NCBI GenBank assembly: GCA_015075545.1
Contig: JABTUC010000001.1
Span: 992,001 to 1,056,000, forward strand
Source of the DNA: Ideonella sp.
GTDB taxonomy: Bacteria > Pseudomonadota > Gammaproteobacteria > Burkholderiales > Burkholderiaceae_C
Length of the DNA: 64,000 nucleotides
Direction: 5' to 3'
Part shown: positions 1 to 64,000 of the stretch, in pieces
Layout: each line of letters begins with the position of its first letter
Numbering within the stretch: position 1 is the first letter of the stretch
The notes under the pieces: model-generated
Told to the model about the DNA's origin: nothing
Seen by the model: only the letters and a program-made list of their open reading frames with translations
Database searches by the model: none
Program-made: the position numbers and the translations under genes

Positions 1-102
1 GGCGCGCTGAAGCAGGCCAACCGGCGGGCCGATGAAGGGCCGAACCGCGCCGGGCGCGAGCGCTTCTATGCGGGCCTGACCAAGGCGGGAATGACCGAGT
101 AG
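1..102 (+). CDS. C-terminal fragment of an unidentified protein
   Basis: The window opens inside a reading frame that ends with TAG at 100-102, giving 33 residues ending RFYAGLTKAGMTE. The piece is rich in Arg, Ala and Lys and shows no motif I recognise. It is read as coding because the frame is open to the window edge and the gene ends before the convergent methyltransferase gene. A transposase, regulator or hypothetical protein tail are all possible. The 82 bases between it and the next gene hold no clear terminator. Confidence 0.4.
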   Translation, partial: GALKQANRRADEGPNRAGRERFYAGLTKAGMTE

Positions 103-184
103 CGGCGCGTCGCCGGTCAAGGCCCCGGGTACCGGTCACGAACATGGACCTGCATCGCGCCCGGGTGCGGGTTTCGAGATCGCG

Positions 185-685
185 TCAGAGCCAGCGTCGC
201 ACGCGGCGCTTGTAGTCGACGTACTCGGCACCGAACTTCGCTTCGAGGGCCCGCTCCTCGGGCCGGATCTGGAAGCGCTGGATGTACCCGGCGAAGGCGA
301 TCGGCCCCACCAGCACGACCGGCGCGGCAAGGTACACGGCCAGCGCGAGCAGGCCCAGCAGCAGTCCGAGGTACATCGGATTCCTGCTGATCTGGAACAC
401 CCCCTCGTCGACCAGTCGAGAGGCACGCTCGGGCTTCAGCGGGTTCACCGTGGTCCCGGCCTTGCGAAAAGCGCGCGAACCGGCGACCGCGAAGGCAGCG
501 CCGACTGCAGCCAGCACACCTGCAACTTGCAGGCGCAGCAGATCCGGCATGGACACCACGGGCGTCAGCCGCGCGACGAACCACATTCCCGCCACGATCA
601 CCAGCGCGACCAGCGGCGGCGGCACCTTGGTTTCGAGTCGGCGCAGCCAGTCGGCTGTTCGCCCCGCGCCGTCGTGCACCGTCAT
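185..685 (-). CDS. isoprenylcysteine carboxyl methyltransferase-family membrane protein
   Basis: A 166-residue integral membrane protein with about four hydrophobic segments. The family signature is in the second half: SRNPMYLG, followed near the C terminus by RPEERALEAKFGAEY, the SAM-binding layout of the ICMT/PEMT (DUF1295-like) family. In bacteria these enzymes methylate unknown lipids or small molecules, so the substrate is open. The frame can be extended ten codons upstream, but the ATG at 685 is preceded by a good GAAGGAG Shine-Dalgarno sequence, so I start there. It lies downstream of tRNA-Pro on the same strand and probably has its own promoter. Confidence 0.8.
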   Translation of the reverse strand: MTVHDGAGRTADWLRRLETKVPPPLVALVIVAGMWFVARLTPVVSMPDLLRLQVAGVLAAVGAAFAVAGSRAFRKAGTTVNPLKPERASRLVDEGVFQISRNPMYLGLLLGLLALAVYLAAPVVLVGPIAFAGYIQRFQIRPEERALEAKFGAEYVDYKRRVRRWL

Positions 686-788
686 CGGGTGCTCCTTCTC
701 GAATGGATTGCCCACCCGGATCTGCGCCTCGGGGCCGCAGAAAGCCGAACGCCCTGGCGGCGATACGCTGCCAAAGCGTCGAACTCAT

Positions 789-865
789 TGGTCGGGGTGG
801 CGGGATTCGAACTCGCGACCCCTTGCACCCCATGCAAGTGCGCTACCAGGCTGCGCTACACCCCG
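789..865 (-). tRNA. tRNA-Pro (anticodon GGG)
   Basis: A 77-base cloverleaf on the minus strand. The acceptor arms CGGGGTG and CACCCCG pair fully, the anticodon stem CTTGC/GCAAG encloses the loop ATGGGGT with anticodon GGG, and the T loop is TTCGAAT. The 3' CCA is encoded (complement at 789-791). The T stem, GCGAG against CCCGC, contains one A-C mismatch. It reads the proline codons CCC and CCU. Confidence 0.95.
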
Positions 866-877
866 ACGACGGTATGA

Positions 878-883
878 ATTATA
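878..883 (-). promoter_or_regulatory. -10 box of the tRNA-Pro promoter
   Basis: A perfect TATAAT on the minus strand ends 12 bases before the tRNA 5' end, which would give a short 5' leader for RNase P. No strong -35 hexamer is seen at the usual spacing in the GC-rich upstream sequence. Confidence 0.6.
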
Positions 884-911
884 GGTGCGCGTCGCGCCGC
901 ACCCGGGCGGC

Positions 912-1367
912 TCAGCCTTCCAGCAGCTTGCGGATCGACAGCAGCTCGGTGCGCAGCTGCGCGAGGTCGACTTCGGTCACCTCCGGCAGCGGCAGCTTCT
1001 CGGGTGCGGCCTTGCCCTCGGTCGTCGCTTCGGCCTGCGCAGCGGCGCCGAGCTCGTCGTCCCCAGCTTCGGCAGCCAGCACCACGTCGCCGTTGCTGCG
1101 CTCGGCCCGCGGCGCCTGCTCGGCCAGGCGATTGCGCGCGCCGCTGATCGTGAAGCCCTGGTCGTACAGCAGCTCGCGGATACGCCTGATCAACAGCACT
1201 TCGTGGTGCTGGTAATAACGGCGATTGCCGCGCCGCTTCACCGGCTTGAGCTGCGTGAACTCCTGTTCCCAATAGCGCAGGACGTACGGCTTCACGCCGC
1301 ACAAGACACTGACTTCACCGATCGTGAAGTAGCGCTTAGCCGGAATCGCCGGGAGCCCATTCTCCAT
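912..1367 (-). CDS. MerR-family transcriptional regulator next to ihfA
   Basis: A 151-residue protein with an N-terminal MerR winged helix: YFTIGEVSVLCGVKPYVLRY followed by WEQEF, then the wing residues RGNRRYY. An acidic, Ala-rich linker and a short C-terminal helix follow. There is no metal-binding Cys cluster or recognisable effector domain, so the signal is unknown. The frame reads up to a TTG at 1376, but the ATG at 1367 gives the family-like N terminus. It follows ihfA by 34 bases, an arrangement common in betaproteobacteria, and is probably the last gene of the pheST-ihfA transcript. Confidence 0.85.
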   Translation of the reverse strand: MENGLPAIPAKRYFTIGEVSVLCGVKPYVLRYWEQEFTQLKPVKRRGNRRYYQHHEVLLIRRIRELLYDQGFTISGARNRLAEQAPRAERSNGDVVLAAEAGDDELGAAAQAEATTEGKAAPEKLPLPEVTEVDLAQLRTELLSIRKLLEG

Positions 1368-1401
1368 TGAAATCAATGAGGTGGCACGGTAAAGCTAGAC
1401 T

Positions 1402-1767
1402 TTACTCGAACTCCCCTTCGGCGGGCGTGTCGCCCTGCACGATTGATTTCAGCTTCTGGCTTGCGTGAAAGGTCACGACGTGTCGGGCCTTGATCGGAAT
1501 GGCCTCGCCGGTGCGCGGGTTGCGCCCTGGTCGCGGCGCCTTGCGCCGGATGTTGAAGTTGCCGAACCCCGACAGCTTGACGTCTTCGCCCGACACGAGG
1601 GTGGCGTGCACCAGCTCGAAGAAGGCTTCGACCATGTCCTTCGACTCGCGCTTGTTCAGGCCGAGCCGTTCGAACAACAGCTCTGCCAGCTCGGCCTTGG
1701 TCAGCGTGGGCGTCTGCAGCGACGGCACGGCGACGGCACGTGAACCCGCAGCTTGCTCGATCGTCAT
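1402..1767 (-). CDS. ihfA: integration host factor subunit alpha
   Basis: A 121-residue DNA-bending protein of the HU/IHF family, about 20 residues longer than the E. coli protein at its N terminus. The core [16 protein letters not shown], the dimer region, [18 protein letters not shown] and [10 protein letters not shown] are all present; the Pro in GRNPRTGE is the intercalating residue at the tip of the DNA-binding arm. It pairs with IHF beta encoded elsewhere and acts in nucleoid structure, recombination and sigma-54 promoters. The ATG follows GAGGGAACC. It lies 29 bases downstream of pheT, as in enterobacteria. Confidence 0.96.
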
Positions 1768-1796
1768 GGTTCCCTCGGCATCGTTGGTGATCTTGT

Positions 1797-4217
1797 TCAG
1801 CCGCGCAAGCGGGCGCCGACCCGCTCGAGTGCCCGCGCGCGCGCCGCCTGCAGGGCCGCTTCGATCCGCTCGTCGGTCAGCGTGGCGGCATCGTCCATCA
1901 ATTCGAGGCGCACGGCCATACTGTGTTCACCCGGGGCGAGGTCGGCCGATCCACCGGGGCGGTAGAGGTCGAACAGGGTGGCGCGGCGCACCAGCCCGCT
2001 GGGGTCGTCGGTCAGCGCGGCCAGCAGATCGTCGTGGCTCACGCGCTCCGACACGACGAAAGCCTGGTCGCGCGTCACCGTCTGAAAGCGGCCGATCGGC
2101 ACGAACGTCGGCACCCTGCGGCACTGCACAACCGCCGCGTCGAGCTCGAACACCACCGGTGCATGCGGCAGTTCGTAGGCCTGGCGCCACCGCGGGTGCA
2201 ACTCGCCGACGACGCCGACCGCCTGCTCGCCGAGCCACAGCTCGGCGCTGCGCCCCGGGTGCAGCGCCGGGTGCCGCACCGGCGCGCAGCGCAGCGGCAG
2301 CGGTGCCAGCAGCGACTCGAGGTCACCCTTGACGTCGTAGAAGTCCACGCGCCGGGCCGCGCTGCCCCATTGCGTGGCCGCCACGTCGCCGTAGGCGAGG
2401 CCGCCGATGCGCACCGGCTGCGCCACCCCCGCCACCGCATCGTCGCCGGCGCGCACGCTGCCATCGCGCCGGTAGACGCGCCCGATCTCGAACACGCGTA
2501 TGCGCTCGATGCGCTGCGCCAGGTTGCGCTGCAGCGTGGCCACCAGGCTGCCGATGAGGCTCGAGCGCATCACCGCCAGCGGGACGGCGATCGGGTTGAG
2601 CACGCGGATCGGGTCGTCGTTGCCCGCCAGCTCCTGCTCCCAGCGTGATTCGACGAAGCTGAACGAGATCGTCTCCTGGTAGCCGAGCCCGGCCAGCGCG
2701 CGACGCACCGCGTACAGGCTGCGCCGGCCTTCGGGCTGCCGCGTCGGGCGCACGGGCGCGAGCGGCGCTGCCGATGGCAGCTTGTCGTAGCCGACGACGC
2801 GGATCACCTCCTCGATCAGATCTTCCTCGAGCCGCAAGTCGAAGCGCCAAGGCGGCGGCGTCACGGTGATGCGGCCGTCGGCCACCGTGGGCTGCAGCCC
2901 GAGCCGCTGCATCACGCCCGCGCAATCGGCCTGCGACAGCGGCATGCCGACGACCTTGGCCGCGCGCGCCACACGCAGAGTCACTGGCTCGCGACGCGGC
3001 GGATTGGGCTGCTGATCGTCGACCGGCCCCGCGCGTCCGCCGCACACCTGCTGCACCAGCGCGGTGATGCGTTCGATGTGCTCGACGGTGGTCGACGGAT
3101 CGACGCCGCGTTCGAAGCGATGCCCGGCCTCGGTGGCGAAGGCGAAGCGTCGCGACCGGCCGGCCACGGCATCGGCCCACCAGAACGCGGCCTCGATGTA
3201 GACGTTGCGGGTGGCGTCGCTCACCGCGGTGGCGTCGCCGCCCATGATGCCGGCCAGCGACTCGACCGCCTGCGCGTCGGCGATCACGCCGACCTCGGTA
3301 TCGAGCTCGACCGTCTCGCCGTTGAGCAGCTTCAGCGACTCGCCGGCACGGCCCCAGCGCACGACGAGGCGCTCGCGGATCTTGTCGAGGTCGAAGATGT
3401 GCGACGGCCGCCCGTACTCGAACATCACGTAGTTCGAGATGTCGACCAGCGCGTTGACCGAGCGCTGGCCGCAACGCTGCAACCGCTGCACCATCCACAG
3501 TGGCGTCTGGGCGCGCGGGTCGATGCCGCGCACGATGCGGCCCGAGAAGCGGCCGCACAGGTCGGTGGCTTCGATCTGCACCGGCAGTTTGTCGGGCAGC
3601 GTCGCAGCCACCGCTGCGATCGCCGGCGTGCGCAGCGGCGCGCCGGTGAGCGCCGCGACCTCGCGCGCGACGCCGTACACCGAAAGGCAATGACCGAGGT
3701 TCGGGGTCAGCTTCAGCGTGAACAGCGTGTCGTCGAGCGCCAGCGTCTGGCGGATGTCGGCGCCGACCTCGGCATCGGCAGGCAGTTCGAGCAGGCCGGC
3801 ATGGTCGTCGCTCAGCCCCAGCTCGCGCGCCGAGCACAGCATGCCGTGGCTCTCGACGCCGCGCAGCACGCCCACTGCGATGTCGAGCCGCCGGCCGTCG
3901 GCGCCCGGCGGCAGCGATGCGCCCACCAGCGCCAGCGGCGCGCGCAGGCCGACGCGCGCGTTGGGCGCACCGCACACCACCTGCAGCGCGCCGTCGCGCG
4001 AGTGGCTGCCGGCCTGTACGCGGCACACACGCAGCTTGTCGGCCCCGGGGTGCGGCCCGCACTCGACGATCTCGCCGACGACGACGCCGGTGAACGCCGG
4101 CGCGGCGGGCCGCAGCTCCTCGACCTCCATGCCCGACATCGTCAGCAGCTCGGCGAGCTGCGCGGTCGACAGCGGCGGGTCGCAGAACTCGCGCAGCCAG
4201 GATTCGGGGAATTGCAT
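1797..4217 (-). CDS. pheT: phenylalanine--tRNA ligase beta subunit
   Basis: An 806-residue protein of normal length for bacterial PheT. The N-terminal [17 protein letters not shown] is typical, followed by the tRNA-binding EMAP-like domain (residues about 40-150), the B3/B4 editing domain, the B5 domain, and the C-terminal anticodon-binding RNP-like domain that holds the [10 protein letters not shown] segment. It forms the alpha2-beta2 synthetase with PheS and removes mischarged Tyr through the B3/B4 site. It begins 16 bases after pheS and is co-transcribed with it. Confidence 0.97.
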
Positions 4218-4233
4218 GGTCAGGCTGCCCCGT

Positions 4234-5277
4234 TCAGTTGAACTGCGACAGGAACCGCAGGTCGCCGTCGAAGAACAACCGCAGGTCGTCGATGCCGTAG
4301 CGCAGCATGGCCAGGCGATCGGGACCCATGCCGAACGCGAAGCCGATGTGACGCTCCGGATCGAGCCCGAAGTTGCGCACCACGCTCGGATGCACCTGCC
4401 CCGCGCCCGAGATCTCGAGCCAGCGGCCTTTCAGCGGGCCACTGGCGAATGCGATGTCGATCTCGGCCGACGGCTCGGTGAACGGAAAGAACGAGGGCCG
4501 GAACCGCAGTTGCAGATCGTCGCTCTCGAAGAACGCGCGGCAGAAGTCGGTGAACACGACCTTCAGATCCTTGAAGCTCACGTTCTCGCCGATCCACAGC
4601 CCCTCGCACTGATGAAACATCGGCGAGTGGGTGGCATCGCTGTCGACGCGGTAGGTGCGCCCCGGTGCGATGACGCGGATCTCGGGCATCGGCTCGACGC
4701 CCGCATAGCGCCTGGCGTGCGCGCGTGCATAGCGCACCTGCATCGGCGAGGTGTGCGGGCGCAGGTTGAGCCAGCGGCCTTCCTCGTCCTTCATGTCGAC
4801 GTAGAAGGTGTCCTGCATCGAGCGTGCCGGGTGGTTCTCCGGGTTGTTCAATGCGGTGAAGCTCATCCAGTCGGTCTCGATCTCGGGGCCATCGGCGACG
4901 TCGAAACCCATCGATCGGAAGATCGCCTCGATGCGTTCGATCGTCAGCGTCACCGGGTGCAGCCCGCCTTCGCCGCGGCGGCGGCCGGGCAGCGTGACGT
5001 CGAGCGCCTCGGCGCGCAACTGCGCGTCGAGCTCGGCCTGCGCGAGCGAACGACGCCGGTCGTACAGTGCCGCCTCGATGCGCTCTTTCGTGCGGTTGAT
5101 CGCCGCACCGCGCGACTTCTTCTCGTCGGCCGGCATGCTGGCCAGCGCCTTCAACAGCTCGGTGACGCGACCGGACTTGCCGAGAAAGCGCGCCTTCGCG
5201 TTCTCCAGCTCGGCCGGCGTCGGCGCACGCGCGAACTCGTGCTGCGCGCGCTCCACCAGTTGATCCAGTTCGTCCAT
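4234..5277 (-). CDS. pheS: phenylalanine--tRNA ligase alpha subunit
   Basis: A 347-residue catalytic subunit. An N-terminal coiled-coil tRNA-binding region ([18 protein letters not shown]) leads into the class II catalytic core with motif 2 near [19 protein letters not shown] and motif 3 near [18 protein letters not shown]. The reading frame extends 22 codons upstream from a TTG through the U-tract of the preceding terminator; the ATG at 5277 matches family starts and is chosen. It heads the pheST-ihfA-merR segment, just after a rho-independent terminator, so expression depends on read-through from rplT or a weak local promoter. Confidence 0.97.
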
Positions 5278-5293
5278 GTCTTCGATCGACCAA

Positions 5294-5329
5294 GAAAAAA
5301 AGCAGGCCACCCGCGAGGTGATGGCCTGC
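5294..5329 (-). terminator. rho-independent terminator between rplT and pheS
   Basis: On the minus strand the arms GCAGGCCA and TGGCCTGC form an 8-bp GC-rich stem around a 12-base loop, followed directly by a T-rich run ending TTTTTTTCTT. It lies about 17 bases before the pheS ATG. The region between rplT and this hairpin encodes no Phe-rich leader peptide like enterobacterial pheM, so I read it as a partial operon-internal terminator and not as a Phe attenuator. Confidence 0.85.
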
Positions 5330-5410
5330 CCTGTTGGCTGCAACCGGCGGTGCCTCAGGCAGCCGCCGCGTTGCGTCGGCCGGCGGCGAGCGCGCGGCCG
5401 TGCATTCGCT

Positions 5411-5767
5411 TCAGCCGAGCTGGGCCTTCACCTTGGCGACGATGCTGCCAAAGGCAGCCGGGTCGTTGACGGCCAGCTCGGCCAGCACCTTGCGGTCGAT
5501 CTCGATCGCCGCCTTTCTCATACCGGCCATGAACTGGCTGTAGGTGATGCCCAGCTCGCGCGCGGCGGCGTTGATGCGGGCGATCCATAGCTGCCGGAAC
5601 ACGCGCTTGCGCGCGCGCCGGTCGCGGTAGGCATACTGGCCGGCCTTCATCACCGCCTGCTTGGCGATGCGGAAGACGTTCTTGCGGCGGCCTCGGTAGC
5701 CCTTGGCCTGCTCGAGGACCTTCTTGTGGCGTGCGTGGGCGGTGACGCCGCGTTTGACGCGTGGCAT
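5411..5767 (-). CDS. rplT: 50S ribosomal protein L20
   Basis: A 118-residue basic protein of standard length beginning [16 protein letters not shown], with the long rRNA-binding N-terminal helix ([18 protein letters not shown]) and the globular C-terminal part ending [15 protein letters not shown]20 is needed early in 50S assembly and in many bacteria represses its own operon by binding the rpmI leader. It follows rpmI by 30 bases with a good GAAGGAGC ribosome-binding site. Confidence 0.98.
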
Positions 5768-5797
5768 GTCTGAGCTCCTTCGTGCGAAGTCGGTCCG

Positions 5798-6001
5798 TCA
5801 GATACCGGCAAAGGGCAGCATCGCGGCGACGTGCCCCATGTTGGTCTCGTGCACCGCGGTGGCACCGCGCAGGTGGCGCTTGCGGGTGGTGGACTTCTTG
5901 GTGAGGATGTGGCGCTTGTACGCCTGGCCGCGCTTGACGGTACCCCCCGGACGCACGCGGAACCGCTTGGCCGCGCTCTTCTTGGTCTTCATCTTGGGCA
6001 T
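5798..6001 (-). CDS. rpmI: 50S ribosomal protein L35
   Basis: A 67-residue basic protein, [16 protein letters not shown] at the N terminus and [11 protein letters not shown] at the C terminus, of standard L35 length. The ATG is preceded by AAGGAGCAGTC. The frame can be read far upstream across the leader, but that sequence is the complement of structured non-coding leader and is not protein-like. It sits between infC and rplT as in most proteobacteria. Confidence 0.97.
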
Positions 6002-6084
6002 GACTGCTCCTTCTTGCTGTGGCTGCCGCAGGCGGATGCGCTGACCGCGCGCATCGCTTGGTGAGGCCTGCGGTGGCCTTGTGC

Positions 6085-6118
6085 TTCCAACGGCGCGGCG
6101 ACCAACCGCGCCGTGGAA
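6085..6118 (-). promoter_or_regulatory. long hairpin in the infC-rpmI spacer, possible L20-responsive leader
   Basis: On the minus strand TTCCA-CGGCGCGG pairs with CCGCGCCG-T-TGGAA, giving a stem of about 13 bp with one bulged base and a 7-base loop. No T-run follows, so it is not a normal terminator. Its position, about 85 bases before the rpmI start, matches where the translational operator bound by L20 lies in E. coli; that role here is inference. Confidence 0.45.
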
Positions 6119-6141
6119 GAGTGAACTCGGGTGGAACTGAC

Positions 6142-6690
6142 TTACTTCTTCTTCGGCGCCAGCACCATCACCATCTGGCGGCCTTCGAGCTTGGGCATGT
6201 GCTCGACCACCGCCACGTCGGCCAGCTCGTCGCGGATGCGCTCGAGCAATCGCATGCCGATGTCCTGGTGCGTGATCTCGCGGCCGCGGAAGCGCAGTGT
6301 CACCTTGCCCTTGTCGCCGTCTTCGGAAATGAAGCGGCGCAGGTTGCGCATCTTGATGGCGTAGTCGCCTTCGTCGGTGCCCGGGCGGAACTTGACTTCC
6401 TTGACCTCGATGACCTTCTGCTTGCTCTTGGCTTCGGCCGCCTTCTTCTGCTCCTGGTACTTGAACTTGCCGTAATCCATCAGCCGGCATACCGGCGGAT
6501 CCGCGGTGGCAGCGATCTCGACCAGGTCCACGTCGTACTCGCCGGACAGGCGCAGCGCCTCCATCAGCGGCACGACGCCCAAGGGTTCGTTCTCGGGCCC
6601 GTTCAGCCGCACCATCGGTGCGGTGATCTCGCGGTTGAGCCGGTGCTTGCGCTCGGCATTGGGAATACGGCGGTCCAGAAATGTAGCGAT
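6142..6690 (-). CDS. infC: translation initiation factor IF-3, probable ATC start codon
   Basis: The factor binds the 30S subunit, blocks premature 50S joining and proofreads start codons. The N domain carries [24 protein letters not shown] and [14 protein letters not shown], and the C domain [28 protein letters not shown] and MVLAPKKK. An ATG exists only at 6615, inside the N domain, which would remove the [12 protein letters not shown] segment. A rare ATC start at 6690, 8 bases after GAAGGGG, gives 182 residues; infC starting at a non-AUG codon is the known basis of IF-3 autoregulation. An in-frame ATT at 6666 is the alternative. Confidence 0.93.
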
Positions 6691-6736
6691 GGTGTCGACC
6701 CCTTCAACGGCCCCTCAGGCAAGCAAGGAGCCGAAC

Positions 6737-6774
6737 AAAACGAAAAGCGCGCCGAAGGCTCAGACCTTGCGCGC
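6737..6774 (-). terminator. probable rho-independent terminator at the end of thrS
   Basis: Minus-strand arms GCGCGC-AAGG and CCTT-CG-GCGCGC enclose the thrS stop codon in the loop and are followed by TTTTCGTTTTGTT. The stem is about 10 bp with a 2-base bulge. It would partly separate thrS from infC transcription. Confidence 0.6.
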
Positions 6775-8679
6775 GACGTCGTCGGCGATCTTCTGCGAGA
6801 AGACCTCGACCGACATCGCACCGAGATCCACGTTGCCCCGGGCGCGCACCGAAACGGCCCCGCTTGCCTTTTCCTTGTCGCCAACGACCAGGATGTACGG
6901 GACCTTCAGCATCGAATGCTCGCGTATCTTATAGCCGATCTTGTCGCTGCGCAAATCGGCATTGACTCTAACCCCTTGTTTTTGAAGCCGTTTCGCCACA
7001 TCCGCGGCATAGTCGGCCTGCGCCTCGGCGATCGGCGCCACCACCGCCTGCCGCGGCGCCAGCCATGCCGGCATGGCGCCGGCGTGCTGCTCGATCAGGA
7101 TGCCGATGAAGCGCTCCATGCTGCCGACGATCGCCCGGTGCAGCATCACCGGCGCCTCCCGCGCGCTCGCCTCGGTGACGTACTCGGCGCCCAGGCGTTC
7201 GGCCATGTTGAAGTCGACTTGCATCGTGCCGCACTGCCACTGGCGGCCGATGGCGTCTTTCAGCGTGTACTCGATCTTCGGGCCGTAGAAGGCGCCCTCG
7301 CCCGGCGACACCGTGAAATCGCAGCCCGAGCGGCGCAGCGACTCCATCAACGCCTGCTCGGCCTTGTCCCACTGCGCGTCGGAGCCCACGCGCGGGTCGG
7401 GCCGCGTGGCCACCTTGTAGATGACCTCCGTGAAGCCGAAGTCGCGGTATACCTTCTGCAGCAGCGCCGTGTAGGCGACGCATTCGTCGAGGATCTGCTC
7501 CTCGGTGCAGAAGATGTGGCCGTCGTCCTGCGTGAAGCCGCGCACGCGCATGATGCCGTGCAGCGCGCCGCTCGGCTCGTTGCGATGGCAGGCGCCGAAC
7601 TCGCCGTAGCGCAGCGGCAGGTCGCGGTAGCTCTTGATGCCCTGCTTGAAGATCAGGATGTGGCCGGGGCAGTTCATCGGCTTGAGCGCGTACTCGCGCT
7701 TCTCCGACTCGGTGACGAACATGTTCTCGCGGTAGTTGTCCCAGTGGCCCGTCTTCTCCCACAGGCTCTTGTCGAGGATCTGCGGGCCGCGCACTTCGAG
7801 GTAGCCGTTGTCGCGGTAGACCGCGCGCATGTACTGCTCCACCTGCTGCCAGATGACCCAGCCGTTGGCATGCCAGAACACCAACCCCGGCGAGTGCTCG
7901 TCCATGTGGAACAGGTCGAGTTCGCGGCCGAGCTTGCGGTGGTCGCGCTTCTCGGCCTCCTCGAGCATGCGCAGGTAGGCCTGCAGTTCGTCCTTGGTGG
8001 CCCACGCCGTGCCGTAGATGCGCTGCAGCTGCTCGTTGTTCTGGTCGCCGCGCCAGTAGGCACCGGCCACTTTCATCAGCTTGAAGTGCTTCAGCCGCCC
8101 CGTGCTCGGCACGTGCGGGCCACGGCAGAGGTCTTCGAAGCCGCCCTCGCGGTACAGCGACACCTCCTCGCCGGCCGGGATGCTGCCGATGATCTCTGCC
8201 TTGTAGTGCTCGCCCAGGCCCTTGAAGTACGCCACCGCCTCGTCGCGCGGCAGCACGCGGCGCACCACCGGCTCGTTCTTCGCCGCCAGTTCGGCCATGC
8301 GCTGCTCGATCGCCGCCAGATCCTCCGGCGTGAACGGACGCTTGTAGGCGAAGTCGTAGTAGAAGCCGTTCTCGATCACCGGGCCGATCGTCACCTGCGC
8401 GTCGGGGAACAGCTCCTTCACCGCGTAGGCGAGCAGGTGCGCCGTGGAGTGCCGCAGGATCTCGAGGCCGTCGGGGTCCTTGTCGGTGACGATCGCCAGC
8501 GCCGCATCGTCCGTGACGCGATGGTTCAGGTCGACCAACCGCGCGCCCGCACCGCTGCCGAGGCGGCCCGCCAGTGCCGCCTTGGCCAGGCCTGGCCCGA
8601 TCGCCGCTGCGACGTCGCCGACGGTCGGCGGCTGCGCAAACTCGCGTCGGGAGCCGTCGGGCAGCGTGATCTTGATCAT
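6760..8679 (-). CDS. thrS: threonine--tRNA ligase
   Basis: A 639-residue class II synthetase of normal length. In order: TGS domain ([15 protein letters not shown] onward), the N2 editing domain with [16 protein letters not shown], the SAD region, the catalytic core with [30 protein letters not shown] and [12 protein letters not shown] carrying the zinc-binding Cys and His residues, and a C-terminal anticodon-binding domain ([11 protein letters not shown]). The ATG at 8679 follows GAGGATTGACATC; a start 7 codons earlier would sit in the attenuator U-tract. It is preceded by a Thr-rich leader ORF and a terminator hairpin. Confidence 0.97.
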
Positions 8680-8698
8680 GATGTCAATCCTCGGTGGC

Positions 8699-8722
8699 AA
8701 AAAAAACGCGGCTCGCGCCGCG
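8699..8722 (-). terminator. attenuator hairpin immediately upstream of thrS
   Basis: On the minus strand CGCGGC-GCGA-GCCGCG, a perfect 6-bp stem with a tetraloop, is followed by eight T residues. The run ends about 20 bases before the thrS ATG and 22 bases after the leader-peptide stop codon. Its position between the Thr-rich leader ORF and thrS fits transcription attenuation. Confidence 0.8.
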
Positions 8723-8744
8723 CTTCGTGATGGATCGGGTAAGG

Positions 8745-8804
8745 CTAGGGACGAGCGCGCGCGACCGACTGGGCATCGGTGGTGCCGGTCGTTCGCGGTG
8801 TCAT
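8745..8804 (-). CDS. putative thrS leader peptide (threonine-rich)
   Basis: A 19-codon frame from ATG 8804 to [22 protein letters not shown]. Five of its first nine residues are Thr, encoded by ACA, ACG and three ACC codons. A modest GAAGGG ribosome-binding site lies 10 bases upstream. It is followed by the attenuator hairpin and then thrS. A hairpin that can form over the Thr codons (GACCGGCA against TGCC and CGGTC) is a candidate pause structure. By analogy with classical amino-acid attenuators, ribosome stalling at Thr codons when charged tRNA-Thr is low would favour read-through. This is inference from layout. Confidence 0.65.
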
Positions 8805-8906
8805 AACAATGGTGCCCTTCTCAGCCCTTGTGCATCGATGATTCGCAAATTCTAGTTCACAGCGCGCGCGCCGGCGCGCCAATGTTGCGCAAACTTCGCG
8901 ATCGGA

Positions 8907-10565
8907 TCAATGCGGCATCGCGCGGGCGATCAGCGCATCGAGCGGTGCACCGCCCGGCAGCAGCCCGAACGCCCCGCCCCCGCCGATGGCATCGCCGAAC
9001 CGCGACGCGCAGAAGCTGTCGAACATCTCGGCCGGCGCGTGCTGGCGCAGTAACGCCGCCTGCACGGCGAGGGCGACATCGCGTGCAAGGCGGCGCGCAT
9101 CGGCTTCGTCGGTGGTGCCATCCACGCGCGCCGGCAGGCTGTCGGCGAGCCGATCGAGCGCCGCGTTGGCACCGCGCGCGGGCGCCAGCTCGTGCATCAG
9201 CGCGTCGGCCACCGGGCCGGTGCGCAGCGCGCGCAGCAGATCGATGGCCTGGATGTTGCCCGCGCCCTCCCAGATCGAATTGACCGGCATCTCGCGGTAG
9301 ACGCGCGCCATCACGCCCTCGCCGTTGTCTTCGACGTAGCCGTTGCCGCCGAGGCACTCCATCGCCTCCTGCGCAAACAGGCTGCCGCGCTTGCAGATCC
9401 AGAACTTGCCGATCGGCGTCAACACGCGGCGGATCAACGCCTCGTGGCCGCTGGCGTCCTGCCCGTTCTCGCTGCGGTCGAGCGAGCGCGCCAGGCGCAA
9501 CGCCAACGCGGTGGCAGCCTCGCTCTCGAGAGCGAGGTCGGCGAGCACGCTCTTCATGGCCGGCTGGTCGATCAGCCGCTTGCCGAATGCTCGACGCTCA
9601 CTGCAGTGGTGCAGCGCCAGCGTCAACGCCTGGCGCATCAGACCCGCCGTGCCGAGCGAGCAGTCGAGCCGCGTGATCGCACCCATCGCGAGGATCTGCG
9701 GCACGCCACGGCCCTCGTCGCCGACCCGCCACGCCACCGAGCGGTCGAACTCGACCTCGGAGCTGGCGTTGGCCTTGTTGCCGAGCTTGTCCTTCAGGCG
9801 CTGGATGCGCAGCACGTTGGGCGTGCCGTCGGGCAGCCAGCGCGGCATGAAGTAGCAGCTCAGGCCGCCCGCGGCCTGCGCCAGCACCAGGAACGCATCG
9901 CACATCGGCGCCGACAGGAACCACTTGTGCCCGGTGATGCGCACGCGCTCGCCCCAGGCGTCGCGGCCGTCGGGCTCGGCGCGCGTGGTGTTGGCGCGCA
10001 CGTCGGAGCCGCCTTGCTTCTCGGTCATGCCCATGCCGAGCGTGACGGCGGGCTTCTGCGGCATCGGCACGAAGCGCGGGTCGTACTGCGTGCCGGCGAT
10101 GGCGCCGCGCCAGGCCTCGTACAGCGGCGCATTGGCGCGCAGCGACGGCGTCACCGCGTAGCTCATCGACACCGGGCACAGCACCGATGGCTCGGCCTGC
10201 GTCCACACGACGAAGCCCGCAGCGCGCTCGACGTGCGCGCCGGGCCCGCGCGACCACGGCGCGCCGTGCAGGCCGTGGCGCAGCGCGCCGCCGAGCAGCA
10301 CGTGGTAGCTCGGGTGGAACTCCACCTGATCGATGCGGTGGCCGAAGCGGTCGAAGCTGCGCAGCTCCGGCGTGTGCACGTTGGCCAGCCGCGCGTGCTC
10401 GCCTGTCGCCGCCGACCCCGCCTCGGCGCCGAGCACCGACAGCGCCTTGGTGTCGAGCTGCGGCGCGTTGAAGCGCAGCGCGTCGCGCAGCCCACGATCG
10501 GTGTCGAACAGATTGACGTCGACGAACGGCGTGCTCTGGTTGGTGACTTCGTGCGTCTGGCTCAT
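8907..10565 (-). CDS. aidB: AidB-like acyl-CoA dehydrogenase
   Basis: A 552-residue FAD enzyme closer to E. coli AidB than to ordinary 380-residue acyl-CoA dehydrogenases: the N-terminal extension with NQSTPFVDVNLFDTD, ARLANVHTPELRSFDRFGHR, GMGMTEKQGGSDVRANTTRAE, HKWFLSAPMCDAFLVLAQA and EAMECLGGNGYVED are all AidB-type. AidB binds DNA and is induced in alkylation damage in E. coli, yet here the gene is the last of a beta-oxidation cluster, so a metabolic acyl-CoA role is at least as likely. The ATG at 10565 follows GAAGGAGCGGGTC and overlaps the stop of the upstream acetyltransferase gene by four bases, so translation is coupled. Confidence 0.88.
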   Translation of the reverse strand: MSQTHEVTNQSTPFVDVNLFDTDRGLRDALRFNAPQLDTKALSVLGAEAGSAATGEHARLANVHTPELRSFDRFGHRIDQVEFHPSYHVLLGGALRHGLHGAPWSRGPGAHVERAAGFVVWTQAEPSVLCPVSMSYAVTPSLRANAPLYEAWRGAIAGTQYDPRFVPMPQKPAVTLGMGMTEKQGGSDVRANTTRAEPDGRDAWGERVRITGHKWFLSAPMCDAFLVLAQAAGGLSCYFMPRWLPDGTPNVLRIQRLKDKLGNKANASSEVEFDRSVAWRVGDEGRGVPQILAMGAITRLDCSLGTAGLMRQALTLALHHCSERRAFGKRLIDQPAMKSVLADLALESEAATALALRLARSLDRSENGQDASGHEALIRRVLTPIGKFWICKRGSLFAQEAMECLGGNGYVEDNGEGVMARVYREMPVNSIWEGAGNIQAIDLLRALRTGPVADALMHELAPARGANAALDRLADSLPARVDGTTDEADARRLARDVALAVQAALLRQHAPAEMFDSFCASRFGDAIGGGGAFGLLPGGAPLDALIARAMPH

Positions 10566-11014
10566 GACCCGCTCCTTCGCATCTGCACGTGGGGGACTCC
10601 GTCCTCGAGGTACTCGTCCGACGCAGTTTCGAAGCCATGCTGCCGGTAGAAGCGCTGCAGGCGCGCCTGCGCGCTGATGCGCACCGCGTGCCCGGGCCAC
10701 GTCAACGCGCAGCGCGCCAGGCCCTCGCGCATCAGTGCGTGGCCGAAACCGCGCCCGCGCAGCGCCGCGTCGACCACCACGCGCCCGATCGAGACCTCGT
10801 CGTATTTCACCCCGGGATCCAGCAGCCGAAGATAGGCCATCAGTTCGCCGCCGGCCTTGCGCCCGAGCAAGTGCCAGGCGGATCGGTCGGCGCCGTCGGG
10901 GTCGAGAAACGGCCCCTGCTCGAGCACGAACACGCGCGCGCGCAGCGCCAGCATGTCGTAGACGCCGTCGGCGCCGAGGTCACCGAAGCGCAGCCACACC
11001 CACGCCAGCGGCAT
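10562..11014 (-). CDS. GNAT-family N-acetyltransferase, ElaA type
   Basis: A 150-residue protein with ElaA features: LRARVFVLEQGPFLDPDGAD near the N terminus and the acetyl-CoA-binding segment IGRVVVDAALRGRGFGHALM, where RGRGFG is the pyrophosphate-binding motif A. The C terminus HGFETASDEYLEDGVPH matches the family. Acceptor substrate is unknown. It starts directly after the stop of the MDR oxidoreductase gene and overlaps aidB by ATGA, so it belongs to the same transcript. Confidence 0.85.
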   Translation of the reverse strand: MPLAWVWLRFGDLGADGVYDMLALRARVFVLEQGPFLDPDGADRSAWHLLGRKAGGELMAYLRLLDPGVKYDEVSIGRVVVDAALRGRGFGHALMREGLARCALTWPGHAVRISAQARLQRFYRQHGFETASDEYLEDGVPHVQMRRSGS

Positions 11015-12034
11015 TCAGACCAGCTTGACGAGCTGCTTGCCGAAGTTGCGGCCTTTCAGCAGCCCGATGAACGCCTCGGGAGCGCGTTCGAGGCCCTGCG
11101 CGACCGTCTCGCGGTACTTCAGCGTGCCCTTGGCCACGCGCTCGCCCAGTTCGGCCAGCGCCTGCGGCCACAGCGCCATGTGCTCGCTGACGATGAAGCC
11201 CTGCACCTTCATGCGGTTGAGCAAGATCAGTTGCGGCGCGGCCATCGGAATCGGCGCACCGTTGTAGCCCGAGATCATGCCGCACATCGCGATGCGCGAG
11301 AACGCGTTGGCCCTGCGCATCACGGCGTCGAGGATCGCGCCGCCGACGTTCTCGAAATGGCCGTCGATGCCGCTCGGGCACGCCTGCGCCAGCGCTGCAG
11401 CGATGGCGTCGGTGCCATCGAGCTTCTTGTAGTCGATGCAGGCGTCGAAGCTGAGTTCGTCGACGACGTAGTTGCACTTGTCGGCGCCCCCGGCGATGCC
11501 CACGGCGCGGCAGCCGCGCGCCTTGGCGAGCTGGCCGACCACGCTGCCCACAGCGCCGCTGGCGGCGCTGACGACGATCGTCTCGCCCTCCTTGGCTTCG
11601 ATGATCTTGTTCAACCCCATCCACGCGGTGACGCCGGGCATCCCCACCACGCCGAGGTACGCCGAGATCGGCACGCGCGCGGTGTCGATCTTGCGCAGCG
11701 CCCACGGCTGCGCGGCGGCGACCACCGAGTACTGCTGCCAGCCGCCCATGCCGACCACTGCGTCGCCGGGCTTGTAGTCGGGGTGCCGCGATTCGACCAC
11801 CTCGCCGACGGTGCCGCCGACCATCACCGCGTTCAGCGCCTGCGGCTGCGCGTAGCTCTTGCCCTCGTTCATGCGGCCGCGCATGTACGGGTCGAGGCTC
11901 AGGTAGTGGTGCCGCACCAGCACCTCGCCGTCGCCCAACGCAGGAAGCGGCGCCTCTTCGAGCCTGAAGTTGGCGGGCGTCGGTTCACCGCTGGGGCGCG
12001 AAGCCAGCACGAAGCGCTTGTTGATCGTGGCCAT
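11015..12034 (-). CDS. NADP-dependent MDR-family oxidoreductase (curcumin reductase/2-alkenal reductase-like)
   Basis: A 339-residue zinc-independent medium-chain reductase of the YncB/CurA group. The N-terminal GroES-like fold begins MATINKRFVLASRPSGEPTP, with LSLDPYMRGRMN; the Rossmann domain has VSAASGAVGSVVGQLAKARG and YFENVGG-like FENVGGAILDAV. Such enzymes reduce C=C bonds of enones and enals with NADPH. In this operon it could reduce unsaturated acyl-CoA or aldehyde intermediates. The ATG follows GGAGTGACATC; a longer frame upstream lies inside the thioesterase gene and is rejected. Confidence 0.87.
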   Translation of the reverse strand: MATINKRFVLASRPSGEPTPANFRLEEAPLPALGDGEVLVRHHYLSLDPYMRGRMNEGKSYAQPQALNAVMVGGTVGEVVESRHPDYKPGDAVVGMGGWQQYSVVAAAQPWALRKIDTARVPISAYLGVVGMPGVTAWMGLNKIIEAKEGETIVVSAASGAVGSVVGQLAKARGCRAVGIAGGADKCNYVVDELSFDACIDYKKLDGTDAIAAALAQACPSGIDGHFENVGGAILDAVMRRANAFSRIAMCGMISGYNGAPIPMAAPQLILLNRMKVQGFIVSEHMALWPQALAELGERVAKGTLKYRETVAQGLERAPEAFIGLLKGRNFGKQLVKLV

Positions 12035-12038
12035 GATG

Positions 12039-12494
12039 TCACTCCGTCGGCTTGTCGTGCGGCCTTCCGAGGCCGGTCTTGGAGGTGGGCAGCGCGCGCA
12101 GGTACTTGAAGGTGCCGGTGGCGTGGGCACACAGGCGGGATTCGCCATCGAGCACCGAGGCCTCGCAGAACGCCAGCGTCGACGTGCGGTGCAGCAGCTT
12201 GCCCAGCGCTCGCAGCTCGCCCTCGGCCGGCCGCACGAAGCTGGTCTTCATCTCGATCGTTGCGACGCTGGGGCGGCCGTTCTGGCGGTGCACGCTGCGC
12301 GCGGCCTGCGCCATCGCGACGTCGAGCATCGTCATCAGCACGCCGCCGTGCGCCACCTCCCACGAGTTGAGGTGCGCCTCGGCGAGGTCGACGCGCAGCT
12401 CGGCGCGGCCGTCGCCGACGCTGTGCAGCTCGAGCCCCAGCTCTTCGACGAACGGGATGCGAACCGGAAACGGAATGCGATCGCTGCTGGACAT
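12039..12494 (-). CDS. PaaI-type hotdog thioesterase (first of three)
   Basis: A 151-residue hotdog-fold protein. The family signature is WEVAHGGVLMTMLDVAMAQAA, with the HGG turn before the central helix, followed by the dimer strand TIEMKTSFVRPAEGELRALG and CEASVLDGESRLCAHATGTFKYL. Enzymes of this type hydrolyse acyl-CoA thioesters, releasing stalled or unusual acyl groups and CoA. The ATG at 12494 follows CCGAGGCGG. It begins 14 bases after the SDR gene and ends 4 bases before the MDR gene start. Confidence 0.85.
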   Translation of the reverse strand: MSSSDRIPFPVRIPFVEELGLELHSVGDGRAELRVDLAEAHLNSWEVAHGGVLMTMLDVAMAQAARSVHRQNGRPSVATIEMKTSFVRPAEGELRALGKLLHRTSTLAFCEASVLDGESRLCAHATGTFKYLRALPTSKTGLGRPHDKPTE

Positions 12495-12508
12495 GCCGCC
12501 TCGGGGTC

Positions 12509-13297
12509 TCAACCTGCGGTGACGCACGAGACGCCGCCGTCGATCGCCAGGATCTGGCCGGTGATGTGCTTGCCCGCGGCCGACGCGAAGAGCACGGCAG
12601 CGCCCTTGAGATCGTCGTCGTCGCCGAGCCGCTGCAACGGTGCATGCGACACCAGCACGTCGCCCATGGTCTGCAGCGTGTGCTGCGTCATCCTGCTCGG
12701 GAAAAATCCGGGCGCGATGGCGTTGACGGTGATGCCGTGCTCGCCCCACTCGCACGCCAGCGCGCGCGTGAAGTTGACCACCGCGCCCTTGCTGGTGTTG
12801 TAGGCCAGCGTCTCGTGACCGGGCGGGTTGCCGCCGAGGCCCGCGATCGACGCCACGTTGATGATGCGGCCGCGCTTGCGCGGAATCATGCTCGCCTTGC
12901 CGACGGCCTGGCTGAACAGAAAGATGCTGCGCACGTTGAGGTTCATCACCTTGTCCCAGCCTTCGAGCGGGTGGTCCTCGGCCGGCGCACCCCAGGCGGC
13001 GCCGGCGTTGTTGACGAGGATGTCCACCGCGCCGAGCCGCTCGAGCGTCTCGGTGCACACCTTGCGCACCTGCGCCGGGTCGCTCGCGTCGGCGGCGATC
13101 CAGCGCGCGTCGATGCCCTTGCCCTGCAGGTGCGCCACGGCCTCCTCGAGGTCGGCCGCCTTGCGCGACGTGAGCATGACCTTGGCGCCTGCCTCGCCCA
13201 GGGCTTCGGCGATCTGCAGGCCAAGTCCGCGCGAGCCGCCGGTGACCAGCGCGTGCTGGCCCGTGAGGTCGAACAGTTGTTTCACAGGGGTGGACAC
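12509..13297 (-). CDS. SDR-family oxidoreductase (FabG/gluconate 5-dehydrogenase-like)
   Basis: A 262-residue classical short-chain dehydrogenase. TGGSRGLG (residues 19-26) binds the dinucleotide, NNAG is at 96-99, and the catalytic Ser150, Tyr166 and Lys170 are in NVASIAG and YNTSK. The C terminus ITGQILAIDGG is the usual SDR end. Substrate cannot be read from the sequence; a 3-hydroxyacyl-CoA or 3-ketoacyl substrate would fit the operon. It starts with GTG, preceded by GGAGAGCGAA. Confidence 0.9.
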   Translation of the reverse strand: MSTPVKQLFDLTGQHALVTGGSRGLGLQIAEALGEAGAKVMLTSRKAADLEEAVAHLQGKGIDARWIAADASDPAQVRKVCTETLERLGAVDILVNNAGAAWGAPAEDHPLEGWDKVMNLNVRSIFLFSQAVGKASMIPRKRGRIINVASIAGLGGNPPGHETLAYNTSKGAVVNFTRALACEWGEHGITVNAIAPGFFPSRMTQHTLQTMGDVLVSHAPLQRLGDDDDLKGAAVLFASAAGKHITGQILAIDGGVSCVTAG

Positions 13298-13328
13298 TTC
13301 GCTCTCCTGCAGATGATGGCCGGCTCGG

Positions 13329-13751
13329 TCAGGTCTTCGGCGCAGTGATGGCCATCGTCGCCGAGGCCTTCATCACCAGCGTGCGCTGTTGCCCCGACAC
13401 CGCCCACACCTGGGCTTCGGTGAAGGTGATGGCGCGCCCGGGCTTCAGCACCTGCGCCTCGCACACCAGGCGCTCGCCGAGCGCCGGTCGCAGCAGGCTG
13501 GTCTTCAGTTCGGCCGTCAGCACCCAGTGGCCCGCGGGAGCCAGCGACTGCGCGGCCGCGCCCATCGAGTGGTCGGCCATCGTCGCCATCACGCCGGCGT
13601 GCACGACGCCGGTGTGCTGGGTATGACGCTTCTCGACGCGCAGTTCGGTCGCCACCGTGCCCGCGCCGATCGCCGTCGGCACCACGCCCAGCTCGACCAT
13701 GAAGGGGGCCGAGGCGAAGATCGCGCGCGCGAGGTCGAGATCGGTCGCCAT
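13329..13751 (-). CDS. PaaI-type hotdog thioesterase (second of three)
   Basis: A 140-residue hotdog protein with GVVHAGVMATMADHSMGAAA in place of the HGG turn (HAG), then TAELKTSLLRPALGERLVCEAQV and VMKASATMAITAP. Its sequence differs clearly from its two neighbours, so the three are not recent tandem copies. Likely an acyl-CoA thioesterase with its own chain or branch preference. It starts 4 bases after the stop of the third thioesterase gene and ends 31 bases before the SDR gene. Confidence 0.85.
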   Translation of the reverse strand: MATDLDLARAIFASAPFMVELGVVPTAIGAGTVATELRVEKRHTQHTGVVHAGVMATMADHSMGAAAQSLAPAGHWVLTAELKTSLLRPALGERLVCEAQVLKPGRAITFTEAQVWAVSGQQRTLVMKASATMAITAPKT

Positions 13752-13755
13752 GGCT

Positions 13756-14184
13756 TCAGCGTGGCGTCATGCGCACGACGGTGCCCTGCGCCACGGCGCA
13801 CAGCTTTTCTTCGCCGCCGCGCCAGGCGAGCACGTCGCAGCGACACACCACCTGGCTGCGGCTCAATGCCACCGCCTCGGCGCGCGCGATCAGGCGCTCG
13901 CCGATCGCCGGCCGCGCGTAGTTGATCTTGAACTCGGAGGTGACGACGCCGAAGCCGAGCGCCGAACCGCCCGCGTAGGTGAGCGCGTTGTCGGCCAGGT
14001 AGCTGACGACCCCGCCGTGCGCGAAGCCGTTCTGCTGCAGCAGTTCGGTGCGCAGCGTCAGCTCCAACTCGGCGCGGCCCGGCGTCAACGCGTTCAGGCG
14101 GGTGCCGAGCAGGCGGCTGAACGGCTGCTCGGCGAGCACCTCGCGGCCACGGGCGAGCAACTCGCCATGCGCGGCCTCGCTCAT
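13756..14184 (-). CDS. PaaI-type hotdog thioesterase (third of three)
   Basis: A 142-residue hotdog protein with NGFAHGGVVSYLADNALTYAGG as the conserved turn and helix, then EFKINYARPAIGERLIARAEAV and LCAVAQGTVVRM. The longer upstream frame lies within the hydrolase gene and is rejected because the ATG at 14184 overlaps the TGA of that gene (ATGA), a sign of coupled translation. It probably hydrolyses acyl-CoA esters in the same pathway as the neighbouring thiolase and FadB. Confidence 0.86.
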   Translation of the reverse strand: MSEAAHGELLARGREVLAEQPFSRLLGTRLNALTPGRAELELTLRTELLQQNGFAHGGVVSYLADNALTYAGGSALGFGVVTSEFKINYARPAIGERLIARAEAVALSRSQVVCRCDVLAWRGGEEKLCAVAQGTVVRMTPR

Positions 14185-15077
14185 GGCGCGAGGCCGAAGC
14201 GTTGCAGCGCCGCCCGCGCGATCGGGGCTCCCCACTCGGGAACGAAGTGGCCGGCCTCGGCCAACTCGAGCGGCGGCGGGCAGCCGCGGATCACCTGCTG
14301 CAGCGCGCGCATCGGCGCCTCGCCGAGCACCGGATCCTTCATGCCGATCGCCATGAAGCTGTCGCCGGCCCATTGCCGGCTCCAGAACTCGGCCGCGCGG
14401 CGACTGACGGCGACACCCGGCGCGTCGTTGCCTTCGGGCACGAGGTTGGGAAACGCGTGCAGCGCGGCCTTGTAGCGCGCCTCGGGAAACGGCGCGTCGT
14501 AGGCCGCCAGTTCTTCGGCCGTCAGCCCGGGCTTGCCGCGGCCGAGCAGCTTGCCCACCGGCAGGTCGGACTGCGTGTTGGAGTACGCGCGCCACAGGCG
14601 GAACCCCTCGGTGACTTCACCGATCCCGAGGCCGGTGTTCATCACCAGCAGCCGCGTGAAGCGCTCGGGCATCTCGTGCGGCAGGGTGAGGCCGAGCAGG
14701 CCGCCCCAATCCTGGCACACCAGCATGATGTTCTTCAGGTCGAACCACTCGACGAAGCGCATCAGCATCGCGCGGTGCTTGTCGAAGCTGTGCCACCCCG
14801 GCTCGGCCGGCTTGTCGGAGCGGCCGAAGCCGATCAGGTCGGGCGCCACCACCCGCACGCCGGCATCGACGAACACCGGAATCATGTGGCGGTACAGGTA
14901 GCACCACGTCGGGTTGCCGTGCAGGCACAACGCGGTCACCTCGGCATCGCGCGGGCCTTCGTCGAGGTAGTGGACGCGCAGGCCCTCGAACCCCTCGAGG
15001 ATCGCCACGTCGTGCGGTGCCCACGGAAACCCGGGCAGATCGCGAAAGCGCTCGTCGGGCGTGCGCAGGATGTCCAT
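14181..15077 (-). CDS. dhmA: haloalkane dehalogenase-like alpha/beta hydrolase (HLD-I type)
   Basis: A 298-residue alpha/beta hydrolase that lines up along its length with DhlA of Xanthobacter. The predicted nucleophile Asp123 lies in CQDWGG, the acid Asp248 in IGMKD, and the base His277 in AGHFVPEWG; Trp124 and Trp162 sit where the two halide-stabilising tryptophans of DhlA are. The oxyanion region is HGNPTWCYLYR. The real substrate is unknown: a halogenated fatty acid or alkane, or a natural ester or epoxide. It starts 15 bases after the thiolase gene; a -10-like AAGAAT lies 6 bases before its ATG. Confidence 0.85.
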   Translation of the reverse strand: MDILRTPDERFRDLPGFPWAPHDVAILEGFEGLRVHYLDEGPRDAEVTALCLHGNPTWCYLYRHMIPVFVDAGVRVVAPDLIGFGRSDKPAEPGWHSFDKHRAMLMRFVEWFDLKNIMLVCQDWGGLLGLTLPHEMPERFTRLLVMNTGLGIGEVTEGFRLWRAYSNTQSDLPVGKLLGRGKPGLTAEELAAYDAPFPEARYKAALHAFPNLVPEGNDAPGVAVSRRAAEFWSRQWAGDSFMAIGMKDPVLGEAPMRALQQVIRGCPPPLELAEAGHFVPEWGAPIARAALQRFGLAP

Positions 15078-15092
15078 GCGCCGATTCTTCGG

Positions 15093-16268
15093 TCAAAGCA
15101 CCTCGAACACGCCGGCCGCGCCCATGCCGCCACCGACGCACATCGTGACGCAGACGCGCTTGGCGCCGCGGCGCTTGCCTTCGATCAGCGCGTGGCCGGT
15201 CAGCCGCTGGCCGCTGACGCCGTAGGGGTGCCCGATGGCGATCGCGCCGCCGTTGACGTTGAGCCGCTCCATCGGGATGCCGAGCTTGTCGGCGCAGTAC
15301 AGCACCTGCACCGCGAACGCCTCGTTCAACTCCCACAGGTCGATGTCGCCCACCTTCAGCCCCAGGCGCTGCAGCACCTTGGGCACCGCGAACACCGGGC
15401 CGATGCCCATCTCGTCGGGCTCGCAGCCGGCCACCGCAAAGCCGAGGAAACGGCCGATCGGCTTCAGGTTCTTCTTCTGCGCGTAGCTGTCGCTGACCAC
15501 CACGCAGGCGCCCGCGCCGTCGCTGAACTGGCTGGCGTTGCCGGCGGTGATCACGCCGCCCGGGATCGCGGGCCGGATGTCCTTGATGCCGTCGACCGTG
15601 GTGCCGGGGCGCAGGCCTTCGTCCTTGTCGACGCTGACCTCCTTGCTGCGCAGGCCGAGCACCGCGTCGGCAACGCCGGCGGTGACCGTGATCGGCGCGA
15701 TCTCGTCCTTGAAGCGGCCCGCCTCCTGGCCGGCGCACGCCTTCTGCTGGCTGGCGGCGCCGTATTCGTCCTGCCGCTGCTTCGAGACGTTGTAGCGCTT
15801 GGCGACGTTCTCGGCGGTCTGCAGCATCGTCCAGTAGACCTCGGGCTTGGCTTTCTGCAGCGCCGGGTCGATCAGCATGTGGTGGTTCATCTCCTGCTGC
15901 ACGCACGAGATGCTCTCGACGCCGCCGGCGACGAAGACCTCGCCCTCGCCGGCGATCACGCGCTGCGAGGCCATGGCGATCGTCTGCAGGCCGCTCGAGC
16001 AGAAGCGGTTGATGGTGACGCCCGCGGTGGTGATCGGCAGCCCGGCGCGCAGCGCGATCTGGCGCGCGATGTTCATGCCGGTGGCGCCCTCGGGGTTGGC
16101 GCAGCCCATCAGCACGTCTTCGACCGCTCCGGGGTCGACGCCGGCGCGCTCGACCGCCGCCTTCACCACGTGGCCGCCGAGCGTGGCGCCGTGGGTCATG
16201 TTGAACGCACCCTTCCAGCTCTTGGCCAGCGGCGTGCGGGCGGTCGAAACGATCACGGCCTGGGTCAT
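15093..16268 (-). CDS. fadA: acetyl-CoA C-acyltransferase (thiolase)
   Basis: A 391-residue degradative thiolase. Cys90 in NRFCSSGLQ forms the acyl-enzyme; the His is in [16 protein letters not shown] and the second Cys in [13 protein letters not shown] near the C terminus. It releases acetyl-CoA in the last step of each beta-oxidation round and pairs with the FadB protein encoded upstream. FadA-type (3-ketoacyl-CoA) is more likely than a biosynthetic acetoacetyl-CoA thiolase because of the neighbours. The gene lies 109 bases after fadB. Confidence 0.93.
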
Positions 16269-16377
16269 GGAATTCTCCTTGCAGGGTCAGCCGGCGGCGA
16301 ACCGCAGCAGGTGATGATGGAAGCGAATCGGTTCGGCGAGGTGGGTCGGCACCATGCGCGCTCGTGTGCCATTCGCC

Positions 16378-18471
16378 TCAGGTGAATGTCTTGCCCTCGG
16401 CCGCCAGGCGCGCCAGTAGCGGCGCCGGCTGCCAGAACGCGGCGTCGTCGTGCGGGTTGGCGGCGAAGCGCTTCATCGTGTGCACCACGTTGAACAGGCC
16501 CCGGCTGTCGGCGTAGCACAGCGGCCCGCCGCGCCACAGCGGGAAGCCGTAGCCGGTGAGGTAGACCATGTCGATGTCGCTGGCCTTGCTGGCGATGCCT
16601 TCCTCGAGGATGTGCGCGGCCTCGTTGACCAGCGCGTACACCAGCCGGTGCACGATCTCGTCGTCGCCGATCTTGCGCGGGGCGAGGCCCAGCTCCTTGC
16701 GGTGATCCTCGATCATCTTGTCGACCAACGACGATGGAATTGCGTCGCGCTTGCCGGGTTGGTAGTCGTACCAGCCGGCGCCGGTCTTCTGGCCGAAGCG
16801 GCCCATTTCGCACAGCAGGTCGGCGGTTCTGCTGTAGCGCAGGTTCGGGTGCTCGACGTAGCGGCGCTTGCGGATCGCCCAGCCGATGTCGTTGCCGGCG
16901 AGGTCGCCCATGCGGAACGGCCCCATCGCGAAGCCGAAGCGCTCGATCGCCTTGTCGACCTGCGCGGGCGTGCAGCCTTCGTCGAGCAGGAAGCCCGCCT
17001 GCCGCGAGTACTGCTCGATCATGCGGTTGCCGATGAAGCCGTCGCACACGCCCGAGACGATCGCCGTCTTCTTGATCGTCTTGCCCAGGCTCATCACGGT
17101 GGCGAGCACGTCCTTGCCGGTCTTGGCGCCACGCACCACCTCGAGCAGCTTCATCACGTTGGCCGGGCTGAAGAAGTGCGTGCCGATCACGTCCTGCGGG
17201 CGCTTGGTGAAGGCGGCGATCGCGTTGACGTCGAGCGTCGAGGTGTTGCTGGCCAGGATGGCGCCTGGCTTCATCACCGCGTCGAGCTGCTTGAAGACTT
17301 TCTCCTTGACGCCCATTTCCTCGAACACCGCCTCGATCACGAGGTCGGCATCCTTGATGTCGTCGTACGAAAGCGTGGTCTTCAGCAGCGCCATGCGCTG
17401 GTCGTACTTCTTGGCCTCGAGCTTGCCCTTCTTGACCTGCGCCTCGTAGTTCTTGCGGATCGTCGCGACGCCGCGGTCGAGCGCCTCTTGCTTCATCTCG
17501 AGGATCGTCACCGGGATGCCGGCGTTGAGGAAGTTCATCGAGATGCCGCCGCCCATCGTGCCGGCGCCGATCACCGCCACCTTCGCGATCTTGCGCTGCG
17601 GCGTGTCTTCGGGCACGTCGGGGATCTTGGCTGCAGCGCGCTCGCCGAAGAACGCATGGCGCAGCGCCTTCGATTCGGGCGTCAGCATCAGGCCCTTGAA
17701 CAGCTCGAGCTCGTAGGCGAGACCGTCGTCGATCTTCTTCGTCACCGCGGCCTGCACCGCATCGACGCACTTGGGCGGCGCCGGAAAGTGCTTGGCCATC
17801 GCCTTGACCGTGTTGCGCGCGAACTGGAAGTAGGCGTCGGCATTCGGGTGCGAGGCCTTCAGGTCGCGCACGCGCGGCAGCGGCCGCTGGTCGGCCACCG
17901 ACCTGGCGAACGCGATCGCCGCGGCGACGACGTCGCCATCGGCGACCTGGTCGAACAGTTTCTGCCCCGGCAGCGCGGCGAGCACATCGCTCGGCACGGG
18001 CTCGCCGCTGACGATCATGTTCAGCGCCGTCTCGACGCCGAGCACGCGCGGCAGCCGCTGCGTACCGCCGGCGCCCGGCAGCAGGCCGAGCTTGACTTCG
18101 GGCAGCGCCACGGGCACCTTGGGCGCCGCGACGCGGTAATGGCAGCCAAGAGCGAGTTCGAGGCCGCCGCCCATCACCACCCCATTGACCGCGGCGACCA
18201 CCGGCTTGGACGACTCCTCGGTCATGCGGATCAGCGTCAGCAGATTCGGCTCGGCCAGCGCCTTGGGCAAGCCGAACTCGCGGATGTCGGCGCCACCCGA
18301 GAAGGCCTTGCCGCCGCCGGTGATCACGACGGCGCGCACCGATGCGTCGGCCTGCGCCTGGTCGAGGCCCGCGGCCACCGCGCGCCGCGTCTCGTAGCTC
18401 AGCCCATTGACCGGCGGGTTGTTCAGCGTGATGACGGCAACGCCGTCGCGGACTTCGTAGCTGGCACTCAT
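16378..18471 (-). CDS. fadB: bifunctional enoyl-CoA hydratase/3-hydroxyacyl-CoA dehydrogenase
   Basis: A 697-residue fusion protein. The N-terminal crotonase domain (about 1-190) has [16 protein letters not shown] and [16 protein letters not shown], which carry the oxyanion hole and catalytic Glu. The dehydrogenase half starts near residue 295 with the Rossmann motif [19 protein letters not shown] and continues through [17 protein letters not shown] to the helical C-terminal domain. It hydrates trans-2-enoyl-CoA and oxidises the L-3-hydroxy product with NAD. The ATG at 18471 follows GAGGAG; longer upstream frames run into the promoter region. Confidence 0.95.
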
Positions 18472-18518
18472 GGCAGGCTCCTCATGGGGCGCTCTTTCGC
18501 CGCCGTCGCTCCCGGCGA

Positions 18519-18541
18519 AATGGAACGATCGTTCGATTCTA
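18519..18541 (-). promoter_or_regulatory. palindromic operator overlapping the fadB promoter
   Basis: The 12-bp perfect palindrome GAACGATCGTTC lies at 18523-18534 and extends outward to 20 bp (AAT and ATT flanks) with one mismatched pair. A -10-like TAGAAT on the minus strand at 18536-18541 overlaps its upstream edge, so a bound repressor would block fadB transcription. Fatty-acid regulons of proteobacteria use TetR-family repressors (PsrA, FadP) with palindromes of this type; which regulator binds here is inference. Confidence 0.6.
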
Positions 18542-18655
18542 GGCTGCAGGGCATCGCGCCCGAGTCGCTGGCGCGACAGCGGCGATTGTGGACCCGAGTG
18601 AGGCCGCGCGCAGGGCCGCACTGCCGACCCTGCGCGGTGCTCGCTCGGGCCGTGT

Positions 18656-19350
18656 TCAGACCTCCAGCCACTCGCGACGGATGTCGGCGCTGGCCTTGAG
18701 GTCTTGCGGCGTGCCCTCGAACACGATCTGACCGTGACCCATCACGTACAGGCGCTTGGAGATGCGCAGCGCGATGGTCAGCTTCTGCTCGACCAGCAGG
18801 ATCGACACGCCGCGCGCGGCGATGCGCTCGAGCAGCTCGGCCACCAGCTCGACCATCTTCGGCGCCAGGCCCTCGGTGGGTTCGTCGACCATCATCAGGT
18901 CGGGGTCACCCATCAGCGTGCGGCACATCGTCAGCATCTGCTGCTCGCCGCCGGAGAGCACGCCGCCGGCGGTGTCGGCGCGCTCGCGCAGGCGGGGAAA
19001 GAGCTCGAACATGTCGTCCATCGACCAGCGGCCGCCGCCGCGCACCGACTTCATGCCGAGGATCAGGTTCTCGCGCACCGTGAGCTGCGGAAAGATGTCG
19101 CGGCTCTCGGGCACGTAGCCGAGCCCCGCACGCGCGATCTGGTGCGGCTTGGCCGCGATCAGCTCGCGCCCCTTGAAGCGCACCGAGCCCTCGCGGGTGA
19201 CCTCGCCCATGATGGCCTTGATCGTCGTCGAGCGGCCGACGCCGTTGCGGCCGAGCAGCGACACGATCTCGGCGTCGCCAACGCGAAAATCCACGCCATG
19301 CAGGATGTGGCTCTTGCCGTAGTAGGCGTGCAGGCCCCGCACTTCGAGCA

Positions 19351-19351
<1 letters not shown>
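18656..19351 (-). CDS. livF: branched-chain amino acid-type ABC transporter ATPase (LivF family)
   Basis: A 231-residue ATPase of LivF length. The Walker A loop reads GRNGVGRSTT, with Arg40 where the usual catalytic Lys stands; the signature LSGGEQQML, Walker B LMMVDEPTEGLAP and the switch His region follow. The segment GYVPESRDIFPQLTV is typical of LivF. It works with LivG at the two permeases. Its ATG overlaps the TGA of livG. It is the last transporter gene, 184 bases before fadB. The Arg in Walker A is worth noting. Confidence 0.92.
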
Positions 19352-20126
<775 letters not shown>

Positions 20127-20130
<4 letters not shown>

Positions 20131-21395
20131 CGCCGCGCCCCCTGCGCGTGCGCGGCCTGCACCGCTTGGTGGTAGGCCGACGAAACGCGCGGCGCCACCC
20201 GCCGCAGCAGCCAGACGCCGAGCGCCAGCAGCGCGACGATCACTGCCCAGGCCAGCGGCGAAGTCGCGTCGTAGCCGACGCCGAGCACGCGCATCGCCGG
20301 ACCCTGCGCCATGTCGACCAGCAGATGGTGCGTGGTCTCGACCAGCGCAATGGCCCCGGTGCCGAGCAGCACGGTGGGCAACACGGCCAGCGCATAGGCG
20401 GGCCCCACCCGGCGCAGCGTGCCGGCGGCCAGCAACGGCTGGTGCATCAGGATCAGCCCGCCGAGCCCCCACGGCGCGTACATCACGACGCCGACGAACA
20501 TCAGCCCGACGTAGAGCTGCCACGCGGCGGTGTAGTCCGACAGCGAGATCTGCAGCGCCGTCATCAGGACCGCGCCGATGATCGGCCCGATGAAGAACGC
20601 CACGCCGCCGATGTACGCCATCAGCAGCACGAAGCCCGACGATGCGGCGCCGACCATCGACGAAGTGACGATCTCGTAGTGGATCGCCGCCAGCCCGCCG
20701 GCCACGCCGGCGAAGAAACCGGCCAGGCAGAACACCAGGAAGCGCACCATCTGCGTGCTGTAGCCGATGAACTCGGCGCGCTCGGGGTTGTCGCGCACGG
20801 CGTTGCACATGCGCCCCAGCGGCGTTCGCGTGATGGCGTACATGGCGCCCGCGCACAGCAGCGCCCATGCTGCGATCAGGTAGTACACCTGCATCTGCGG
20901 CCCGAAGTTCAGGCCGAACACCGCCAGCGTCTTGGTGCGGCTGGTCGAGATGCCGCCCTCGCCACCGAAGAATCCGCGCAGGATCAGCGAGCACGCGGCC
21001 ACCAGTTCGCCGATGCCCAGCGAGATCATCGCGAACACGGTGCCGGCGCGCTTGGTCGACACCCAGCCGAAGATCAGCGCGAAGGTCAGCCCCGCCAGGC
21101 CACCCACCAGCGGCACCACCGGCAGCGGCACCGGCAGCCGGTCGGCGCCGATGACATCGAGCGCGTGCGCGGTCACGAAGCCGCCGAGGCCGTAGTACAC
21201 CGCGTGCCCGAACGACAACATGCCGGTCTGCCCGAGCAGCATGTTGTACGACAGCGCGAAGATCGCCGCAAAGCCCATCAGGCTCATCATCGTCAGCGCC
21301 GCGCCGCTGGAGAACACCAGCGGCAGCACCGCCAGCACGACCGCGGCGCCACCCCACAGCAGCCAGGCGGTGCGCACCTGCACGGTGCCGTTCAC
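20127..21395 (-). CDS. livM: branched-chain amino acid-type ABC transporter permease (LivM family)
   Basis: A 422-residue membrane protein with about ten hydrophobic segments. The LivM core is seen in LSYNMLLGQTGMLSFGHAVYY and the cytoplasmic loop NPERAEFIGYST that contacts the ATPase. It is roughly 100 residues longer than many LivM proteins, with extra hydrophobic and Pro/Gly-rich sequence at the C terminus (after about residue 310). The start is GTG at 21395 after GGAGG, 13 bases from livH. Substrate need not be an amino acid: Liv-type systems also import aromatic and fatty acids. Confidence 0.92.
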
Positions 21396-21408
21396 GCGGC
21401 CTCCGCGG

Positions 21409-22359
21409 TCATGTCTCGCGGTCTCCGAACAGGCCCTTGGGCCGGAAGATCAGGATCAGCACCAGCAGCAGGTACGGCAGGATCGGCGCCACCTGCGCGA
21501 CGGTGGCCATCCACAGGTCGCCGCCGAACGAGTCGCGCGTCAGTGTGATGCCCAACTTGGCCAGCACGCTGGCCACCGACACGTTGATCGCCACACCGAA
21601 GGTCTGCACCAGGCCGATCAGCAGCGACGCGACGAACGCGCCGGTGAGCGACCCGAGCCCGCCGACCACCACCACCACGAACAGGATCGGCCCGAGCAGG
21701 GCCGCCATCGCCGGCTGGGTGACCAGCGCCGGCCCCGCGATCACGCCGGCCAGCGCCGCCAGGCCGCAGCCGACGCCGAACACCAGCATGAACACCAGCG
21801 GCACGTTGTGGCCGAGCGCGCCCACCATCGCCGGGTGAATCAGCGCGGCGCGGATGATGAGGCCGACGCGGGTGCGCGTCAGCAGCAGCAGCAGGCCGAT
21901 GAACACCGCCACCGACATCAGCAGCATGAACATGCGGAACGCTGGGTAGTTGGTGGCGAACAGCGTGAACGCGGCAAAGTTCAGCGCGTCGGGCACGCGG
22001 TAGTCGACCGGCACCTTGCCCCAGACCATCTGCACCAGCTCTTCGACGATGAACGCCAGCCCGAAGGTGAACAGCAGTTCGGCGACGTGGCCGTGCTTGT
22101 GCGCGGCGCGCAGCCCGAAGCGCTCGACCAGCGCGCCGATCGCGCCCACCAGCAGCGGCGCCAGCACCAGACCGGGCCAGTAGCCGACGTAGCGGCTGAT
22201 CTGGTAGCCGAAGTACGCGCCCAGCATGTAGAAGCTGGCGTGCGCGAAATTGAGCACGCCCATCATGCTGAAGATCAGCGTCAGGCCGCTGGCCAGCAGG
22301 AACAGCAGCATGCCGTAGAGCACGCCGTTGAGAGTCGAGAAGACGATCAGCTCGAGCAT
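21409..22359 (-). CDS. livH: branched-chain amino acid-type ABC transporter permease (LivH family)
   Basis: A 316-residue permease, MLELIVFSTLNGVLYGMLLF at the start and typical LivH segments (SGLTLIFSMMGVLNFAHASF, and GGLGSLTGAFVASLLIGLVQ). About eight transmembrane helices are predicted by eye. It pairs with LivM to form the channel. It starts after the hairpin that follows livK, so it is probably expressed at a lower level than the binding protein. Confidence 0.93.
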   Translation of the reverse strand: MLELIVFSTLNGVLYGMLLFLLASGLTLIFSMMGVLNFAHASFYMLGAYFGYQISRYVGYWPGLVLAPLLVGAIGALVERFGLRAAHKHGHVAELLFTFGLAFIVEELVQMVWGKVPVDYRVPDALNFAAFTLFATNYPAFRMFMLLMSVAVFIGLLLLLTRTRVGLIIRAALIHPAMVGALGHNVPLVFMLVFGVGCGLAALAGVIAGPALVTQPAMAALLGPILFVVVVVGGLGSLTGAFVASLLIGLVQTFGVAINVSVASVLAKLGITLTRDSFGGDLWMATVAQVAPILPYLLLVLILIFRPKGLFGDRET

Positions 22360-22400
22360 CGGCGATCGACCTGTTCGCGCCTGCGTTCAGGCGCCGTATG

Positions 22401-22428
22401 CAAAACGGGCCGCCTCGCGGCGGCCCGT
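22401..22428 (-). terminator. hairpin with short T-run downstream of livK
   Basis: Minus-strand arms ACGGGCCGCC and GGCGGCCCGT form a perfect 10-bp stem with a GCGA loop, followed by TTTTG. It lies 26 bases after the livK stop and before livH. Such partial terminators or 3'-stabilising hairpins commonly raise binding-protein mRNA above that of the membrane genes. Confidence 0.75.
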
Positions 22429-22454
22429 GGCGCTTGCCCGGGTATGACCCGGCG

Positions 22455-23699
22455 TCAGCTCGGAACCTGCATCTTGCAGGTGGTGGGGATCACCGTGTCG
22501 GCCGCCTTGACGATGCCCTCGGTCTTCCAGCCCCAGCCGGTGCCCTCTTCGTGGTGCTTGGTGCCCGAACCGAACGACGAGATGTACATGTCCTGGAACA
22601 GCGAATGGTCGCTCGGCCGCATGAACACCTCGGCGCCGAGCGCGTTCTTGTACTTCATGTCGGCCAGCACCGCGGCCACCTTCTTCGGCTCGGCCGATTT
22701 CGCCTTGTCGAGCGCCAGCGCGAACATCTCCATTTCATTGCGCAGGCGCAGATACCACCAGCCCTGGTGGCTGGGGCCGCCGTATTTCTTGAGGAACGCT
22801 TCGGCGAAGGCGTCCATGTCGGGCGACGACACGTTGGTGTGCCACTCGCTGATCTGGTAGACGCGGTGGTCGAGCCCGGTCTGCTTGATCGCGGTGGGGC
22901 CGCCAGCGCCGCCGGCGTAGTAGGTGTACCAGTTGACCTTCAGGCCGGCGTCGGCCGCCGCCTTCAGCAGCAGCGACATGTCGTTGCCCCAGTTGCCGGT
23001 GATCACCGAGTCGGCGCCCGAGGCCTTGATCTTGGCGATGTACGGCGCGAAGTCGGTCACCTTCAGCAGCGGGTGCAACTCGTCGCCGACCACCTGGATG
23101 TCGGGGCGCTTGGCCTTGAGCATCTCGTTGGCGGCCTTGCGCACCGAGTGACCGAACGCGTAGTCCTGACCGATGATGTAGACCTTCTTGACTTCCTTCT
23201 TGTCCTTCAGGAAGTTGGTCAGCGCGGCCATCTTGATGTCGGAGCTGGCGTCCCAGCGGAAGTGCCAGTAGCTGCACTTCTCGTTGGTGAGCGACGGGTC
23301 CACCGCGGCGTAGTTGAAGTACAGCACCTCCTTGCCGGGGTTGCGCTCGTTGTACTTGGTGACGAACTCGGAGATCGCGATCGCCACGCCCGAGCCATTG
23401 CCCTGGGTGATGAAGCGGATGCCGGCGTCGATCGCCTTCTGCACCTGCACCAGGCTCTCCTGCGGGCTGACTTTGTTGTCGTAGGCCACGACCTCGAGCT
23501 TCTGGCCGCCGAGCACGCCGCCCTTGGCGTTGAGGGTCTCGACCAGGAACTGCATGTGCTTCAGCCCATGCTCGCCGATCGTGGCACCGCCGCCCGACAG
23601 CGGATCGACGTAGGCGATCTTCACCTGCGCGAAGGCCGACCCTGCGCACAGCAGCGCTGCGCCGGCCACAGCACCCAGCTTCCACATCCATCGCTTCAT
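22455..23699 (-). CDS. livK: periplasmic substrate-binding protein of the Liv-type ABC transporter
   Basis: A 414-residue type I periplasmic binding protein. The signal peptide is MKRWMWKLGAVAGAALLCAG with probable cleavage after SAFA at residue 24. The mature part starts QVKIAYVDPLSGGGATIG and has the usual two-lobe order (GSGVAIAISEFV, YIIGQDYAFGHSVRKAA, DSVITGNWGNDMSLLLKAA). It is longer than E. coli LivK, in the range of homologues that bind fatty, aromatic or dicarboxylic acids. It is bracketed by hairpins at 23760-23787 and 22401-22428. Confidence 0.92.
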   Translation of the reverse strand: MKRWMWKLGAVAGAALLCAGSAFAQVKIAYVDPLSGGGATIGEHGLKHMQFLVETLNAKGGVLGGQKLEVVAYDNKVSPQESLVQVQKAIDAGIRFITQGNGSGVAIAISEFVTKYNERNPGKEVLYFNYAAVDPSLTNEKCSYWHFRWDASSDIKMAALTNFLKDKKEVKKVYIIGQDYAFGHSVRKAANEMLKAKRPDIQVVGDELHPLLKVTDFAPYIAKIKASGADSVITGNWGNDMSLLLKAAADAGLKVNWYTYYAGGAGGPTAIKQTGLDHRVYQISEWHTNVSSPDMDAFAEAFLKKYGGPSHQGWWYLRLRNEMEMFALALDKAKSAEPKKVAAVLADMKYKNALGAEVFMRPSDHSLFQDMYISSFGSGTKHHEEGTGWGWKTEGIVKAADTVIPTTCKMQVPS

Positions 23700-23759
23700 G
23701 CAACCTCCTGGTAGTTCGAGCGATCCATCCGACGGCCGAGTCTGACGAAATCCGCCCCT

Positions 23760-23787
23760 CCCGGCCTCGGGAACTTCCCGAGCCGGG
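23760..23787 (-). promoter_or_regulatory. strong intercistronic hairpin between the acyl-CoA ligase gene and livK
   Basis: On the minus strand CCCGG-CTCGGG and CCCGAG-G-CCGGG pair as an 11-bp stem with one bulge and an AAGTT loop, 2 bases after the ligase stop codon. No T-run follows, so it may act as an mRNA stabiliser or processing site, or a weak terminator. Confidence 0.5.
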
Positions 23788-23789
23788 TG

Positions 23790-25421
<1,632 letters not shown>

Positions 25422-25538
25422 CGCGGTCTCCTTCGGCTGCGCCGCCGGCGGGCGCCTGCCGGCTATTGTGGGGCGACGCCGGCGCCGTGCCGCATGGGGT
25501 GATTCCCCGCCCCGCACCCGCGTGCCGCCGCCGGCGCC

Positions 25539-25544
25539 GACAAT
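25539..25544 (+). promoter_or_regulatory. -10-like GACAAT just before selO
   Basis: GACAAT ends 7 bases before the selO ATG and no Shine-Dalgarno sequence lies between them. Transcription would start at or next to the ATG, giving a leaderless or nearly leaderless mRNA. Confidence 0.35.
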
Positions 25545-25551
25545 CACGGGC

Positions 25552-27060
<1,509 letters not shown>

Positions 27061-27073
27061 ACCGGAGCCTCTC

Positions 27074-27493
27074 ATGAGCCACGCCATCGACGACCCGCGC
27101 TACCCGCTGCACAAGACCGACGCCCAGTGGCGCGAACAGCTCGACCCGATGCAGTACCGGGTCGCGCGCCACGGCGACACCGAACGCGCATTCAGCGGCA
27201 AGTACTGGGACCACTGGGCCGACGGCAGCTACCGCTGCATCGGTTGCGGCCAGGTGCTGTTCCACAGCGCCGAGAAATTCGACGCCGGCTGCGGCTGGCC
27301 GAGTTGGTGGAAGCAGGCCGAGCCCGGCCGCATCGAGCGGCTGGTCGACCACAGCCACGGCATGACGCGCGTCGAGGTGCGCTGCGCCAACTGCGGCAGC
27401 CATCTCGGTCACGTGTTCGACGACGGCCCGCAACCCAGCGGCGAACGCTACTGCATCAACTCGGCGTCGATCGACTTCGCGCCCAAGGCCTGA
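27074..27493 (+). CDS. msrB: peptide-methionine (R)-S-oxide reductase
   Basis: A 139-residue MsrB. Catalytic Cys127 is in GERYCINSAS. Structural zinc ligands are Cys55, Cys58, Cys104 and Cys107 in RCIGCGQ and RCANCGSH. The segment AGCGWPSWW binds the methyl sulfoxide. The enzyme reduces the R-epimer of methionine sulfoxide in proteins using thioredoxin. No signal peptide, so cytoplasmic. It follows selO by 13 bases with CGGAGCCTCTC before the ATG and is probably co-transcribed with it. Confidence 0.96.
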   Translation: MSHAIDDPRYPLHKTDAQWREQLDPMQYRVARHGDTERAFSGKYWDHWADGSYRCIGCGQVLFHSAEKFDAGCGWPSWWKQAEPGRIERLVDHSHGMTRVEVRCANCGSHLGHVFDDGPQPSGERYCINSASIDFAPKA

Positions 27494-27530
27494 CGGCCGC
27501 GACAGCCACGCGACGTACACTCGCGCGCGC

Positions 27531-28166
27531 ATGAAACTGCTGCTCGACTTCCTGCCGATCATCCTGTTCTTCGGTACCTTCAAGTACGCCGAGGGCAACC
27601 CGGCGTGGGCGGCGGCTTTCGCCACCCAGTACCTCGGCGGCATCGTCGCCGGCGGCGTGGTCGGGCCCAAGGAGGCGCCGGTGCTGCTGGCCACCGTGGT
27701 GGTGATCGTCGCCACGCTGGTGCAGGTGGCGTGGCTGAAGCTGCGCGGACGCAAGGTCGACCTGATGCTGTGGGTCAGCCTCGGCCTGGTGGTGCTGCTG
27801 GGCGGCCTCACCGTCTGGTTCCACAGCGAGACCTTCATCAAGTGGAAGCCCAGCGCGCTGTACTGGACGATGGGGCTGGCGCTGGCGATCGGCCAGCTCG
27901 CCTTCGGCAAGAACCTGCTGCGCATGCTGCTGGGCGGGCAACTGCAGTTGCCCGCGCCCGTGTGGCAGCGCCTGAACTGGGCCTGGGTGGCGTTCTTCGC
28001 GCTGATGGGCGTGCTCAACCTGTGGGTGGCCTACAGTTTCTCGACCGCGGCGTGGGTCAACTTCAAGCTGTTCGGCGCGCTCGGGCTGATGCTGGCGTTC
28101 ACGGTGGCGCAGGGCCTGTACCTCAGCCGCTACCTCGAGCACGAGCCGCCGGCCGAGCCCCGCTGA
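27531..28166 (+). CDS. yciB: inner membrane-spanning protein YciB (septation protein A)
   Basis: A 211-residue protein with five or six hydrophobic segments, starting MKLLLDFLPIILFFGTF. YciB/IspZ-family features are FHSETFIKWKPSALYW and FGKNLLRMLLG, and the closing WVNFKLFGALGLMLAF. Homologues affect septation, envelope stability and intracellular spread. A TACACT hexamer lies 9 bases before the ATG, so transcription may start within the short spacer after msrB. bolA begins one base after its stop codon. Confidence 0.94.
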   Translation: MKLLLDFLPIILFFGTFKYAEGNPAWAAAFATQYLGGIVAGGVVGPKEAPVLLATVVVIVATLVQVAWLKLRGRKVDLMLWVSLGLVVLLGGLTVWFHSETFIKWKPSALYWTMGLALAIGQLAFGKNLLRMLLGGQLQLPAPVWQRLNWAWVAFFALMGVLNLWVAYSFSTAAWVNFKLFGALGLMLAFTVAQGLYLSRYLEHEPPAEPR

Positions 28167-28167
28167 C

Positions 28168-28461
28168 ATGGCCACAGCCCCCCACGGCGTATCGGCCGAC
28201 GACATCGAACGCGTGCTGCGCGCCACGCTGGCGCCGACCGCACTCGCGGTCGACGACGATTCGCACCACCACGCGGGGCACGCCGGTGCGCGCGAAGGCC
28301 GTCACTTTTCGCTACGAATCACCAGCGCACGCTTCACGGGTTTGAGCCGGCTGGCGCGACATCGCCTCGTGTATGATGCCCTGCGACCGCTGATCCCACA
28401 GGGCATCCACGCGCTGGCCATCCAGGCGCACGCCCCCGACGAACCCGACGCCAACGGGTGA
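28168..28461 (+). CDS. bolA: BolA-family protein
   Basis: A 97-residue BolA protein. The core GREGRHFSLRI-like stretch (AREGRHFSLRITSARFTGLS), the conserved R-H-R-L-V-Y-D segment and the C-terminal GIHALAIQAHAPDE match the family. The His-rich loop DDSHHHAGHAG holds residues that can bind a [2Fe-2S] cluster with monothiol glutaredoxin. BolA proteins act in iron-sulfur handling and envelope or stress regulation. It is one base downstream of yciB, an order seen in many betaproteobacteria together with the following PpiC gene. Confidence 0.92.
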   Translation: MATAPHGVSADDIERVLRATLAPTALAVDDDSHHHAGHAGAREGRHFSLRITSARFTGLSRLARHRLVYDALRPLIPQGIHALAIQAHAPDEPDANG

Positions 28462-28544
28462 CACGACGAGGCCCTAGCCCGTCGTTCGAGTGGCCTTCAG
28501 CGTCCGCTCTCCGAAACTCACGCCTGTCCGAAAGGCATCGATCC

Positions 28545-29351
28545 ATGACCGAACCGATCCGCATCGTGCGCCTGGCCTGCATCGCCGCGCTCGCGCTCAG
28601 CCCCCTGGCCGCCCTGGCGCAGAACGTGGCCATCGTCAACGGCAAGGCCGTGCCGAAGGCGCGCGTCGAGACGCTGCTCAGCCAGGCCGCACGCGGCCAG
28701 CCGCGCACACCCGAGCTCGAGCAACGCGCCCGCGAGGAGGTGGTGCTGCGCGAGATCTTCGCGCAGGAGGCCGAGAAGCGGGGCGTGGCGCAGAGCGCCG
28801 ACTACCGGGCGCAGATGGAACTGGTGCGCCAGACCGTGCTGATCCGCGAGCTGTTCGATCAGTTCAGGCAGAAGAACCCGGTCACCGACGCCGAGGCCCG
28901 CGCCGAGTACGACAAGGTCAAGACCCAGGCGTCGGGCACCGAGTACCACGCACGGCACATCCTGGTCGAGAAGGAAGACGAGGCCAAGAAGCTGATCGCG
29001 CAGATCAAGGGCGGCGCCAGCTTCGAAGAGCTGGCGAAGAAGAACTCCAAGGACACCGGCTCGGGCGAGAAGGGCGGCGACCTCGACTTCGCCAAGCCCG
29101 ACGCCTACGTGCCCGAGTTCAGCAAGGCGATGGTTGCGCTGAAGAAGGGCGAGATGACCGAGACGCCCGTGAAGACGCAGTTCGGCTACCACATCATCCG
29201 GCTGGAAGACGTGCGCGAGGCCAAGTTCCCGGATTTCGACGCCGTCAAGCCGCAGCTCGAGCAGCGCATCGCTCAGATGAAGCTGCAGAAGTACCAGGAA
29301 GACCTGCGCAAGGCGGCTAAGACCGACTTCAAGTTCTCCAGCGCGCAGTAG
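28545..29351 (+). CDS. periplasmic peptidyl-prolyl cis-trans isomerase (PpiC/parvulin type)
   Basis: A 268-residue secreted foldase. The signal peptide runs to Ala25 (SPLAALA then QNVAIVNG). A SurA-like N-terminal helical part precedes one parvulin domain: ARHILVEKEDEAKKLI, GASFEELAKKNSKDTGSGEKGG, LDFAKPDAYVPEFSKAM, and TPVKTQFGYHIIRLED. It helps fold or transport outer-membrane proteins. The ATG at 28545 gives a clean signal peptide; the 29 codons upstream are not signal-like. Closely follows yciB-bolA and probably shares their promoter. Confidence 0.93.
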   Translation: MTEPIRIVRLACIAALALSPLAALAQNVAIVNGKAVPKARVETLLSQAARGQPRTPELEQRAREEVVLREIFAQEAEKRGVAQSADYRAQMELVRQTVLIRELFDQFRQKNPVTDAEARAEYDKVKTQASGTEYHARHILVEKEDEAKKLIAQIKGGASFEELAKKNSKDTGSGEKGGDLDFAKPDAYVPEFSKAMVALKKGEMTETPVKTQFGYHIIRLEDVREAKFPDFDAVKPQLEQRIAQMKLQKYQEDLRKAAKTDFKFSSAQ

Positions 29352-29465
29352 CGGCCCCACCCCGGATGCGGCCTGGCGGCCGCTCGCCACGCCCTCGCAG
29401 AGCTCGGGCGGTTCGCGAGGCGTCCGGGTCTGCGCAGGCAGACTCGAACGTCCACGCTCGCCCCC
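29352..29465 (+). other. convergent spacer with hairpins
   Basis: The gap between the PpiC gene and the convergent ATPase gene holds a GCGGCC-TGGC-GGCCGC hairpin at 29368-29383 without a T-run, which may end ppiC transcription. No gene is seen. Confidence 0.4.
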
Positions 29466-30215
29466 TCAAGGGGTCGACACCAGCGGATCGGCAGAGCCGG
29501 ATCCGCGGTGTCCGCTCGAAGATGCGCCCTCCGGTCGCAGCCCGTGGTGCCGCAGCCTGCCGGCTTCGATGTGTAGCTGGCGGTCGCAGCGCGAGGCAAT
29601 TGCGTCTTCGTGCGTCACCAGCAGCAGCGTGGTGCCGGCCTCGCGGTTCAGCTCGAACATCAAGGCCATCACGCGCTCGCCAGTGGCGAAGTCGAGGCTG
29701 CCGGTCGGCTCGTCGGCGAGCAGCACGGCCGGCCGCACCACGAAGGCGCGCGCCAGTGCCACCCGTTGCTGCTCACCACCCGACAGCGTTCGCGGGTAGT
29801 GCCCCAGCCGCTCGCCGAGGCCCACCCGCTGCAGCATCTCGGTGGCGCGCGCGCGCGCACCGGCGGCACCCAGCAGCTCGAGCGGCAGCATCACGTTCTC
29901 GAGCGCATTCAGGTTGGCCAGCAACTGGAAGCTCTGGAACACGAAGCCGAGCTGGCGTGCACGCAGCGCGGCACGCGCGTCCTCGTCGAGCGCGAACAGA
30001 TCCTGGCTCCCCAGCCGCACCGTCCCCGATGTCGGCGTGTCGAGGCCGGCCACGATGCCCAGCAACGTGCTCTTGCCAGAGCCCGAGGCGCCGACGATCG
30101 CTGCGGTCTCGCGCGGCTGCAGCGCAAAACTGATGTCGTGGAGAATCGTCAGCGTGCCACTCGAATCGCGGACTTGCTTGCTGACTCGCTCTACCGCAAT
30201 GATCGGATCCGACAT
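29466..30215 (-). CDS. ybbA: ABC transporter ATPase, LolD/YbbA family
   Basis: A 249-residue ATPase of the MacB/LolD class. Walker A GASGSGKST (42-50), Q-loop FVFQSFQLLANL, signature LSGGEQQRVALARA, Walker B VLLADEPTGSLD and switch His in VTHEDAIA. Partner permease (YbbP-like) is not next to it. The start codon shares the CATG at 30213-30216 with tesA on the other strand, an arrangement like E. coli ybbA-tesA. The last 25 residues (from about 225, ending SADPLVSTP) look like translated intergenic repeat and not family sequence. Confidence 0.9.
   Translation of the reverse strand: MSDPIIAVERVSKQVRDSSGTLTILHDISFALQPRETAAIVGASGSGKSTLLGIVAGLDTPTSGTVRLGSQDLFALDEDARAALRARQLGFVFQSFQLLANLNALENVMLPLELLGAAGARARATEMLQRVGLGERLGHYPRTLSGGEQQRVALARAFVVRPAVLLADEPTGSLDFATGERVMALMFELNREAGTTLLLVTHEDAIASRCDRQLHIEAGRLRHHGLRPEGASSSGHRGSGSADPLVSTP
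29485..29504. repeat. inverted repeat in the 3' end of the ATPase gene
   Basis: GGATC-GGC and GCC-G-GATCC pair with one bulged G around an AGA loop. The surrounding stretch from 29455 to 29520 resembles a repeated intergenic element I associate with Burkholderiales genomes and encodes the odd C-terminal tail of the ATPase. No second copy is seen in this window. Confidence 0.35.
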
Positions 30216-30876
30216 GAAGCCCACCCAGGTTGCGCCGCTGACGCGGCGCGCCTGGCTCGCGCACTGTAGCGTGGCCTTGGCGCTACCGGCCGTGCCGGGG
30301 CCATCGGCCGCGACGCGGCCGGCCAAGGTGCTGGTGGTCGGTGACAGCCTGTCGGCCGAGTACGGTATCGCCCGCGGCAGCGGCTGGGTGGCGCTGCTGG
30401 CCCAGCGCCTGCAGCGCGAGCAACCCGGCGCCACGGTGGTCAACGCCAGCGTCAGCGGCGACACCACCTCGGGCGGCCGCACGCGGCTGCCCGCGTTGCT
30501 CGAGCAAACCAAGCCGACCCACGTGATCGTCGAGCTGGGCAGCAACGACGCGCTGCGCGGCCTGCCGTTGACGATGACGCGCGACAACCTGGCCGCCATG
30601 CTGCGCGCGGTGCGCCGCAGCGGCGCGCGCCCGCTGCTGGTGGGCATGCGCATGCCGCCCAACTACGGGCGCAGCTACACGCAGGAGTTCGAGGCAATGT
30701 TCGTCGCGCTGGCCAAGGCCGAAGATGCGGCGCTGGTTCCGTTCCTGCTTGCCGGCGTCGCCGATGCGCCCGACTCGAGGAGCCTGTTCCAGGACGATCG
30801 CATCCACCCCAACGCGCAGGCGCAGGCGATCATCGCCGGCAACGTCTGGCCGGTGCTGCGCAAGCAGCTCCGCTAG
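30214..30876 (+). CDS. tesA: SGNH-family esterase/thioesterase I (arylesterase)
   Basis: A 220-residue TesA-like multifunctional lipase. The export signal has RRAWLAHCSVALALPAVPG, a possible twin-arginine or Sec signal. Block I is VVGDSLSAEYG with nucleophile Ser45; block III is ELGSNDALRG; the Asp-His pair is in QDDRIHPNAQAQ. It hydrolyses acyl-CoA, lysophospholipid or simple esters in the periplasm. The ATG overlaps that of the divergent ATPase gene, so both promoters must lie inside the opposite coding sequence. Confidence 0.92.
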   Translation: MKPTQVAPLTRRAWLAHCSVALALPAVPGPSAATRPAKVLVVGDSLSAEYGIARGSGWVALLAQRLQREQPGATVVNASVSGDTTSGGRTRLPALLEQTKPTHVIVELGSNDALRGLPLTMTRDNLAAMLRAVRRSGARPLLVGMRMPPNYGRSYTQEFEAMFVALAKAEDAALVPFLLAGVADAPDSRSLFQDDRIHPNAQAQAIIAGNVWPVLRKQLR

Positions 30877-30886
30877 GGCCGGCGAA

Positions 30887-32779
30887 TCAGCGTGCCTGCT
30901 CGCGGCTCGGGTGCCCGCGCCACTGCGGCACGCGCACCCGCGCCTCGCCGCCGTGCGGGCTGCGCGGACGGGTGGCCTCGCGATGTTCCGGCGGCGGCAT
31001 CACGCGCTCGGCCCGCGGCGGCGCCGGCGTCGCGTGCGCCTGCGGCGGCGTTGCGGGCCGCATCGACGAGCGGCCGGGTGCGCGTGGCGGCGGCACCGAC
31101 TCACCCGGTTCTGAGCGCTGCCGGCCTCTCGCACCCTCGGGCGGCGCCGGCGCCAGCACCGCAGGCGCATGGGGTGCCGCAGGCCTTGGCACCACCTGCG
31201 CCTGCCCGTGCGGCTGAGGCGGTGGCGCTGTGCCGGCCGGTGGCGGGCCGCCGCGGCCCGGGTGCTGCGGCCTTGCCCCAGGAGGCGCGATCGTCGCGCG
31301 CGGCGGCGGCGCGGTTGCCGGCGGCACGGCGGGCGAAGGCGTCGTCGAACGGGGCGGTGCGCCGTGTGGCGCGCGCTGCCAATCGGGCGCCCGCGGCGAA
31401 GGCATCAGCGCCGGAGACGGCGGCCGCAGCGGCGGACGCGGCGGTGCGGCGACGCCAGGCACCGCGATCGGCCGCGCCACACCGGGCGGTGGCACCAGCG
31501 TGCGCGTCGGCTCGGTGGCGAAGCTGCGGCGAACGCCGGCGTCGACCTGCGCCACCCACGGAGCCACCGGACGCCGCGGCACCAGCATGCGCCCGGGCAC
31601 CACGCTGACCGCGCCGGCCACGCCCTGATTGACATAGAGCGATGCGGCCGCCGGCGGACGCTGCGACGTGCCGGGCGGAAACATCCTCATCTGCCCCGCA
31701 TTCACCGCGCGCCAATAGCTGCCGCCGTGGCCGTAGTGCGGGTAGTACGGTTCGCGCGGCGCCAGCGGCACCCAGCCGACATACGGCCGGTGGTTGCGGC
31801 CCGGCGACACGTTGCCGACCCAGGCCACCAGCGCCGGCGAGTAGACGGGGCGTGCAACGCGCTGGCCCGGCGCCCAGCACCAGCGGCGGCCGTAGTAGAC
31901 CCAGCGCCCGTAGTGGAACGGCGCGAAACCCCACGGCGCATCGTCGACCCAGCTCCAGCCCCACGGCTGCACCCACACCCAGTGTCCGAAGCGATAGGGG
32001 GCCCAGCCGGCGACCACCGTGGTCGGAATCCACAACGGGCCGTAGTCGGCCGTGGTCTCCCAGGTGCCGTAGCGGTCGAGGTCTTCGGCGCCGGTCATCT
32101 CCGGCGAGACATAGGGCGCCACGGCGACCTGATCGTCCGCGCGGTCGGCCCGCTCGGCCCACACCGCGAAGGCGTCGTTCGACGGCGCGCTCCAGTCGTA
32201 GTGCGTGACATTGCCTTCGCGCCAAAGCTCGGCACTGCGCCCGGCCGGGATGGCGAGCGCACTGTCGGCGGCGTCGAACCGCAGGTCGCCCGACCAGGTG
32301 GTGGCGACATCGTTGTCGCCGCGCCGATCGACGCGAAAGTACCCGGGGCCCTGCAGCGCGTAGCGCCCCAGCGCGCTGGTGAGTTCGACTTCGCGTGCCA
32401 CCTCGGGCGAACGCACGCGCACCGCAACGCTGCCGTCGGCGAGGGCCAGCTCGATGCGCTCGTCGTCGAGGCGGGTGATCTCGAGGTCGCTGCCGCCGGC
32501 CAGGCGCACGGCGGTCGAGCCGATGCGCAGTTCGAGCCGCGCATCGGCATCCACCGCGATGCGTGCGCCGGTGGTCAGCGGCCGGTTGCGCAGCAGCGTG
32601 ACCCACTCGTTGGCTTCGCCGTCGAAGAACCACGACTGCCCTTGTCCGTCGGTGACGCGGCCGATGCGGCCGGGCGGATCGTCCTGTGCCCATGCGGGCA
32701 CCGCGAGCGCGGCGATCGCCCCCCACAGCAGCACGGCCAGCCAGGCCCCGAGGCGGCGGACCGCGGGCTTCGTGGTCAT
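30887..32779 (-). CDS. secreted FecR-domain, DUF6600-type protein, Trp-rich and Pro-rich
   Basis: About 630 residues. A signal peptide (LGAWLAVLLWGAIAALAV, cleavage near AWA) is followed by a FecR-like beta domain (IGRVTDGQGQSWFFDGE through YFRVDR), then a region very rich in Trp, Tyr and Pro (FGHWVWVQPWGWSWVDD, FHYGRWVYYGRRWCWAPG, HRPYVGWVPLAPREPYYP), typical of DUF6600 proteins, and a long Pro/Ala/Arg-rich low-complexity tail. Function is unknown; an envelope-associated role is likely. Starts at 32797 or 32857 are possible. It ends 10 bases after the convergent tesA gene and is preceded by def on the same strand. Confidence 0.8.
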   Translation of the reverse strand: MTTKPAVRRLGAWLAVLLWGAIAALAVPAWAQDDPPGRIGRVTDGQGQSWFFDGEANEWVTLLRNRPLTTGARIAVDADARLELRIGSTAVRLAGGSDLEITRLDDERIELALADGSVAVRVRSPEVAREVELTSALGRYALQGPGYFRVDRRGDNDVATTWSGDLRFDAADSALAIPAGRSAELWREGNVTHYDWSAPSNDAFAVWAERADRADDQVAVAPYVSPEMTGAEDLDRYGTWETTADYGPLWIPTTVVAGWAPYRFGHWVWVQPWGWSWVDDAPWGFAPFHYGRWVYYGRRWCWAPGQRVARPVYSPALVAWVGNVSPGRNHRPYVGWVPLAPREPYYPHYGHGGSYWRAVNAGQMRMFPPGTSQRPPAAASLYVNQGVAGAVSVVPGRMLVPRRPVAPWVAQVDAGVRRSFATEPTRTLVPPPGVARPIAVPGVAAPPRPPLRPPSPALMPSPRAPDWQRAPHGAPPRSTTPSPAVPPATAPPPRATIAPPGARPQHPGRGGPPPAGTAPPPQPHGQAQVVPRPAAPHAPAVLAPAPPEGARGRQRSEPGESVPPPRAPGRSSMRPATPPQAHATPAPPRAERVMPPPEHREATRPRSPHGGEARVRVPQWRGHPSREQAR

Positions 32780-32929
32780 GACGGAGATCGCTGCCATGCC
32801 TGCTTCAACGCTCGCCGGCCGCGCGCGGCCGACCGGCGGCAGCGCGCGAAGTGTCAAGAAGCGTGAAGCCGCCGAGTTGCAGCCGCAGCAGCGGCGGCGG
32901 GCATCGGTGCGAGACTGCCCGCATCGAAG

Positions 32930-33466
32930 TCAGTCGTCTCCGGCCTCGTCGAGGTCGGGAAACAGCACGCTGGTGAAGCCCAGCTTCGTGAGGTCGCGCA
33001 TGCGGGTGGGGTACAGCCGGCCGATCAGGTGATCGCACTCGTGCTGGACGACCCGCGCGTGAAAGCCCTCGGCCTCGCGCTCGATCGGCCGGCCCTCGGC
33101 GTCGAAGCCCGCGTAGCGGATTCGCGCGTAGCGCGGCACGACGCCGCGCAGGCCCGGCACCGACAGGCACCCCTCCCAGCCCTCCTCCATCGCGTCGCCC
33201 AGCGGCGTGACGGTGGGGTTGATCAGCACGGTCTGCGGCACCGGCGGCGCGTCGGGGTAGCGATCGGTGTGCTCGACGCCGAAGATCACCAGTTGCAGGT
33301 CCTCGCCGATCTGCGGTGCGGCCAGCCCGGCGCCGCGCGCCGCGGCCATGGTGTCGAACAGGTCGTCGACCAGCGCGCGCAGGCTCGGCGTGCCGAACTC
33401 GCGCACCGGCTGCGCGATGCGCAGCAGGCGCGGGTCGCCCATCTTCAGGATCTCTCGGACTGCCAT
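32930..33466 (-). CDS. def: peptide deformylase
   Basis: A 178-residue type I deformylase removing the formyl group from nascent N-terminal Met. The three motifs are [10 protein letters not shown] (45-54), EGCLSVPG with metal ligand Cys100, and QHECDHLIG with ligands His142 and His146 and catalytic Glu143. Start is the ATG at 33466; a GTG four codons earlier is possible. It is not next to fmt here, so it is probably the second, stand-alone deformylase of the genome. It is 51 bases downstream of ligA. Confidence 0.94.
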
Positions 33467-33517
33467 CTCGGTTCTCACTCAGAAGCGAACAAACACCATG
33501 CTACGCGGGCGCGGGCC

Positions 33518-37018
<3,501 letters not shown>

Positions 37019-37019
<1 letters not shown>

Positions 37020-37603
37020 TACTGCTTGTAGCCTTCCACCGCGATCAGCAGCTTCACTTCGTCGCTGATCGCGGGCACCCCGAACTTCATGCCGAAGTCG
37101 GTGCGCTTGATCGAGCCGACGAGGTCGGCGCCGCACATCTCCTTCTTACTGAACGGGTTGGGCCCGCAGTTGAAGCTGGCCGCGGTGAGCCTGAGCGGCT
37201 TGGTGATGCCCAGCAGCGTCAGCGTGCCCTCGACGCTCTCGACCTTGTCGCCCGCGAAGTTGAACTTGGTCGACTTGAAGACCATCTCGGGAAACTCGGC
37301 GACGTTGAAGAAGTCTGCGGTGCGCAGATGCTCGTCGCGCGAGCGCTGGCCGTCGGTGCGCTTGCTGTCGCCGGTGGAGATCGTCGCTGTCGGGATCTTG
37401 ACGTCGATCGATCCGGTCTTGGCGGCGCGATCGAGCACCACCTTGCCGGTCGTGCGCTCGAACTTGCCGTAGACGGTGGACATGCCGAAGTGCGAGATCG
37501 AGAAGACCGGGATCGTGTGCGTCGGGTCGAGCACGTAAGTCTCGGGGGCCGCGAGCGCGGTGAGCGGGGCCATCAGCAACAGTGCCTCGAGCGTTCGGTT
37601 CAT
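37019..37603 (-). CDS. yceI: YceI-family periplasmic lipid-binding protein
   Basis: A 194-residue secreted lipocalin-like protein. Signal peptide MNRTLEALLLMAPLTALA; mature start near APETYVLDPTHTIPVFSISHFG. Family strands include GKFERTTGKVVLD, RDEHLRTADFFNVAEFPEMVF and VEGTLTLLGITKPLRL. Two Cys residues in FNCGPNPFSKKEMCGADL may form a disulfide. YceI proteins bind polyisoprenoids or similar amphiphiles. A strong AAGGAGG lies 7 bases before the ATG. It follows the membrane-protein gene by 37 bases. Confidence 0.95.
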
Positions 37604-37640
37604 GCTTACCTCCTTGGGGGTGTAGGTGAAGGGCCGGCCA

Positions 37641-38474
37641 TCAGCCGGCCGGGGAAGGTTGGCGCGCCGCGAACCAGGCGACGCCGACCGCGAGCAACAC
37701 CGGAACCAGTGCCGCGCAGCCGGCGCCGAAGCCGTTGCGCCACAGCGCGCCCGACGGTGCGCGAACCAGTCGCGCGGCCCACGGCACCAGCGGCAGCGGC
37801 AACAGGCAGTACCAGGGCAACTCGCCGGTCGCACTGGCCAGCAGGGCGACCAGGGCAGCACCCACGGCAGCAGGCAGCGCCAGCGTCCAGCCGAGCGGCG
37901 ACTCCTGGCCGCGGATCATCTGCACCAGGGCCACCGCCGCGCCTGCCGTACCGAGCGCCAGGCCGAGTTGCGCGAGCAGCGCCGAAGCTCCGAACAGCGC
38001 CAGTACGCCGGTACCCCAGCCCAGGCAGGCGGCCACCACCGAAGCGGGCAGCGGCGACGCCGTTGCAGCTTGCAACGAACTGCCGACCACGGCGAACACG
38101 AACGCGACGGCACCGGTGCCCATCCAGACGGCGGCCGCGGGCTCCTTCTGCGCCAGCACGCGTTGCAGCACCCACGCGGCGGCCAGCGCCGTAACGCCCG
38201 CCAGGACCACGGTGATGCCGCGGCGCTGTGCGACCCCGGCGGCTTCGAGGACGACGGCGATTGCGGTGGCGGCGAGCGTGACCACCACCATCTTGCGCAT
38301 CGCGGTCAGCGGTTCGAGCGCGAAGCCGACCGTCAGCGCCAGCTCGACCACCAGGCCCGAAGCCACGGCCACGGCCAGAGCGCGCGTGCGCGCGAGCGCG
38401 AAGGCCAGCACGAGCGCGACGACGAAGGGCACGGCCGCGGCCTGCACCGCCGGATGGTTCAACAGGGTCTGCAT
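37641..38474 (-). CDS. uncharacterised polytopic membrane protein
   Basis: A 277-residue, strongly hydrophobic protein rich in Ala, Val and Leu with about eight or nine transmembrane segments (for example VPFVVALVLAFALARTRALA, MVVVTLAATAIAVVLEAAG). I do not recognise a family motif. The frame extends to 38588, but the upstream part is Arg-rich and unlike a membrane N terminus, and the ATG at 38474 is chosen. It is 37 bases upstream of yceI and may be co-transcribed with it. A role with YceI in envelope or isoprenoid handling is speculative. Confidence 0.7.
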   Translation of the reverse strand: MQTLLNHPAVQAAAVPFVVALVLAFALARTRALAVAVASGLVVELALTVGFALEPLTAMRKMVVVTLAATAIAVVLEAAGVAQRRGITVVLAGVTALAAAWVLQRVLAQKEPAAAVWMGTGAVAFVFAVVGSSLQAATASPLPASVVAACLGWGTGVLALFGASALLAQLGLALGTAGAAVALVQMIRGQESPLGWTLALPAAVGAALVALLASATGELPWYCLLPLPLVPWAARLVRAPSGALWRNGFGAGCAALVPVLLAVGVAWFAARQPSPAG

Positions 38475-38508
38475 CGGCCGCGCGATCCTACCGACCCGCT
38501 CGGGCGTT

Positions 38509-38549
38509 GCGTTCGAACGCTCGCGCCACAGCGTTCGAGCGCGTTGAAC
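38509..38549. promoter_or_regulatory. palindrome GCGTTCGAACGC with a degenerate second copy
   Basis: A perfect 12-bp palindrome at 38509-38520 lies 35 bases upstream of the membrane-protein ATG. A related stretch (GCGTTCGAGCGCGTTGAACG) follows at 38531-38549. The pair is compatible with an operator of a dimeric repressor, but no regulator gene is adjacent. Confidence 0.4.
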
Positions 38550-38628
38550 GATCGGCGTGGGTCTGCTTCGTAGCGAGCGGCAGGCCACAGCGGGCGGGAC
38601 CGCCTTGGCGTCAACCGGCGAGCCGGCC

Positions 38629-40077
38629 TCAGGCGGCGGGCGACGGCTCTTCGGTGAGCTCCATCGCCAGCCGTTCGGCCAGCCGCGTCGCCAGCGCCAT
38701 CACCGTCAGCGACGGGTTGACCGACACCGTGCGCGGAATCAGCGACGCGTCGGCCACGTACAGGCCCGCGACGCCGTGAACCTGCCCGTGCCGGTCGACC
38801 ACCGAACGCGCCGGGTCGTCGCCCATGCGGCAGCCGCCCTGCGTGTGCGTGGAGATCAGGCCGGTCCAGTAGACCTTGCGCGCGCCCGCCGCGCGCAGCG
38901 CGTTGCGGCTGAAGTTCAGCGCGGCGTCGATGCGCTGGCGCTCGCGCGCATTCAGATTCACCTCGATGCGCTCGGCGCCCTGCGCGTCGATGCCGACCGA
39001 TGCGTTGTTCTCGTCGTTGACCATCGCCAGCACGCCGGCGTAGCGCCGGTAGGCGCGCACGGCGTCGACCAGCCGCTGGCCCCACAGCGGCCCGCTCTCG
39101 TCGCGCACCGTGGTGGCGAAGGCGATCGGGTCCATCACCGTGGAGGCTTCGAGCACGAAGCCGCCGTCCTCGTCGCGCTGGAACTTCATGCAGTGCGCCG
39201 AGATCGGGTACACGCGGTGCGAATCCTGGATCTCGTCGAACAGGCCGTACGCGAGGCGCGCCGGATGCAGCCCGATGTGCCGGCCGAGCGCCGGGCTGCG
39301 CAGGCCCGAGCGCATCAGCATCTGAGGCGTGTTGAGCGCGCCCGCGGCAGCGACGACGGTGCGCGCCTTCACGACGTGGCGCGTGCCACTCGCATCGACG
39401 TACTCGACGCCGGCCGCACGCCGGCCGGACGCGGTGTCCTCGAACACGATGCGCTCGACGGTCGCCTGCGTGCGCAGGTCGAGCTGGCCCAGCGGCAGCG
39501 CGCGGGCGATGTAGGTGATCGCGGTCGACTTGCCGCCGCCCGTGGGGCAGCCCTGCAGGCACGAGCCGTAGCTCTGGCACTCGTTGCTGGTGTACGAGAG
39601 CACCGGCTCCAGGTCTGCGCCGAGCGCGCGGAAGCCCTTGCGCACCGTGTAGACGCACTTCTCCCAGTCGCTGCGCTCGCGCACGCCGAGCAGGTCTTCG
39701 ACACGGCGGTAGTAAGGCTCGAGGTCGGTCAGCGCGAAGGCCTTGCCCTCGTCGTTGGTCAGCCCGGTGGCGGCGTGCCACTTGGCCACGTCCTGCTCGT
39801 GCGCGCGCAGCGCGACCTTGGTGTTCACGGTGGTCGTGCCGCCGACGCAGCGGCCCGACAGGAACGCCACCACGTCGCCGTCGGGCAGCGGCGCGAAGCG
39901 CATCGGCCAGAACAGGTCGTGCGACGCCTTGGCCTCGAAGCGCTTGAAGCTCTCGGTCGTGAAGTGGCGCCCGGTTTCGAGCAGCAGCACGTCGCAGCCG
40001 CTTTGCGCCAGTTCGCCGGCCACCACGCCGCCGCCGGCGCCCGAGCCGATCACGATGACATCGAAGTCGTTCTTCAT
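38629..40077 (-). CDS. GMC-family FAD oxidoreductase
   Basis: A 482-residue flavoprotein. FAD motif VIVIGSGAGGGVVAGELAQSG, the GMC signature around RCVGGTTTVNTKVALRA, a Cys-rich stretch NECQSYGSCLQGCPTGGGKS like that of long-chain alcohol and steroid oxidases, and the C-terminal THTQGGCRMGDDPARSVVD with GLYVADASLIPRTVSVNPS, which carries the catalytic His/Asn region. Its substrate, probably an alcohol or sterol-like lipid, is unknown. It begins 13 bases after the small partner gene. Confidence 0.9.
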   Translation of the reverse strand: MKNDFDVIVIGSGAGGGVVAGELAQSGCDVLLLETGRHFTTESFKRFEAKASHDLFWPMRFAPLPDGDVVAFLSGRCVGGTTTVNTKVALRAHEQDVAKWHAATGLTNDEGKAFALTDLEPYYRRVEDLLGVRERSDWEKCVYTVRKGFRALGADLEPVLSYTSNECQSYGSCLQGCPTGGGKSTAITYIARALPLGQLDLRTQATVERIVFEDTASGRRAAGVEYVDASGTRHVVKARTVVAAAGALNTPQMLMRSGLRSPALGRHIGLHPARLAYGLFDEIQDSHRVYPISAHCMKFQRDEDGGFVLEASTVMDPIAFATTVRDESGPLWGQRLVDAVRAYRRYAGVLAMVNDENNASVGIDAQGAERIEVNLNARERQRIDAALNFSRNALRAAGARKVYWTGLISTHTQGGCRMGDDPARSVVDRHGQVHGVAGLYVADASLIPRTVSVNPSLTVMALATRLAERLAMELTEEPSPAA

Positions 40078-40090
40078 CGCACCGCCTTCT

Positions 40091-40465
40091 TCAGCGCTCG
40101 ATGCCCAGCCACGACCAGTCGCGCTCGAGGTCCACCGCGCGCGGCGGCTGGAAGTCGATCTCGGCCCAGGCGCCGGGGCCGGCACTGCCCGGGGCGACGA
40201 AGTCGCTGTAGTAGGCCTCGATCGCCAGCGCGCGCACGAGCGCGAAGCCCGGTGTGCGCTCGTGCCGTGCGAGCGTGCCGTCGGCCGCCGCCGGCGCCAG
40301 CGCGTCGATCGCCTGCAGCGCCACCTGCCGCGGCTCGGGCGGCATCTTCGCCAACAGCGCATCGACATACACGACCGGGCCGACGCGCATCGACCCGGGG
40401 ACGATCGCCTCGCACAGCGCCGCGGCGGCGCGCGCACCGCGCTCATCGAGGACACGCAGGTTCAC
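40091..40465 (-). CDS. gluconate 2-dehydrogenase subunit 3-like small partner of the GMC oxidoreductase
   Basis: A 124-residue protein starting at GTG 40465 after GAGGAG. The opening VLDERGARAAAALCEAIVPGS, the middle DALLAKMPPEPRQVALQAIDAL and the closing VDLERDWSWLGIER fit small subunits found beside GMC oxidoreductases. Family members usually carry a twin-arginine signal that exports the pair; none is seen here, so the complex is probably cytoplasmic. It lies between zipA (16 bases away) and the oxidoreductase gene (13 bases). Family assignment is by context and weak resemblance. Confidence 0.7.
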   Translation of the reverse strand: MNLRVLDERGARAAAALCEAIVPGSMRVGPVVYVDALLAKMPPEPRQVALQAIDALAPAAADGTLARHERTPGFALVRALAIEAYYSDFVAPGSAGPGAWAEIDFQPPRAVDLERDWSWLGIER

Positions 40466-40481
40466 TCCGAATACTCCTCGA

Positions 40482-41522
40482 TCAGCTGAACAAGCGCCGC
40501 GCCGACGCCGTCCCCGCGGCCAGGTCGCGCGCCTCGAGCGCACGGTAGAGCTGCCGCAGTTCCTGGCCAATGGCGTTGAAGGCGTGCAGCGTCACCGCAT
40601 GCCCCTGGTCGTCGACCAGCGTAGCACCCATGTCGTCGGCCAGCTTGCGCGCCGCTTGCTGCCACTGGGCGAACGGCTCGGCCGCCTCGGGGGTGTGCGG
40701 CACGTCGAGCGACAACGTCGCCTCGCGCACCGCGGCCAATTCGGGCTCGTCGGCCAGCGCGGCGCGCGAGTCGTAGCTCAGGGTGAGCAACGCCGGTGCG
40801 TGCGGGTCGTCGCTCGCTGGCAGCACCAGCCGGCCCGACACCGCGCCCGGCACGAAACCGTGTCGGCCGGCCACCTGCTGCAGGTAGCCCGGCGACCAGG
40901 CGACGCCGTTGGCGCGCAGCGTGACCGTGAGCTGCGCATCGTGCGCGCCGGCGAAGGTGTCGAGCTCCTTGGCGCGCGCGGCCACTTCGAGCATGTCGGG
41001 CAGCTCGATCAGCGCGCCTGCGTTCTCGGCGAAGGCCTGCATCAACTGCGCGAACTCGGAGTACTCGATCTCGTTGAGCGCGCCGCTGCGGTTGGCCAGC
41101 TGCACGCCGGCCTGCAGCTCGCTGTAGCGGCGGCCAAGGGCGACTGGCTCCCATTGGCCGCTTTCGGCGTCGAGCCCTTCGAGCAGGAACGGCTTGCCGC
41201 CGGCGCGCCGCGTCGACGGCGCGTGCGCCAGCACGAACTCGCCGCTCACCGGGGCTTCGAGCCGCAGCGGCACGATGGCGTCGATCAGGGCGTCGATGCG
41301 CGGGCCCTGCCGCGGCGGCGGCGCGGCGGCAGCACTCAATTCGGGCGGCTCGGGGGCCGCAGCGGGCTGCACCTGCGTGCCCAAGGTCGGCTCGGTGCGT
41401 TCGAGCGGCTGCAGGATCTGCGGCTGGCGCGGCCCCGCGCGCCGCGCGTTCCAGGCCCCGTGCGCCACCACCGCGGCCAGCACCAGGCCGGCGACGATGG
41501 CCAGCGCCGCCATCAATGTCAC
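40482..41522 (-). CDS. zipA: ZipA-like cell division protein
   Basis: About 346 residues from a GTG whose GTGA overlaps the smc stop codon. The N-terminal anchor is MAALAIVAGLVLAAVVAHGA, followed by a Pro/Ala-rich linker (to about 95) and the C-terminal FtsZ-binding domain (DALIDAIVPLRLEAPVSGEF onward, ending near LYRALEARDLAAGTASARRL). ZipA tethers FtsZ to the inner membrane at the septum. The order smc-zipA is standard in betaproteobacteria; an ATG at 41513 is an alternative start. Confidence 0.88.
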   Translation of the reverse strand: MTLMAALAIVAGLVLAAVVAHGAWNARRAGPRQPQILQPLERTEPTLGTQVQPAAAPEPPELSAAAAPPPRQGPRIDALIDAIVPLRLEAPVSGEFVLAHAPSTRRAGGKPFLLEGLDAESGQWEPVALGRRYSELQAGVQLANRSGALNEIEYSEFAQLMQAFAENAGALIELPDMLEVAARAKELDTFAGAHDAQLTVTLRANGVAWSPGYLQQVAGRHGFVPGAVSGRLVLPASDDPHAPALLTLSYDSRAALADEPELAAVREATLSLDVPHTPEAAEPFAQWQQAARKLADDMGATLVDDQGHAVTLHAFNAIGQELRQLYRALEARDLAAGTASARRLFS

Positions 41523-44500
41523 GCCGCCTCGGCCAGGCTGACCGCCGCGTCCATGTCGACCGCCACCACGCGCGAGACGCCCTGCTCCTGCATGGTCACG
41601 CCGATCAGTTGCTCGGCCATCTCCATCGCGATCTTGTTGTGCGAGATGTAGAGAAACTGGGTCTGCCGGCTCATCTCGCTGACCAGCGCGCAATAGCGCT
41701 CGGTGTTGGCGTCGTCCAGCGGCGCGTCCACTTCGTCGAGCAGGCAGAACGGCGCCGGGTTGAGCTGGAAGATCGCGAACACCAGCGCGATGGCGGTCAG
41801 CGCCTTCTCGCCGCCGGACAGCAGATGGATCGTCGAGTTGCGCTTGCCCGGCGGCTGCGCCATCACCTGCACGCCCGCGTCGAGGATCTCGTCGCCGGTC
41901 ATCACCAGGCGCGCGGTGCCGCCGCCGAACAGCGTGGGGAACATGCGACCGAAATGCTGGTTGACCTGGTCGAAGGTCTGCTGCAGCAGCTCGCGCGTCT
42001 CGAGGTCGATCTTGCGGATCGCATCCTCCAGCGTGCCGATCGCCTCTTGCAGGTCGGCGTTCTGCGCGTCGAGAAACTGCTTGCGCTCGCGCGACGTGGT
42101 CAGCTCCTCGAGCGCCGCCAGGTTCACCGCGCCGAGCGCGGCCACCTCGCGGCCGAGATGGTCGATCTGCGTCTGCAATCCCGACAGCTTCACTCCGCCC
42201 GCGGCGATGCCGGCAGCCAGCGCCTCCAGGTCGACCTGCGCCTGCTGTAACTGCTCGACGTACTGCGCGCCGCCGAGCTGCGCCGCCTGCTCCTCGAGCT
42301 GCAGCCTGGTGATGCGCTCGCGCAGCGGATCGAGGCTGTGCTCGATGGTCAGCCGCTGCTCGTCGTGCGCCTTCAGCTTCGCGCTCAGGTCGTCGTACTC
42401 GCTGCGTCGCGCCGCCAGCAGTTGCTCGCGGTCGAGCTTGAGCGCCAGCGCGCTGTGCAACCCCGCCTGCGCGGCGCTGTCGTCGAGCGCGCCGAGTTCG
42501 AGCGTCAACTGCTCGCCGGCGCGCTGGTTGTTGGCCACCTGCTCGGCCGCGGTATCGAGCGCGCGCTGCAGCTCGGCGCGCCGCGCCGCCAGCGTGCGCG
42601 CCTCGAACTGCGCCTCCTGTGCCTGGCGCTCGCGCACGCGCAGCGCGTCGCGCGCCTCGACCAGCACGCGTTCGGCGGCCAGCGTGCCCTCGTCGAGGTC
42701 GGCGTGGCGCTGCTGGGCGTCGGCCAGTTGTGCATCGAGCTGCTCGAACGCGCTCTGGCTGCCGACCTGGCGCTCGTCGAGCGAGCGCAATTGAGCGTCG
42801 ATCTCGGCGAGTTCCGCGTCGAGCTGCGAACGCCGCGCGGTGGTGGCCTCGGCCTGCTGCGTCAACCGCAGCAGCTCCACCTGCGCCTGGTGCGCGGTGG
42901 CCTGCGACGCCATCGCCTCGCGCCGCAGCGCCACCAGGCGCTGGCTGGCGTCGGTGTAGGTGGACTCGAGCCGCACCAACGCCGCCCTGGCCTCCTCGGC
43001 GATCAGCGATTGCGCGCGCAACTCGCGCTGCAGGTGCTCGATCTCCTGCGCGCGGGCGAGCAGGCCGTCGTGCTCGGAGTCGGGGGCGTGAAACGCCACC
43101 GCATGCGCGCTCACCGCATGACCCTCGCGCGTCAGGATCACCTCGCCGTGCGTCAGCCGCCCGCGCTGGGCCAGCGCGTCGTCGAGGCTGGCAGCGGTAT
43201 AGACGCCTTCGAGCCAGTCGCTGAACAGCGCCTGCAGCCCCGCGTCGCCGAGCCGCAGCAGTTCGGCCAGCCGCGGCAGAGTGCGATGGGTTTCGGGCGT
43301 CGTCGCCTGCGGCACCGTGTAGAACGCCAGGCGCGCCGGTGGCGGGTCGGCGGCGAAGGCGCGCAGCGTATCGATGCGGCCCACCTGCAGCGCGTTGAGC
43401 CGCTCGCGCAGCGCCGATTCGAGCGCGGTCTCCCAGCCGGGTTCGATGTGCACCTGCGTCCACAGCCCCTGCAGGCTGTCGAGGCCGTGCTTGGCCAGCC
43501 AGGGCTTGAGCTTGCCCTCGGTCTGGATCTTCTCCTGCAGCGCGCGCAGCGCCGCCATGCGTGCCGCGAGGTCGCTGTGCCGGGCACCTTGGCGGTTGAC
43601 CTCGTCGTGCTGCGCGCGCCGGCGCTCGTCGAGCGCGGGCATCTGCTCCTGCAGCTCGTGCAGCCGCGCTTCGGCGCCTTGATGCTGCTGCTCCAGCAGC
43701 GGCACCTGGCGCTGGAACTCGCCCAGCCGCTGCGGGTCGGGAGCCTTCAGGCCATCGGCCTCGGCAGCGAGCCGTTCGCGCCGCGCACGCAACGCGCTCG
43801 CCTGCTCCTGCAGGTTGCGCGAGTCGGCGGCCAGCAACTGGATGCGCTGCTGCACCTCGACGACGGCTTGGCGCTGCGTATCCGCGCGCTGCGAGGCCTC
43901 GCGCACCCGGTCTTCCAGTGCAGGCAGCGTCGCGGCGTGCGACTGCGCTTGCTGCGCCTGCGCAGCCGCGGTTCCCTCGGCCTGCTCGATCTGCCCGCCC
44001 AGGCGATGCAGCTCGGCTTCGTCGGCGGTGCGGCGCTGAGCCCACTGCGCGTTCTGCGCGTCGAGGTCGGCGATGCGCTGCTGCACGCGCTGTCGGCCCT
44101 CGACCACGTACTGGATGCGCTCTTCGAGACGGCTCACCTCCAGCGACGCCTCGGCCAGCTCGCCCTGCGCCGCGTGCATCGCGTCGCCGGCGGCATAGTG
44201 GCCCTGGCGGATCGCCTCGAGCTCGGCTTCGACGTGCCGCAGTTCGGCCACGCGCGCCTGCAGCGCGGTGTGCGCCTCATCGACGGCGCGCTTGGCGCGC
44301 TCTTCCTCCTTGGCCGCGTCGCGGTGCTTGAGCCACCACAACTGGTGCTGCTTCAGCGTCTGTTCGTCGAGCAACTTGCGATACGTGGTGGCGACCTCGG
44401 CCTGTGCCTCGAGTTTCTCGAGGTTGGCGTTCAGCTCGCGCAGGATGTCTTCGACCCGCGTCAGGTTCTCGCGCGTGTCCTTCAGCCGGCTCTCGGTTTC

Positions 44501-45034
44501 GCGGCGGCGCTCCTTGTACTTGCTGACGCCGGCGGCCTCCTCGAGAAACAGCCGCAGCTCCTCGGGCTTGCTCTCGATGATGCGGCTGATCGTGCCCTGG
44601 CCGATGATCGCGTACGCACGCGGGCCGAGCCCGGTGCCGAGGAACACGTCCTGCACGTCGCGGCGGCGCACCGGCTGGTTGTTGATGTAGTAGCTCGAGG
44701 TGCCGTCGCGCGTCAGCACGCGCTTGACCGCGATCTCGGCAAAGCTGTTCCACTGGCCGCCGGCGCGCGCATCCTCGTTGCTGAACACCAGCTCGACGCT
44801 GGCGCGGCCGGCGGGCTTGCGCTGACCCGAGCCGTTGAAGATCACGTCCTGCATCGACTCGCCGCGCAGTTCGCTCGCCTTGCTCTCGCCGAGCACCCAG
44901 CGCACGGCGTCGATGACGTTGGACTTTCCGCAACCGTTGGGGCCGACGACGCCGACGCGCTGGCCCGGCAACTGGAACGTGGTGGGTTCGGCGAACGATT
45001 TGAAGCCCGAGAGCTTGATCTGGTTCAGGCGCAT
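41519..45034 (-). CDS. smc: chromosome segregation protein SMC
   Basis: An 1171-residue SMC ATPase. The N-terminal head has MRLNQIKLSGFKSFAEPTTF and Walker A GPNGCGKSN (31-39); long Gln/Glu/Arg/Ala-rich coiled coils flank a hinge near residues 500-640 (KHGLDSLQGLWTQVHIEPGW, ALQVGRIDTLRAFAADPP); the C-terminal head has the signature LSGGEKALTAIALVFAIFQL and Walker B PFCLLDEVDAPLDDAN. It organises and separates sister chromosomes with ScpA/ScpB encoded elsewhere. The start at 45034 matches the family; an upstream extension reaches into the divergent queF promoter. Confidence 0.97.
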   Translation of the reverse strand: MRLNQIKLSGFKSFAEPTTFQLPGQRVGVVGPNGCGKSNVIDAVRWVLGESKASELRGESMQDVIFNGSGQRKPAGRASVELVFSNEDARAGGQWNSFAEIAVKRVLTRDGTSSYYINNQPVRRRDVQDVFLGTGLGPRAYAIIGQGTISRIIESKPEELRLFLEEAAGVSKYKERRRETESRLKDTRENLTRVEDILRELNANLEKLEAQAEVATTYRKLLDEQTLKQHQLWWLKHRDAAKEEERAKRAVDEAHTALQARVAELRHVEAELEAIRQGHYAAGDAMHAAQGELAEASLEVSRLEERIQYVVEGRQRVQQRIADLDAQNAQWAQRRTADEAELHRLGGQIEQAEGTAAAQAQQAQSHAATLPALEDRVREASQRADTQRQAVVEVQQRIQLLAADSRNLQEQASALRARRERLAAEADGLKAPDPQRLGEFQRQVPLLEQQHQGAEARLHELQEQMPALDERRRAQHDEVNRQGARHSDLAARMAALRALQEKIQTEGKLKPWLAKHGLDSLQGLWTQVHIEPGWETALESALRERLNALQVGRIDTLRAFAADPPPARLAFYTVPQATTPETHRTLPRLAELLRLGDAGLQALFSDWLEGVYTAASLDDALAQRGRLTHGEVILTREGHAVSAHAVAFHAPDSEHDGLLARAQEIEHLQRELRAQSLIAEEARAALVRLESTYTDASQRLVALRREAMASQATAHQAQVELLRLTQQAEATTARRSQLDAELAEIDAQLRSLDERQVGSQSAFEQLDAQLADAQQRHADLDEGTLAAERVLVEARDALRVRERQAQEAQFEARTLAARRAELQRALDTAAEQVANNQRAGEQLTLELGALDDSAAQAGLHSALALKLDREQLLAARRSEYDDLSAKLKAHDEQRLTIEHSLDPLRERITRLQLEEQAAQLGGAQYVEQLQQAQVDLEALAAGIAAGGVKLSGLQTQIDHLGREVAALGAVNLAALEELTTSRERKQFLDAQNADLQEAIGTLEDAIRKIDLETRELLQQTFDQVNQHFGRMFPTLFGGGTARLVMTGDEILDAGVQVMAQPPGKRNSTIHLLSGGEKALTAIALVFAIFQLNPAPFCLLDEVDAPLDDANTERYCALVSEMSRQTQFLYISHNKIAMEMAEQLIGVTMQEQGVSRVVAVDMDAAVSLAEAA

Positions 45035-45180
45035 TGAGAAGGAAGCGGCGAAACGGCCCCTGATGTGAAAACGGCAGCCATCGTCGTGCCGCCGTTGGGT
45101 GCTGTGCTCGAAGCCTGTTGCCCCGTGCTGTCGAGGGCGCGCGGATGATACCATCGCGCCCCGTCGCATCGACCCGTGTC

Positions 45181-45636
45181 ATGGCCCGATCCAACGCCGG
45201 CGCACCACGCGCACGCGAGCGCGCCAAACCAGCGGCACCGCCGAGCGCACCGAGCAAAGAACTGCAGGTGTTCGCCAACCCGGCACCCGAGCGCGACTAC
45301 GTGATCCGCTTCGACGTGCCGGAGTTCACCTGCCTGTGCCCGCTGACCGGGCAGCCCGACTTCGCGCACTTCACGATCGAGATCGTTCCCGACCGGCTGT
45401 GCGTCGAACTGAAGAGCCTGAAGCTGTACTTCTGGAGCTACCGCGACGAGGGCGCCTTCCACGAGAAGGTGACCAACGCGATCGTCGACGACATCGTGCG
45501 CGCGATCGATCCGCGCTTCGTTCGCCTGGCCGCCGACTGGTTCGTGCGCGGCGGCATCCGCACCCATGTGACGGCCGAGCATCGCCGCCGCGGCTGGAAG
45601 CCCGCGGCGCCGATCGCGTTGCCGCCGCACGGCTGA
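45181..45636 (+). CDS. queF: NADPH-dependent 7-cyano-7-deazaguanine reductase
   Basis: A 151-residue type I (unimodular) QueF. Catalytic Cys53 and Asp60 lie in [15 protein letters not shown]; the family Glu and the [21 protein letters not shown] segment follow. It reduces preQ0 to preQ1 in queuosine biosynthesis. A start at ATG 45181 gives the usual N terminus with a basic, Pro/Ala-rich leader of about 25 residues; a start 12 codons earlier is possible. It is divergent from smc and 9 bases before the next gene. Confidence 0.95.
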
Positions 45637-45645
45637 GTTCACACG

Positions 45646-46491
45646 ATGCTCGCGATCATCGGAGGCACCGGCCTGTACGACCTGGCCGGCATGCAGATCG
45701 AGCAGGAGCTGAGCCCCGAGACGCCGTTCGGCCGCGCCTCGGGCCCGGTGCGGCGCGGCCGGCTGCACGGTCGCGAACTGCTGTTCCTCGCGCGACACGG
45801 CGCCGGCCATCGCCTGCTGCCGCACGAGGTCAACTACCGCGCCAACGTGTTCGCGCTCAAGCGCGCGGGCGCCACGCAGATCCTCGGCTTCTCGGCGGTG
45901 GGCAGCCTGGCTCGAGAGGTGGCCCCGGGCGACCTGGCGATGCCCGCGCAGTACCTCGACTGGACCCGCGGCCGGCGCGAGCTCTCGTTCTTCGGCCACG
46001 GCGTCGCCGCGCACGTGTCGACTGCGCTGCCGGTGAGCGCGAACCTGGTCGACTGGGTCGCCGCTGCGGCCAAGGTGCTCGGCCTGACTCTGCACACCGG
46101 CCTCACCTACGCCTGCGTCGAAGGGCCGCGCCTGGGCACGCGCGCCGAGAGCCACTTCATGCGCGGCGCCGGTTGCCATCTGGTGGGAATGACCAACGTG
46201 CCCGAGGTTTTTCTCGCGCGCGAAGCGCAGATCTGCTATGCGACGGTGGGCCTCGTCACCGACTACGACTGCTGGCTCGACGACCCGACCCAGCACGCGA
46301 GCGTCGAAGCCATCCTCGATCGCTACGGCCGCAGCCTCGCCAGTGCGCGCCGGCTGCTCGACGCGTTGCTGCAGCAGCCGCTACCGAGTGAAGAGCCCGA
46401 GATCCGGCAGGCGCTGGCCTCGGCGCTGCTGACGCCCGACGCCGCGCTCGACGAGCGCCAACGCGAGTGGCTGGCCGTGCTGCGACGCTGA
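45646..46491 (+). CDS. mtnP: S-methyl-5'-thioadenosine/thioinosine phosphorylase
   Basis: A 281-residue PNP/MTAP-fold enzyme. The phosphate site is in MLAIIGGTGLYDL, the conserved LARHGAGHRLLPHEVNYRAN matches the MTAP family HG...PHxxNYRAN motif, and FSAVGSLAREVAPGDLAMP and the base-binding ACVEGPRLGTRAESHFMRGAG through GMTNVPEVFLAREA complete the site. It cleaves methylthio-nucleosides from polyamine and AHL synthesis, returning purine and methylthioribose phosphate. Several proteobacterial members prefer methylthioinosine. It is co-directional with queF (9-base gap). Confidence 0.92.
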   Translation: MLAIIGGTGLYDLAGMQIEQELSPETPFGRASGPVRRGRLHGRELLFLARHGAGHRLLPHEVNYRANVFALKRAGATQILGFSAVGSLAREVAPGDLAMPAQYLDWTRGRRELSFFGHGVAAHVSTALPVSANLVDWVAAAAKVLGLTLHTGLTYACVEGPRLGTRAESHFMRGAGCHLVGMTNVPEVFLAREAQICYATVGLVTDYDCWLDDPTQHASVEAILDRYGRSLASARRLLDALLQQPLPSEEPEIRQALASALLTPDAALDERQREWLAVLRR

Positions 46492-46545
46492 CCCGCGCTC
46501 GGCGTGCCGCAGCCTGCGGCCGGGTTCGGTCCGCAGGCGGCCGCC

Positions 46546-46551
46546 GATAAT
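46546..46551 (+). promoter_or_regulatory. -10-like GATAAT just before dapC
   Basis: GATAAT ends 6 bases (CGGCGC) before the dapC ATG, within the imperfect palindrome GCCGATAATCGGC. No Shine-Dalgarno sequence is present, so the transcript may be leaderless. Confidence 0.45.
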
Positions 46552-46557
46552 CGGCGC

Positions 46558-47754
46558 ATGAATCCCCTGCTCGCCCGCCTGCACCCGTACCCTTTCGAGC
46601 GCTGGCGCGAGCTGACGCTGGGCGTGCAGCATCGTGGCAAGCTGTCTCCGATCAGCCTGGGGATCGGCGAGCCGCGCCACCCGACGCCGCCGCTGATCGA
46701 GCAGGCGATCACCGCGTCGCTCGCAGGGCTGTCGGTGTACCCGCTGACGATCGGCGAGCCACGGCTGCGCGAGGCGTGCGCGGCGTGGCTCGGGCGGCGC
46801 TACGGCGTGCGCGTCGATCCGGCGACGCAGTTGCTGCCGGTGACCGGCTCGCGCGAGGCGCTGTTCGCCTTGGCGCAGGTGGTGCTCGACCCCACGCGCG
46901 ACGGCGCCACCGTGGTCTGCCCCAACCCCTTCTATCAGATCTACGAGGGCGCGGCGTTGCTCGGCGGCGCGCGCACGGCGTTCGTCAACAGCGACCCGGC
47001 GCGCAACTTCGCGCTCGACTGGTCGCAGCTCGACGCCGCCACCTGGGCACGCACGCAACTGGTCTACGTGTGCTCGCCGGGCAACCCCACCGGCGCGGTG
47101 CTGCCGCTGGCGCAGTGGCGTGCACTGTTCGAGCTGTCGGACCGCCACGGCTTCGTGATCGCCAGCGACGAGTGCTATTCGGAGATCTACTTCCGCGACG
47201 ACGAAGGCGCGCCGCTGGGCGGCCTGCAGGCCGCGCACGCGCTCGGGCGCAACGACTTCCGCAATCTGGTGATGCTGACCTCGCTGTCCAAGCGCTCCAA
47301 CGTGCCGGGCATGCGCTCGGGCTTCGCCGCCGGCGATGCGCAGCTCATGAAGGCGTTCCTGCAGTACCGCACGTACCACGGCAGCGCGATGAGCCCGGTG
47401 GTGCAGGCGGCGAGCGTGGCGGCGTGGGGCGACGAGACGCACGTGCAGGCCAACCGCGCGCTCTATCGCGACAAGTTCGCCCAGGTCACGCCGCTGCTGC
47501 AGCGCGTGCTCGACGTGCAGTTGCCCGACGCCGGCTTCTACCTGTGGGCCGCGGTTCCCGGCGGCGACGATGTCGCATTCGCGCGCGCACTGCTCGCTCA
47601 ATACAATGTCACCGTGCTGCCAGGCAGCCTGCTGGCGCGCGAGGCGCACGGCGTCAACCCCGGCCGCGGCCGCATCCGCATGGCGCTGGTGGCCGCCACC
47701 GCCGAATGCCTCGAGGCCGCGCAGCGCATCGTCCACTTCACCGAGCGGCTCTAG
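46558..47754 (+). CDS. dapC: succinyldiaminopimelate transaminase
   Basis: A 398-residue class I PLP aminotransferase. It begins [20 protein letters not shown], typical of betaproteobacterial Dap[27 protein letters not shown], the Asp in [12 protein letters not shown], and the Schiff-base Lys in [17 protein letters not shown] are all present. It converts N-succinyl-2-amino-6-ketopimelate to N-succinyl-LL-diaminopimelate with glutamate, in the succinylase route to lysine and peptidoglycan. It heads dapC-dapD-pilU-dapE. Confidence 0.94.
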
Positions 47755-47770
47755 AAGCCGCAGCCACATC

Positions 47771-48595
47771 ATGAGCGAATCCGCGCAATCGATCATCGAC
47801 CTGGCCTGGGAAGGCCGCACCGCGCTCAGCTCCACCACCGCCGACCCCCGGATCCGCGAGGCGGTGGAGCAGACGATCGCCGATCTGAACGCCGGGCGCG
47901 TGCGCGTCGCCGAGCGGCGCGGCGTCGGCGACTGGCAGGTCAACCAGTGGGTCAAGAAGGCGGTGCTGCTGGGCTTCCGCCTCAACGACAACCGGCCGAT
48001 GCGCGCCGGCGACCTCGGCTTCTTCGACAAGGTGGGCACCAAGTTCGCGCACCTCGACGAGGCCACGATGCGCGCCACCGGCGTGCGCGTGGTGCCGCCG
48101 GCAGTGGCGCGCCGCGGCAGCTACATCGCGCGCAACGTCGTGCTGATGCCGAGCTACGTCAACATCGGCGCCTACGTCGACGAGGGCACGATGGTCGACA
48201 CCTGGGCCACCGTGGGCTCGTGCGCGCAGATCGGCAAGAACGTGCACCTGTCGGGCGGCGTGGGCATCGGCGGCGTGCTCGAGCCGCTGCAGGCCAACCC
48301 GACGATCATCGAGGACAACTGCTTCGTCGGTGCACGCTCCGAGGTCGTCGAGGGCGTGATCGTCGAGGAGAACTCGGTCATCAGCATGGGCGTGTTCATC
48401 GGCCAGAGCACCAAGATCTACGACCGCGCCACCGGCCAGATCCACTACGGCCGGGTGCCCGCGGGCTCCGTGGTGGTGAGCGGGTCGCTGCCGGCCGCCG
48501 ACGGCAGCCACAGCCTCTATTGCGCGGTGATCGTGAAGCGCGTCACTGCCGCAACCCGCGCCAAGACCAGCATCAACGAGCTGCTGCGCGAGTAA
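47771..48595 (+). CDS. dapD: 2,3,4,5-tetrahydropyridine-2,6-dicarboxylate N-succinyltransferase
   Basis: A 274-residue DapD of exact family length. The N-terminal helical domain ends in [19 protein letters not shown]; the left-handed beta-helix of hexapeptide repeats includes [40 protein letters not shown] and [20 protein letters not shown]. It adds succinyl from succinyl-CoA, the step before DapC. It starts 16 bases after dapC, so they share a transcript. Confidence 0.97.
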
Positions 48596-48640
48596 GACGG
48601 CACACTACGGGGCTGGTGCGTACGGGAGCGGAGCCCCTAG

Positions 48641-49828
48641 ATGAGCAGCAACATGGAGAAGGTGCTGCGCATGATGGCGGACAAGAAGGCGTCGGACGTC
48701 TTCATGTCGGCCAACATGCCGATCCTGATCAAGATCAACGGCCAGATGCTGCAACTGTCCGACCAGTCGCTGACGCCGGGGCAGCCGCGCCAGTTGCTGA
48801 CCGAGATCCTCTCGCCGCAGCAGCTCGAGGAGCTCGACGACACCGGTGAGCTGAACATGGGCATGGGCCTGGAAGGGCTCGGCACCTTCCGCATGTCGGC
48901 GTTCCGCCAGCGCGGCTCGATCGCCGCGGTGATCCGCTACATCCCCAACGAGATTCCGTCGCTCGAATCGCTGAACCTGCCGCCGATGCTGTCGCAGCTC
49001 GTGCTCGAGAAGCGCGGCCTGATCCTGATGGTCGGTGCCACCGGCACCGGCAAGAGCACGACGCTGGCGTCGATGCTCGAGTGGCGCAACCAGCAGATGG
49101 CCGGGCACATCCTGACGATCGAAGATCCGATGGAGTTCGCCTTCACCAACAAGCGCTCGCTGGTCAACCAGCGCGAGGTCGGCCGCGACACCAACACGCT
49201 GCAGGTGGCGCTGAAGAACGCGCTGCGCCAGGCACCCGACTGCATCCTGATCGGCGAAATCCGCGACCGCGAGACGATGACCTCGGCGATCTCGTACGCG
49301 CTGTCGGGCCACCTCGTGCTGGCCACGCTGCACGCCAACAACAGCTACCACGCGCTCGGGCGGATCCTGTCGTTCTACACGCCCGAGTCGCGCCCGGCGC
49401 TGCTGAGCGACCTGTCGTCGGGCCTGCGCGCGATCGTGTCGCAGCGCCTGGTGCGCGCATCGGCGGGCGGCCGCCTGCCGTCGGTGGAGATCATGCTCAA
49501 CACCAAGCTGGTCGCCGAACTGATCGAGAAGAACGAGTTCACCGCCGTCAAGGAGGCGATGGAGAAGTCGCTCGCCGAAGGCTCGCAGACGTTCGAGGAG
49601 GACCTCGCGCGCATGATCGGCGACGGCCTCATCACGCGCGACGAAGGCCTGTCGCACGCCGACTCGCCCACCAACCTGATGTGGCGCCTGCAGAACGACC
49701 AGACGCCGATCGCTCGCGCACCGGCCAAGAGCGAGGACCCCGACACCGCGTTCTTCACCGAGATCGCGCTCGACGTCGTCGGCGGCGACGCGCCCAACTC
49801 GCGCAGCGCGCCGCTGACCCGCCGCTGA
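48641..49828 (+). CDS. pilU: PilT/PilU-family type IV pilus retraction ATPase
   Basis: A 395-residue hexameric ATPase. The N-terminal PAS-like part (MSSNMEKVLRMMADKKASDV) leads to Walker A GATGTGKST (132-140), the Asp box region ILTIEDPMEFAFTNKRSLVN, Walker B DCILIGEIRDRETM and the His box HLVLATLHANNSYHALGRIL. The C-terminal extension ending SRSAPLTRR is longer than PilT and fits PilU. It assists PilT in pilus retraction (twitching, DNA uptake). Its place between dapD and dapE, away from pilT, is functionally unrelated to lysine synthesis. Confidence 0.92.
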   Translation: MSSNMEKVLRMMADKKASDVFMSANMPILIKINGQMLQLSDQSLTPGQPRQLLTEILSPQQLEELDDTGELNMGMGLEGLGTFRMSAFRQRGSIAAVIRYIPNEIPSLESLNLPPMLSQLVLEKRGLILMVGATGTGKSTTLASMLEWRNQQMAGHILTIEDPMEFAFTNKRSLVNQREVGRDTNTLQVALKNALRQAPDCILIGEIRDRETMTSAISYALSGHLVLATLHANNSYHALGRILSFYTPESRPALLSDLSSGLRAIVSQRLVRASAGGRLPSVEIMLNTKLVAELIEKNEFTAVKEAMEKSLAEGSQTFEEDLARMIGDGLITRDEGLSHADSPTNLMWRLQNDQTPIARAPAKSEDPDTAFFTEIALDVVGGDAPNSRSAPLTRR

Positions 49829-49886
49829 AACGGTCTCGGCGTCGCGCTCGCGCCGCAGCGAGCGGCAGCCCTGCAAGGCAGTCGCC

Positions 49887-49892
49887 GATAAT
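49887..49892 (+). promoter_or_regulatory. -10-like GATAAT just before dapE
   Basis: GATAAT ends 5 bases (TCGGC) before the dapE ATG, in the palindrome-like GCCGATAATTCGGC. As for dapC, no Shine-Dalgarno sequence is seen and transcription would begin at the start codon. Confidence 0.45.
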
Positions 49893-49897
49893 TCGGC

Positions 49898-51043
49898 ATG
49901 CATGCGACGCTGCGTCTGCTCGAAGAGCTGATCTCCTGCCAGTCGATCACCCCGGCCGATGACGGCTGCCAGGCGCTGATCGCCCAGCGCCTGCAGCCGC
50001 TGGGTTTCGAGTGCGAGCCGATGCCGTTCGGCCCCGAGCAGGCGCGGGTCAGCAACCTGTGGGCGATCCACCGCGGCGCGCGCCCGGGGCCCACCGTGGT
50101 ATTGGCGGGGCACACCGACGTCGTGCCCCCGGGCCCGCTCGAGCAGTGGCACAGCGATCCGTTCGTGCCGACCCACCGCGACGGCCGCCTGTTCGGCCGC
50201 GGCGCCGCCGACATGAAGACCTCGGTGGCCGCGATGGTGGTGGCCAGCGAAGAGTTCGTGCGCGCGCAGCCCGCGCACGCTGGCGCAGTGGCGCTGCTCA
50301 TCACCAGCGACGAAGAAGGCCCGTCGACCGACGGCACGGTGCGCGTGGTCGAGGTGCTGCAGCAGCGCGGCGAGCAGCTCGATTGCTGCATCGTCGGCGA
50401 GCCGACATCGGTCGACAAGCTCGGCGACATGATCAAGAACGGCCGCCGCGGTTCGCTGTCGTGCCGGCTCACGGTGCAGGGCGTGCAGGGCCACGTCGCC
50501 TACCCGCAGCTGGCGCGCAACCCGATCCACCAGCTTGCGCCGGCGCTGGCCGAACTCGCCACCACCGAGTGGGACCGCGGCAACGCACACTTTCCGCCGA
50601 CGACCTTCCAGGTCTCCAACATCCACGGCGGCACCGGCGCGCTCAACGTCATTCCGGGCCACGCGGTGGTCGAGTGCAACTTCCGCTTCAGCACCGAATC
50701 GACGCCGCAGTCGTTGCGTGAGCGCGTGGAGACCATCCTGGATCGCCACGGCCTCGACTTCGAAGCACAGTGGACGATCGGCGGCGAACCGTTCCTCACG
50801 ACCCCGGGCACGCTGAGCGAATCGCTCAGCGCCGCGATCCGCGCCGAGCGCGGCGTGACGCCGGTGCTGTCGACCACCGGCGGCACGTCCGACGGCCGCT
50901 ACATCGCGAAGATCTGCCCGCAGGTGGTGGAGTTCGGGCCGATCAACGAAACCATCCATAAAATCGACGAGAACGTGATCGTGGCCGACATCGAGCCGCT
51001 GAAGAACATCTACCGCCGCACCCTCGAGACTCTGCTGAAGTGA
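49898..51043 (+). CDS. dapE: succinyl-diaminopimelate desuccinylase
   Basis: A 381-residue M20 zinc hydrolase. Metal ligand His72 is in [10 protein letters not shown], the bridging Asp in [14 protein letters not shown], catalytic Glu-Glu in [12 protein letters not shown], and the last His is in the C-terminal [16 protein letters not shown]. The lid/dimer domain has [19 protein letters not shown]. It releases succinate to give LL-diaminopimelate, completing the three dap steps in this cluster. Its TGA overlaps the GTG of prmB. Confidence 0.97.
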
Positions 51044-51914
51044 ACGTCCTCCAGTTGATCGAGCGCTGCAGCGCCCGCCTCGACCAGGCGGGCGTTTCGT
51101 TTGGGCAAGGCACGACCAACGCATTCGACGAGGCGGCATGGCTGGTGCTGTGGCGGCTGAACCTGCCGCTCGATGCGCTCGACGACGTGGCCGCGCACGA
51201 GCTCGACGAGCCGACGGTCGGCCACGTCGAGGCCTTGATCGCGCAGCGCATCGAGACGCGCCGCCCCGCGGCGTACCTGACCGGCGAGGCCTGGCTGCAG
51301 GGCGTGCCTTTCACCGTCGACGAGCGCAGCATCGTGCCGCGATCGCTCGTCGCCGAGGTGCTCGCCGACGGCACGCTCGACGCCTGGCTGCACGGCACAC
51401 CCGCGCGCGTGCTCGACCTGTGCACCGGCAACGGCAGCCTCGCGGTGCTCGCCGCGCTGCGCTGGCCGGCCGCCGCGGTGGACGCCGCCGACGTGTCGAG
51501 CGACGCGCTGCAGCTCGCCCGCATCAACGTGCAGCGCCACGACCTCGAAGACCGCGTCGCGCTGCACGCCGGCGACGGCTTCGCCGCGGTGCGCGGCCGC
51601 TACGACCTGATCGTGTGCAACCCGCCCTACGTCAACGCGGCGTCGATGGCCGCGCTGCCGCCGGAGTTCCGGGCCGAGCCGGCGCTCGCGCTGGCCGGTG
51701 GCGACGACGGCATGGATTTCGTCCGCCGGCTGATCGACGAAGCCGCTGCGCACCTGCAACCGCATGGCCTGCTGGTGCTCGAGGTCGGCCACGAGCGCGC
51801 GCACTTCGACGCCGCGTTCCCGCGGCTCGAAGTGGCGGGGCTACCCACCAGCGAGGGCGACGACGCCGTGCTGGCGATCGCCCGCGAAGCGCTCGAGCCC
51901 GCTGGTGCCGCGCG

Positions 51915-51918
<4 letters not shown>
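51040..51918 (+). CDS. prmB: ribosomal protein L3 glutamine methyltransferase
   Basis: A 292-residue SAM-dependent methyltransferase of the HemK/PrmB group. Motif [18 protein letters not shown], and the glutamine-binding NPPY at residues 194-197 ([10 protein letters not shown]), with the PrmB-type N-terminal helical domain and [20 protein letters not shown]. It methylates Gln of uL3 during ribosome assembly. It starts at GTG, with GTGA overlapping the dapE stop, and its own TGA overlaps the ATG of yheS, so all three are coupled. Confidence 0.92.
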
Positions 51919-53945
<2,027 letters not shown>

Positions 53946-53985
53946 CCCGATACGCACTCGCTCCTGCGCGGTAACTCGGGGCGGA

Positions 53986-54001
53986 CGAATCGCACGATTC
54001 G
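53986..54001. promoter_or_regulatory. inverted repeat CGAATCG-CA-CGATTCG
   Basis: Two perfect 7-base arms separated by two bases, 41 bases after the yheS stop codon and about 230 bases before the next small ORF. It could be an operator or part of a terminator hairpin; no T-run follows. The rest of 53946-54229 shows no gene that I can support. Confidence 0.35.
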
Positions 54002-54229
54002 GCTCGAGCGGCATCGCCACCGTGCATACCGCACACGCGACGCCACGCCCACGTCGCGCCTGCCGAAACAGCCGGTGAACCGCTGCAACGGCGCGTCTGC
54101 GCGCTGCCCCACGCTCGCGGGGGGTTCGTTGAGGGCACTTCCAGCGGCGTGACTTCGGCCCCACACGCGCGAGGGCCACCCCCTTAGGCTCGACCGCATC
54201 GTCAATTCAACGACTCGTTGGGGGACTCC

Positions 54230-54463
54230 GTGTCGATCATCTACCTCGCTTCGCTGGTCGGCGTGAGCATCGCGATCCTCTGCCTGCTGGGCGATGCGCT
54301 GGTTTCGGTGTCGCGCAGGCCGCGCTGGCAGTCGTCGTTCTCGCGCACGCTCGTGCTGGTGGCCAGCAACGACCGGCGCGGGCAAGGCATGCCGTTCGTC
54401 GGCGCCGACCGCCGGCGCGCAGGCGACGAGGCGTGCAGCGAGTCGTCGCGCCGCGCTGCCTGA
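54230..54463 (+). CDS. small single-span membrane protein, uncharacterised
   Basis: A 77-residue frame from GTG 54230, preceded by GGGGGAC. It begins SIIYLASLVGVSIAILCLLG, one good transmembrane helix, followed by a basic Arg/Ser-rich cytoplasmic-type tail. A TTG four codons upstream is an alternative start. I know no family for it. Support is the ribosome-binding site, the amphipathic layout and third-position GC; it could still be chance. Confidence 0.5.
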   Translation: MSIIYLASLVGVSIAILCLLGDALVSVSRRPRWQSSFSRTLVLVASNDRRGQGMPFVGADRRRAGDEACSESSRRAA

Positions 54464-54494
54464 GGGCCGGGCACTCGGGCGCCGCGGCCCTGTA

Positions 54495-55466
54495 TCACAG
54501 CGGCCTGGCAGGCGCACTGGCGCCTTCACGGCGCGCCATCAGCCGCAACATCAGCTCGACCCTTGCCTTGGCCGGCGTCAGCGCTCCGGCCGATGGCCAG
54601 GCGGCGCCGGCGCCCTCGACATCGAGCACCGCGCCGTCGCAGCAGCGCGTGGCGCGCATGACGGCCAGGTCGGCCCATGCCGCGCCCTCCAGCGCCTGCT
54701 CGATCGCCCGGTGCACGGTGCCGTTGCCGGTGGCGGCGATCACGATGCCCTTGGCGCCGCCACGCGCCAACGCGTCGATCAGTGCACCGCTCGCGCCGGC
54801 GTGGCTGGTGACGATCTCCACCACCGGCCAGCTCTCGGGCGTGGCATCGAGCACCGCGACCCCCAACGCATCGCCTGCCGGCCAGGCGCGCAGGCGCCGC
54901 AGCGCGCCGTCGTCCTCGAAGCGCGCCAGCGGCCCCACGTCGCCGGAGCCGAAGGCATCGAGCTTGTGCGCGTGCGCCTTGCGCACGTCGGCCGCGCCGT
55001 GCACGCTGCCGGCCATCGCCACCAGCACGCCGTGCGCACCCGGCTCGCGCGCCAGCGCCACCGCGTCGGCGAGGTTGGCGGGGCCGTCGGCATGGCGCGA
55101 GCTGGCCGGTCGCATGGCGCCGGTGAGCACCACCGGCTTGGCTGGCGCCAGCACGCGCTGCAGCAGGTAGGCGGTCTCTTCCATCGTGTCGGTGCCGTGC
55201 GTGACGACGATGCCTTGCACCTCGGCGCGCACCAGGTGGTGGTGCACGCGCTGCGCGAGCGTCTGCCAGAGCGCGTGCGTCATGTCCTTGCTGTCGAGCT
55301 GCGCCACCTGCTCCAGCTCGAGCGTGGCGTCGGCCAACTCGGGCACCGCGCGCACCAGCGCGTCGATGGGCAGCTGCGCTGCCTGGTAGGCCAGATCGCT
55401 TTGCCCCTCGGGGGCGATGCCCGCGATCGTGCCGCCGGTGCCGAGGATCACGACGAGGTTTTGCAT
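54495..55466 (-). CDS. L-asparaginase (bacterial type, no signal peptide)
   Basis: A 323-residue amidohydrolase. The nucleophile Thr is in ILGTGGTIAG near residue 12, the second catalytic group in VVTHGTDTMEETAYLL, with GAMRPASSRHADGPANLADA and SGSVHGAADV-like AGSVHGAADVRKAHAHK. It converts asparagine to aspartate and ammonia. The lack of a signal peptide suggests a cytoplasmic enzyme. It is transcribed away from lexA, and the SOS box ends only 11 bases upstream of its ATG, so LexA may also affect it. Confidence 0.92.
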   Translation of the reverse strand: MQNLVVILGTGGTIAGIAPEGQSDLAYQAAQLPIDALVRAVPELADATLELEQVAQLDSKDMTHALWQTLAQRVHHHLVRAEVQGIVVTHGTDTMEETAYLLQRVLAPAKPVVLTGAMRPASSRHADGPANLADAVALAREPGAHGVLVAMAGSVHGAADVRKAHAHKLDAFGSGDVGPLARFEDDGALRRLRAWPAGDALGVAVLDATPESWPVVEIVTSHAGASGALIDALARGGAKGIVIAATGNGTVHRAIEQALEGAAWADLAVMRATRCCDGAVLDVEGAGAAWPSAGALTPAKARVELMLRLMARREGASAPARPL

Positions 55467-55477
55467 TTTTCGCTCAT

Positions 55478-55493
55478 CTGGATAAAAATACAG
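55478..55493. promoter_or_regulatory. LexA-binding SOS box
   Basis: CTGGATAAAAATACAG fits CTG-N10-CAG with an A/T-rich centre, the LexA operator of beta- and gammaproteobacteria. It lies 28 bases upstream of the chosen lexA ATG and overlaps the A/T-rich -10-like sequence of the lexA promoter, giving autoregulation, and lies just upstream of the divergent asparaginase start. Confidence 0.85.
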
Positions 55494-55521
55494 CCACTGG
55501 ATGCATCAACAGGCGCCGGCC

Positions 55522-56199
55522 ATGGAAGAAAGCCCCAAGCTCACCGCCCGTCAGCAGCAGATTCTCGATCTGGTGCAAAGCACCATCGAGCGCAGCGGCG
55601 CCCCGCCCACGCGCGCCGAGATCGCCGCCGAGCTGGGCTTCCGTTCGCCCAACGCGGCCGAGGAGCATCTGCAGGCCTTGGCACGCAAGGGTGTCATCGA
55701 GCTGGTGGGCGGCACGTCGCGCGGCATTCGTCTGCGTCCCGAGACTCTACGCGCGCTCAACCAGACTCGCGGCAAGCAGTTCTCGCTGCCGCTGCCGAGC
55801 CTGGCGCAGCTCGCGCTGCCGCTGGTGGGCCGCGTGGCGGCGGGCAGCCCCATCCTCGCGCAGGAGCACATCGACCAGACCTATCTGGTGGAGGCCAGCA
55901 TGTTCCCGCGCCGGCCCGATTACCTGCTCAAGGTGCGCGGCATGAGCATGCGCGACGCCGGCATCCTCGACGGCGACCTGCTCGCGGTGCAAAGGACGCG
56001 CGAGGCCAAGAACGGCCAGATCGTCGTCGCCCGGCTCGGCGACGAGGTCACCGTCAAGCGCTTTCGGCGCACGCGCAGCACGATCGAGCTGATTCCCGAG
56101 AACCCCGACTTCAAGACCATCGTGGTGCCTTTCGGCGACGTCGATTTCGAGCTCGAGGGCGTGGCCGTGGGGCTGGTGCGCAACCAGATGTTGATGTGA
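55522..56199 (+). CDS. lexA: LexA repressor
   Basis: A 225-residue SOS repressor-protease. The winged-helix domain is [14 protein letters not shown] through [20 protein letters not shown]; the cleavage site is Ala107-Gly108 in VAAGSP; the catalytic dyad is Ser142 in RGMSMRDAG and Lys179 in VTVKRF, offset by 23 from the E. coli residues. The ATG at 55522 gives the usual N terminus ([11 protein letters not shown]); an ATG at 55501 would add seven residues. On DNA damage, RecA filaments trigger self-cleavage. Its TGA overlaps the GTG of the next gene. Confidence 0.96.
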
Positions 56200-56573
56200 A
56201 CGCGCGCGAGTCCGCCGTCATCGAGGCCGCCGCCCGCGACGCGGCGGCACCAGGGCCTGCCATGCAGTTCGGCCCGCGCGTCAGGCCGCGCAAGGCAACG
56301 CGCGCTGCCGATTGCGAGGCTTTCGAGCAACTGCCCAACGTTGGCCCCGCGATGGCGGGCGACCTGCGCGTGCTCGGCCTGCAGCACCCGCGCGAGCTCG
56401 CGCACCGCGACCCGTTCGTGCTCTACCAGGCGCTGTGCGCGCACACCGGCCGGCGGCAGGACCCCTGCGTGCTCGACACCTTCATGGCGATCACCGATTT
56501 CATGCGCGGCGCGCCGCCGGCCGCGTGGTGGACCTACACCGCGCAGCGCAAGCTGCTGTACGGCAACGTCTGA
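56196..56573 (+). CDS. helix-hairpin-helix protein of the Cdd1 (pathogenicity locus) type
   Basis: A 125-residue protein. After an Ala/Arg-rich N-terminal stretch comes [20 protein letters not shown], a helix-hairpin-helix, then [34 protein letters not shown], which fits the small Cdd1-type family of DNA-binding-like proteins of unknown function. The GTG at 56196 overlaps the lexA stop (GTGA), so the two are translated together and should be induced with lexA. An ATG at 56262 would give a shorter form. Confidence 0.8.
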
Positions 56574-56592
56574 AGCACGCCGGCCGAGCCCG

Positions 56593-56598
56593 CACAAT
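56593..56598 (+). promoter_or_regulatory. -10-like CACAAT just before the GST gene
   Basis: CACAAT ends 6 bases (GCGGCC) before the ATG, with no Shine-Dalgarno sequence. Same spacing as in dapC and ligA; suggests a leaderless mRNA. Confidence 0.35.
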
Positions 56599-56604
56599 GC
56601 GGCC

Positions 56605-57228
56605 ATGCTGCAGGTGCTCGGCCGGCCCAACTCGATCAACGTGCGCAAGGTGCTGTGGCTGTGCACGGAGATCGGCGTGCCGTTCGAGCACACGCCGTGG
56701 GGCGTCCCCGAATTGCCGCTGAAGTCGCCCGAGTTCCTGGCGCTGAACCCCAACGCGCTGGTGCCGGTGATCCGCGATGGCGAGTTCGTGCTGTGGGAGT
56801 CCAACACGATCTGCCGCTACCTCGCCGCAAAGCACGCTCGCCACGACCTGCTGCCCGCCGAGCCGCAGGCGCGCGCAAACGTCGAGCAGTGGATGGACTG
56901 GATGGCCACCGAGTTGAACGGCGCGTGGCGCTACGCGTTCATGGCGCTGGTGCGAAAGCACACCGAGTTCACCGACCCGCGCGCCATCGACGCGAGCGTC
57001 GTCAACTGGAACCGGCACATGGCACTGTTCGATGAGCAGTTGCGGCGCACCGGTGCCTACGCCGCCGGCGCTGCGTTCACGCTGGCCGACATCACGCTCG
57101 GCCTGGCCACGCACCGCTGGTTCATGACGCCGCTGCAGCGCCCGGCGCTGGCGGCGGTACAGGCCTACTACGAGCGGCTTGGCGAGCGGCCGGCGTTCCG
57201 CGTGCACGGCCGCAACGGCGTGCCGTAG
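56605..57228 (+). CDS. glutathione S-transferase family protein
   Basis: A 207-residue two-domain GST. The thioredoxin-like N domain begins MLQVLGRPNSINVRKVLWLC, with NALVPVIRDGEFVLWESNTICRYLA carrying the cis-Pro and the glutathione gamma-glutamyl Ser region (ESNTI). The helical C domain includes AGAAFTLADITLGLATHRWF with the N-capping box. It probably conjugates or reduces electrophiles; the substrate is unknown. Catalytic Ser or Cys near residue 10 (PNSINV) suggests a beta- or theta-like class. Confidence 0.9.
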   Translation: MLQVLGRPNSINVRKVLWLCTEIGVPFEHTPWGVPELPLKSPEFLALNPNALVPVIRDGEFVLWESNTICRYLAAKHARHDLLPAEPQARANVEQWMDWMATELNGAWRYAFMALVRKHTEFTDPRAIDASVVNWNRHMALFDEQLRRTGAYAAGAAFTLADITLGLATHRWFMTPLQRPALAAVQAYYERLGERPAFRVHGRNGVP

Positions 57229-57232
57229 CGCC

Positions 57233-59686
57233 CTACTTCGCGGGCTCGAGGTCCAGTGTGTCCTTGGCCGGCACCTCGCTCCACAACGGCACGGTCTCCA
57301 CCTGCGCCCACGGCCGCACGAAGTTCGAGTACCACTTCGTCCACGCGAGGCCGCTCTGCCCCGTGCTGTGCATGAAGCGCGAGCGCTTCGCGTCGGCCAG
57401 GTCGTACAGCCCACGCAGCGACGGGCCGTGATCGGCCAGGTACAGCTCGCCGGTGGTCGGGTCGGGCTTGAACAGCACGCGCGTCGCGTCGACGGTGTAG
57501 GAGTCGCCGCCCACCGGCGTGCGCAGTTCGAACCAGCGTGCCAGCAGCTTCACGTGCGAGAACGGCCGGTGTTCCGAGCGCGCCTGGTGCACCGGGCCCC
57601 ATTGCCAGCGCGCCACGTCGCTGCCATGGGCCTGCTGCAGTTCGTCGAGCGCGGCACCGAGCGCCTTGTCGATCTGCTGCGCGCAGGTTTCGTTCACGGC
57701 CGGCGTGGTCTTGTCGTCGCACCACCAGGCGTTGTCGGTGTCGAGCACCAGTTGCAGCGCGTCGAGCAGCGTGCGCGAGGCGATCGCGCGTTCGTACACC
57801 GAGCCCATCTCGTCGGCGAACACCTGCTGCACCAGGTGGCGCTGCCAGGCCCACAACATCAGCGGCGCGGCCTTGTCGGCGGCCATCGTGCCGTCGAAGC
57901 CGTCGAGCGCCTTGGCCGCGGCCGCGGCCAGCGGGTGATCGGACTTCGCGCGCCGCAGCCACGGCAGCATCTTCTGTGCGGCGAGCGAGGTCACGTCGGC
58001 CTGGATCGCGCGCAGGTCATCCAGCGAGAGCTTGGGCTTGGCACCCAGCAGTTGCTCGATTCGCTGCTGCCGGTACGGCAGCGTCCACTCGCTGGTGAGA
58101 AAGTGCGGGTAGTCGGCCGGCACCACGCGCTGGTTGGCAGTGGCGATCCAGCCGCGCTCGGGGTCGCGCTCCTGCGGTAGCGCATCGGCGCTCAGCCAGC
58201 CCGCCCAGTCGTAGCGTGCGTCCCAGCCGGGCGCGGGCACCAGGCCGAACAGATCGTTGCTCGCCTTGCGTAGCGGCACACGGCCCGGCGCGATGAAACC
58301 GATGTGGCCGGCGCGGTCGGCCACCACCATGTTCTGCATCGGCGCCACCCAGCGCTTGGCGGCCTCGATGAACGAAGCGACGTCGGTCGCACCGTTCATG
58401 GCCAGCGCCGCGCTCACGGTGTCGACGTCGGCATCGAGCGCGGTCCAGCGCATCGCGATCGCGAACGCGTTGCGCTTCTTGTCGCCGAGCAGGTCGTCGG
58501 TGACGCCGGCATCGGAGATCAGCGGGCCGTGCCGCGACTCGCGCACCTTGATCGTGACGTCGGGCCGGCCGCGCACCTTGATCGTCTCGTCGAAGACCTT
58601 CAGCGGCAGCCAGCCGCCGTCAGGGCCCTGAACCTGGTTGGGGTCGGCCGGGTGCAGCCGTTCGAGGTAGAGGTCCTGCACGTCGGGGTTGGTATTGGTG
58701 AAGCCCCAGGCCACGTGCGCGTTCTGCCCCAGCACCAGCAGCGGCAGCCCAGGCATCGTCGCGCCGGCCATCTCGAAGCCCGGCGCCTCGAGCCGCGCGA
58801 AGTACCACAGCGCCGGCACCGACAGCTTCAGGTGCGGGTCGTTGGCCAGCAGCGGCGAGCCTGTGGTGGTGTGGCTGCCGGCCACCACCCAGTTGTTGGA
58901 GCCGACGCCTTCGAGGCCCGACGGCGGCGCCGCGGCCGCCAGCCGCTCGAGCGCACCGTCGAACGTAAGGTCGAGCCGCGCGGTCGCGGTACCGCCGTCG
59001 AGCTTGAGCGCGCGATACAGCGCCGCGTAGTCGGCGGTGGGCAGCGGCTTCTCGCCGGGGTACGGCGGCAGCAACTCGTTGATGCGCTGCACCGGCAGCC
59101 GCAGCGCGAGCCGCAGCCGCAACAGCTCGTTGCTCCAGTTGCCGCCGAGGTCGTAGGCCATCATGATCGCCCACGCCAGGCTGTCGACCGGATCCCACGG
59201 CTGCGGATGGATGCCGAGGATCACCATCTCCGGCGGCCGGGCGCGCAACTGCGAGGCGATCACCGCGTTGATGCCGTCGGTGTAGGCCTGCAGCGCCGCC
59301 CGCGCGTCGGGCGCCACGTGCGCCCATTGCACCGCTGCCGCGCGGCGCACGCCGAGCGCACGCAGGAACTTGTCGGACGGCAGCGCCGCCTCGCCGAACG
59401 CCTCGGCCAGCCGCCCGGCGCCGATGCGGCGGTGCGTCTCGAGCTGCCACAAGCGGTCTTGCGCGTGCACGAAGCCGAGCGCGAACCACAGGTCGTGCGT
59501 GTTCTTCGCCTTGATCGTGGGGATGCCGTTCGCGTCGCGCTCGATGCGCACCGGCTGCTGCAGCGCCGCGATGTCGAGCCGGCCGTCGATCGTGGGCATC
59601 GCGCGCATCGTGTAGATGCCGGCGGCGATCGCCACCAGCAGCAACAGCGACACCAGCACCCACCAAACACCTCGCAACCACTTCAT
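57233..59686 (-). CDS. penicillin acylase-family N-terminal nucleophile hydrolase
   Basis: An 817-residue precursor of the Ntn amidase family. A signal anchor (LVSLLLLVAIAAGIYTM) is followed by the alpha chain (PVRIERDANGIPTIKAKNTHDLWFALGFVHAQDRLWQLE) and self-cleavage at Gly262-Ser263 in GVGSNNWVV, with Ser263 as nucleophile; the beta chain has LANDPHLKLSVPALWYFARL and GFTNTNPDVQDLYLERL. Members cut penicillins, cephalosporin side chains or acyl-homoserine lactones, so quorum quenching or peptide/amide turnover are possible. Convergent with the GST gene (4-base gap). Confidence 0.92.
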   Translation of the reverse strand: MKWLRGVWWVLVSLLLLVAIAAGIYTMRAMPTIDGRLDIAALQQPVRIERDANGIPTIKAKNTHDLWFALGFVHAQDRLWQLETHRRIGAGRLAEAFGEAALPSDKFLRALGVRRAAAVQWAHVAPDARAALQAYTDGINAVIASQLRARPPEMVILGIHPQPWDPVDSLAWAIMMAYDLGGNWSNELLRLRLALRLPVQRINELLPPYPGEKPLPTADYAALYRALKLDGGTATARLDLTFDGALERLAAAAPPSGLEGVGSNNWVVAGSHTTTGSPLLANDPHLKLSVPALWYFARLEAPGFEMAGATMPGLPLLVLGQNAHVAWGFTNTNPDVQDLYLERLHPADPNQVQGPDGGWLPLKVFDETIKVRGRPDVTIKVRESRHGPLISDAGVTDDLLGDKKRNAFAIAMRWTALDADVDTVSAALAMNGATDVASFIEAAKRWVAPMQNMVVADRAGHIGFIAPGRVPLRKASNDLFGLVPAPGWDARYDWAGWLSADALPQERDPERGWIATANQRVVPADYPHFLTSEWTLPYRQQRIEQLLGAKPKLSLDDLRAIQADVTSLAAQKMLPWLRRAKSDHPLAAAAAKALDGFDGTMAADKAAPLMLWAWQRHLVQQVFADEMGSVYERAIASRTLLDALQLVLDTDNAWWCDDKTTPAVNETCAQQIDKALGAALDELQQAHGSDVARWQWGPVHQARSEHRPFSHVKLLARWFELRTPVGGDSYTVDATRVLFKPDPTTGELYLADHGPSLRGLYDLADAKRSRFMHSTGQSGLAWTKWYSNFVRPWAQVETVPLWSEVPAKDTLDLEPAK

Positions 59687-59885
59687 CGCACACCCCTGCA
59701 GTCCGGTCGCGCAGCGTAGCGCATCCGCGTCGCGGTGCCGGGCGCACCGATCGCACGAGATGGCCGGCCCCGGGCCGTCAGTTTCGGCAGCACCGACGTT
59801 TGACGTGTGCAGCGGGCGCTATTCGGCGCTTCGGCCGCTCCCCCGCGGGCCAGCATTCATCACCCACAGTCCGTCGCTGCAACCA

Positions 59886-60257
59886 ATGAAGACGCCCACT
59901 GCCCGCTTCGATTCATGCGCCGCAAGGCCGCTGGCCGCCATGGCCGGTTGGCTCGCCGATGCCGAGCGCCAGGCGGCACGCATCGCGGCACGCCGCCGTT
60001 TCGTGCACGTGAAGCGCTGCTTCATGGCGGCCATCGAGCGGCTCGATGGCCGGCGCGGCCAATGGCTCAAGCAGCAGGTGCGCCACACCAACGAGGCGGT
60101 CGACCTCTGGCTGCTGCGCGGCGCGGTGTTCGACGCCCTGTCGTTGCGCGGGCCCACCAGCGCCGGCACGACGCTGCAGGCCGAACTGCAGCGCGCCCTC
60201 GAGGGCGTGATGCACGGCGGCGTCGAGGACGAGCGCGCGCTGTCGATGGCGATGTAA
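59886..60257 (+). CDS. uncharacterised cytoplasmic protein
   Basis: A 123-residue, mostly helical, basic protein: MKTPTARFDSCAARPLAAMA, then a long helix-rich part (ADAERQAARIAARRRFVHVK, RHTNEAVDLWLLRGAVFDAL). The sequence does not match a family I know. The frame extends upstream to 59616, but that part is over the divergent promoter region and Ser/Arg-rich. It is convergent with the DUF1993 gene. Homologues in related genomes would settle the start and reality. Confidence 0.6.
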   Translation: MKTPTARFDSCAARPLAAMAGWLADAERQAARIAARRRFVHVKRCFMAAIERLDGRRGQWLKQQVRHTNEAVDLWLLRGAVFDALSLRGPTSAGTTLQAELQRALEGVMHGGVEDERALSMAM

Positions 60258-60259
60258 CG

Positions 60260-60299
60260 CGGGCGGCCAGGCCCGCTCGCCAGCGCGCAGGCGCTGGCT
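60260..60299. terminator. two adjacent hairpins between convergent genes
   Basis: GCGGGC/GCCCGC (60260-60277) and GCCAGCGC-GCAG-GCGCTGGC (60280-60299, perfect 8-bp stem) lie between the two convergent stop codons. No T-run follows, so they may act as weak bidirectional terminators or mRNA 3' ends. Confidence 0.45.
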
Positions 60300-60308
60300 C
60301 ACGCTACT

Positions 60309-60818
60309 TCAGTCGGCCTGCAGAAAATCGGCCTTGCCGAGGTCGACGCCGTTGTGGCGCAGCAGCGCGTACAGCGTGGTGGCGTGGAAGAAGAAGTTGG
60401 GCAGCGCGTAGTGCTTCAGGTAGTACTCGCCCTTGAAGCGCCGCGGCTCGCGGTTGCGCGCGGGGATCACGATGTCGCGCTGCTCGCTGCCCTCGATGTC
60501 GGCCGCGCTCACGCCTTGCAGGTAGGCCAGCGTCTTGCGGATGCGCTCGCGCAGTTGCTCGAGCGTGGTCTCGTTGTCCTCGAACGCCGGCGGCTCTTTG
60601 CCCGCCAGGCGCGCCGCGCAGCCCTTGGCAGAATCGCCCGCGATGCGGATCTGCGAGGGCAGCGGCAGCATGTCGGGGGCCAGCCGCAGGGTCAGGTACA
60701 CGGCCGGGTCGAAGTTGCGCCCCTTGGCATGCGCCTCGGCCTTGTCGAGCCAGCCCACCATGTTGGTCAGCGTCTTGACGAAAACGGGCACACTGGCCGA
60801 GTACATCGAGATGCTCAT
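60309..60818 (-). CDS. DUF1993-family protein
   Basis: A 169-residue protein of the DUF1993 (DinB-like helical bundle) family: MSISMYSASVPVFVKTLTNM, the Lys/Glu-rich helix WLDKAEAHAKGRNF, PDMLPLPSQIRIAGDSAKGC, and the end YALPNFFFHATTLYALLRHN followed by GVDLGKADFL. The His in NFFFHATT is in the position of DinB-type metal ligands. Function unknown. The ATG follows GGAGAACAAGG. The long frame to 61982 is antisense to the dehydrogenase gene and rejected. Confidence 0.9.
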   Translation of the reverse strand: MSISMYSASVPVFVKTLTNMVGWLDKAEAHAKGRNFDPAVYLTLRLAPDMLPLPSQIRIAGDSAKGCAARLAGKEPPAFEDNETTLEQLRERIRKTLAYLQGVSAADIEGSEQRDIVIPARNREPRRFKGEYYLKHYALPNFFFHATTLYALLRHNGVDLGKADFLQAD

Positions 60819-60923
60819 GAACCTTGTTCTCCGCGGGATGCGCCCGCCCAGATGACGATGAAACCGGATGCTAGCGCCAGCGGGTTCGGCATGCTCGAGC
60901 GGGCACAATCGGCGCGCTCGCCC

Positions 60924-61934
60924 ATGAACATCATCATCCTCGACGACTACCAGGACGCCGTGCGCAAGCTGCGTTGCGCGGCCAAGCTCGAGGCCTACAA
61001 CGCCAAGGTGCACACCAACACCGTCAAGGGCATCGGCCAGTTGTCGGTGCGCCTGCGTGATGCCGAGATCCTGGTGACGATCCGCGAGCGCACGCAGTTC
61101 CCGCGCCAGTTGCTCGAGAAGCTGCCCAAGCTCAAGCTGATCGCGCAGACCGGCCGCGCCGGCCCGCACATCGACATCGAAACCTGCACGCGGCTGGGTA
61201 TCGCGGTGGCCGAGGGCGCCGGCTCGCCGGTGGCGGCAGCCGAGCTGACCTGGGCGCTGGTGATGGCGGCGATGCGGCGGCTGCCGCAGTACATCGCCAC
61301 GCTCAAGCACGGCGGCTGGCAGCAATCGGGCCTGAAGGCGGCGTCGATGCCGCCGAACTTCTGCCTCGGCATGTTGCTCGACGGCCGCACGCTCGGCATC
61401 TGGGGCTACGGCCGCATCGGCAAGCTGGTGGCGGGCTACGGCCGCGCCTTCGGCATGCAGGTGATGGTCTGGGGCAGCGAGGCGTCGCGCGCGCGCGCGC
61501 TGGCCGACGGCTGCAGCACTGCGTCGAGCCGCGAGGAGCTGTTCGAGCGCAGCGACGTGCTGTCGCTGCACCTGCGGCTGGTACCCGCCACGCGCGGCAT
61601 CGTCGGCACGGCCGACCTGGCGCGCATGCGGCCGACGTCGCTGTTCGTCAACACCTCGCGCGCCGAGCTCGTCGAGGAAGGCGCGCTGGTCGCCGGGCTG
61701 AACCGCGGCCGGCCGGGCATGGCGGCGGTCGACGTGTTCGAGAGCGAGCCGATCCTGCAGGGCCACCCGCTGCTGCGGCTGGAGAACGCGGTGTGCACGC
61801 CGCACATCGGCTATGTCGAACTCGACAGCTACGAAACGCTGTTCGGCGCCGCGTTCGACAATGTGGTCAACTTCATCCAGCAGCAGCCGTCCAACATCGT
61901 CAACCCCGAGGCGCTGAAGGTGATGCGCGGCTGA
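60924..61934 (+). CDS. D-2-hydroxyacid dehydrogenase, SerA-like
   Basis: A 336-residue NAD-dependent dehydrogenase. Substrate domain begins MNIIILDDYQDAVRKL; the Rossmann motif is LGIWGYGRIGKLVAGYGRAFG; catalytic Arg is in VNTSRAELVEEGAL, Glu in DVFESEPI and His in CTPHIGYVE. It has no C-terminal ACT domain, so it is not a regulated phosphoglycerate dehydrogenase and could act on another 2-hydroxy or 2-keto acid. CACAAT lies 14 bases before the ATG as a possible -10. An MFS transporter gene follows. Confidence 0.93.
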   Translation: MNIIILDDYQDAVRKLRCAAKLEAYNAKVHTNTVKGIGQLSVRLRDAEILVTIRERTQFPRQLLEKLPKLKLIAQTGRAGPHIDIETCTRLGIAVAEGAGSPVAAAELTWALVMAAMRRLPQYIATLKHGGWQQSGLKAASMPPNFCLGMLLDGRTLGIWGYGRIGKLVAGYGRAFGMQVMVWGSEASRARALADGCSTASSREELFERSDVLSLHLRLVPATRGIVGTADLARMRPTSLFVNTSRAELVEEGALVAGLNRGRPGMAAVDVFESEPILQGHPLLRLENAVCTPHIGYVELDSYETLFGAAFDNVVNFIQQQPSNIVNPEALKVMRG

Positions 61935-61972
61935 GGCCGCCAGACATCGCGACGCGCGGCCCGAGAACCCCC

Positions 61973-63163
61973 GTGACCGCAACCCTCGATGCGCGTGCGC
62001 TGGCGCGCTCGCGCTGGGCCCTGCTCGGCGGCAATTTCGCGATCGCCTGCGGGGTGATGGCGCCCTCGGGCGTGATGAACGATCTGGTCGATTCGCTGCA
62101 GGTCAGCGCCGCGGTCGCCGGGCAACTGATCACGATCGGCGCCATCGTGCTCGCGCTCAGCGCGCCGCTGCTGGCCGCCTGGGTCACCGACAGCGACCGC
62201 CGGCGGCTGCTGGTGCTGTGGCTGCTGTGGTACGCGGTGGGGCATCTGCTGGCTGCGCTGTCGCCCGACTTCACGACGCTGGCGATCGTGCGCACGGTCA
62301 CGCTGCTCGGCGCGGCGGTGTTCACGCCGCAGGCCGGCGCCGCGATCGCCGTGATGGCGCCGCCGCACGCGCGCGGCCATGCGATCACCTTCGTGTTCCT
62401 CGGCTGGGCGGTGGCGTCGGTGCTCGGGCTGCCGCTGCATGCCTACGTGTCCGAGGCGCTCGGCTGGCGCGTGGCGATCGGCGGCGTCGGCGCGTTGTCG
62501 GCATTGGCCGCGGTGTGGGTGTGGCGCGTGATGCCCGACGGCGTACGGCCGGCGGCGCTGTCGGGCGCGCAGTGGCGCACGGTGTTCACCGACCCGGTGT
62601 TGATGGCGGTGGTGGTGGTGACCGTGCTCACTGGCGCCGCGCAATTCACGCTGTTCTCGTACATGGCGCCGTACTTCCGTGACGAGCTGGGCGCCAGCGC
62701 GGCGCAAATCGCCGCGGTGTTCCTGGTGTTCGGCGTCGTCGGGTTGGCCGCCAGCGTGGTGGTCACGCGCGTGATCGACCGCTTCGGCGCGGCGCGCATG
62801 GTCGCGCTGCTGATGCTCGGCATGGCCGCCAGCTTCGCGCTGTGGCCGTTCGCGCGCAGCGTGTCGGCGATGGCGCTGGCAGTCGTGCCGTGGGCGGTCG
62901 GCTGCTTCGCTGCGCAATCGTCGCAGCACGCGCGGCTGACCTCGCTGGCGCCGCCGCTGGCGCCGGCGTCGATGGCGCTCAATTCGGCGGCGATCTACGT
63001 CGGCCAGGCGATCGGTGCGGCCACCGGCGGCGCGCTGCTCGCGGTGAGCGGCTTCTCGCATCTGGCGTGGGCCGCGCTGGCGTGGATCGTGGTGGCGATC
63101 GCGCTCAGCCAATGGGCGGCGGTGCGGCGGCCCAGCGCCGGCGACGTGCGAGCTGCCGCATGA
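61973..63163 (+). CDS. MFS transporter, 12 transmembrane segments
   Basis: A 396-residue permease with twelve hydrophobic segments. The loop 2-3 motif is WVTDSDRRRLLVLWLLWYAV, and the AraJ/PbuE-like sugar-efflux or drug-efflux group is suggested by HARGHAITFVFLGWAVASVL. The export or import substrate cannot be told. It starts at GTG 61973, 38 bases after the dehydrogenase gene, so the two may be co-transcribed; a link to the hydroxy acid is speculative. Confidence 0.88.
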   Translation: MTATLDARALARSRWALLGGNFAIACGVMAPSGVMNDLVDSLQVSAAVAGQLITIGAIVLALSAPLLAAWVTDSDRRRLLVLWLLWYAVGHLLAALSPDFTTLAIVRTVTLLGAAVFTPQAGAAIAVMAPPHARGHAITFVFLGWAVASVLGLPLHAYVSEALGWRVAIGGVGALSALAAVWVWRVMPDGVRPAALSGAQWRTVFTDPVLMAVVVVTVLTGAAQFTLFSYMAPYFRDELGASAAQIAAVFLVFGVVGLAASVVVTRVIDRFGAARMVALLMLGMAASFALWPFARSVSAMALAVVPWAVGCFAAQSSQHARLTSLAPPLAPASMALNSAAIYVGQAIGAATGGALLAVSGFSHLAWAALAWIVVAIALSQWAAVRRPSAGDVRAAA

Positions 63164-63242
63164 GCGAGCCGGGCTGCCCGCACACGCCAGCCGAAGCGCG
63201 CAGCGCCGCGGGGTTGCAGCGCCACTGCACGAGAGCCGGTCG

Positions 63243-63848
63243 ATGACTGCCGAGATCCCCGCGCCGGCCGTGGCGGCGGCATCGAGCGCGCCGCGCTCGA
63301 AGACCGAGCTGTTCGTCGCCTTCACCGCGCTGGCGCTGCAGGGCTTCGGCGGCGTGCTGGCGGTGGCGCAGCGCGAGCTGGTCGAGCGCCGGCGCTGGCT
63401 GAACCACGAGCAGTTCGTCGAGCTGTTGTCGCTGGCGCAGGTGCTGCCCGGGCCCAACGTGATCAACCTGAGCCTGATGTTCGGCGACCGCCACTTCGGC
63501 TGGCGCGGCGCCATCGTCGCGGCGTCGGGCATGCTCGGCGTGCCGCTGCTGATCGTGCTGGCGATGGCGACGCTGTACAGCGAGTTCAGCAGCGTGCCGC
63601 AGGTCGCGGGGGCGTTGCGCGGCATGAGCGCGGTGGCCGCCGGCATGATCCTCGCCACCGCGTTCAGACTCGCCACCACGCTCAAGCGCAACGCGATGGG
63701 CCTGTGGCCGTGCGCATCGATCGTGCTGATCAGCGCGCTGGCGATCGGCTGGCTGCGCTGGCCGCTGGTGTGGGTGGTGCTGGCGCTGGGCGTCGCGGGC
63801 TATGCCTGGGCCTGGCACCAGTTGGCGCGGCAGCGCCGCGGCGCCTGA
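63243..63848 (+). CDS. chrA: chromate transporter, first half (CHR domain)
   Basis: A 201-residue membrane protein of the CHR family with FVAFTALALQGFGGVLAVAQRE and the signature LSLAQVLPGPNVINLSLMFG. In the two-gene (short-chain) type, two homologous six-helix CHR proteins work together; the second follows 2 bases later. They export chromate or related oxyanions, although some have other roles. It follows the MFS gene by 79 bases, a gap without a clear terminator. Confidence 0.92.
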   Translation: MTAEIPAPAVAAASSAPRSKTELFVAFTALALQGFGGVLAVAQRELVERRRWLNHEQFVELLSLAQVLPGPNVINLSLMFGDRHFGWRGAIVAASGMLGVPLLIVLAMATLYSEFSSVPQVAGALRGMSAVAAGMILATAFRLATTLKRNAMGLWPCASIVLISALAIGWLRWPLVWVVLALGVAGYAWAWHQLARQRRGA

Positions 63849-63850
63849 CG

Positions 63851-64000
63851 ATGAACGCGGCGCTCGGCCTGCACGGCCTGACCTGGGGTGATCTGGCGCA
63901 ACTGGCCGGGCATTTCGCGGTGCTGTCGCTGCTGGCCGTGGGCGGCGCGATCACGCTCGCCTCGGAGATGCAGCGCTACCTGGTGGTCGAACACGGCTGG
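63851..64000 (+). CDS. chromate transporter, second half (CHR domain), cut by the window end
   Basis: The first 50 residues of a second CHR protein, MNAALGLHGLTWGDLAQLAG through ALTLASEMQ-like AITLASEMQRYLVVEHGW. FAVLSLLAVGGAITLASEMQ corresponds to the first helix pair of CHR domains. It starts 2 bases after the first half, so the proteins are made together as a pair. The remainder lies beyond 64000. Confidence 0.88.
   Translation, partial: MNAALGLHGLTWGDLAQLAGHFAVLSLLAVGGAITLASEMQRYLVVEHGW

Follow-up and report, generated by a model that had tools for sequence, protein, structure and literature searches.

The window analysed here, a 64,000-nt stretch of an Ideonella sp. contig, carries on its minus strand the threonyl-tRNA synthetase (ThrRS) gene thrS (6760..8679; TIGR00418, 719 bits), followed downstream on the same strand by infC, rplT and pheS (profile scores of 226, 161 and 303 bits, respectively). 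Ahead of thrS, a 19-codon leader ORF that is kept in relatives runs from an ATG at 8804 to a TAG at 8745 and contains five Thr codons within its first nine residues: ACA at codon 2, ACG at codon 5, and ACC at codons 6, 8 and 9. The ORF is preceded by a Shine-Dalgarno-like GAGAAGGG (8815..8822, minus strand) and by a −10-like box, TAGAAT (8849..8854, minus strand), the probable promoter of the leader transcript. Between the leader and thrS, the fold and a terminator scan placed a terminator-like hairpin with eight T residues (8699..8726, minus strand). A previous sequence-only reading of this DNA had described the 19-codon frame with its five Thr codons, a GC-rich hairpin with eight T residues about 20 bases before the thrS ATG, an alternative hairpin over the Thr codons, and thrS as the downstream gene; all four were recovered in our analysis. 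From these features that reading had proposed control of thrS by ribosome stalling at Thr codons.

To put the leader in context, we compared three sets of thrS upstream regions: a family sample comprising the window and 80 regions obtained from 117 matching genomes among 120 searched; 79 of 80 loci of named relatives (genome_contigs loci; L220, with 5 bases upstream, was left out); and an order-wide sample of 60 regions, one to three per family, from 48 families. A strict motif, consisting of a start codon followed by ACN CCN CGN AC, was present in 70 of the 81 regions of the window's own family and in 48 of the 79 named relatives, including Acidovorax, Rhodoferax, Polaromonas, Hydrogenophaga, Roseateles, Ramlibacter, Leptothrix and Sphaerotilus; the short ORF, whose conservation the sequence-only reading had proposed to test, is conserved among relatives. 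The 124 motif-bearing loci, six of them from the order sample, gave 121 distinct leaders after removal of three duplicates. Two of these (L173 and L217) had no hairpin under our rule and were left out of the pairing, codon and covariation counts, which refer to the remaining 119.

In the window, at least five Thr in nine residues had a binomial p of 1.4e-5 at the 4.2% Thr content of eight window genes, a value calculated post hoc. Across relatives, Thr at codons 2 and 5 was fixed as part of the search motif, and Thr frequencies at codons 6 to 11 were 72, 45, 23, 24, 19 and 20%, falling to 4% at codon 12 and remaining rare thereafter. Over codons 6–10, Thr codons accounted for 36% in frame, compared to 1% in frame +1 and 3% in frame +2. 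All four Thr codons were in use at codon 6 across the leaders, and the nucleotides varied from this position on. The mixed Thr codons at positions 6–9, together with the in-frame enrichment, point to selection on the amino acid, and the proposed test for conserved Thr codons amid varying peptide sequence supports the sequence-only reading. The leader was 12–13 codons long in 78 of 119 cases, and 16 of 119 leaders had only two Thr codons, those of the core described below. A purine-rich GAGAAAGG at −18 to −11 was kept in 120–121 aligned leaders.

The most conserved part of the leader was not the Thr run. It was a 19-nt core around the start codon, with the consensus GGTTATGACACCGCGAACT (bases −4 to +15), which the sequence-only reading had missed. 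In the window the core, which spans the start codon and codons 2–5 and includes the pairing segment 1, reads TGTTATGACACCGCGAACG (8790..8808, minus strand) and differs from the consensus at two places, T for the first G and ACG for ACT at codon 5. Synonymous sites included, the core hardly varied: 105 of 121 leaders matched GGTTATGACACCGCGAAC exactly with T or G as the last base, and A at +6, G at +9, A at +12 and T at +15 were found in 120, 121, 113 and 108 of 121, respectively, with counts at pattern-fixed bases of the family sample being conditional on the search motif and the synonymous sites left free. Codon 2 was ACA in 118 of 119 leaders and codon 5 was ACT in 107. Both are rare in the eight window genes, where ACA and ACT each occur once among 126 Thr codons and 7 of 218 Arg codons are CGA; for one of these genes (8907-10655) reading began at an internal frame position. 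This codon choice suggests a sensor role for the rare Thr codons that the core keeps constant. Bases −4 to −1 are nearly invariant as well, GGTT standing directly before the leader ATG in 114 of 121, which codons do not account for; for these bases and the CCG a different explanation is needed, which may lie in initiation or in the pairing of segment 1.

In 85 of 119 relatives a TANAAT box occurred in the interval −75 to −28 relative to the leader ATG, compared to 1.9% of shuffled sequences, with a median position of −50; downstream of that ATG, up to thrS, such a box was present in only 1 of 121. A generic promoter scan found no full sigma-70 consensus site at the window leader. This placement, about 50 nt ahead of the leader in those 85 relatives, makes an upstream promoter for the leader transcript probable and speaks against the other possibility raised by the sequence-only reading, a transcript that starts downstream of the leader.

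The window hairpin consists of GAAGCGCGGC, a gcga loop and GCCGCGTTTT, followed by eight T residues at 8706-8699 and then by 19 bases before the thrS ATG (8679-8677). It was the single site, on the leader strand, returned by the terminator scan of 8500-9000, compared to 0.3 in shuffles. A hairpin with a T run preceded thrS in 119 of 121 distinct leaders and in only 102 of 1210 mononucleotide shuffles. A second hairpin, formed by 8797-8784 with 8769-8756, closes over Thr codons 5–9. Its downstream arm belongs to segment 2 (8750..8769, minus strand), the partner of segment 1 or, alternatively, of the terminator's 5′ arm (8764-8751 with 8728-8713); the terminator itself represents segments 3 and 4. 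The whole 141-nt stretch folded better (z = −2.28) than expected from its dinucleotide shuffles, of which 4 of 200 did as well.

The two pairings were also compared among relatives. The site pairing best with segment 1 and the one pairing best with the terminator 5′ arm shared 5 nt or more in 107 of 119 leaders versus 713 of 1190 shuffles. The segment 1 partner lay close to the leader stop codon in 105 of 119 leaders (84 expected) and the 5′-arm partner in 101 (66 expected). By dinucleotide-shuffle z scores, the 1:2 pairing was weakly better than expected (mean −0.65; 30% below −1) and the 2:3 pairing moderately so (mean −1.29; 54%). The real partners gave better 2:3 energies than swapped ones, which did as well in 20 of 5000 permutations, and one flanking pair covaried (60% versus 41%; 0 of 500 swaps; 101 of 119 leaders usable), all these pairing comparisons being uncorrected for relatedness; the covariation test favoured sites 3′ of the stop codon, which biased the site offsets. 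A Fisher table on covariation from 51 of the 119 leaders (68 with the pattern, minus 17 with other letters) contrasted 19 A and 13 C with 0 A and 19 C (p = 1e-5, likewise uncorrected for relatedness). In most relatives the equivalent of segment 2 adjoins the leader stop codon, on its 3′ side, whereas the window has segment 2 within the ORF. In the window (8745-8771) and in one relative (L011), the leader continues for several codons through segment 2; in most relatives the stop codon stands just before it.

Equilibrium folding of the window sequence kept the terminator with a ribosome at the stop codon and lost it, with the antiterminator forming, when a ribosome was stalled at codon 6. With the stall at codon 8 or 9, the terminator still folded in the full transcript, and the antiterminator appeared only when the RNA was cut before the 3′ arm. 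The attenuation model thus depends on co-transcriptional timing.

Taken together, the leader, its in-frame Thr enrichment, the hairpin, the overlapping pairing sites and their conservation argue for control of thrS by a ribosome-mediated (leader-peptide) transcription attenuator, a reading to which we give a probability of roughly 80%. Such a leader would very probably let the cell make more ThrRS when charged Thr-tRNA is short. From this arrangement we infer the start site, the translation of the leader, the stalling, the termination and the response to threonine. Transcription would start about 40 nt upstream of the leader ORF. With plentiful charged Thr-tRNA, the ribosome would read the Thr codons through to the stop and occupy or pass segment 2, allowing the hairpin with its T run to form and transcription to end before thrS. 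Under a shortage of charged Thr-tRNA, the ribosome would stall on the Thr codons and cover segment 1 (codons 1–5), leaving segment 2 free to pair with the terminator 5′ arm, and RNA polymerase would enter thrS. If the leader is not translated, segments 1 and 2 would pair and the terminator would form. The stalling mechanism proposed by the sequence-only reading is thereby supported through conservation, though as a property neither universal in the family, with 11 of 81 loci lacking the strict motif, nor centred on the Thr run, the most conserved part being the core.

The near-invariant core is also the starting point for a different sensor. ThrRS itself might bind the leader RNA near the core and block leader translation, causing termination, so that the enzyme rather than stalled ribosomes would report on threonine. 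Conservation of the core at synonymous sites goes beyond what amino-acid sensing alone demands, and in the loci read the core was seen before one gene only: with at most one mismatch it occurred in 34 of 300 genomes of the order, once per genome, and all 30 of these 34 loci that were read lay before thrS (28 recognised by an LPDGS-type motif and two with LPDNS). In the class, the core was found in 3 of 274 genomes, all from the window's own family. A precedent exists in E. coli, where ThrRS binds its own mRNA and autoregulates translation at the thrS operator. That operator acts on the same gene, but without a terminator or leader peptide, and it has a stem-loop, unlike the leader start region here: alignment folding of 112 distinct sequences from −26 to +18 of the leader start gave no consensus stem (alifold energy 0.00), and an E. 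coli-type operator was rejected for this leader start region. With no consensus stem around the leader start, no anticodon-arm mimic was seen; an anticodon-like GGT loop before the ATG, noticed by eye, was dropped because bases −9 to −5 vary. Binding of ThrRS would moreover leave the Thr enrichment at codons 6–11, with its mixed synonymous codons, without a role, and would not explain why the fixed codons are rare, as stalling would. We therefore regard ThrRS binding as unlikely. T-boxes and the threonine operon leader are among the Rfam families known to control synthetase or threonine genes through RNA; an Rfam search of the window gave no match at the gathering score except one tRNA, and at E values up to 10 the region 8600-8960 gave a single match to a weak sRNA family and no T-box. 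A T-box or another Rfam element was accordingly rejected.

Somewhat less probable still is that the hairpin is an ordinary terminator or the remnant of an upstream unit, ancestrally a tRNA-Val gene, with thrS expressed by constant readthrough and the leader having no regulatory role. The order-wide sample lends this some weight: in 45 of its 60 loci (L091-L150) tRNA-Val(GAC) preceded thrS, 44 of them read as being on the same strand and the other being L137, and many of these loci had a hairpin with a T run and no leader. The hairpin also outlasts the leader, being retained with its T run in 7 of the 11 family loci and 26 of the 31 named loci without the strict motif, where a TANAAT box stood ahead of it in 4 of the 7 and 13 of the 26. 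Hence the hairpin may have value of its own, and some lineages appear to have lost the leader but kept the hairpin. These loci are leaderless in the sense of lacking the strict motif, and some, by eye, have relaxed leaders (L205, L230). A plain terminator, however, leaves the conserved Thr codons, the fixed leader length and the overlapping pairing sites unaccounted for, and in the window's family tRNA-Val was upstream of thrS in none of 81 loci, while a −10-like box stands upstream of the leader. A general uORF effect, in which the leader merely raises thrS translation by reinitiation or keeps the 5′ end translated, is very improbable: reinitiation has been proposed where a leader gene has no control codons and its stop is near the downstream gene (PMC4833913), but in the window the leader stop is 65 nt from the thrS start, with a strong hairpin and the thrS Shine-Dalgarno sequence in between, and reinitiation has no need for Thr codons.

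Several of the loci without the strict motif had a common layout. In eight of them (L182, L187, L196, L198, L207, L209, L214 and L215) a TAAAAT-type box is followed after about 27 nt by a AAGCGCGG-type hairpin with a T run, 15–26 nt before thrS. A Bordetella petrii record (L230) has, by eye, the relaxed leader MISRPTRTTTGNFRPMSR and then a hairpin before thrS.

Beyond the window's family, a short ORF with in-frame ATG..CGAAC[TG] was present in 15 of 60 order loci (13 families), or 16 when L137, with the leader MTLRTCTKH, is included, compared to 0.35 in shuffles, and no such leader was found on the reverse strand of the 60 loci. Many order-wide leaders had no Thr run (for instance, MTPRTCFFLR and MTPRTFPSLI). 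The distribution of tRNA-Val(GAC) indicates an old linkage to thrS that was apparently lost in the window's family. These observations allow a tentative broader account within the attenuation reading: an order-wide attenuator might have arisen from a mini leader placed before the terminator of the upstream tRNA-Val gene, its sensor being the 19-nt core, with the rarest Thr codons (ACA and ACT) and the rare Arg codon CGA reading the charging of particular Thr isoacceptors directly, and the Thr run would be a later elaboration in one family, in which the tRNA gene was lost. Under the attenuation reading itself, many Burkholderiales would possess a thrS circuit unlike that of E. coli, set in the thrS-infC-rplT-pheS cluster. 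The natural variation, with loci that have the rare-codon core without or with a Thr run, only the hairpin, or tRNA-Val plus hairpin, bears on how attenuators arise and decay and on whether rare isoacceptor codons make better sensors.

Leader-peptide attenuators control the proteobacterial amino-acid operons thr, his, trp, leu and ilv, as well as pheA and pheST. With these the thrS leader shares a short ORF containing cognate codons, overlapping pairing segments and an intrinsic terminator; it differs in targeting a synthetase gene, in its length of 11–13 codons in most relatives, in a start region conserved at the nucleotide level and in fixed Thr codons that are the rare ACA and ACT. In Streptomyces lividans, a thrL leader with Thr codons has been proposed upstream of thrS (PMC8079986). 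That leader, MKRVRPFLETTPGFVPAR, has two Thr and a leaderless start, and one hairpin with no U-rich stretch was reported there (PMC8079986); by eye it showed no sequence similarity to the Burkholderiales leader. The mechanism of ribosome-mediated attenuation is already known; for its thrS case in Burkholderiales no report was found in the literature searched, and a 2010 comparative study on how synthetase operons are attenuated could already contain one. Elsewhere in the cluster, a strong hairpin with a T run behind it (about 5292-5332, minus strand) occupies the rplT-pheS gap immediately ahead of the pheS start, and no Phe-rich leader was seen in the stretch read.
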